From the NCBI GenBank assembly GCA_034696485.1, contig JAQIWT010000038.1, positions 1 through 49,248 on the forward strand: a stretch of DNA of 49,248 nt. Direction: 5' to 3'. Below are positions 1 through 49,248 of this stretch, piece after piece. This DNA is from Isohypsibius dastychi (taxonomy: Eukaryota; Tardigrada; Eutardigrada; Parachela; Isohypsibiidae). The position numbers and the translations under genes are program-made. How positions within the stretch are numbered: position 1 is the stretch's first letter; every line of letters begins with the position of its first letter. Under the pieces are notes generated by a model. The model was not told the DNA's origin, did not search any database, and saw nothing but the letters and a program-made list of their open reading frames with translations.

Positions 1-529
1 TCCTCGGCAAGTTGTTACAGTATATTTTATTCCACATTGGAAGTGTAGAAAAATTTCTCCTGGGAAGTGTACAAAATATTTTACGAGGAGCGATAAATCA
101 TCAATGCGCTTGCTTGAAATATCCAGATGTCTGCAACCTGAATTTTTTTTATCCTGCTAAACCCCCTGGACGGTCAACCCCTTCGGGGGTGCGCTTGCAA
201 ATCTTGATCTGAAACCAAGTGGTGATTCAGTGCGTTTTGTTGTCATCACCATGTTCTTATCACCCACTTGTGCACCCCCTCATCAGAACAATCGCAAAGA
301 ACGTGATGTCTATTGATTCTACTTTGAACGATCAAATGTTCGCCCTAATTCCATCTCGGTTATCCGAACCGTTATCGTTTTGTCTATAGACGAAGCGAGG
401 CCACGTCATCGACATGGACACTGATGGGTTTATGATTTTGTTCTACCTCTCTAAGGCAGCGTCTCTCATATACATCAGTACACAGTCATATTGTACCACG
501 AATACCAAAACTTTCAGAATTTCACGAAA
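1..529. other. Upstream non-coding stretch
   Basis: I see no supportable gene in these bases. The only local structure is a small GC hairpin near 172-190 (a C run followed by TTCGGGGG). It probably holds the promoter and 5' leader of the small secreted-protein gene that begins at about 530, but no TATA box or other defined promoter element stands out. Confidence 0.4.
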
Positions 530-1519
530 ATGTTTTCTTCGATCGGTATGATATCTATCATCGTTGTGGCATTTGGCTCTTGTACTTCACTGTCATTGTA
601 TGATCTGCCATCCAACTATGTACTTCCACCTGATGATTTATCTCAGTGTCCGAGCCGAGCATGTACATCTTTCGAGAACTTCACTTATTCCGGCACTGAC
701 GGCTGGCGTTGTGGCTTCTCTTGTGTCGAAGCGGATGGCTGGGGAATATCAGGCTGCGATGGATGGGAACGCGCTGGGTCTGACTAGCGTTATCAATTTT
801 TGTTCAACAAAACTTTCGAACCTGAGAATAACAGCTCGTCACAGATTCGTGAGGCAACATTTTCTAAACACCTGTATTGAAATAATCTTTTACAAATTGA
901 AATTTTTCAGGTGGAATTCCTGCCGTTGCAAACTGTTATCTTCGACCGTTTCTCAAGCCCAGTGAAATGACAAAAAATCCTTTCAGTGCAATATTGTGGT
1001 CAAAGCCATTAACTATGGTTGGGTGCAACTTGTATCAGGTGACCTTCAAAGTTAATTTCGGCAAGAAGCCATTTATTGCCAACAATGCAGATGAAATGCG
1101 ACTGAGCTGGACCATATCAGGATCTGAGCTTGCAGAGCCATATCTCTTCAACATCTGGGGCCACCGATTGCAAGACTATGAAAACATTTCAGCGAATACT
1201 TGGGTGGAAATAAAAACGGAACCTTTTCGAGTGCCGACCTTGAGAAGTGTCAGACTGGCATTTGTCGCCTCGACGTTTGGATTCTGTAAGGAGGAATTTA
1301 AAGCAATACAAATTGCGGACATTTCGACCGTTCGAAGTTGGTAAATTTTTTTCTGCTCTTTTGTTGAATCTGACCGGTATTTATCATAGTTCCCGTTGTG
1401 GAATGTGGACCACAGTTTTCAGCATCCAGACCAACTCAAGCAAACCTATCCGCAGCTGTTCTGTTGATCTTCACATTTCTGATAAAACTAATTTGATCAA
1501 TGATTTGTTTGATTTCTAA
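530..1519 (+). CDS. Small secreted Cys-containing protein, unknown family (3 exons)
   Basis: I do not recognise the family. The ATG at 530 opens a hydrophobic signal peptide (MFSSIGMISIIVVAFG...). It is followed by a short Cys/Trp/Gly-rich stretch (motifs GWRCGFSC and SGCDGWE) and then about 125 residues with alternating hydrophobic positions that could be a beta-sandwich. The junction from exon 2 (ends 1340, donor G|GTAAAT) to exon 3 (1390-1519, acceptor CATAG) keeps phase and ends at TAA. The exon 1/2 junction is less certain. A canonical donor at 778 joins in frame to an AG at 961-962. The better pyrimidine-rich acceptor at 909-910 would need a non-canonical donor. It converges on SLC38A9, with only 211 bp between the two stop codons. 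Expected destination is secreted; the function cannot be assigned from sequence. Confidence 0.6.
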
Positions 1520-1730
1520 CATTGCGTTCCGACGTTCATTACATTGTAATGATTACAAAGTAGACATGCAAACAAAAGATAACAAGCGTATTGTCTCTCG
1601 CTTTTCACATGCTTCCGCATTGGCGTCTAGTGCACAAGGTTCTTGTTATCGACTTCGATGAGTTGTCATTAATTAAATCGAAAGTTACGAAAGATTGATA
1701 TTCATCGACAGTAAGATCATTGACAGTAAG

Positions 1731-3934
1731 TTAGTCGGCATTAATTACGCACTGTCCGATCAAATTCAACAAACCAAAAATCACAATTGCTACATGAGCG
1801 ACAACGGAAAGCTTGGTCATCTTCCCAACTGCTCGAAGTGCTGCTAGATAGACCAGTGATGGGAATGTGTAATTGTAAACAAATCCCGCAGTTGCTCCAA
1901 TGAACCTTCGAATAAACACATAAAAGTCAGTCATAGGACTGCAACTTTTTGATATGACATACCGAATTACAGAGCCTGCTTTAGGCCAGAAAATGGCCAA
2001 TCGGACACAGATCAGAACAACTACGCAATTGATGGCAAAAATCCAGGCAAATCTAAAAAATAAGCAGCACTGAAGCAATTGACCAAAAGAGATCATTGAA
2101 TCTGTTACCGGTAGTTCTTCTTGTGCATGATTTGCGTCATGAACTGCGTGCGCAGCATGAAGAGCATCAACGGGCAAACGGTGACCATTTGGAAAAACAG
2201 GAAACAGCTTGCGACAAAACCGAAGATGTCGTCCTTTGAAACCATTTTCAAGAAATTCTGCGAAGTTCAGTATGCATTCAAATGTCATCATCACACTACA
2301 ATTTTCAACATGGCACTTACATCAGCTATATCTTTCTTGGGTCCAGGGAATGTGACATAATAAACAATTCCGACTAGCAAGTATGTCATTGCGACGGCAA
2401 AATAAGCAATACCCAAATCACGCTGTTTCTTTTTGGGATTTTCATGGTGAGCGGTGATTGGTAGAATACCATTGTGTATGAAGTAGCCCATTGAAAGGGA
2501 GCCCGAAATTGCAGGGAAACTGACTCCGGCATCTGTAACAACACAGATTCTGAATTCAATCTGCAATCGTCTGAAAATAAAGAACTCACTTATAATGGAA
2601 GGATCGAGATCAACATCCATATGCAAGCCCCACGTCGCAGCTTTATAAATAACATATCCGACCAAAACAACTACAGATCCAACCCCTAAGGCCGTGAACT
2701 TGGTAAAAACTGTTGGCTTTCGGACGCAGAAAATCGGGAAGAGTATGGCGATCATATAGATGGGCACTGTAAGGTCAACGGACCAATAGTAAGCGAATGC
2801 CGTCTTTTCCGTAGTTTGGTTCACTTGACCGAAGTTCCCTGCGGTTGAGTTCCCTGTACCGGTAACAAACTCTGCAAGAGATGACCACGAATGAGAACAT
2901 CATCTCTTTTGCAAACAGTGAAAGTCTCACGGTGGATGATGTTGCCAATGTTGAACAGAAAAGTAGATAAGAAGATCCAGTAAGCAACCAAAGCTCCCAG
3001 AAATGTCAGCAACGAAACGACAATTCCAAACATGGATGCGATTTTGCCCAGGTAGAATTCGATCGTTTCACCGAAGTCAAAAAACTCAGCTTTCTTGAGA
3101 TTGGCGGTTGATGCGTTGGCATCTTCATCTTCGCTCTTGGCTGACGTCTTGAGAACCAAACTGCAGGTGTAGTAGGAAAGTCCACCCAGGAAGATAGTCA
3201 GGCATATACCCAGGGCGAAACCAGCCTAGATCAAAACGATGAATCGTGAATGAGAGAGATCAGAAAAGTGTGATTTAGCAGAATATAATCCCATATGTGC
3301 TAGTTCTTCAATCAAACTAGCATATCCTGCCTGTTTTTCTTTCAGGATAGCAGAAACGTTCACGTCACGAGTATCAGTTCGTAACTAGCATAATCCACAT
3401 ACCTTGGCGATCGCCCAGGGCATCAGAAGCAGTGACGAGCCCATCATAGCGTTCCATATTGCGAAACTGCAAATAATTGCTGTCAGTTACAATCGAACAA
3501 CTCAAAACTCGCCTGACATGTCCAATGCAAGAATTGCAGCAGCCAAGTAGCTAGAGTTTTTCTCACATGGTGACTAGGCTTCCTTGAGTTCCCTCTGGTT
3601 CAGCTTCCTCGGCTTCTTGAGTCAGCTGCAGAATCGATGGTCCTGCTTGTGGAACGGACAGTTTCCTACAATATACTCCGTGAGAATACTTAGCCAGAAG
3701 ATTAGATTGAGCTTACATCGTGAGCACACTCCGCTGCATGGTGACCGGTACGAGGCTTCGTTGAGCGCCTAGAGATTTTCTTGCCCCAATCCTGGATGAA
3801 GGCGTCCCGGTCAGCATATCAAGCTTGGTAGATGGTCCAGAATTTTCTTGAAATGCATCGTCATCTTCCTTTGGGTCTTGAGGATTTTCGAAAGCAACTC
3901 GATGCAATGAACGCTTTCTAGTGAGGCTTTCCAT
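1731..3934 (-). CDS. SLC38A9: SLC38A9-like lysosomal amino-acid transporter/sensor
   Basis: Nine exons on the minus strand: 3717-3934, 3567-3665, 3403-3466, 2931-3225, 2590-2871, 2321-2532, 2109-2257, 1963-2052 and 1731-1905. All phases agree and give 527 aa, against about 560 in human SLC38A9. The family carries amino acids (notably arginine-regulated efflux) across the lysosomal membrane, and its N-terminal tail signals to Ragulator/Rag GTPases and mTORC1. Visible support: a hydrophilic tail of about 100 residues, then the TM1 signature SLVTIFAIWNAMMGSS and the helix motif SMGYFIHN followed by RDLGIAYF. There is a luminal loop with NST and NQT glycosylation sequons, and the C-terminal SVIRFIGATAGF helix. 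The tail is present, so the sensor role is plausible, but whether it binds Ragulator is inference. Introns are 47-170 nt. I chose the start at 3934 as the first ATG in frame with the tail. Confidence 0.93.
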
Positions 3935-5084
3935 GATGACAAAAAAATCACCGGGAAAGGGTGGTCACTAGAAGGAGTTGCTGATTCGGCAGAAATAGGC
4001 TATTTGATCCCGAAACATAACGTTCTCTATGGCTCCGATTGAAAACATACACATCGTACGAACACGTTTTGTAATATCATTGCATTGCGCCGAAAGGCTA
4101 CATCTAGCTTAATGTCGTCAGACCACCGTTTAGAACCGGATTAGAACGGATTTGAGGCAGCGAAATTGCAGTCCTGTTGAATGAATGATGTATCTTCGAG
4201 AACAAATGACGTTTTTGGACACGTTCTGTTGAGGCATGACTACTACTGCCACCAGATCGAATTGCTGCGACATCACTTGCTGCGACTGACCATTCAGAAT
4301 GAGGCTACTTCCTTGTAGAGTCTGCTTTGAAGTTTCCTTAATAATTGTCGAAAAAACTCAACGACGTTCGTTGTCAATTAAGTCCAGAGTCAAATGGTTC
4401 CATGGTTTGAGGTTTCGTCGTGAAGTTCTTTTGATGTCCTATGGTTCTCTGTTATCTAGGCCACGTGGATCAACACCAGTATCATGAAACTCTCTACCAC
4501 GACGCTGCTGGCCACAAAAGGATGTGCTATTTGACTTCATTTCGAAAGGTCAAGGTTACTTGTAGTGACCTAATATACCTAAAGGCCACGAAGCATTGAC
4601 CAAGGAGCCTCCATGCGCAAGGACATACCCAGTGAAAACCGATTCAAGTCAGGTTAATGTACCCGAGAACATCCAGCAAAATGGCATGATATGATCACAA
4701 AGTAAACCATGAAGTAGAATTGAACTTTAACTCCAGCTATCACTGTTTCCGGAGCGGGGTATCCGGTCGCGCACACCAAATAACCCGCGCATGGGAGCAC
4801 TAGCAACCTTTGTTCATATGGAAATTGAGTCTCCAATTGCCCGTTACGCTCGAGACTGAGTAACTTGAGAGCCGAGCCAGATAGACGGGTGACCTGTATT
4901 GAAGATTTAAAACAAACCGCGAGGCCCAGAAATCATAGACCTCTTGGTTACTCAGAACTTACAGTTGTCATCAACCTTTGCTGCTTCATGATGCTTCAGG
5001 CGATTTGCATTTTCACTTTGCCACGCATGAAACCGAAGCTGATGCAACAGAGTCCATTCATTTCAGCTGCCTGACAGTTCTACA
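3935..5084. other. Intergenic region between SLC38A9 and the first astacin
   Basis: This lies between the divergent starts of SLC38A9 (minus) and an astacin (plus), so it should contain both promoters. Several 60-70-codon open frames occur on both strands, but none has a spliceable partner, a signal peptide or a recognisable domain. I see no RNA gene and no repeat array. Confidence 0.4.
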
Positions 5085-7533
5085 ATGACAAAAGCGCATT
5101 TGTCCGTTTTCCTGCTTCACTTCTGCGGGTTGCTCCTGTCAGTGCATTGCAAGATTCCGAAAAACTGGTGAACCTATATTCCCAGTGATCTATATGAGAA
5201 GTTCAAGTACAAAGGCACGTCGTATTCCGCCAAGCTTTTTCAAGGCGACATCAAAGGAGTCGATCGAGAACATCTTCAAAGTGATGGATCACAAGGGCTC
5301 AACTCGGTTGTCAACGATCAGAGCAAACGCTGGGAAAATGGGGTAGTCCCTTACATCCTCAGCGAACTCTTCGAAAGTGATGGAAAAGTGTCGGAAAAGT
5401 TGACAATCCAGTTTGCCATGGATCAAATCTCAGCCAGTACCGCTAGCTGCATCACATTCGTGAAGAGAACAAAAGAGAAGGATTATCTTCATATTATCAG
5501 AGGACTCAATTGCTATTCCAGTGTAGGCCGGGAAGGGGGCAAACAATACGTCTCTTTCACCAGAGGATGCCTGGAAGAATTCGGCATGATTCAACACGAG
5601 TTATTGCACGCCTTAGGCTTCTACCACGAAAATGCACGGGCCGATCGTGACGAGTAAGTTCTGTATTTGCAATTACTTTTCTGGACTGTGTGTCCATTGC
5701 ACCCTGTGTTAAATTCGTTTTTCTAAGTGCAAGTATACCAGAATTTGGAGCACACATATTGTTAACGGCCGATTATACAAAATCATCTTGACCACAGGAT
5801 AACTTTTATACTGTAAACGATTACTGAGCATTCAGGCTGATGCCTGTTTCAATTGGAAAGGCCCAACCCACACAGTAACTGATAATCGGGTGACATGAGC
5901 GCGTGTAGCCGTCAAGATCCTGTCGTTCATTAGTTCCCTCGACGATTGCATCTTGCCGGCGAAATACTCTCGTCGAACTATCAAAAGGACAACAGGACCT
6001 TGACGGCTACAAGTGCCTCAACCGATGTTGTGGGAGTAGGATGAGTCTTGGTTTCACAATCACCCGACTAAGGATAGAATGTGGCATGGATAAACAGTAC
6101 AAAAGATATTCTCAGAAAATGCTCTGTAGAACCGCTTCTCAACCTGGAGAAACTCAAACTTATTTTTCCAAATTTCTCGAGTCGGGTGAAATGTAGCAGA
6201 AAAAGTCCTATGTAACAGCAATAGCATAATTTCTCGGATTTCGCACAGATTTTGTTTTCGAATTCCGAATTCATGTCCGAAAAGCTAGTATGAAGTGTGT
6301 TTATGGAACTCCATGGATTTACTTTACAGATACATTTGGATTAACTGGGAAAACATGCTGCCATCTGCCGAAACGGATTTCCGTATTCGCACCGACACTC
6401 TCACGTTTGGATTACCATATGACTATGATTCAGTGATGCACTACGGATGGAACGCCTTCGCTCGTGACAAGCTTACACCAACAATTGTTCCCAAAGAAAA
6501 GCTCCGACGGATCGGACAAACAGCCGGTCTCAGCGTTTTAGACGTCGTTAAAGTGAATAAAGCATACAACTGTCCTGGCGCTGACACATTGTTCTCCTCC
6601 AGTGGAGACCGGACACTTGGTCGGCAAATCGAAAAATCCGTAACCTTGCCGGTCAGGCAGCCAGTTACTTTGCCCATCAGGAAACCACTGACCTTGCCGG
6701 TCAGGAAACCAGTAACCGTGCCGGTCAGGAAACCAATAACCTCGCCGGTCAGGAAACCGGCATCTTCTCAAAGAGAGGTCAGGTTTCAGTTCCGTAATAT
6801 CCCAGATTCAGAATGTAAAGCACTGAATTCCGAGAGTTGTCACGCTCACGCTTATGCAGAATGCGGGAACGGTATAGTAGCATTTGGATGTGAGCAAAGA
6901 GCTTCAGAGCTTGAAGTCAGTTTGTACCTCGAGATGGTGCACAGAGCCCTGCCACTGACTCCATTGCATTTCGGACTGGCGGGAAAAAGAGCGATCACCC
7001 AAAAAATGCTGGCTCCGGCAGCTTCTAACATCATCGAATTTCAAATCGTCAAAGCTGACTGGTTTGACACGAAGGTCCTCAAGTCTATAACTCTGCCAAA
7101 TGTCGTCAATCTGGGATTCATAGGATGCAGCAATGTCATTGTTTCCCGAAACAGCCTTATTAAGTTCAGAGGGCTTTCGGTGCTCAAGTTTTTCAGTTCA
7201 ACTATTGCCTTCTTCGATGACACCACCTTGATGGATCTGCCCAGTTTGAAGCTTTTGGTATTGGACCGTGACCTTTCGCCAAACAACAATCGGCATCGAG
7301 AGCACCTTCAACGTCTGCATTGCAGTGAGGAATATTATCAGTTTCGAGAGCAGCTACGACAGAAGCCAGAACTTATTGAACCGAGGAGGGCTGGCTCGCT
7401 TTACAATATCGCTGGATCGAAAAACTCGGAGTGGAGCCGACGACAGATTTATTACCCAGTTGATTGCAGAAAACGTGATTTGACAGGATGGTGGAGCCAA
7501 ATTGAATTTTCACTGGGTGCTGACTTTCCGTAG
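5085..7533 (+). CDS. Astacin metalloprotease with C-terminal LRR-like domain, in-frame TGA after signal peptide
   Basis: Two exons, 5085-5653 and 6330-7533, give a 590-codon frame that contains one internal stop. Residues 1-22 are a signal peptide. The prodomain has the inhibitory-Asp motif (LFQGD). The catalytic domain has the complete zinc site HELLHALGFYHE (first His about residue 171) and the Met-turn SVMHY, so the protease domain itself looks active. After it come five tandem octapeptides (6640-6759), then about 230 residues with LRR-like spacing and conserved cysteines, ending near YYPVDC. The oddity is TGA at 5169-5171, directly after KNW, where the paralogue at 8209-9977 has WEEY. The stop separates the signal peptide from everything else. 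Possible explanations are a recent null allele, an assembly error or stop readthrough. The rest of the frame is clean, so any loss of function is recent. Astacins process matrix, cuticle or digestive substrates. Confidence 0.8.
5905..6010 (+). repeat. Long imperfect hairpin in astacin intron
   Basis: Within the 676-nt intron (5654-6329), a 41-nt arm at 5905-5945 is the imperfect reverse complement of 5970-6010, with a 24-nt loop. The outer 12 positions pair perfectly, then 6 more after one mismatch, and the innermost 5-6 also pair. A further TCGGGTGA element recurs at about 5886 and 6180, and inverted at about 6058-6066. This looks like a small inverted-repeat element, or a pre-miRNA-like fold. 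No known miRNA seed was recognised. Confidence 0.55.
6640..6759 (+). repeat. Five tandem 24-bp coding repeats (octapeptide linker)
   Basis: Five consecutive 24-bp units encode VTLPVRQP, VTLPIRKP, LTLPVRKP, VTVPVRKP and ITSPVRKP. They form a Pro/basic linker between the astacin catalytic domain and the C-terminal region. The paralogue on the minus strand lacks the array and has a short Ser/Ala/Pro linker instead, so the array expanded after duplication. Confidence 0.9.
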
Positions 7534-7561
7534 AATACGTTGGATCATTCGAAAGACCCGA

Positions 7562-7567
7562 AATAAA
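7562..7567 (+). terminator. Poly(A) signal of the first astacin gene
   Basis: A canonical AATAAA lies about 30 bases after the stop codon of the plus-strand astacin, a normal spacing for cleavage and polyadenylation. The stretch from 7534 to 8208 otherwise holds no supportable gene and is shared 3' space between two convergent astacins. Confidence 0.6.
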
Positions 7568-8208
7568 AAGTAACAAAATCAAGAAAAATTTGATAGATTC
7601 GAAAATTTCATATAATAAGGTCATTTTGTATCGTCTGGATAAATAGTCTAGGCGACCCAATGACTGGTCAAGTACTGAAACCAAGATCTGTTCGCTTTTC
7701 TTGCACTGAGTATTGTGAGCTTGAATAGCAGTTGGAATTAAAATAACATTCAAAAAATGATACGATACCAGTCGCAAATTATCAAAATCACGAGCAAACC
7801 TTACATTTTGCGGTCTAAGTGTTAGAGCACCCTATTAGTAAGAGCTCGCCAAAGAGCCAAATAGTGCGCGGATTTCAATTAGCCCAGAAACGATATTATG
7901 CTACATTTATCGAAGGAACGTATGCTGCAGGTCAATTAACCTTTAAAGGAATAATGCGATACATACGAATCAAACAGACAATTTCAATATCAGAAATCTG
8001 CGAAAGTAAAAATCATGCAGATGAAACAGGGTCTGATGTTTTCTCCTTCAGAACCGCACCCGCAATCACACCCATGGCAAAAATTCTGTTCTCTAGCTGG
8101 CGTACATCAAAAACACCGATAGAACTTTCATCAAAAACATTGAGGAAATTCGACACCATCGTTCAGGTTGGAACACCAGTGAATTCTTTTCAGATTTTTA
8201 AAAGGAAC

Positions 8209-9977
8209 TTATTCAGCATTCACGGAAAATTCGATCTGGTCCTCGCTTATCGTCAGATCATCTCTGTTACAGTCAACTGGATAATAAATCGTTCGTCTAG
8301 TCCAGTCGTTATCAGCGAGACGCCCAGGCGCCAACTTCAGCTCACTTGATTTCCTTGGCTCCAGCAGATTGGAGTTTAATCTGAAGAACGTCCGAAGCCA
8401 GGCATATTCTTTTTCGCAGTGAAAACGCATAAGATGGGATTTCCTTTCAATGTTGGAGAGTTTGCTGATCTCTCTATCGAGGGCAAGAACTTTTAACGCC
8501 GCGAGAGATTCAAAAGCACCCGGTTCAATTGATCGGACTGTCGATTGACTGAAGTACAAAACCTGGAGTCTCTGGAAAGACTTCAGACTGTTTTGTCTGA
8601 TTACGATTCCGCTTGACTTCGAAAAACTGAGTTCTTCAAGATTGTGGAACGGTGCGTCCTTGAATACATCACAATCAAAACCGTCGACTTCATCAATTCT
8701 CAGCACAGCCAGAATATCTTTAACCGGGGCGAAAATCTCGACTGTGGAGAATGGTTTTCTAGCCACAATTACTTCGATTGGGCTCGATGGAATGAGAGCT
8801 CCAAGCTTGACCATAAGGGATTTGATGTCCGAATCTGGCGCGGAAAAGCATTGAAAAACAAAGTTAAGATCCGGGCAATTGCTCCATGAAGCTTTATCAC
8901 AATGGTCGCTTTTCGCTGATTCACACGCGATATCGATCAACCTTCCTCGCACGAATTTTGGTGGGTCACGTGGTGACGCGGTAACTGGGCTGGAAGCCGC
9001 GGCAATTGGGCTGGAGGATCGGAAGTTATTCAGAATGGCCTTGTCCAGCGCTGAGAGCGGACATTCATATGCCAGTTTCAGCTTGAGCGCATCCAGAGAA
9101 CTCAGTCCTGCACTTTGCCCGATCATGGCTCCTTTTTCCTTCGGGGCGATTGTTGGAACGGAATTGTTCTTGGCGAACACATTGTGCCTACAGATCAGCG
9201 ACATGCAGAACTCACGTTAATTGACTTCGTACGAGCGCTCACCAACCTGTAGTGAAGAACGGATTCATAGTCGTAGGGAAGGCCGAAGGTTTTCACATCC
9301 GTTGGAATACGAAAGTCGTTCTCCGCGCTCGACAATAAATTAGGCCAGTTCATCCAAATGTTTTTATCACGGTCACTTCTGGAGTTCTCGTGATAGAAGC
9401 CAAGTGCATGCATCAGTTCGTGTTGAATTGAGCCAATGTCTTCCAAACAGCCTCTGGTTAAGGAAAGAGTCTGCTTCCCGCCATCACGTCCAACGACTGA
9501 GTAGCAGCCCAGTGATCGTACTATGTGGATGTAGTCGACCTCTGTTGTTCTTGGTATGAACTTTATACAACCACCGGAGGCTTGGTATATCTGAGACATG
9601 GCGATTTCAATCGTCAATTTTTCGGTCATCTTTTCCTCGCGCAGGTATTCAGCACTGAGTGTGTACGGCACCAGACCCCCCTTCCATCTCTTAGATTCAT
9701 CGGTGATTGCATTATTCATTCCAGCAAAGGTTCCTTTCAACGAACCTCTGTCGATCCCACTGATATCACCTATGAGAATTTTGATGGTTACACTGGTTTA
9801 AAACTTTCAGGCGAACTCACCTTGAAACAACAATGGCGAAAACCCATAGTCGCCCTTTTTTGCGTATTTCTTCAGCATTTCTGGCGCTATGTATTCTTCC
9901 CAGTTTGTCGGAAAGCTCACACAGAACTGTCCTGAGAAGTTCAGAATAACGAATACGGCCCATCGGAGATACATCAT
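8209..9977 (-). CDS. Astacin metalloprotease with C-terminal LRR-like domain, intact copy
   Basis: Three exons (9821-9977, 9247-9769, 8209-9187) give 552 aa with all phases consistent. The protein has a signal peptide (MMYLRWAVFVILNF...), a prodomain with FQGD, and the zinc-binding site HELMHALGFYHENSRSDRD. The Met-turn position reads SVLHY, with Leu instead of the usual Met, and the zinc-ligand Tyr is kept. The C-terminal half has LRR-like repeats (for example NLEELSFSKSSGIVIRQNSLKSF, cut here to LEELSFSKSSG) and ends in YYPVDC like its neighbour. It is the inverted tandem paralogue of 5085-7533, and the two genes are tail to tail. Its introns (after LFQ and within the SVLHYR segment) are absent from the paralogue, which has a single intron at a different site (after RDRDE). 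Secreted, probably active; substrate unknown. Confidence 0.88.
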
Positions 9978-11091
9978 TCACTCAGTGGCAGAAGAACAGT
10001 CCTTTAACAAAAACTTGAAAGCACCGCTTGAGACAATCCGATATCTTTGTTCAAGCGGTGAAATTTATAGATGGTGACTATTAAGTGTTATATTGCTATG
10101 GGGTAATGACGTCGATAACTCATCATTCTTTTAATGAGAATGTGAAGTTTGCGGCACATTGACGGCCGGCAATGTGATCAGTTCGGGCAACCCTGTCTTG
10201 TCGGTTCAGCTGGTTGAGTCGATGGTGTTCAGACATCAGACGGTCTCAGTTCAACGTCACAAGATGTATCCAACAAGTTTCCACTTGCGTTGCACAACCA
10301 GTTTTTCCCTTACGGCAGGAATTTTTGATTGTTTTGCGTCACTTGAATGTGAATGGCTGCAGCTGAACTAGATACAGCTGAACCGAACCGTTTTTCAGAT
10401 CCAACCTTTTGTGCGAAGATCAGGTTTGTTTGGCCTAGTGAAACGAACCATGCGATGCTGAAACCACACCGCAGTGGTGATCAGGCAGTAATATGGCCCG
10501 GTACCCTTTTCCTCATGAAGAGTATCCAAAACTTATCAGTTAAATTTGAAGAACTGAGCAAAGCTGAAGCATGCATGCATCACTCCGCTCTTCTCCATGT
10601 GCATAGATTGGCGCATTTGCGCCCTCAATACGGTCGTAGATGGTTTACGCTCACCGTAATTTGATTGAAGAGCTAGAAAACAAATCCTTCAATGTGTATT
10701 TGGCATTTGGTATTTGGCTCATCAGTTTCAGCGTAAAGCCGGCTTGGTTTTATATCGAGCAATCAATACTTGGTACCGTCACCTCGAATGGCAGCTTCAT
10801 TTATGCACCTGGGTAGCCAGTTTCTCGGACAGCATTCGCCAAGATCGCTTTCGATTGCTTCTGACCTGCTGCTGCTGCCACTCGATCGAGTTTCTTCCGA
10901 CCACTGAGATCCACATTCAGACCAGCTGAGCCAGTTGGCGCGCCCATCGGTCTATCGATCCATTGCCTCGTACAATTTATCCCGTCTTGACCAAAACGAA
11001 GGTGAACATTAACATTCATTCTGCAAGGAATAACAGCAGAATTTGCAGATATAGACCAACGGGCTTGATGGGAAGCGATTGACCGAGTTGA
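9978..11091. other. Intergenic region with hairpin and dispersed repeat
   Basis: I see no gene here. A short hairpin at 10022-10060 (CACCGCTTGA paired with TCAAGCGGTG) lies 45-83 bases upstream of the minus-strand astacin start and may be a promoter or 5' UTR element. A degenerate segment at about 10575-10680 resembles 47236-47350 (shared blocks CACTCCGCT, TCCATGTG, GGCGCA, CCCTCAA), suggesting two copies of one dispersed repeat. Long open frames here have no homologous look. Confidence 0.45.
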
Positions 11092-12194
11092 TTGCATGCG
11101 GTTGATCATACTAAAGAACAGACTTTGCGGACAATAATGACAGACGTCGAATCAGGATATTTCTGCCAATGCACTCGACATTGTCGACCGAAAAAGACAG
11201 GGATGGTATCTGCCGAATCACTAGAAATTCGAATTCTGGACTGGATTATGCTTGTTCTCAGCGTATATACTTACGCCACTGTGTTCAGGCAAATTTACCC
11301 CCAAATCCTCACTGATAAAAACACTGGGACATTGAGAGCTATGACGTTATCGGACATGTGGAGAATATGGGATTAATCATGGTGCGTGGACATGATGTGA
11401 GTTATCTCTGTTTGCGTAACTCACCGTCACACTGCATTCTAAACTGAGAGTTTCATTTAGATTTGTGCTCGATATGCTGAACAATCTGCGCGTGGCGTCA
11501 GTAGACGAAGATTTCCAGGAAGCAAGGGACCTTAGAACTGTCGTTAAGAGAAACATTCAAATTTTATGACGGATCTTTAAGGGCATATACCGTTACTCGC
11601 CAGCTCGTTCTTCAGAGGCGCCACTTTCAACGGAATGGTATGTTTTAACTGACATTAAGATTTTCAGTTGCAGAGACGTCTAATTTACTTTCTTTACAGG
11701 ACTTGTTTCTCCTGAATGTGATCACTATCTTTCGCATTTCACGTTTCACACGATGTTTCAGAAGAACAGAAACTTTCGGTCTTTCTGCAATATCAAGACT
11801 GGCATTTCGTGTGACGATTTTTGGCATTGTCCTGCATCTTTTCATCTGCGGTTTTTGCTGCGCAGCCAGGGGAGTGTTTGCACCCCGTGAAAAGCACTCC
11901 GTGAACGGAACTATTACAATGGAGCAGCTGTTCCAAATGCTGGAATACTCAAGGAGGACAATCAGTGTCTCACTACGTTCCGATGATCCGTGCAATGTGC
12001 AACGATCACGATGAAGCTTGTCCACGACAGCACACTTGCGACTTATGAGAAGGTCAGTGTGGGGAATAAAATTTTGGCCGTTTACAGCGACATACAGAAT
12101 GTTTAGCGCAATTGAATTATGCTGTTTTAACATGTGAATCAGGATGTAAATGAGAGCATTCACCACTTCACCTTTACCAACCAATGACACGACC

Positions 12195-12330
12195 GCCGCC
12201 TGTAACCGTTTTCGTGGACTCCCCGTTTTCTTGAACCTGGGTTTCACAAACCCCGTTTTTGTGAACCCAACCGTTCTTTTGAACCGGTTCACAAAACCCG
12301 TTTTCTTGGACCCTCCACCGTTTACGGTTT
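12195..12330. repeat. Cluster of GGTTCA/TGAACC-type inverted repeats
   Basis: Short units such as GTTTTCTTGAACC, GGGTTTCACAAACCC, TTTGTGAACCC and GAACCGGTTC occur in both orientations within about 130 bases, where the channel pore would be expected. It is low-complexity, partly palindromic DNA, likely a fragment of a non-autonomous element. Confidence 0.5.
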
Positions 12331-12654
12331 TTGTCACTTGCAGGTTAGGGAGAATAGGTCATCTGATGATACAGGTCTTTTAGATTCAGTTTCAGCTTTT
12401 CATTCAGCCGTTTCAAAATGTGACCACTAGAATTCCTGATTGTTCCACATACTGCACCCCACCCCGAACGTGAATTTTGAAAAATCTGTCACCTGTATCA
12501 CCCGGATCTGAATTTGTTCATTTCGAGAAAAAACGTCGTTTGAAATGAATTTTGAGTTCCATCTGATGGTCGACGTTCCGGATTTTCCGTTCCCCTCATA
12601 AGTCGAGTTTTTCATGATCAGAAATTTCGGGAGTTATCTCACAAGCTAATTAGC

Positions 12655-12690
12655 TTCATGCTGCAGCACTTATAAGTGCTGCAGCATGAA
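12655..12690. repeat. 36-bp perfect palindrome
   Basis: The sequence is exactly its own reverse complement, with no spacer, centred on TTATAA. It sits inside the decayed channel gene, between the S5 and S6 remnants. A cruciform-forming site or the fused ends of a lost element are possible. Confidence 0.85.
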
Positions 12691-12922
12691 AGTTATTCTC
12701 TTACAAGGCACTGTCGAAGTTTTATTCAGTCAAGTTGATCACAAGATTATCAACGTCTTAATTCAAATTGTTGGCACTTGGCAGCTGTTTAAGACCTCAA
12801 GCTTTGCCAATTCAAAATGGGTTAAACATACAAAAATAGGCGTCTCTAGCTATACAAAATGCCATGGGACAGGATAGGGTGGCAACAGTTTCAACAAAAC
12901 TGCAAAAAAAAATGTTTCTTGA

Positions 12923-12934
12923 CCCCCCCCCCCC
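12923..12934 (+). repeat. C homopolymer tract (12 nt)
   Basis: A run of 12 C preceded by GA. A similar GA-preceded run of 11 C is at 46293-46303, and a run of 13 G is at 32608-32620. All three are in non-coding DNA. Their length is likely unstable and error-prone in assembly. Confidence 0.7.
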
Positions 12935-13617
12935 TGATAACGCTGAGACTGTTTTAATCAGTTTCAGTTATTTGACTTGTACCTTCTGTTTCAGGTGGCA
13001 CTGGGAGTCTTGCCCATCGCTGGAGCTTTAATCTTCTACTTCATGTTAGAAATCCTCTTGGATTATGTGAACTTTCTTTCATTGGTTGAAGACATCGCCG
13101 AGGGTATAGTGAGCTTCGATCATTTTGCCAATCACTATAAATTGTCGGACTCGGTGAAGCGGAGATTGTTCCACTCGTTCGTTTTCCAGCTCAGAATCCG
13201 GTTGCTGACAACTACCAACCCAAGATAACAATATAAGTCTGATTTCACCCCAAGTCTCACTTTTCAAAAAGTATGAAACATCCACGTTGTGACTGCCTCT
13301 TAAGCATGCCACTACCGATCAGTGATCAAATCGTGCCAAAGCTCATGCTGACAGCATTGTACTTTCTAGATGTTGCAACGTCTCCCAGAGCTTTTAGAGG
13401 ATGAAGTGTGGCATGCGAACTGATTCGTGAAGTTACTACAAATGCCTCCATTAAGAGATATCGCCTACAAGGGACAACTGGAATGTGGTCTCCTCGTGTT
13501 TGCCATTTAATACCAGGCGAGACACTGTATCGCAGAAACGAGCTCCCTGGCACGATATTCATTGTGACTCGCGGACTCGGGGAAGTGGTCAAAATAATGT
13601 GGTTGTCAAAGTTATAG

Positions 13618-14721
13618 GTTAGTACCGTATACGGTATTGTATGGTGTATGGACAACCGGCCAACTTGAGCTTTTGATCTACGGTAGGCTGTCATGGAAAT
13701 ATCAGTGACGTCTTGACAGCGGGGTCCAATAATGCGACGGTTCGAGCTCGCACAAACGTTGATGTTTTTATGCTCCAGACCAAATAATCATGCACATCCT
13801 AATTTGTACAAATATACATAAAGACACTCCAGACAGTTTTTGTTTTCAGCTCACCTGTATTCCTTTGTTATTTTAGTATTTAGCCATGATGCTCTGTACC
13901 GGCCTCTCCGCTTTGTAATTCCTTTTCATCATGAGCATATATGAAAGCGAATTGCCCGTGAAATCCATTTCAAAATATTCGAGAGAATTTGTGATCTGTC
14001 GACACCGAGTTGACCCGTTGTCGATCCAGACGTCACGAAATGTCTGAATGAAACGGCATTAGCATATGCTGCGGTGCAATTGTAATTCGACCGTAGCGCC
14101 CCCATTAGTGCCATGCTAAATGGTGCGGCAGTCAAAGGCCTAACGCTACTTGTCAGTAAATTAGAGACACCAGATCAGACAGGCCGAGCCACACCACCAA
14201 AATTCAGTTAACAAAACCACAGACAGACGGTTTGAGAGGGAGAGACACAAGAGAGCGAGCAGACAAGCGCGTAAATCTGCGTACAAACTGATGCACAGCA
14301 TCATCTAGAAAGCTCGCGCTGCTAAATGATTCCCCTGTATGTCAATTGTTGACTGCGCTTGTGTGGAGAGAAATTAAACAGCAGCATAACTCAACCGAAG
14401 AGCACCAGCTTCTGTTCCGTTCCATTCAATCATCTTCAACTCCAATCCGAGCTGCAAGCGAGAGTTCCAGATCATTTATCAGAGGCCAAATAAAGAAAGC
14501 TGATCTTGATATCCGTTAAACCTACTACCATAATCCATTTCTCTTTTGGACGTGCGTTCTTATCCCGGAATTATGATTATCAGAATTGTTGATCTTTGTT
14601 GTTGATCGCCATTACTGGTACTGGACGAGTTGTTGTTGGTCCATCCATCCAGATTCCACAAACTGTGATGAAAACTTGGAAGAGGATGAGGTGGAGTGTT
14701 GTTGAGGAGTAGTCTGGAGCA
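13618..14721. other. Intergenic region and MED13 5' leader
   Basis: No gene is supported here. A short palindrome (ACCGTATACGGT) lies near 13625. A purine-rich GAGAGGGAGAGACACAAGAG stretch lies at about 14230-14262, with comparable GA-rich strings at about 17720 and 46850. The last few hundred bases should contain the MED13 promoter and 5' UTR, but I see no clear core-promoter motif. Confidence 0.4.
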
Positions 14722-17700
14722 ATGAGTAGCAACCCATTGAACACGAATGGCGCCACTTTGGAAAGTTGCCATACAAATGTTTTCACACTCGTAAGTTGTA
14801 CTCGTTCGACTTTAGTATTCGAGTTTGTGTCGATATGTATTGTTTTCAGACGGAATTGACGGGAATCCAATGGAAACGCTATGTAGTTCCTGGCGATGAT
14901 AGTCAAATTCGGAAGACGGAGAATTATTATTTAAAAGATCCGATTCTACTTTCTTATGGAAGATGTCTGAATGCGAATCTTCTGGCAGCATGGAAGCGAG
15001 TTCCGTATTTGCAGCACGGAAACGGCTGGAATCAGGGACAGATATTAAAGTCGCGATTGTGGATCTTCTGGTATGGCGAAGAGCAACCTGATCTCAGCCA
15101 GCTTCTTTCCCAGGAATTAATTGGTATGAATTAATTTTGCGAGTCGAATTTCTGTTTTATTGATTTTTTTCGTGATTGCGTTTGATAGAGGAAGAAAGCG
15201 GCGGATGGGAGAGTGGATTATCCTATGAATGTCGCGTGTTGCTTTTTCGAGCGATTCATACGCTAATTGAACGGTAGGATCGACGTGATTATGTATTGAA
15301 TGCGCAGTGGAATGTGATTTCTCCTTCCGTTTCGTAATAGATGCCTTCTCGCCAACCGCTATGTTCGCATTGGAAGATGGTTCGTTGAGCCCCATGATGC
15401 TGATCGCCACATTTCCGACCAGTCCAGGTTCGAATTGCACTCGTTCTTACATTAAATAGTTTTGATGAAAATATTTAGTGGTTTCGTTCATTGATTATTC
15501 ACAATTTTGTTCGAGTGGAAGGTCTTCAAAGTTAAGTCGGTTTTCATGAAAATGTCTTTGGAGAATCGGCGATCGAGTTTCGAGTTTTTTTTTACATTGC
15601 GAGTAAATATTCCGTGTTTGTCTCATTCAAATAAACAACAATAAAGAACTTGGCTATTCAAGTTTTTGTATCAGGATAAAATTGCCTTTGTCCTGCCTTT
15701 TAAATTCTTCATTATTCCGATTTCAAACTCACTCGTTCAAATTGAACTATCCTTGGTTTCCTTATTGTTTTTCGTATCAGGTTCTGACTTCTTCAGGTTC
15801 TGACTTCTGGGTACGTACTTATTTCTGAATGATTCAGTTAGCCTCGGAATTGGATGGATTAAATCAAGTTCAAGCTTTTTTGCTTCGGTGGGCTTCCGAA
15901 GTTTTTTTTATCGTGTTTTTTTGCCTTACATCAGATAAGACCTCTAGGAATTCATAGAATGACTAAAGCAGATCTTTTCGACGTCATGGTTTGTAATCGA
16001 ATTTGTTCGGATTTTCGTTCAAAATGATGTAAAAATGGAAGAAACGTTTCGAAAAAAATCTCTCGTTGGCCACCCCTATTTACCTCTTAGATTTTAATAA
16101 GTTGTGGTTTTCCATTTCCGTTTTTTTGTCGATGAAAAACTGATTTTTTGGTAACGTGTCATCTCGTCATTGCTCTGCTTTAGCGATAACTTTTTGGTTG
16201 TTTTCATTCTTTCACGTTTTAGTTCCCGGTATTCCTATGCCTTCGACTTTTTTCTTCATGGAGAAAGTACGGTATGCACGACGGTTGATGTTCGGCTCCA
16301 TCCCCAGCTCGTCCGTCTCAACAAAGCGCATCTTGTCAAGTTCGCCGAATTGCACAACGACATCAACAAATTCGACAATGCTTTCCCTGGTTCGCTATAT
16401 CAGAAACCATCTCTGTCCGAAATCCATTCATATTTTGGTATTTCTAGTGGCGGTTTTGGGTCCGTATGGGCTGGCCGGAAATGTTACCGGAAAATGTGCA
16501 CCAGCGGAAAAGTCCAAGGAATTATTGAGACAGTGGAAATCCTTCTTTCCTTTCGCTTCCACTTTCTCATCTCCATCTGCAGGATCAACGGGTGTTGCAG
16601 TTAATTATCATGGATCTGATAGTCATATCTCGGCAATGACTCCTGGCCCATCTCCCAACGACCTCTCCGCACCAAGTCCTGCTCCTGACACTCCAAATCC
16701 GCAGGTCATCAATATCCAGACAGAGAAGCGTCTTGAAGAGGTTAGGTGCTAGATCCGAACAGCATCTCTGCATTTAAAATTTTTAAAAGAGTCTGGGCGA
16801 AGATATATGCCTTGCCCCGCTCTTTACTGCTTACCGTTTTTTTGGTCGTTCGTTATGATTTCGTGCTATGGTTTTGCTGATCATTTCTAAATGCATGCTT
16901 TCTATTTTTTCAGACTTTTTTCGTCGAAGTTCTTGTTGGTTCGGTGCGGATGTTTTATCCGTCGGATTTTGTGTTACTTGTGGACGATCCCAAGTTCGCC
17001 CATCTGGAATTGTTCTCCACTGGTGGCCCATCTTCACCACCTGCCAGTTCTACAAGTCCAGCTGAAAACAACGAAAATATTTCCAGCCTGACAAAAGAAT
17101 ATCTGAAGTGCATGCAGATTTCCAACTCGTTTGACCGGAGCGGATTTTGCGGCTTACCGGAAAGCCAGGAACCGAATGGAGCGCTGTATTTCGAGAACAT
17201 TGTCAGCTCAGCTTTCCGCGATGCCTGCTACAAAGAAAAGCGAAGCTCGAGAAGGTAAGTGTTTTGAGAATAGAATCGTTGATTCCTGGAGACTCGACAT
17301 ATTCGCAAGTCAGTTCAACTTGTAAGTCGGATATCGTTTTGTTTTTAGCGTTTATCCCGACGGATCACCTCAGAAACAGGAGAGTCATTTGAGCTGTGAA
17401 ATCTTGGATTCCGTCGACAAGAAAACATGTGATTGCGATGGGTAAGTCTCACCTCAGCGTATTCTTGGCACACTTGCTTGTATGTTTGGAAAATTTAATG
17501 ATACATGTAAGGTATGACAGATGCAGAAAATCTAATGTAACTGTAACAAGTGTATAAAATGTGAGTTTGCGAAACAAAATTCCAAATTTCTTGAAACGGA
17601 ATTCTTGAAACGGAAGTATTACTTGCGCTGTTGCCGTATTCTCTGTTTGACTTATTTGTACTCTGTCCTGCCAACAAATTGGACCCAAACGAAGCGAAAT

Positions 17701-20700
17701 CAGTGAGTGAAGACCGAGCGCGTAAGAGAGACAGAGAGAGGGCCACTTGCTGACTGGCCCGGTCTCCACTCACTAATTTGACTATCCATGGGTTCAATTT
17801 GTTGGCAGGACAGAGTACCCATCAAACGAAACCGGCATTGTTGAAATGAAAAGCTTTCAGTTCCTTCTGAATAAATTATTTTATTTTGGATTCGGTCCGC
17901 TTACAGTTAGTAAAGAAGTTCTTTTGAGTCTTCACGTTCAATATGATACCAAGTAACCTTGGACAAATTCTTTCTCTGGTTAGAAAAAGCAGGAGTAACG
18001 CAGGTTTTCAGTGGATGATATTGATGATGCGCATTATATTTTGACCGCGCTTCATATCCATAAAATGTTGGCGTAAACCGGCATTTAGCAGTCCTTCTCC
18101 GCAATACAAAACCAGTTCTCCGCAATTTTCCGCCCGCAAAATCTTATTTCCGTTCCGCAATTCCCGCAATCCGCAAAACACTCCCGCAATCTCGCCCGCA
18201 AAACCCGCAATTTGAAAATTAAAAAAAGTCAACTGATTTCGCATTTTGCTTACGCATTGATAATTTTCACATTTTCAAAAAGGAAGGGAAAAGGGTGGGG
18301 GCTAACGTTTGCATCGGCTTGTGGAAAGGCACAAAGAATTGTGTGTGGATTGCTTAAACAGAGATTTTTTGAAACTCATTTAGAATTAAAATTTTGAAAA
18401 TTTGGTCTCCGCAAAGAAACATTTCCGTCCGCAAACCCGCAATCCGCAATTCCCCGCAATTAAAAATTTCCGCAACGCAAAGCAACGCAATCAAGACTCT
18501 CCGCAACCTTATTCCCCGCAATTGCGGGGAATTGCGGAGAATTTCCGGTTCCGCAATGAATTGCGGGTAGGGACTGGCATTTAGTATATCGACACAAATG
18601 TCTTTCAATAAGGAATTCTTTTCTATGAGGAATGTTACTTTTTTGTTAGTGTTTTTAAATGAAGTTCAACGTTTTTTTTGCAGTTGCCGTAATGTTTCGG
18701 ATTTTGGTGCGCCCCGTTCAATCAGTCCCGTCTCCAGTCCTCCCAGCTATGGTGCCCAGGGTCTCGGTCTGATGGCACTGAAAGTCAAAGCTGCCCAGGA
18801 GCAGCCGAGTCACTCCATCGACTCGAACCGCATCCAGAACAATTTTCCCTTCCATAAACGGAATCTCTTATTCTCATCCACGAGCGACCCCCAAACGCGT
18901 CAGACTTCCGTCTCACCATCCAAACGGAATGCCCCGGGTCGCTCCAACTTATCTCGGAAACCAGTGTTTTCTCCCGGATCGTATTTTCCGAAAACGCCAC
19001 AAAGCCAACTCGGAAGTGTTTCTCAGATATCGCCGGTTTCTTCACCAGCTTCCAATTCCGTATCCATAACATCGCCCTTCAACCCAAAGACCCCCAAGAC
19101 CCCGAGGTCTTCAGTCGTGAAACCGGAATTTCTCCCCCCGGTCTGGCCACAGCCACGTAGCGTTCCAGAGTCTGATGAACTGGGGTCTGTGGAGGAACCG
19201 GAAGTGATTCAGCGGAATTCTGAACCACTGTTGAGTTTGAAAACGGTGAAGCCTTGTCTGGGCTCTTGGATTACAAGCGATGAGGACTCGAGTGAAAGTC
19301 CGTTTGACACCCAGATTGACGTTGATTGGGCTCCAGTTCGTGTTTTTAAGAAAATGAGAATTGACTCCAGTCCCGTGCCGGCACCGGAAGTGCATGAGAT
19401 TATTTTGACGGATTCGGACGAGGGCCCTAATGAGGATGTTGTGACCGCGAATTTAATTGAGGAAATTAATCAGACCCTGGCCGGAAGCGAAAAGCAGGAG
19501 ATGTCAACAGCGGGCTCTGCGAAGGCTCCTACTGGGAGCATTGCGGCTCAGGCGGAAGAAACGAGAATCAGCAACAAGCTCTCTGGTAAGTCGTACCTTC
19601 GCTTATGGAAATCGCGGTTGGGTCAGGTCGTTTGGCATTGGCATTTTTTGTTAAGATACCTGTTTTTCCGGTAGAATAAGTTTCGGAATTAAATCTAGTG
19701 TAAAATAAATTCTCGTTTCAGGGCAACTTGGAATCCAGGAGCTAAGCAAGATGTTTCCAACTCCGCCATCCATCGAAAACCACCCAGTCAGCTCACCACT
19801 CTGCGAAATGATCCAGTCTGACAACATGGAAGTCGAAGAGCAGACTCCAAGTTCTGTCGAAGAAAAACAGAATTTGACAAACCAGAATTTTGCATCAAAG
19901 TACTCGGTTCTGAGAACGATGAATGGCGGAAGTTCTGCTTCGGCCGGAAATATTGCATATCAACCGACGTGGCTAATTGTACCGAAGTTCCAGCATGGTT
20001 TCCGGAGAGAGCCACCTCGGATGTCTTTGGCAAGACAGAAGTCAAGAGGAATGGAAAGATCGGCTTCGATGAACTTCGATCAGAGGATGGTAGTTCCACA
20101 AATCAGACCGATGACCGGATTGCACATGCAACCTTCTGGAGACTTCAACGTCAGAATGAGGAACTTTTCAATGGTACGGTTTTTTTAACAATTTGTACGA
20201 AAGTCCACTGAATTTTAAAAGATTTGGGGTCTTCAACGAAGTGAAAACGATTTCTTAGATAAGAGCTGAATCGCTCACAAAGTTGGTTTGGACGTTTGAT
20301 GTTGCTGGTGTTTTGGTCTACTTATATTGTTTTTTATTAAATTTGATTTCGACTGGTGAAGTTTTTAGAACGGAAGTGGTGATATTTTGGTTTCGAAATT
20401 GGTTGTATTTGGAATGTACTCAATGTTGGCATTTTTCGTTTCACAGAAAAGTGTAATTTCTGACGAGTGGTATTTATTTCATTTCAGCTTGATCTCCCAC
20501 AGCCGCATCAGCCACAAACCGTCCCATCACCGATCATACTCCCTTTGAGCGTAAATCCAGAACAGGATTATGGTTTACCGGAGTGTCATTCATTGTTGGT
20601 GAATCTGTTGATGGGCGACTCGTTGCTGAACTCGTTCACGGACAAAAACTTTGCCGGCTGTAGCATTTGCGTTTGTAATATGAGCATTCGAGGACGGGAT

Positions 20701-23700
20701 TCCGTGCAGAATGCTTTTGACGGCCCATCGGCTGAAGAGCAACAGTTTTCATGTGTTTGTGGATTCAGCGCTGCCGAAAATAAAAGGTAAACTGCTCGGA
20801 ATATTAAAAGTGATAAGAGTTAAAGTAAAGGCAGCTAACTAATTTCTCTTTTCTTGATCTTAATTACGTATGAAATTTCTATTGAACAATCGTGTTTATG
20901 ATTTCCAGCTCAGGTTACAAACGGTTTTTGGATTTTTCAATGTTGAGAAATTTAGAAATTCAGAAAATTTTCCATTTTCAATTCTCACATTAGACTGGGT
21001 TGAAGAACTTGTGGACTCCAAAATCGAAAGGGTTCCATTCAGTTTCCTGAACTGAATCGTTTTGATTGAGCTGTTTTTGTTGGTCAGTGTTGTCAGGTAA
21101 ACACATCGAGGGTACAAACAAGTTCTGTTTTCTGAGCTCAGTGACATGTTAGTTTTGTTGATTCTGTTTCTCACCGAAACACGATGCTTCGACCATCCCT
21201 AATTTGACGACAGATTTCTCTCCCGGTTTTTCCATTGTCCATCCTGGCAGATATTTATTGATGAAGAAGGCCGACCAACTGTTTTTCTGTGAGCAGGTTG
21301 AGCAGTATGGCCGGTTTATTCGACGAGGACGAATGGGAAATCATCGGTTCTTTAAACGAACAACCACCACAACTTTCGCTGTCCCGTCTGCTAGATCTAC
21401 ATTCCTTGAATCCCGAACAAGAGTTCGTCATAAACAAAATCCCAGACTCGATCGCCGAACTTCTAAAATCCAGCGTCAGCAATCCATTCCTTTCGTCCAG
21501 TTCACTCCAGCATTCAACACTCATGCAGCATTCGGACAATTTGAGACTAGCTCAACGTCGTCAATCTGGCTATGGGCTACAGTTCTTTTACATGAACCGA
21601 GTTTGCATGGGAGTTATTGGGTTATGCAGAAACATCTCAGATGGAATGAATGAACGCAATGAGGATCGGGGAATGATGCAGGGACCCAGGTTGCATGAGT
21701 GGTTGATGGGTGGACAGTTTATCAGGACGAATTCGGATGTCCTCCAAGTTCAACGACAAATTCAACCGTTGCTGCAAGAAGCGATACAACTGAGGAGACA
21801 AACGAGGCTGTGGGATAAGGTGTTCACCGTGGAAGGACCACTGACTTGGAAAGATTTCTTGAAGTAAGACGGCATTTGTGGAGTTCTAAACTAATAGGTT
21901 GATTTACTTCGAATAGAATGTTGATGAAATTGTAGAAAAAAGGTCAAGGAGGCACATGAATCCTGCTGATACCTATGTTTGAAAATCTGACACATTTCCC
22001 CGAGAACAATATTCACCACTTTAGAGTTGTAAATTAGTTCCAGATTTTTTGTTGGTACGCTTTTCTGGTATTACAGAGATTGCAAACTGATTTTGGTTCG
22101 AACTAAAATTTTCATGTTTTGGTATGTTGCGCTGTACTACCGTGTTTCAAATTATTCAGTGGTTAATGTATCCCTTGTTTTTTTCAGAGCGGTGGACAAA
22201 GATGTAATGGAACAACAGAAAGAGCCTCTGCCGATTCCGTGGCTGAATGTTGGCTTTGAGAAGGAATGGCTGAAAGTGACACCGTTAGCATTCGCACACT
22301 GGGAACGCCTGAACCTTGAGCCTTATGGAAGCAAACGAGATATGGTTTATATCGTCCTCTCACCTGATGGATCTCATCTTCAGCAGCCAATTAAAGCCTT
22401 CTTTCGCGATCTCTCAAAGGCTTACGAGGTTGGTCAGAACATTTATGCTCTCTTTCGGATTTCATTGTCCCTCTTCATTGACTCGCCTGATTCTTTGGAA
22501 TATCTGAATTGAGCTTTAATGAATCATATTAATTACCTTGTGTTTTTCAGGCTTGTTTGCTGGGTAGGCATCTGCCGATGCCGAAGGTAGCGGATGGAAT
22601 TGTTGTTGCTCATTCGCGCGCACCATCCGGCGGAAATGCTGACCTGATGGATGATTGGTTTCGGCTCGTTGGCGACTCCCCGCTGGCTAGCAAACTCCGG
22701 ATTTATGCATCAACATGTCGGCATTATCTAGGTATGTGTCCATACCGGAAAATTAAATTACGGTCGAATACTGTACATGTTGTCTTTTATGTTTACTATG
22801 AAAGTCATGCACGTTTCTACGGTCCCATTGAACGAGCCAGTATTTTCTCGCTAAATATGTGTCGCATTTTGGCCTGCTATGAGTTGTTTTTTTAATCGAT
22901 CTGGATAAATTTTCGAAATTGATCTTAGGTAAATTGCAGGTGCTTAGAAAAATCCGTCAGATAACTTCATAGTCTTACTTGCATTCGAATAGTTATGTTT
23001 TTGTTATGTCAGGTGTTCAATATTTCGAAAATAATTCCAGCCGAAAAGTTGTGTAGCATTGCCCCTTTATTTTGATGATTGATGAAAATTCGAATGGGCT
23101 GCATGTGCTACAAAGAGGGAATTAGTGCAGAATTTTTAAAGTGAACAAAATTCATAAAGAGGAAGAAACGATGGCTCTTGTTGAGGGATGTATTGATCTA
23201 CCTTCGTTGATTTTCATCGGTTAACATGTTTTCTCTTCGTAGGACCGTTGATCATGAACCAAGTGAACGAAGGGAACATCTCCAGTTTGTTTCTTCCCCC
23301 TCAGCCGACTCCAGTTCGCGCACTTCCCGAAGGCCAACCAGCCGACTCGACCGGTGCTTCCTCAACACCATCTGAATCGATAAAGCCTTCCGCCGCCGCC
23401 GCTGTTCCGTTTGATTATCATGGTAATGGATTATCCAATCATATGCTGACGCTGACTCTTCCACATTATCCGTTTGATGCCGGTTATATTGAGAAGGATG
23501 AAGCGTTGCCCTTGATTGTTGTTTATCTTGTCGATCCATTCACTTACAACTCCAAGCTCGACGCCCCCTATCGGCTCTGCGCCATTGGCCTACTCCGAAG
23601 CTTCCAGGTACACAACACTTGCAGATTGTTTGGAAAGCGACTTTTTGACATCAGAAATTATCGATATTAAACTTTCATCGAAAACTTCGCTGATAAAAAT

Positions 23701-26419
23701 CTCGTTGATTGTTTTTCGAAATCACTTCGTCAAAAAAAACAAATTTCTTTTGCCAGACAAATCAATCTGTCCGATAACCACGCTTGGCAGAAATTTTGTT
23801 TGAGAAAAGATTTACGACTTCTTTGGATATTAACCTTTTCCCAATAATTTCACGGAGTTCAGCCTGCATTTTTTGTTTGAATGTTATATTTTACATGAAG
23901 ACGTAGGTAACTTCGGTGGTGCTGAATCACATTTGGATCTAGAATGGGTGGAAAGATCCAACTTATTAGTATGATCCTGGCAGTAATCTAAGATTTGTTG
24001 TAAAAATCTCAAAAGGTCATACGGTTCGAATTTTTTTTTGGTCGAAAGCCTCATTACTTTGTGAAGGTTTTTGGAATTGATTGATTCTCCACGATTTTCC
24101 ATGATTTCGGCAGTTTTTGACTGTGTTTTCTTTCAAATTATATCTTCCCTGTGATTGATGAGTTCAGGCATTTTTTTAGGTCGAGTCCAGTTCGTGGCTT
24201 GGTGGTGCCCTTTTCGTCTAAACTTGCTCTAAACTTGCGTTTTTCAGGAGTTGCTGAAAAGTCTTCCAACTGAGCTGCAAGAACGCGTTGTTCCCCAATT
24301 TGTTCCTCTCTCGACTATCCTCGAGCACGGCCACTGTGACCCCCTAGCACACCGCAACGACGCGCTCCGATCTCTGGCCTTCAGTATTTATTCTCAGAAC
24401 CTCAGGTATCTCAACTCGAAGCAAGCTCCTAAAATGCTGACGGGATTTGGACCTGCGACGGCGTTGAAGAGGTGGATGGAGGAGCGGAAGAGCAATCCAT
24501 CGGCCGACACGAAAATCTTCCCTTTAGCCACTTTCACTCCACCGTATATTCTCGCTGGCCGGAAAGACCGGATGAGTGAGGTGTCGGAATGCATGTCCAG
24601 CGAAGGGAGGGATAAAACGTGCTCGCTTTTCGTTTCGTACTGTTTGTCGGAAGATCGGAGGTACATCTTGATCAGCTGTACGGACGAAAGTGGAGAGATC
24701 GTCGAAACGCAGATTATCAACATCACAATCCCTGACAGGTAGGATCAAGTTTTCTGGTCGGCTTGTGATTTCTTCAACTTTCCCGAGATGACGGTTTTTG
24801 ATGTCAGTGGGATGGTTGTAATGTTTCGAATAGCTTAAGTGTTCCAATTCCAACATCAACATGATGGAAGTATTGTTTTCCGTGTTCATGCTAACGTCTA
24901 GTTTCTGGATACATGCCCTGTGTTCTCCCTCCGTTCTACTTGTTTATGTGTTTTCGCTTTTGCAGAGCAAAGAGGAAACATGTCAGCCTGGTCCGATACG
25001 GTCTAAAGAAGTTATGGGAATTCTTGTTGGGCGTCATTGCTAAACTAACGGGTCCCTGCCGCCTGGTCATCGGTCGTGTTGGTCGTCTCGGACATGGAGA
25101 GCTTAAAGGTCAGTGTCGGTCACTGGTCTTCGAATTTCAACTTCGAATCGAATCAAACTTCTTTTGTCTTACAGTTTGGTCAAGTTTGTTATCGAAGAAA
25201 GCGCTGAACCGTGTTGGTCAGCAGTTCAAACAGATCTGCTCACAATGTAAACTGATGAACAACTTGGAACTCCCCAACATCGTCAGTGCCTGTCTCATCA
25301 GCATACAGCCCGAATCTTCTTTGAGGATAACAGTGGACGCTTTTACCCACGATGACCGTCTCCCTTCCAACGCCGCATCATCTCTTCTCAGCACACCAGA
25401 GGAAGCTTCGTGTACTCATATCTACGTCTTTCCCACTTCCGCCACAGCGCAGGTACAAATCGAAATCTGATTGATTAGTTGAAATGATCTGATTGGCTGG
25501 TCGGATTTCAGGCACAGTCGCTCGTTGGTGTTCACGCAGAGGAGCATGGTGATCTATTCGGTGGCGGTCTGGATGACATCAATCTGGACATGGAACAGGG
25601 TACGGAACAAGGAGTTGATGGGTTGGACTTCTCAGATTTGTTTGGATTCCCGGAGAATATCACATCTCCTATCACGAGTCCGAAGCCCGGTGATATGCAC
25701 AACCAGCCTCTTTCTCCAACAAACAACGCGAAGTCCACCGACCCTCGTGCACCTCTCAAGGTACGGTGGTGTGACCTTTCTGGTTTTTGGTTGGTTGATG
25801 AAGAAGCTTTTTGGTTTAGGATCAGGATATCCTCGATGAACCTGGTCAGCTCCAGCTGCAGCCCCTCGCAGCTGGATACCTAGTCTCAACAGCTCCGATC
25901 GGTCCTGTACCTCAGTGGTTTTTCACGGCCACTGAACAGGATGGCTCATCGTGTCCTGTTGTTCTGAGAGTATGTTGTTGTACATCGGAATTTGAATTTC
26001 ATGAATTTGATTGAGTTTCACGTGTTTTTTGCAGTCGGCATTACACATCCATAGTGCGAATGTCCTCCAAGGAGACGACATGTACCATTCATCATCTTTC
26101 AACAATAGGAATGGCCATCCACTGGATTCCAACCTCACTGCCGATGTTCTCAAGTAAGTCACTAAGTTCGATGTACAGTAACTTTTAAATTGCACTAAAA
26201 TTTTGATTAACCGTCTTAACGATACGTTTTCACCTGCTCAGACCACATGATGACAGTTCTTTGTATTCATTCGCTGCATGTTTCAGGCACGTTCTGGAAT
26301 GTTACAACGCCTTGTCGTGGCTCGTGATAGATCCGACCAGTCATGATCGCCGATCATGTCTTCCTTTGCACATTCAAGTTTTAATGCAGTTGTACTTTGC
26401 GGCATCACGGATCCTATAG
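14722..26419 (+). CDS. MED13: Mediator complex subunit 13 (MED13)
   Basis: Twenty-two phase-consistent exons give 1,992 aa (human about 2,170): 14722-14790, 14850-15123, 15189-15273, 15341-15427, 16223-16389, 16448-16740, 16914-17254, 17349-17441, 18684-19585, 19722-20173, 20488-20786, 21297-21863, 22188-22428, 22551-22731, 23243-23607, 24248-24738, 24966-25108, 25175-25452, 25512-25760, 25820-25969, 26035-26153 and 26287-26419. MED13 links the CDK8 kinase module (CDK8, cyclin C, MED12) to core Mediator in the nucleus and controls RNA polymerase II recruitment. Support: the N-terminal TGIQWKRY and FFLHGEST motifs, and [13 protein letters not shown] disordered middle (about residues 470-920) contains the conserved [10 protein letters not shown]. 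The MID/PIWI-like C-terminal part has [36 protein letters not shown] and [13 protein letters not shown], and ends with [13 protein letters not shown]. One copy only; no separate MED13L in this window. Confidence 0.96.
17661..17815. mobile_element. MITE-like element with 27-bp terminal inverted repeats, TA flanks
   Basis: The left end at 17661-17687 (CTCTGTCCTGCCAACAAATT...) matches the reverse complement of the right end at 17789-17815 at 26 of 27 positions. Both ends are flanked directly by TA (17659-17660 and 17816-17817), the target duplication typical of Tc1/mariner-related elements. The 155-bp body has no coding capacity and includes a GA-rich stretch. It sits in MED13 intron 8, on which it should have little effect. 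Confidence 0.8.
18085..18570. repeat. CCGCAA-rich degenerate repeat field in MED13 intron 8
   Basis: More than 20 copies of CCGCAA or close variants (CCGCAAT, CCCGCAAA, CCGCAAC) occur in two blocks at about 18097-18212 and 18408-18570, almost all in the same orientation. A unit-length periodicity is not obvious. The second block contains a perfect 22-bp palindrome at 18511-18532 (ATTCCCCGCAATTGCGGGGAAT). The motif is nearly absent from the flanking exons, so it is a local expansion, either satellite-like or a cluster of protein-binding sites. Confidence 0.75.
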
Positions 26420-27537
26420 TTATGATTGACGCACGGACTTTGAAAGATCCGTTGGAATTCGCAAATGGCAGGAAGCATTTGGAAGAGTTTGCAGTATTTT
26501 TATGCAAATCTATGTTCTTGATGGATCGGTTGGTCACCGTGAAGGACTTGATTCAACTGTGATAGGCGACTGGTGCGCCCTCGTTGGTCCCCCATCCCCG
26601 GGCATGTGGTTGTTCGGAAGTGCGGCGTTACTTTTTCAAGACTCGAAGTTGATGTTTGGTTTGACTCGAGTATATCTCTATTTATTGATGTTTTTATCCC
26701 CCACCCCTCCCACCTTGCACTGTAACCCTCTATCTCTGCCGAGATGCGTTTTTTTGAATTTCTGAACACTGATAATGTTTTTTTAAAAAGAGGGATCGGA
26801 ATTTTTTTCGTCTCTGTGATTTTTAATTCTGCTGCTGATATGTTTAACTGAATCTTCTACCTGTTTGCTTGTTTGGCCATTTTTGTAATTGCACCCGCGT
26901 TTTCTGATCATACTCTTTAGTTCGCAGTCTGTTGTTTCATGTCATTTGTAGATTCGTAAACAACGCTGTGTCGTTAAATCTTTGCCGCCGAATTGAATTC
27001 GTTTAAGGAATCTGCCGTCAGTTTGTTGATTTACTGTCTAGTAAGCAGTATCGAGTAATGATTTTTGTCACTCAACCATGTGATTAACAGCGGAAGTTTA
27101 CTCAAGTCTCTGGCACCAAATCAGCGGCATGCTTGCAAACACTCAGTTACCGTTGGATTAAGTTTCAATATTGATCTGCAGTTTCGGTGTTATACCAATG
27201 TTATACTATAAACGGGCAATTGATGCGTTTTTCGAACATGATCGAACTTCCAGTCTTCTTCTGTTTATTCCTTTAACAGATAAGTGCTCGCTGAAAAAAA
27301 CATGGAACAATGCGACAGGTACTAATTAATTGTACGAATGTAGTAAGAATTTGAACCCCTCGAGCAACTGTCATATCATCAGAAAGAAATACTTACTGAT
27401 TGTTCTTGTTTCAACGCGGTTTTTCGAATTCATTTGAAACCTAAATCATCATGGCTTGACGAGCAGCTGCTGAATACTGAACTTCTATGTTAACTTTGCT
27501 CAATAAAAGTTCGCCACCTTCTGCAAAGCATGTGAGA
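26420..27537 (+). other. MED13 3' flank with candidate poly(A) signal
   Basis: No further gene is supported before the next astacin. An AATAAA at 27502-27507 is the first clean polyadenylation signal I found after the MED13 stop. It would imply a 3' UTR of about 1.1 kb, but it lies only about 30 bases before the next gene's start codon, so an earlier non-canonical signal is possible. Confidence 0.35.
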
Positions 27538-28737
27538 ATGTGGTTGCTTCAGATCATCCATTGGAACTTTATTATCGGTTGTTAGCTTGTTGGTTGATCA
27601 TCTCGTATCACTGAGAACCCGTTTCAAAATCGCTTACTTCGAACCCTGATAATTCACTCATTTCAGGTGTGATTGGATTGGAATTTCCCGAAGGTGATGG
27701 CTGGAAGGAATATGTTCCCGAAGCTGATCGAGAGAGGCTGGCCAAGGCCGAAGTGCCTTCACAAGATCCAGTTTTTGGCAGCTCAGCTGGCAAACTTCCC
27801 TACCAAGCAGACCTGCAAGGATGCGACGCTGAAAATAAGTATCCGTGTGGGAGATGGCGAGCGAATGCCGATCAGTGGGAGTTTGACGCCAGAAGTTCAG
27901 AACGAAGAATCAGATACAAAATATCTGATGAAATCCCCGACGATAACGAACTGCCTTTACGCGGAACTATCGCGAGTGAGTGCAAAATGTGTTGCCCTGC
28001 TAAGTTACCATGAAGCATGTGCATATTGATATTGCAACAGAACCTTGTTTTCAGAACAACTAACGGCATTAGAATCCTTCACCTGCCTTAGTTTCATCCC
28101 GCTCGACTGGAACGGCGCAGCCGCAAACACTTGGCCAGTCATTTCTTTCACCAAGTCCAATAGCTCGAAGTAATAAAGAGCACAATACGCGTAGAGATAC
28201 TTTTTGATCAAGTTCAAGCTGACATACTAAACTTCAGTTTTCAGCTGCGTCGTGGATAAGAAGCTCTCAAGCAGCAATGAAATCAACATCTATATCAACT
28301 CTGACGACACATGTGGAATCACAGAAAACCAGGGTTTGGTTCTTCATTTCATCATGCACGCCCTAGGATTCCCCCATGAGCACATCCGCCATGACCGAGA
28401 TGAGCACATAGCCATCAACTGGAAAAACATTTTAAAAGGTAGAAATTCTCGCTGTTCGATTCGGTTCGTTGTTCGGAGACTGTATCTACAGTATGTAGGC
28501 AGGAGAAAAGACTTTGAAACCGATCCTCTTGACGAAGAGTACGATTTCCCGTATGATCATGGCTCAGTGCTTCATCCTCCCATCGATTACCTGGCGATGG
28601 ACATACGAATTCCAACTATATTAGCCAAACAGAAGCCCCCAGTGTCGGTTGGTCAACGAATGAAGCTCAGTGATATCGACCGACAAAAGCTCGTTCAGAA
28701 TTTCTGTCAAACGAGTTTATCGTGGAAAACGTATTGA
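27538..28737 (+). CDS. Astacin-family pseudoenzyme without catalytic Glu
   Basis: Five exons (27538-27577, 27667-27975, 28055-28169, 28245-28438, 28499-28737) give 298 aa with all phases consistent. The start at 27538 gives a signal peptide (MWLLQIIHWNFIIG). The prodomain keeps the GWKEYVPEADRERL segment seen in the neighbouring astacins, with YQAD at the inhibitory-Asp site. The zinc-site region reads HFIMHALGFPHEHIRHDRD: the catalytic Glu of HExxH is Phe, while the three zinc-binding His positions remain. The Met-turn SVMHY has become SVLHP, so the Met and the Tyr are both lost. It ends just after the usual astacin C-terminal Cys (KLVQNFC) and lacks the LRR-like tail. It is either a secreted non-enzymatic zinc-binding protein or an early-stage decaying gene; the intact frame and splice sites favour the first. 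Confidence 0.75.
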
Positions 28738-29533
28738 GATCAGAATTGTCTTCACGTATTCTTTTTCCACTCCACAGGGTTCTCATCAACAACACGGCAA
28801 GCGTTTGTTTCTTCGAAACCTGTTTGGCCGGGGCGAGAGGCTGATCTGGTGTCAAAAGCTGAGATGAACGAGAGCAAACGTAAAACAATTCTGGTTTTTT
28901 CTTAAACTCAACCCTGCTCCAAATTTTTGTTTGCACCAAAAAACCGATCTTGCCTTTTCAAAATTCCCAGTCAATAACCAATGCAGAAAACTTCTCCCTT
29001 TGCTGTCATCTATCGAGCCATGCACGACTGAACATCAGGGAAGATGTACGGTTTGAGGAATTCACATGAGATTTGCCATGAATATCTAACCTGGATCGAA
29101 TATTTTTCGATCCTGGTGAATCCTGGATGGCATACGAACAACCACTTTCGGTCCACATGGTATCCACAATCCACGTTAGGTTAGTCCAAATTAATCCAGT
29201 ATTCCTTAGCGAGAGCTGATGAGAGCTGTGCAGGCGAAATAAATCCGGAAATGAAGACGACTGATTTGTAATTTTGCAAAGCTGGCTGGCAGCTCAGCCA
29301 GTTTAGCGCCCTAAGGCGATGCAATTCTCTCGCCTCTGTCTAAAGTTTATCCAACAGGACATGGTCAGTCTCCAGTCTTCCCTCACATCCTGTCTCTATT
29401 GTTTAGAGGTTATCAGTCAAACAGGACATGGCCTGTCTCTACAGTCTCCCTCGTTCGAAGAAGGCCCATCCCACCTCCCATTCATAAAATCCTATTTCCT
29501 AAATTTGCAAATAGAATGAACTGAGCCAGACGA
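28738..29533. other. Intergenic region with a short direct repeat
   Basis: I see no gene. A diverged direct repeat of about 35 bases (core AACAGGACATGG, then GTCTC and a TCTCCCTC-like end) is present at about 29353-29386 and 29419-29453. Confidence 0.4.
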
Positions 29534-30592
29534 CGGTTGCATTCGTACATCACCAGTTGCCATATTCTCCGGCGCCGCTGCGCGGCCCCGGCCAAAAATT
29601 GAATGTAAGTTTTCATCTTCGCACTCTTGCATGTCATCGTCAACGGTTGGGTTTTTGCAGCGAGAAGGCCAATTGTTAAGGCCAAGCCACCATTTTTCGA
29701 TGCGGAATCGGCAGTTGTCCAACCCTCCGTTGTGGTTACGACGAAGACGGTAACCAAAGTTGTTACGAGTACCAAGAACGAAGTGAGTTCCATCACAAAG
29801 ACAAGATGGGTCACGGCGACAGCTACGGTCACACGGTCATCATCCAGGTGGGGACAAGTTTTGTGTTACTTTCCCGATTCTGAATCTCGAATGCATGCGC
29901 TTAATTCAATGGTCAACGAGCTGCTATTTTTCAAGTACAATATGTTCATGTAAACCGTGGATTTTATTAACTCTGAAACTGAGGTTAACGCAAATATCCT
30001 GGACTAACACCAAGGGCAAATGTTGTGAAATACGATTTTAGCAGCAATCTTACATGATTGTACGTAGCCTCTTTGTTAGGGATGGAAAATACATGAATCA
30101 AGCAAACACATATTCATTACTTTTCAGTGGTGCAGAAGACGTCATGGTCCCGATCACAAAAATCATTTCAGCCACACTGCCCTCGCTGCGCAGAGATGTA
30201 AAACGAGTCACGCCGTCTATGAAAAGGTAAAGTAATCCCCATGTAAACAGTATTGTTTGAAATGTCTGGGCAATTTTAGGACCAAAAAGGCGAAAACCAC
30301 GACAGCAAAGAGAAGTAATCCACCAAAAGCTGCAAATGAAAAAATGCCAGAGATCGATGAACCCCCATCTATAAAGCCGTCAAAAACCGTGAAATTCTGT
30401 CCAAATGATATGGTCACTGTAATGAACGTCCAAGTACTGCTGCGCACAATTGTTGAAATCAATGGAATGAGTACGACAACAGTGAAACAGCAAAAGACTA
30501 GACTATCCAGCCTCATCAGGCCAGCGGATGGATACAGTGAGAGCACTGAACCTTCAGTGGTTACCTTCTTAGAAAACTGCATACACTGCTAG
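29534..30592 (+). CDS. Candidate Lys/Thr-rich protein (uncertain strand)
   Basis: Four segments splice in frame on the plus strand: about 29534-29604, 29661-29847, 30128-30226 and 30280-30592. Three canonical introns separate them, two of them 53-56 nt, with a GTAAGT donor at the first. The product would be low in complexity: Val/Thr/Lys-rich (TTKTVTKVVTSTK), then basic (KKAKTTTAKRS). There is no signal peptide, no recognised domain and no clear start ATG; the 5' end is open. It overlaps a minus-strand candidate at 30217-30827, and at most one of them is likely to be coding across the overlap. Confidence 0.3.
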
Positions 30593-30827
30593 AAACTGGG
30601 GGTTGCTAAAGTTCGATTGTTTCGCAGGAAACCTGCTTACGCCAATACCTGAGTTCTCGCTGTTTCGAGGAGCCGTTCAAAGAGTCAGTACGATGATCAG
30701 TAATGACAGGATCGTCAGCCTCCAAACAATCTACCGAGACAAAACCCTGGACAACAGTCAAGTGCAACAGAAGAAATTTGAAAGTCGAAGCTGGAAATGC
30801 AAGTAATCTTATCATATTTATTCTCAC
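30217..30827 (-). CDS. Candidate small membrane protein with signal peptide (uncertain)
   Basis: Two exons (30633-30827 and 30217-30576), joined by a 56-nt intron in phase 0, give 184 aa. It starts with a signal-peptide-like stretch (FKFLLLHLTVVQG). It then has a short luminal part with an NGS sequon and two hydrophobic segments that could span the membrane (LVFCCFTVVVLIPLISTIV and FAAFGGLLLFAVVVFAFLVL). The family is not recognised. The hydrophobic segment is the complement of a Lys-rich frame on the other strand, so its membrane-like look may be an artefact. It starts only 187 bases after the PPT1 stop codon, and a PPT1 poly(A) signal lies in that gap, just upstream of its ATG. Confidence 0.35.
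30817..30822 (-). terminator. Poly(A) signal for PPT1
   Basis: TTTATT on the plus strand reads AATAAA on the minus strand, about 190 bases after the PPT1 stop codon. It would give PPT1 a short 3' UTR. Confidence 0.5.
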
Positions 30828-31013
30828 AGCCGTTTTCTGTTGACGCGACTTAAAGGTGATTATTACATTAAAATCAGTTTGGAGCCAACAGGATCTTTCA
30901 CCTTAAGTGTCAAATACTGAATACAGTGAGAAACTGCACTGTCGTTTGACTTGTTGAATCTGGTCATCAGGGACCACGCAGGACCGCTAATTTCAACTTC
31001 AGACGAGCACGTT

Positions 31014-32388
31014 TCAATGAAGATACGGCCGGACGATTTTATCAAGGAACCATTGAAGTGTAAACTTCAAATGATCGCCATTGACAGACAAAAATACCAG
31101 TTTCCCTGCTTCATCCATTTTCCGTAGACCAAGCCAGTCCTCCGTGTACAGTGTGCTGTTGCGTAATGGGCAGACTTTGGTGATTGATCCCGGACAATAA
31201 TAACCAAACCACTTCAAATGTATGGCAATTACAAAATGTCGGACATGAGCGGATGTGACTGACCTCGCTTTCTTGAGGGTAAACTGAGGTGTCTTTCAGG
31301 AAGCGTACCTGTTGCATATGTAACATTTGTAATTCACTCATCCCAAGCTTTTTGATTCGGACAAACCATGACAAATTTATTGAGTTTCTGCAAATTAGCT
31401 TTGTAATCCGGGTTCTTCTGCACTTCATTGTTCAGATCGGCCAAGAAGAGACTCTTCTTTCGGTAAACATCCTCTTTCAGCGAATCGTGCCAGTACTGGG
31501 CTTGCACCAATCTATAGAGGATTCTCCGTGATGCAACCAGAACACTGTACATACCCACACATTTTCATACCTTTTTTGCACGAAACTGTCGAAAAATGAC
31601 AACACATGTGGACCTGGTCAAAGGACAGAACAGAAAAGGCGGGCAGACTCACTCTGTGTAAGCACCAAGATCCAGCAGTTTGCGAACAGCGTTGCAAGTA
31701 GCAGTGCTTCCGCCGCAGTTTGGCAAAGCTAGATTTTACAAGCTCATATAAATTGCTTTTCGACCAAAAAGTATTACCGTTAACTCCTTGATGTTGACCG
31801 CCAACTGAGATCAAGTTGATCATTCTCGGAAGGGGACACCGCTGAGCAACAGCTCGCCTGAAATGTAAGTGGTAATGCAGTGCGATGATGCCCAGTGCGC
31901 AAACATAGCCAAGCTGATCACACAGCCTGCGCTTACAGAAACTGTGAGCCTTGTGAGAATCCCAGTGCATGGTATCCATTTTGCAACTGAGGAATTAGCG
32001 ATAGATTGTTACATACAACATCGATTTGTCGGTTGACCTGGTCGAAGTACGAACTGGAGGAGTCCTAGGAAGATGAAACGAGTGGAGATTTTTACGCAGA
32101 AACTTACGATCTGCCTACATCGTCTGCCGTGTTGCCTATTTCCACGGAGTGGACGAATACGCCGCTGATATTCGCCTGAATCGTATTTGCGATTTTCGTC
32201 ATTCCGGTGGAGCAGCAGCTATCCCCTGTAGCAGGAGCAAATCAGGCACTTCCACACATGGTGAAGTATTTGGTTTTACCCATTCCATGCCAGATGACAA
32301 CCGGAGTAGGAGGCGACTTAGAGGTCGCCGAATCCAGTCCTATCAGTAAATGGCCCAGAACAAAGAATATAAAATAACGAAGCAACAT
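31014..32388 (-). CDS. PPT1: Palmitoyl-protein thioesterase 1
   Basis: Eight exons (32280-32388, 32119-32225, 31937-32064, 31778-31857, 31653-31728, 31367-31544, 31264-31308, 31014-31211) give 306 aa, the same length as the human enzyme. PPT1 removes palmitate and other fatty acyl groups from cysteines of proteins degraded in the lysosome; human loss causes infantile neuronal ceroid lipofuscinosis. Support: a signal peptide ([17 protein letters not shown]), VIWHGMGDSCC, the nucleophile motif GFSQGS (Ser109), [28 protein letters not shown], the catalytic Asp in FLKDTS (Asp232) and His in GDHLKF (His288). All three catalytic residues are present. Two splice choices are less certain: the exon 2 donor (GAT|GTAGGC fits the family's length exactly), and the exon 6 acceptor, which could be 31544 or about 24 bases further downstream. 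Confidence 0.93.
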
Positions 32389-32846
32389 TCTCCCTTGATG
32401 CGGAAATTATCTTGTTGGAATTCGAATGTGAGGAGAAATGCTGAGTGTAGCAAGCACACTGGGCTAGTACGACTTGTGGAACTAATCATATCAGTTCCCA
32501 GTGAACATCTCCGATTATCTGGTTTTCGAGTTGCTCAATATCTTCTCTTTGTGCGCTTTGACAGAAAGTGCAAAGTCAAACTATTATCCCTGCGAGGGGG
32601 AGATTAAGGGGGGGGGGGGGTGGTTGTTGGATCTTTCACGTTATATCGCCATTTGGTCGTATTCTCAAGGTGATGACGTCAGCCGCCAAAATCGACTGAC
32701 TGTGAAATCGGTTTCTGTATTCACATCTCAGGTCGAATTTTGTGTTCTGTCCCAGAAAGAGAGAACCTTGTGTTTCTTCTTCACACCTCACGTAAGCTGG
32801 TTCGGTGGTATCCTACCGTTGCTTTACAGCATTGGACCCGTTTGAA
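32389..32846. promoter_or_regulatory. Divergent promoter region between PPT1 and chromodomain-SAM gene
   Basis: The 458 bases between two divergent start codons must hold both promoters. A run of 13 G (32608-32620) marks the middle. I see no clear TATA box or E-box (CLEAR) motif, so no regulator can be named. Confidence 0.4.
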
Positions 32847-33863
32847 ATGGCGCTTCGGGACGTGCTGAAGTCCGGGAACGGTAGGATTGTAATTATCACA
32901 GACCCGTTGCGTTTGTCTGCTCATCATTCATGTCCACCATTTGTTTTCATTGCTGACATGTTATGTTTCCATAGCTTCCGTTCTAGCAACTTCGTCGACA
33001 AAGAGTCTTGTTCAGGGCAAATCGAACGGGGCTACCAGCGATAATTTGTTCAAAACGGAGAATCAACACGGCCCTGTTTACATCGTTGAAAAGGTGCTGA
33101 GGCATAAGTGGAGGAACGGAGAGAAGTACGCACATATCAAATGGAAAGGATTTTCAAAAAGGTTGGCCTTGGCCCATCAGATTACTCGATTTTGAGACGC
33201 GAATTTGAAATATTAAAATTTTTTTCAGTCAGTCAACCTGGGAACCTGCAGAATCCATCTTCATTGTAGAATCGGAGCAAAAACGTGAGGTGCAAAAGGC
33301 TGTCGGGAAGAGAAAGCGCGAAAAAACGAAAGAGTGCAAAATTCACATACCAGATCTCAGAGGACTGTGAGTATTTGAGAATGACGCTGTAATGAAAGTA
33401 GAGCTAATTTGTGTGCGCTTGTTACAGAAATGACAGTGCAAAGACCCTAATAGAACTTGAAAGTCCTGGATTGGTACAAGAGTCCGAAAGCAAAAACAAG
33501 AGGTCTTCAAGTGCTGATGTTGCAGACGCTTGCGTATCTCAAATTGAATCGAGCGGAATCGTAACCAAACTGCAATACGACTCACCCTTGTTCTACGAAA
33601 CTTTACGAAAAGCAGAGACTTCATCAGAAGACCCAGTCCTCGCTTCCAGCAAGGGATGGTCTGCGAAGAAAGTGCGTGACTTTTTCAGCGCACACGGGTT
33701 CCCGAACGAAGCAGCCATATTGTATGAGGAACATGTCGACGGCGCGGCAGTGCTGTCAGCTGATCACAGTGATCTTGCCAGACGCGGTGGGGTCCGAAGA
33801 TCTCAGCTTTTCAAGTTCTCCCGAATCGTCTGCAGAATGCAGGACGGCATCCTTGATTTTTGA
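32847..33863 (+). CDS. Chromodomain + SAM domain protein
   Basis: Four exons (32847-32880, 32975-33161, 33229-33366, 33428-33863) give 264 aa with all phases consistent. Residues about 47-90 form a chromodomain: YIVEKVLRHKW, then IKWKGFSKSQSTWEP. The methyl-lysine cage positions are Tyr, Trp and Phe, so histone-tail binding is expected. A basic stretch follows (GKRKREKTK, likely nuclear localisation). Residues about 197-258 look like a SAM domain (WSAKKVRDFFSAHGF, DGAAVLSADHSDL, then GVRRSQLFKFSRI), which in Polycomb-group and MBT proteins drives polymerisation. The two domains normally occur in separate Polycomb-group proteins (CBX/Pc versus Ph, Scm, Sfmbt); one short polypeptide carrying both is unusual. 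A role in silencing chromatin is inference. The start is fixed by the short first exon (MALRDVLKSGN). Confidence 0.85.
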
Positions 33864-35396
33864 GCTGAAGGTTTACCAAGGAAATACCTGTGCAGTTTCA
33901 CACGTATAGTCCTAACAAAAAAATTGATCGGTCGAGTTTTTCGTATGTAATGTCAGGAAAGATGCCGTTTTTGTGATGCGTTCCGGATAATTGAGCTGAT
34001 TAATCGATAAGAATAGAAGACGCTATAAAGGGTTGTTCAGGACCTTGCCTAAGCCGAAGAAAAGGATACGTGGCAATTGCAATGCAGTACGTAGCGACGA
34101 TCGTCATGATAATATGATACAGCTGAATCGGAGAAATGACGACTGATCTCTAAACAAGTCCAGCGATACTCTACAGTACTACAGGTGGCTGGTACCGTGG
34201 TGTCTGAAAGAGGTAGATCTCTCGGTTTTTGCTCGGCCATTTTCCCAAACAAACACAAGTATTTTCCGTACTTACGACGCTGTTACAGATTGATCACGAC
34301 TTGAGTATAGAATCAGAGTAACGAGCGTTCTGCCAGACTCTTCTGTTCGTTGTGTTCATAGTCTTTAACACGCGACCTTTTCCTTACAGTCTATAGGTCA
34401 CCCTCGTTTGTTTTCCTTGCAATGAAGGTCTTTCGTGGCAAAGTACACCGCAGCAAACAAGTTTAGCAACACATGGAGATAATGTACATGATTACAAGAG
34501 GAGATCAAGGAAAGCCTGAACATGGCAGCCATGGGGCACTCATCTTCATGGAGGGTCATCAGTCCAGAAGAGGGTAGAAATTCTGTCACCATGAACTGCT
34601 CAGAAATTTCGGTTCCTACAGTTCTCAATGTCCTGTATATGCCATGTTTACTTGCAAGTACAAACGTACTTTGTGACTCTGGTCTGTGTTAACAAGTTTT
34701 GGTTCTTTGTTCCACCGTCAGATGTGGCTCCAGCACGCACGGCTGAATGTTTTCAGGAGAGTGAGTGACTAGTTCTGTTCGCACGGCACATTTGTCGCCC
34801 ATGACTTTGAATAATCGTAGACTAGTCTTTGGGGCCTGGGCCAGCACCCGTTGCTTCTTCATGGTTCAGCTGTGGATATCTATCGAGCAACGCGCTTGGA
34901 ACCAACCTCCTGGAAGCTCTTCTTAGACCGACCTTCAATGTGACCGTTTTGACACAGCAATCTTCTAACGACTAGTGAAAAGCGGTAAAGACCTGCAGGC
35001 TTGATTTCGAGACTAGATTCGGTAAAGACATATCAAGCGGATAGTTGAACCATTCCAAGTTATTTGATGCAAAAGCACAAAATCTCCAGCGCGGAAACAA
35101 GAATGATAGAAACTGAATATAGAATTTGCAAATTTATTGACCGAAATTGTGCACAAAAGATTTCGGTTAATTCGAGATTTTGTGTTTCGGCCATAACCTC
35201 CAAAATCAGGCTTGCTTTTGCTTGAGACGGGAAGTTTCTCGCTACCCGCTACCACGCTTCTAAATGGTAACTCACATTACTCAAGTGTTTTCGTTTTTCG
35301 CGATGTGGCTGCTTTTCGCCTTTCCCACTTTCAAAATCTTCCAGTTTATTCTTGATGCCTTCACAATCTTGAACCCCTGCCACCCATGAAGCCTAG
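33864..35396. other. Intergenic region
   Basis: I see no supportable gene, RNA gene or repeat array. Open frames on the minus strand (for example 34049-34258 and 34398-34628) lack homologous features or splice partners. The distal part should include the TBC1D22 promoter. Confidence 0.4.
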
Positions 35397-38350
35397 ATGG
35401 ATCCCCATATTCTCAAGTGAGTAATTTGCAATTCCCAGGATCGTGTTTCTCACGCGTTATATGATTCAACAGGGACCGCAACAACAAATGGCGTTTTCGT
35501 AAAATCTACCCAGGAAATCTTCATCTAAGTTCGCTCGAGCCCAATCCGTTTATTTCTCTCCCTGCTCCCAAACCCCAAAAGACAATTATTACTCCGGTGC
35601 CTTCGACGATGGACTCGTTTCGCAAGTACGAGGACAGCGTGAATGATGCGTGGTCGAATGATGAAGTAGAGGAATCTTCGAGCAGCCATAGCTCTTCTCG
35701 AGCGGTTCAGCCCCAGAATGGACGATATCCTGGTCATGGAGCGAATAATCGATTATCTTCGGAACATTTGAGAGCAAAGGGGTTGCAAAGGCTGGCGTTG
35801 CAAGCGGGAACTGGAGGGAAAGTGACACGGCCTGGAGTCGCTGTTCGTTCAACTTCGCATAATTCTGACGTGGCAGTTAATAAGGTAGGATTATTGTCGA
35901 CGACTCACCTACTTGAATTGAATAAAAACAGAGTTTAACGTTATTTTTGGGCTGGGCAAATGTACTTTTTGGATGAGCAATTGTTTTGAAGAGAGAAAAC
36001 TGTTTTATTTTCATTCACCACAAATTGTGGTGAATGAAATTGTGGTCCACAATCCCCCAAATTTGTTGGGCGGTTGGTTTCCGGTTTCGCAAATGAGTCT
36101 CGCTTGAACGGTCGGTTTGAACTTAGAATGTGCCAAGTTCGTGGAACCTTGAGACGTAGAGATACAGAAATTCTAGCAACATCCTAGGAATTTATGTATT
36201 TAGCAGTTTCAGTTTAATCGGAGGTATTTCCTACAGTAATTCCGGCTGGATGAATTTATGCTAGCACACATTTTTGCGGTTTTATTAGGTGAATAAATTG
36301 TCTAAATACCTTAAGATATTTTGGGATAAATGTCATTTGTTACAGCTAGAAAACAATTTACAAGTTTAGCACTTATGCAGCCCGATGAATGTCAAGATAG
36401 GTGGTATTCTTTTTTTTTGCCCGCGCCTTACAAGTTGAATTGCTGATGAAAAAATACAGCGGTGGTTTTACAGGAATATTCCACAGAGGTTAGTAATGGT
36501 GAGCTGTGTCAAGTGATTATTTGAAATATTGACCGAATTATCAATATCATCAATATCGATTATCAGTAAATGTATGTTCTCCGGCTTCATATATCAGATT
36601 CGATTCCTGTGAGACATTCCTGTTCAGACATTTGCTTGGAAGTTCTTGCAGAACCCAAGGTTTTCGTGGATACTTTTTGCTTGATAACATGTTGTTTCCT
36701 TCTCCCAGATGTCAGGAATTAACGATCCTTCCAACTTCCTATCTAACTCCCACTCCGCATCCCTCGCTTTCCTCCCACGTCAAACACAGAAGTGTGACAA
36801 GTTCCACAAGCTGCTCGGCGAGAAGATAATCGACATGGAGAATTTGCGCAAGTTGAGCTGGTCCGGAATCCCGATGGAACTTCGTGGTCGGGTCTGGAAA
36901 TTGTTATGCGGATATGCTCCACCGGTTGGAGATTCCAAAAAATCACGGGAGACGATTGAGCGGAAGCGGGAGGAATATAACAGTCTTGTCAGCGAATATT
37001 ATCCGAAAAGAGAAGATGAGCAATATAAAGACGCCTTTCGCCAGATTCACATTGACGTTCCCCGGATGTGCCCACTGGTACCTCTTTTCCAGCAAACGCT
37101 GATCCAGGTAAAAGTATTTTGTGACACAGACTGTTCAAAAAGACATGTTTCAGGGTTTGAGGAAATTTTCTTCTCCTGTTATTTGGTTTCCCAAAAACGG
37201 CATTTTTGAATTAATTTAGTCTTGCCAGATCTCGCCGTATTCATTTGTTTATGTTCCAAACGTTAGTCTGATTATCGAGATCTTAAGGATCAGTTATGTG
37301 TCAAAATATTGTCTTTCTTTCAGGAGATTTTTGAGCGTATTCTTTTTATTTGGGCACTTCGGAATCCAGCTAGTGGCTATGTTCAAGGAATCAACGATCT
37401 GGTCACTCCGTATTTTCTTGTGTTTCTTCGTGATTACATTCCTGCGACGGAAAGTCTGGAGTCATTCCAGCTGGATACACTTCCGGCCAAACAGATCGCC
37501 GAAATAGAAGCCGACTGTTTTTGGTGCCTTTCTCAACTTTTATCATCTATTTTGAATAACTATACGTTCGCCCAGCCCGGAATCCAACAGCGCGTTTTGC
37601 AGCTTAAAGATCTCATACAGAGGGTAGGTTCTTTTCTTTCTTGTCTTGGGTTATTTCCCGAAAATTACCAGAATGGCAGAAGAATAAGTATATTGCAAAA
37701 GAAAACGTTCGGCAAAACGAATTTTTTCATGATCAGCTAATTTCAGTAGTAACAAATTTGTTGTCAACTATTTTTTTCAGCATTACTTTGAAACTGTATT
37801 TTAACTAAATTTTCGAAGAAAAGTTGCGTCAACCAGTTTTCTTCTGTTTGGTGAAAATTTCGATTATTACGATTATTATGATTATTCGAAAATTTCGATT
37901 ATTTTTCGAAAATTACTAATAATCGCAAACAAATCGGGTCAGCTGGTTTTCTCAATCATCTGTGAAAATTTTGTTTGTTTTTTTCTTCAGGTTGATAATG
38001 ATCTGCATCGACATTTGGAAAAGTGTCTGGTGGAATATCTACAGTTTTCTTTCCGGTGGATGAATAATTTATTAATTCGTGAGTTGCCGTTGAAGTGCGT
38101 TATTCGCCTTTGGGATTCCTACCACAGTGAGCCGGACGGATTCGCCAGTTTTCATGTTTATGTCTGTGCGAGTTTTCTCCTGTGGTGGTCGGAAGATCTG
38201 CGCAGCCAGCCTGACTTTCAGCATTGTTTATTACTTTTACAGAATTTACCAACTCAGAGTTGGAACGAAGACCAAGTTGAGCGGATTTTGGCAAAAGCCT
38301 TTATGCTCAAGTCTCTTTTTGCTGATGCTCCTAAGCACCTCAAATCTTAG
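35397..38350 (+). CDS. TBC1D22: TBC1 domain family member 22, Rab GTPase-activating protein
   Basis: Five exons (35397-35416, 35473-35884, 36709-37107, 37324-37623, 37991-38350) give 496 aa, against 505-517 for human TBC1D22A and TBC1D22B. The family is Golgi-associated, binds ACBD3 and 14-3-3, and stimulates GTP hydrolysis by Rabs. Support: an N-terminal KWRFRKIYPGN like the vertebrate FWKR...LPGS start, then LRKLSWSGIP opening the TBC domain. The arginine-finger motif IHIDVPR and glutamine-finger YVQGINDL are both intact, so it should be an active GAP. FAQPGIQ, FRWMNNLLIRE, IRLWDSYHSEPDGF and a conserved C-terminus (FADAPKHLKS) complete the match. The 20-nt first exon is inferred from phase and from extension of homology upstream of the ATG at 35609. 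One gene represents both vertebrate paralogues. Confidence 0.95.
36009..36039. repeat. 31-bp near-perfect palindrome in TBC1D22 intron 2
   Basis: Arms of 15 nt (TTTCATTCACCACAA and its complement) surround a single central base. It lies in the 824-nt intron between 35885 and 36708. Possibly the remnant ends of an excised element. Confidence 0.75.
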
Positions 38351-39205
38351 ATACTTTGCGCAGCTGTGAAGCAAATTAAATAAAGCCAAATATTTCGGTT
38401 TGATGTTTTTGACAGTTTACTGAGGCACTCGAGGTGTTCCACGTTGCATCTTGCCGGGCTTTCTTTGATGATGTGATCTTCAGTATTTTGTTTTTCTTGT
38501 GGCAAGATATTTTTCAGAGTATTTTTTAGGGTATCTTTTTTAAGAGTATTTTTTGGAGTATTTTTCAGCAAGGATTTTTAAAGTATCGACGAAGTGAAAA
38601 GTTCGAAGTAAAATACGATGGTGATGAGTGAGGACGGTCAGGAAACCATAACTTTTTTCGAAACGGGATTTCCCGAAACAGAGTTTGTACGAAAACTGGG
38701 TAGTTTTGCAAATTTTCGTGATCATCCATAAACCTCCGAGTGGGGATGACGAAATTCATCTGGCTGAACTCGAAAAGCGCGATCAGCGCGATTTTCTCAT
38801 TGTGTTTGATGTCATCTTGGTGTAGATTAAATGCTGAATGCCTGATGACATATGCATGTTCGAGAAGTCGTGTCTTTTTGGTGTCGAAGATTGTTGTTCT
38901 TGATATGTCGAATGCCGTCCTGCAATTATCTGTTGAACAAAGGCATGCATCTTCGTTTGTTCGTCAGTTTACATTTCGACGGATCGGTTTATCGAAGCTG
39001 TCTTCTGAACACAATTGCAGAAATAGCGTATTGATGTTTAGACACAGCTCAAGCTCGGAAAGCTAAACAGCGTTGGAAGAGCTCATGAACAAACAAACAA
39101 AATGAGCAAGACCATACTATTAATTTAAACAAATCGTCATTCCGATGATCTGTTCACACGCATAAGAAAAGACTCGCTTCATTATTTGCTTTCCTGTGTT
39201 TCTGC
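38351..39205. other. TBC1D22 3' end, GTATTTTT repeats and intergenic DNA
   Basis: An AATAAA at 38379-38384, about 30 bases after the TBC1D22 stop, is its likely poly(A) signal. At about 38514-38572 four short units related to AGAGTATTTTTT/GGGTATCTTTTTT follow one another. The remaining open frames (for example 38740-39066) have no recognisable content. Confidence 0.5.
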
Positions 39206-42200
39206 ATGACAATGTTGCTTAGACTATCTGTGCTTTTCTTCATTTCCATATCCAGTATTTCATGTTTTCTATTACGCTTCCCGCGTCCCGGATCGGATAA
39301 CTCCTTCCAAAACTGTTCCTCGCCAACATATCTTGCGGAATACAACTGCCCATGCAACAGTTTCGGTCAGCCGTGTAAAGACCCTAATGTCATTTGCATC
39401 AAACAAAGCGAGCCAGTCGGCCACAATGGAATTTTCGAGGGGCTGTGTGCTTGCAGAACGGATGCAGAAATTTTCATTCATGGTAGATGTCAGCCTTTTA
39501 ATCCAGACTTGGCCACCACGAACCCAATCTCCGAAGCGACAGAGATGACCCCGGTAGCACCTTCCGCATGCCGCACGACCATCATTCAAGAAACCCAGTG
39601 CTTCACAGGATGCTCGTCGAACTTGAGAAATGCCAGCAGCATCCCGATTTGTCAGGCCTTATGTCATAACGACTGTCTGCGGTCCGGCAATCCTGTATGC
39701 TGCCAGCTTAAGCCAGTATCAATCGGTTCAGTTCACTGCTGTCAAGTGCGAGATGTCCTAACGCAAACAGAATGCAGCAAAGCCGCGGTTACGGAATATA
39801 ACTGTTTCGCCGGATGCGCTGGTCAGCCAGTTAGCACAAAGGATATCTGTCAACGGCAGTGCAAAGCTGAGTGTTTGACCTCTAGCTGCGAAGAATGCTG
39901 CCCGGCTTACTATCCCAGTGTTTGTGGATCGGGAGTTGTGTCTATTGGTGACTGTTTGGTGAGTGCGGCCATTGAGCTTGACTGTGGTGACAGATGTAGT
40001 GGCGCGAATAGTGTCGACCTTGCGTTGTGCCAAAGTACATGCCACGAAACTTGCTTAGCGGATACTTGTGCGTTTAAGCCGGAGACCAGCTGTGATGCGG
40101 TGAACTGCTGTCCACTAACTGTTCCGACATTTTGTGGTGATCAGGCGATTTCGGCTCGAGCCTGCTTCAACGCCAGAAATGTCGTAGCAGTATGCATCCA
40201 AGGGTGTGCCAACTCAAATAGTTTGACTCAGTTCATCTGCACGGAGAAATGTCAGGCTTCGTGTCTTGGATCGACATGCTCTGAATGTTGTCCCGTGACG
40301 ACGACTGGTCCCCTGTGCAGTGGCACAGTATCAGGTAACAAGCCAGAACCCGGCCATCTCTGGAAAATTGACATAATCTTTTACAGTATCGCAGTGTTTC
40401 CAAGCTGAGCGGGATGAAGCAGCTTGCTTCGATACCAACTGCCCTTCGACATTAGATCCTCTCCCCCGAGCTAACTGCCAACGCAATTGTCATTCAACCT
40501 GTTCAACTATCACATGCTCATCATGCTGCCCACGCAGTGATCCAACATTATGTGGAACGCTCGCGGTGAATGTTAGTCAATGCGGGGTTTCAGCAACGAC
40601 ACAGGAAGCTTGTTTCGGGGCATGTGCCACCTCGCCACCATTTCAAGTTGCGAGTTGCTACTCATCCTGTCAAACATCATGTTTGTCAGGAACTTGCAAC
40701 GACTGCTGCCCGCCTGCATCAATTCCGACGTTTTGTGATCCAGCGAAGGAAGCGGTTACCGCAGCGGAGTGCGCTGGTGCTGGCAGGGACGAGACTACAT
40801 GTTTTCTCGATTGTATTCTGACTGCAACAATCCCATCAACGTTGGCTCTGTGCCAGAAGTCCTGTAAAACACAGTGTGAAACTACGGCTTGTCCCGACTG
40901 CTGCCCCGGTACCATCAACACATTTTGCACACCGAAGACCATCACAGGTAACGCTATTCAGTGACTCAGAGGTCGTAAGTGAAAAGCAACTGCTTGATTC
41001 TTTAGGCACCCAGTGTTTAGACGCCAGACTCAAAGAATATGAGTGCTATGACCTCTGCCCATACCCAAACACAGTCCCTGCAACCAACACCACAGCACTT
41101 GTCTATGCAAGCTGCAAGCGAAACTGTAGGGGCATTTGCATCCAAAGCGCCTGCACCACTTGTTGTCCAGCTGCGGCCCCCGAACTGTGTGACGGCACCA
41201 TCGACCTGAATGACTGTAATTCTTGGGCGCAGATCGAAACGAGTTGCTACACCGGGTGCAGCGGAATTGGTGTTGTGCTAGCAAGATGTTTGCTCACCGA
41301 CTGTCAACGGCCATGCCTCCAGCTGGCATGTCCGGATTGTTGCCCTGTGCCCGTTCAAAGTGTCTGTCCAGCAGTCAGCGTATCAGCTCCCGCCTGCATA
41401 AATGCCGATACTCATGAGCAGGCATGTTTTATGTCCTGTTTGGCGCTAGGCAGCCTCCCGGCTCAGAGGTCCTGTGAGCAAACCTGCAAGAACGTGTGCA
41501 CAAATACCACATGCAGCGAATGCTGCACAAGCATAATCCCGACCATCTGCACTCCAGCAATTTCAGGTACATTTGTTTCTACGAAAACCTACCTACTAAG
41601 GAATACGAGTTCTGGTTGACCTTCCAGTATCACAATGTTCGGCTGCGGAGCAAAAAGAGAAAGAATGTTTCGCAAACAACTGTCCGGCAACCCTGGGCCC
41701 ATTGAAGCGGGCTGAATGCCAAACATCATGCCACACTGAATGCCTCACATCTTCGTGTGCAGAATGCTGTCCGAGTACGCTGCCGATAGTGTGTGGTTCA
41801 AACGCAATCAGTATCAATCAATGCAGTACAGCATCAAATGATCAGACCTTGTGTTACACTACACAGTGCACAGGTGTAGTACCGTATCAACAGGCCACAT
41901 GCTACGCTGGTAACTGTCAAGTTGCTTGTCTGAGCTCTACATGTAACGATTGCTGTCCGGAGCCACCAGCAACTTTCTGCAATGCCACATCGAAGAAGGT
42001 CACTGCATATGAGTGCATGTACGCAGGTAGCAACGAGACATCGTGTTTGGCGAGCTGTCTTCAAACGCCAGCCATTGCCACAGCTCTGTCAATCTGTCAA
42101 CGTGCCTGTAAAGTCAGTTGTGAGACCCGAACGTGTTCGGAATGCTGTCCAGGAATCGTGAACACATTCTGCCCGTCGCAGCTGACAGGTAACGAAAGGT

Positions 42201-45200
42201 CCTTCTGAGCGTTGGTAAACCTGGAACTAACCTTTTGTGTTAGGACTGGCATGTTTGGATGCTGGACAAACCGAATGCACCTGCTATGACCAGTGTGCTT
42301 CAGCAAATACGACAGCATTAGTCACGGCTGATTGCCAGGAGACTTGTCATGAAACATGCGAATTCACCACTTGCACCACCTGCTGTCCGGCGGCTCTGCC
42401 CAAACTGTGTGGTAACACAGTGACCGTTGATGATTGCAGAAATCATGCTCTAGGGGAAATAAGTTGCTTTGCGGGATGTTCGGGATCAGGATTCGTGCTC
42501 GCCAGCTGTCTCATAACCCAATGCTACACACCATGCCAGCTGACTAGTTGCGACGATTGCTGTCCCCCACCAAATCAAATATTTTGTGGTCCGGCTGAAA
42601 TATCAGCGTTGGCCTGCCTGGAAAGTGGATCGAAGGAGAATCAATGTGCGACGAACTGTCAACAGATTGTTGACTCCGTTTCTCAGGCCATCTGCCTCAA
42701 TGTCTGCAAGGAAAACTGCGAAATCGCAAGTTGTGTGGAGTGCTGTCCTCTTGTGGTCCCCACGTTCTGTGCGTCACTTGCTACAGGTAGGTTGTCATGA
42801 CTGATTAAGACTGTGAAATCATTTTTTTCTTTCTTAAGGTCAACAGTGCCTTACTCGCCGGCTGGAAGAAGCGACTTGCTATGATCAATGTGCACAAACG
42901 ACAACAGCTCCATCAGGAAATACAACCGCTCTGGTCACTGCACAATGCCAGAGGAACTGTCACGGCAACTGTATCGGTATCACCTGTCTTACCTGCTGCC
43001 CTGCTACCATACCAACACTGTGCGACGGAACAGTAGCGATTGATGACTGCAATGCTCGTGCTCTCCTCCAAGCCAGCTGCATCGCTGGTTGCACAGGATC
43101 TGGTTTTGCACGGGCCAGTTGCTTGTTCACTCAGTGTCAATTACCCTGTCGTGACGCCACCTGCGACGACTGCTGCCCGTCACTTGTTGATGTGTTCTGT
43201 GGCCCAGCTAGCGTATCCCCTTCGATTTGCGCTGAAGCAGGGCTGAAAGAGAACAACTGCGCGGCAAATTGTCTCACGCTCAGCGAGCCTGCATCGCAAG
43301 CTGTTTGCCTACAAGTGTGCAAAGACAGCTGCGTGTCTGCTGCTTGTGACGAATGTTGCCCGCTGGCAGTCCCCCAGTTCTGCACTCCTGCAAAATCTGG
43401 TAAATTTTTTTCCTTCATGATCTGAATGAGCTGAATTTTGTAGCCCTGGCGTTTTCAGGTACGGAATGTCTAAGTAGTACACTGGAAGAAGCAAACTGCC
43501 TCGATCAATGTGCTCAAATTATCGCGGCGCCAGCTGGAAATACAACTGCTTTAGTTAGAGCGCAATGTGAAAGAAATTGCCAAGGAACATGTGTCACAAG
43601 CACGTGTGCAGCCTGCTGCCCGGCTACCTCACCCCGGCTCTGTGGGGGTGCAGTCACCGTTGATGACTGCAACACTCAAGCAACAGCACAGAATGGATGT
43701 TTCTCGGGATGTACGGGATCAGGATTCCTTCTAGCACAATGTCTGACCACTCAATGTCAAGCAATCTGCCAGCAGGCTTCCTGCGATGATTGTTGCCCTC
43801 CCCCGACCAACATATTCTGTGCACCGACGACCGTATCTGCCCTGACCTGTGTCGAAAGCGGCCTGAACGAAGAGCAGTGTGCGGCGAGTTGCCAAGCTAT
43901 CACCGAGCCAGCATCCCAAGCTGTCTGCCTTCAAGTTTGTAAGGACAGCTGTGAGGACGCAGCTTGTGGAGTGTGCTGCCCTCTGGTGGTTCCTACATTT
44001 TGCACACCAACAAAATCTGGTATGAACGCTCCTGCACAGTCTAACTACTGGACTATTCTTAGCTTTTTCATTCGTAGGTCTGCAATGTCTGAGCAGCACA
44101 CTCGAGGAGGCTGACTGTTCTGACCAATGCGCACAAATAAATACAGCGTCTTCTGGAAACACGACAGCCTTGATTGAGGCTCAGTGCCAGAGAAATTGTC
44201 ATGGAGCTTGCGTCAACAGTACCTGTGCACCTTGTTGTTCATCGACTATACCCACTCTTTGCGATGGAGCTGTGACAATCGACATCTGCAATTCACGTGC
44301 TGTGACTGAGACAAGCTGCTTCTCCGGATGTAATGGGTCTGGCTTCGCGCTTGCAAATTGTTTGACTACCACATGTCAGACACCATGTCTACAGGCAAAT
44401 TGCGACGATTGCTGTCCTTCGCCAACCCATACATTCTGTGGCGCTTTGGCATCAGCTCAAGTTTGCTCGGCTGCGGGGCTAAGAGAACAGCAATGTGCTT
44501 CGAACTGTCCAGTAACCACCGACCTGTCGTCCCGAGCAATATGCCTGCAGGCCTGCAAGGATAGCTGTGTGACCGCATCTTGCAGTGAATGCTGCACCAT
44601 TGTAGTACCCGCTGTATGCAGCTCAACTCGAACCGGTACACAATAACCGTAATTTCACATGTCGACAATTTGGGTGTACACAGATCTGATGTTTGCAGGT
44701 CGTCAGTGTCTAACCGCTACATTGACAGAAGGGACATGTTACGACACATGTGAGCAGATAACATCATCGCCAGCAACAAACACCACCGAGCTCGTGTCCG
44801 CTAATTGCAAACGCAATTGTCATGGTAATTGTGTCGTATCAACTTGCGCCGGCTGCTGTCCTGGAACGACAGCGACTCTATGCGATGGGACTTCCTCAGT
44901 CGATGCATGCAACACCAGAGCGCAGACCGCAACCTCGTGTTACCAAGGATGTACCGGATCTGGCTATACACTCGCTAATTGCCTAGCCAATTCTTGTCAA
45001 AAACCTTGTATTACCGCATCGTGCGATGAGTGCTGTCCGCTTCCCGTTTCCACTTTCTGCTCAGCAACAGTCACAGCTTCAGTCTGCGCAACGGCCGGAG
45101 TCAAAGAAGCCGCATGCGCTGCGGGGTGCACTCAAACAAATGCACTGGAACAGGCCATCTGTCGACAAGCATGCAAATCCAGCTGCACGACAACAACATG

Positions 45201-45837
45201 CACGGAATGTTGCCCTCTTGCCGTTCCGGTGCTATGCGGTGCCAAAGCGGGTAATATTCCAATTCTGCCCACTCAGATCATTGACCTCATAGTTTGAATT
45301 GCAGTTTCAGTCAGTACTTGCTCCGCGGCTGAAGCTAGCTTGTCAACTTGTTACAGCAACTGTGTGAGCACGAGTCCAACTGATCCCACCGCACAGTTCA
45401 CCTGCCAAGAAACATGTCGCACTAACTGTCTTACAGCTAACTGTGGCGCGTGTTGTCCGGTCCGTCAGCCAACGACTCTATGTGGTACAGTAGCCACGAC
45501 GGCTACCGTAAATAACTGCGTTGCCAAGCGGACAACGCAACAGACCTGCTACACGAACTGTAACGCAGGAACGGGTACTTCTATTTCAAAGCTCATCTGT
45601 CAGATATCACAGTGCAGAGCAGCCTGCATAACGTCAACCTGCTGTGACTGCTGCCCACAGCCCACTCAACTATACTGCACGTCAACAAAGGATGCGGAAC
45701 AATGCTTGAATGCGTATTATCAGGCAGTAGCGTGTTATAACGTTTGCCCCGCAGCCACGCTGGCTAGTTGTCAGTTCGCTTGTCGCAACACTTGCGTTAC
45801 CAACTCTTGTGCTGCCTGCTGCCCACTGCTGGTATAA
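39206..45837 (+). CDS. Giant secreted cysteine-rich tandem-module protein
   Basis: Ten exons (39206-40334, 40387-40947, 41006-41566, 41628-42188, 42244-42786, 42839-43399, 43459-44019, 44078-44635, 44699-45250, 45305-45837) give 2,039 aa. A signal peptide (MLLRLSVLFFISISS) is followed by an EGF-like Cys segment and then about 31 modules of 55-62 residues. The module pattern is C-x7-9-C-x3-C-x8-16-C-x3-C-x3-C-x4-C-x2-C-C-P-x5-7-C, ten cysteines each (near 300 in all). Typical pieces are CSECCPLVVPTFC, CDDCCP and GCSGSGF. Every internal intron is in phase 1, and every internal exon encodes exactly three modules; five exons are exactly 561 bp. NTT sequons recur in the first module of many exons. 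I do not recognise the family. Secreted extracellular-matrix, cuticle, mucus or egg-coat roles are guesses. It ends at TAA after ACCPLLV with no membrane anchor. Confidence 0.88.
40387..45250 (+). repeat. Tandem exon repeat: eight three-module units of 543-561 bp
   Basis: Exon lengths are 561, 561, 561, 543, 561, 561, 558 and 552. Two sub-types exist. Exons starting at 40387 and 41628 resemble each other (QCFQAERDE/QCSAAEQKE starts, ending GTINTFC/GIVNTFC). Those at 41006, 42244, 42839, 43459, 44078 and 44699 share NTTALV-type first modules and GCxGSGF second modules. The pattern implies one duplicated two-exon block followed by serial single-exon duplications. Confidence 0.85.
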
Positions 45838-47806
45838 TTTTCAAAAGTAATGGCTTGGTGACTTTGCTTGCTGGCTCCATAGGACATCCCACTTTCGAGA
45901 TCCACATGGTTTCGTTCGGTAGAGCCGGTGCCAACTGGATTGGTTTAGATTAAAAAAATTCGTTCCATTTAACATGTCGTCTTATGTAACTTCTTCGGCC
46001 TTGTTTGCGGGTTATCGGAACGGCGGCGCTCTAGCTTTCATATGAAATTCGTGGAAAATTGGAAAATAGATGTCGCTCTATACTGGCGCTGACATGATCA
46101 CAAACGTCGACGATACTGAAGTAGGTAATTTGATTTCTTAGTTCACGTACAATACGCCCCATTCGAACCAGGAATAGAACAAAGCAAAAAAAAATCTGAA
46201 CGAAAGAAGGTGATGGTATTCATTGCAAGGAATGCTGTCAATCGCTGGAGCAGTACGATTAATCTCATTGTCATCCCGTAGTTGGTAACAGACCCCCCCC
46301 CCCTAATATGCAAAACTAAGCCGAGCACACGGCACGCTACAGTCGTTTCTTGAAACTACCAAAAAACGTCAGCCTTATGGGCCTGATGTAGATTTCTTTC
46401 CAATGGAGAAATACATTGGTCAACGTGATCTGACCGGAAGTCAGCAAGTCTGTCCATTTGCGAATGCATCTGCAGCGATGAAAATCACACATCGCAGAAC
46501 GTAGAGAAATTTGCAGTTCAAGCGCATTACGTCATCAAACGTTGTTTAAGTGATCCACTACCCCATGTCTCAACGAAAATTGCGGGAGATATGAATCGAA
46601 GCATCACGAGCTGGCTGGACCAGCAATGCGTCATGCAGATTTAGCACCTTAAGTTGTTGTGGGACGTTTTGATTGGATTTTTAGATGATTTGACAACATT
46701 TTATTTTAGTGATTAAACACACAAACTTCGATCTTCGATCTTCGATCTTCGAGGTGTTTGGCTTTTGAGTCTGAGTACTTGTGTATGATTTGAAACCCTT
46801 GCTCAGCCCCCTCCCTGTCAGTCTGGGGGTACGGTAAAGCTGGGCATTGAAAGAGAGCGAGGGAGACTGAGTGAGAGACACACAGACGGAATACGGTATC
46901 GACAGACGGTATCGATTCTATTTATAACCTTGCTGACCACTAGAGCACGTGTTCTAGAGACTGGGCATCCACCACGGTAGGCGTGAGAGCCAGATAGCAA
47001 AATCCACTAAATCAGTATTTCGTGCATCTGGGCATCAGAGGTGCCACATTCCTGAGTAGTTATTCCGCGCCCTGGGAGTGGGAAATATCTCCCACTCACG
47101 ATTTCATTCTGGTCGCCTTCGTTTCATATGGCGGGAGACAGACGCGTAAATTATCATAACTTTACAGAGTGTCCAGTTTTTCTAGGTAAGATGTGAAACT
47201 ACGATTATCAGCCCATATAGCTATGAGCTAACCACATCGCACTCCGCTGCGCTCCGCTCCATGTGGATAAATCGGCGCACTTGTGCCCTCAACGAAATTC
47301 GGTCATAACGGTATGCTTTATCGTAACGAACTCGTATCAGATTGAAACAGGTTGAGGTTGAGTGTTGCTGTGGTGGTCGGGTAAATTCGTTAAAATGGAC
47401 AGGGGGTATTCAGAAGCTGAACTGATGTGCGCTGGTACCCCTTAATCTTGTGCTTTATCTTAGAGGGGGCGGGGGTCGAATGATGTCATTTGCGCGTGTG
47501 ATAGATTTTGTTTTGCTCAAATTCGCCATTTTTCTTGACAGACCTTCATTCAGCTGCTGTATCCGTCATCGTGTTTCCACCTTTGCTACCGTGAATATTG
47601 TTGTATTGCTGTTGTGTGCAGCACCTGAGAGGTGAGTACATGTTGTGGTTTGACGATGAGGAAGAGTATTCCTGCGAAATTTTCAAGCTTGAAATCCCGA
47701 TCTGAATCGTTTTCTCGGGTTTCGACGATCTCATTTCTCCACATGTCTGATTTATTTCTTAGTTCCAGAACTTGGTTTTTACAAATTGCTTGTTTCTAGG
47801 TCTACC
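45838..47806. other. Intergenic region with tandem and dispersed repeats
   Basis: I see no firm gene. At 46726-46753 the heptamer CTTCGAT is repeated four times and flanked by short AAACAC/GTGTTT complements. A run of 11 C is at 46293-46303, and a GA-rich stretch is near 46850-46890. A dispersed repeat related to 10575-10680 is at about 47236-47350. A likely 5' exon of the MATH/BTB gene ends at a GTGAGT donor near 47631. Its frame (including NIVVLLLCAAPER) continues in phase into the ATG exon, so the true start could be upstream. Confidence 0.45.
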
Positions 47807-48938
47807 ATGGCTGCTATTGCTGGTTCGTCCAATAATCAGATGGTGACGAAGGACAGGAAATGTTTCTCAAAGGAATGCAGCCTGACGCTAAACATTCCAG
47901 ATTTCTCCGCAAACAAGAATCGAACGGATCTTTTTGAATGCAAGAAGAGCTTTCATGAGCTTGGTGTGGGACCGGAAAAGGACCGCTTCTGGGCAGTCAG
48001 TGTGAGACCCTTTTACCGGGGTCTCCCAGATGGCCAAACACGTGGTTACAAGCGAGATTACATTTCGGCTACAGTCGATCTTCACTGCGAGTCAGGAGTA
48101 AACATTCATGGTAGCTACAAAATAAGGCAAGTCGGTTCTACATTGCTGAAAATAATTGTGACGTTTGTGGTCGAATTTCAGCTTAGTCAAAAACAACGCG
48201 ACGGAAGTTCCAATTGAATACCAATTTTGGGCACCTTTCATGCGCATAAAAGGTGGCTACAGTTCCTGGATATCTCACAGCCTTGTCGAACATGATAAAC
48301 TTAGCAAGAGCGGAGTTCTGGAAGACGGTTGCTTGCGAGTCAGAGTGGATATTCGCTACTCGGAAGTCGGAGCTACCGATAATCTCGCGATGGAATATGT
48401 GCGTGAATTGTTGTTCACGGGAGTTAATAGTGACCTGGTTGTAATGTCGTCGGACGGCGAAGAGTTTAAAGTTCACAAGTTCCAGGTTGGCCTTCAGAGT
48501 ACCATCCTCAAAGAGATGATATCAAAGATGCCAACGCGGGAAGGAACACAAAAGTTGGAAATTGATTTTAACGCGGACATCACATGGGCAATTCTGAAGT
48601 TTCTCTATGGTTTTCCTGATTGGATGCCACCCGCACCCGCTCTAGAGTCGCTCTTGACTGCCGCAGCGAAGTATGACATCATGTTTCTCAAAATTGAGTG
48701 CGTGCAGAAACTTAGGGCTGAGATATCCATCGAGCGTGCGGCGTCGTTGTTGAAGCTCGTCCATGATCACTCTGTGGATACACTGAAAAGAAGCGTTCTG
48801 GAGTTCATCGCAGGAGATATTGAGGAGTTCAATATCGTTGGCGGTTTTGAGGAGCTTGCGTCTGAGAAAGAACTTATCCGGGATATTAAAGATGCCTGCG
48901 GTGAACGAAAATCCAAGAAGCTGATAGTCGCTGTTTGA
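47807..48938 (+). CDS. MATH/BTB-like protein, probable Cullin-3 substrate adaptor
   Basis: Two exons (47807-48126 and 48182-48938) give 358 aa. The N-terminal part (about residues 1-165) resembles a diverged MATH-type beta sandwich (FWAVSVRPFYRGL and an ISATVDLHCES strand). Then comes a BTB/POZ domain opening with NSDLVVMSSDGEEFKVHKFQV, followed by a BACK-like helical region (LLTAAAKYDI, IECVQKLRAEIS, AASLLKLVHDHSVDTLK). Proteins of this shape, such as SPOP/roadkill, recruit substrates to Cullin-3 ubiquitin ligases. The intron uses a GC donor (AG|GCAAGT) and a normal TTTCAG acceptor; only this choice keeps the frame. The ATG at 47807 follows an acceptor at 47799-47800, so an upstream exon exists and may add coding sequence. 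MATH assignment is moderate; BTB is strong. Confidence 0.8.
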
Positions 48939-49248
48939 AGAAGTTATGATGACAATGACTGAAGGCGGATATCTACTCCTGCTGACTACACTTTACTTGA
49001 CATTTGGATGAGCTTTCGTACGTTTCCTTTGCCTCCGCTACGTTGACCAAAACTGGTTGGAACCGTGTCAGAACGTCTCGTAGGCCACTTTTCGTAGTGA
49101 GAGCTTTGGTAGTAGAGCTTTCGTTGTCATACCTTTCGTAGTTTAGAAATCTCGTAGTTTGCTGAACTCGGAGGCAAGAGCTTTCGTAGTAGAAAAATGG
49201 AAGTCTCGTAGTTGGAGTTTTCGTAGTCATTACCTTTCGTTGTCCGGG
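48939..49248. repeat. Degenerate TTTCGTAGT repeats at window end
   Basis: From about 49014 onward, variants of TTTCGTAGT or TCTCGTAGT recur about ten times with irregular spacing (GCTTTCGTA, TTCGTAGT, CTCGTAGTTT, CTTTCGTTGT). It has the look of a decayed simple satellite. No gene is supported, and the array may continue beyond the window. Confidence 0.6.

Follow-up and report, generated by a model that had tools for sequence, protein, structure and literature searches.

The window, that is, the whole stretch of 49,248 nucleotides of Isohypsibius dastychi DNA that was analysed, carries on its forward strand, at 39206-45837, a single gene (C38) that splice modelling resolves into 10 exons separated by nine GT-AG introns of 52-63 nt each, all nine in phase 1; the model is a scored search across GT-AG introns, and its score also rewards Cys codons. 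The earlier note correctly read one large product here, but the size it gave, 2,039 aa, becomes 2,037 aa in the splice model. The protein contains 321 Cys (15.8%), 11.7% Thr, 11.1% Ala, 9.0% Ser and no Trp, has a pI of about 4.5, and carries 14 N-glycan sequons. The features of the locus are as follows.

39206..39277, + strand: predicted signal peptide of about 24 aa, a hydrophobic leader (top hydropathy window of the protein; the cut site is a guess)
39314..39490, + strand: N-terminal 8-Cys domain, residues 37-95 (alignment and own-genome search; no Pfam match)
39206..40334, + strand: exon 1, with the leader, the N-terminal domain and modules 1-4 (splice model, module profile)
40387..40947, + strand: exon 2, three modules (A, B, C), phase 1-1 (splice model, module profile)
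41006..41566, + strand: exon 3, three modules, phase 1-1 (splice model, module profile)
41628..42188, + strand: exon 4, three modules, phase 1-1 (splice model, module profile)
42244..42786, + strand: exon 5, three modules, phase 1-1, an extra Cys in the first of them (splice model, module profile)
42839..43399, + strand: exon 6, three modules, phase 1-1 (splice model, module profile)
43459..44019, + strand: exon 7, three modules, phase 1-1 (splice model); the search query and alignment reference
44078..44635, + strand: exon 8, three modules, phase 1-1 (splice model, module profile)
44699..45250, + strand: exon 9, three modules, phase 1-1 (splice model, module profile)
45311..45837, + strand: exon 10, the final three modules and the stop, the last module without the tenth Cys (splice model, module profile)
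45949..45954, + strand: ATTAAA, a possible polyadenylation signal about 110 nt 3' of the stop (consensus match only)

The protein is probably secreted, as had been proposed: the leader holds its top 19-residue hydropathy window (2.06), and the next best window outside the leader (1.74) lies within a Cys module. Elsewhere in the window, an exon of a TBC-domain gene (36688-37737, + strand; Pfam) lies upstream of C38, and an exon of a BTB-domain gene (48162-48935, + strand), by eye of the MATH-BTB type, lies downstream, as does a short repeated run of TTCGATC units seen by eye at 46720-46755. An astacin metalloprotease exon was identified at 28231-28734 (+ strand; Pfam E 3e-21), and astacin-like frames were noted by eye on both strands at 5172-9797. 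The neighbouring astacin, TBC and BTB domains agree with an animal source. In the partial assembly of 30.4 Mb, searches for the COX1, nematode cuticle collagen and Chitin_bind_4 families gave no match, though for the latter two the controls were silent as well; the candidate telomere repeat reported for Hypsibius (PMC5531438) has 0 matches there, weak evidence either way on the tardigrade origin guessed at in the earlier note.

A profile search finds 31 modules in the C38 protein; the profile was built from 28 modules of the window, so that 28 are found by construction and three are additional. The cysteines of the module (C1 to C10) are strictly spaced: the expression C-x9-C-x3,4-C-x7..18-C-x3,4-C-x3-C-x4-C-x2-CC matches the protein 27 times and none of 2,000 residue shuffles. 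The C-x2-CC motif occurs 29 times, followed by P in 26 cases, and the C4-C9 tail C-x3-C-x3-C-x4-C-x2-CC is found in exact form in 21. Most of the 28 aligned modules have C2-x3-C3 and C4-x3-C5, and the rest have x4 on one side or both. From the last Cys of a module to the first Cys of its successor, the distance is 7-9 across the nine exon junctions and 8-11 at 19 sites within exons. Because this spacing is alike at the junctions and inside the exons, the repeat crosses the introns in register, and exons 1-10 thus belong to one gene. The ten-Cys repeat described in the earlier note, with its high Cys content and strict spacing, is therefore borne out, with all 31 modules in one gene.

Exons 2-10 each encode three modules, about 187 residues, and exons 2-9 have a phase 1 intron on either side. 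Among 26 modules of exons 2-10 (exon 1 and the final module of exon 10 being excluded), identity at non-Cys positions is 0.31 within the positional classes A, B and C (100 pairs) versus 0.16 across classes (225 pairs; 200 once same-exon pairs are dropped), a difference reached in none of 2,000 permutations within exons. Modules in the same place are thus alike across exons, which indicates that the copied unit is the three-module exon; judged from these comparisons, the growth unit is the three-module phase 1-1 exon. For exons 5-9, in the nine of 10 pairwise comparisons that were printed, protein identity is 51-62% and dN is 0.28-0.45; dS is incomputable in eight of these pairs, which is taken as saturation, and 3.23 in the ninth, a pattern read as constraint. 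In six of the nine exons 2-10, the stretch from C3 to C4 of the first module holds an NTT sequon. The gene grew by duplication of this exon of about 187 residues, flanked by phase 1 introns, in which the loop of the first predicted hairpin often bears an N-glycan site. An array at the DNA level was rejected, with no tandem repeat reported by Tandem Repeats Finder at periods up to 500, a limit that the exon unit exceeds.

The supposition that the module belongs to no named domain agrees with the Pfam searches: the 10 exons matched no family at E up to 10, and in single scans of 28 of the 31 modules, five families matched one module each, none significantly (best E 0.035, Keratin). EGF, TIL, chitin-binding, VWC and other known domains were rejected on these grounds. 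One of the five, C_tripleX (PF02363), which we take to be a Cys-rich repeat with a C-x3-C-x3-C run like that of the module, matched only one of the 28 modules, at E 0.12, and scored below the curated cut-off, as did every other Pfam-A model. The N-terminal domain, searched against Pfam in five versions, gave just two chance-level matches (E 0.11 and 0.14); in its general look it is presumably similar to EB-like or EGF-like 8-Cys domains with C-x1-C pairs. Protein database searches, which covered proteins of 0.55-1.75 times the query length, returned nothing at E up to 10 for the whole protein (3,946 candidates) and nothing for 14 aligned exons (3,438 candidates). A control search with the BTB-domain exon of the window was empty as well (none of 609 candidates at E 0.001), so that these negatives say nothing on lineage restriction. 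With one exon as the query, one stretch of viral contigs and 16 stretches of prokaryote genomes were matched, none of them a relative. In a literature search, no description of this ten-Cys module was found among the papers listed, judged by titles and abstract openings; the available excerpt of PMC3459984 deals with other proteins.

The module recurs within the same genome. The search covered a partial assembly (30.4 Mb in 1,648 contigs) with single-protein queries, and the family counts are lower bounds. Apart from C654, a multi-exon gene with at least 22 modules at E up to 0.01, the following members were located.

L033:2626-4147, - strand: one of the paired genes C64a and C64b (contig C64), seven modules (own-genome search, profile)
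L033:4890-6391, + strand: the other gene of this pair, seven modules (own-genome search, profile)
L034:4927-7416, - strand: gene C49, 830 aa in one open frame, no intron, 11 modules
L034:1029-2374 (beside gene C49) and L039:3258-4140 (contig C1540), - strand: decayed copies of the C49-type gene
L036:3429-4949, + strand: C1458 frame, with the N-terminal domain, two modules and a Ser/Thr/Pro/Gly-rich stretch
L038:2182-2733, + strand: C1123 frame, in which a copy of the N-terminal 8-Cys domain (E 0.001) and a stretch resembling a leader were seen

The N-terminal 8-Cys domain is common to C38, C654, C49 and C1458 and, weakly, C1123, in which no modules were seen by eye; it is missing from C64a and C64b, which are arranged head to head with about 740 bases between them. 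The modelled introns are in phase 1 in C654 (six, in an imperfect splice model), C64a (one) and C64b (two, with an uncertain 3' end of the gene). The single-frame C49 gene, in contrast to multi-exon relatives at other loci, may be a retrocopy that stayed open. Two further matches, C1244 (E 1e-9) and C886 (E 1.2), correspond to no clear family frame among the frames listed. C1458 is probably membrane-anchored, with a hydrophobic segment (hydropathy 3.03) close to the N-terminus of its frame. Such an anchor, in combination with the Ser/Thr/Pro/Gly-rich stretch, the N-terminal domain and only two modules, would suit a family of cell-surface or soluble ligands or receptors with partner-binding modules, in which the large size of C38 would be incidental. 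However, C1458 is the single such member seen and its start is not established, whereas a leader opens the other members, in which no such anchor is visible by eye; we consider this reading very doubtful.

The first nine cysteines of the module are nearly invariant across the family: among the 80 modules scored of 87 aligned (decayed C49 copies were excluded, and C1 was scored as present in one module whose local alignment did not reach it), six lack at least one of them. In three of these, two cysteines are missing together, namely C2 and C5 in gene C49 (784-829), and C3 and C4 in C1458 (355-403) and C654 (1517-1552). In the first modules of genes C38, C64a and C64b, C7 alone is absent, with no partner loss among the first nine, probably through one inherited loss. 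The excluded decayed pieces include one without C2 and C5, which probably received this loss from the C49 gene, and another in which only C7 is missing. Under random loss, the three double losses were reached in 310 of 200,000 shuffles, in a test that was chosen after the losses were seen and rests on three events. According to the available excerpt of PMC7191063, alpha-hairpinins consist of two helices with one C-x3-C each, linked Cys1-Cys4 and Cys2-Cys3. The paired losses, C2 with C5 and C3 with C4, correspond to these two links, which argues that, as far as sequence can tell, every module most likely contains an antiparallel helical hairpin pinned by disulfides. The helices C1-x9-C2-x3-C3 and C4-x3-C5-x3-C6 would then pack antiparallel in each module, with C3-C4 pinning the hairpin close to its turn and C2-C5 doing so a further helical turn out, and the tail C6-x4-C7-x2-C8C9-P, together with C10, would brace the hairpin and lead into the next module.

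The alpha-hairpinin-like core, C-x3-C, loop, C-x3-C, is present in all 28 aligned modules, with x3 or x4, and the Cys motif of this core is also alike to that of kappa-hefutoxin-like peptides, which are helical hairpins with C-x3-C ... C-x3-C. No significant sequence match to either group was detected, and alpha-hairpinins are small four-Cys peptides, whereas the ten-Cys modules occur 2-31 in tandem in large proteins. To our knowledge, helix-based disulfide repeats of such length are unusual. Searches of the PDB by sequence gave no significant match (best E 0.34, 0.54, 1.5 and 1.1); with E up to 10 allowed, the module profile matched only Tk-hefu-11, presumably a helical hairpin, at a non-significant E of 0.54, in an alignment that covers the same four cysteines, C2-C5. 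Antimicrobial action and trypsin inhibition are among the roles of alpha-hairpinins, and those of scorpions and cone snails block channels. The shared four-Cys core and predicted connectivity, together with a hefutoxin-named peptide as the only PDB match, could indicate that the C38 protein is a precursor, or a multivalent string, of hairpin peptides that would serve in defence, as inhibitors or as toxins, much as alpha-hairpinins do. This alternative is rather unlikely: the protein has no furin-type site and only six dibasic pairs in 2,037 aa, which argues against peptide release from a precursor, a regularly sized linker that bears Cys connects its modules, across exon junctions too, and its pI is 4.5. 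The regular linker and the missing furin-type site led us to reject the precursor reading.

After removal of the first 26 residues, the mature Cys counts are even in C38 (320) and C49 (116); that of C64a is odd (71), perhaps because of an uncertain 3' end. A metallothionein was rejected by reasoning from the leader, the paired Cys losses and the even Cys counts in two genes.

The second half of the module invites comparison with the cysteine-rich domain of minicollagens, given as CX3CX3CX3CX3CC in an excerpt of PMC4863159. In the parts of PMC4863159 and PMC4195985 that were available, these domains are described as polymerising via disulfide reshuffling in nematocyst walls, and the cnidarian protein NOWA as having several domains of this type (PMC4195985). 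The module tail and the minicollagen domain share six cysteines within about 18 residues and a CC end, mostly followed by P in the module; the module differs in having x4-x2 in place of x3-x3, in the lack of collagen, and in that its tail sits within a ten-Cys module. Three modules of gene C49 come closer, with a tail spacing of x3-x3-x3-x2. As judged by spacing, the tail resembles the minicollagen domain but is not a member of that family. A crosslinking matrix protein that polymerises by interchain disulfide exchange via the CC-P tail, in a minicollagen-like manner, would fit the closeness of the C38 tail, exact in 21 cases, to this pattern and the spacing of the three C49 modules. However, the exact minicollagen pattern is absent from all eight family sequences searched, two of them decayed pieces, the C38 protein has no Gly-X-Y run of four or more, and intermolecular exchange is not something a sequence can reveal, so that we regard this alternative as unlikely.

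Altogether, C38 and its relatives are a real, well-formed repeat family absent from Pfam, with a predicted helical-hairpin core. The reading that we favour, and hold to be moderately probable, is that of a large secreted disulfide-locked structural protein, a string of 31 hairpin modules that grew by exon duplication and serves in an extracellular coat. The leader, the even Cys counts in C38 and C49, the length, the glycan sites, the lack of a furin-type site and the probable membrane-anchored relative all fit a structural coat protein. Such a coat, the most likely place of service, could be a cuticle, the envelope of an egg or cyst, or some other secreted matrix; only secretion, size and Cys content tie the family to it, and the stiff polymer, the desiccation or protease resistance and the cuticle, cocoon or egg-shell role suggested by the earlier note would likewise be conjectural. 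A bolder version, which appears rather improbable, is that of a new animal extracellular domain that would combine an alpha-hairpinin-like hairpin with a minicollagen-like CC tail, occur up to 31 times in a string, be docked to cells by the membrane-anchored relative and form a coat, crosslinked by disulfides, that arose in convergence with the wall of the nematocyst.

No new principle is shown here, and the family is of interest primarily to specialists in the evolution of the extracellular matrix. If the coat protein reading is right, the family offers a testable disulfide map and a clear mechanism of growth through phase 1-1 three-module exons, and one exon of 186 aa lends itself directly to structural and materials studies. 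A module outside Pfam would then be added to the means by which animals build tough extracellular material.
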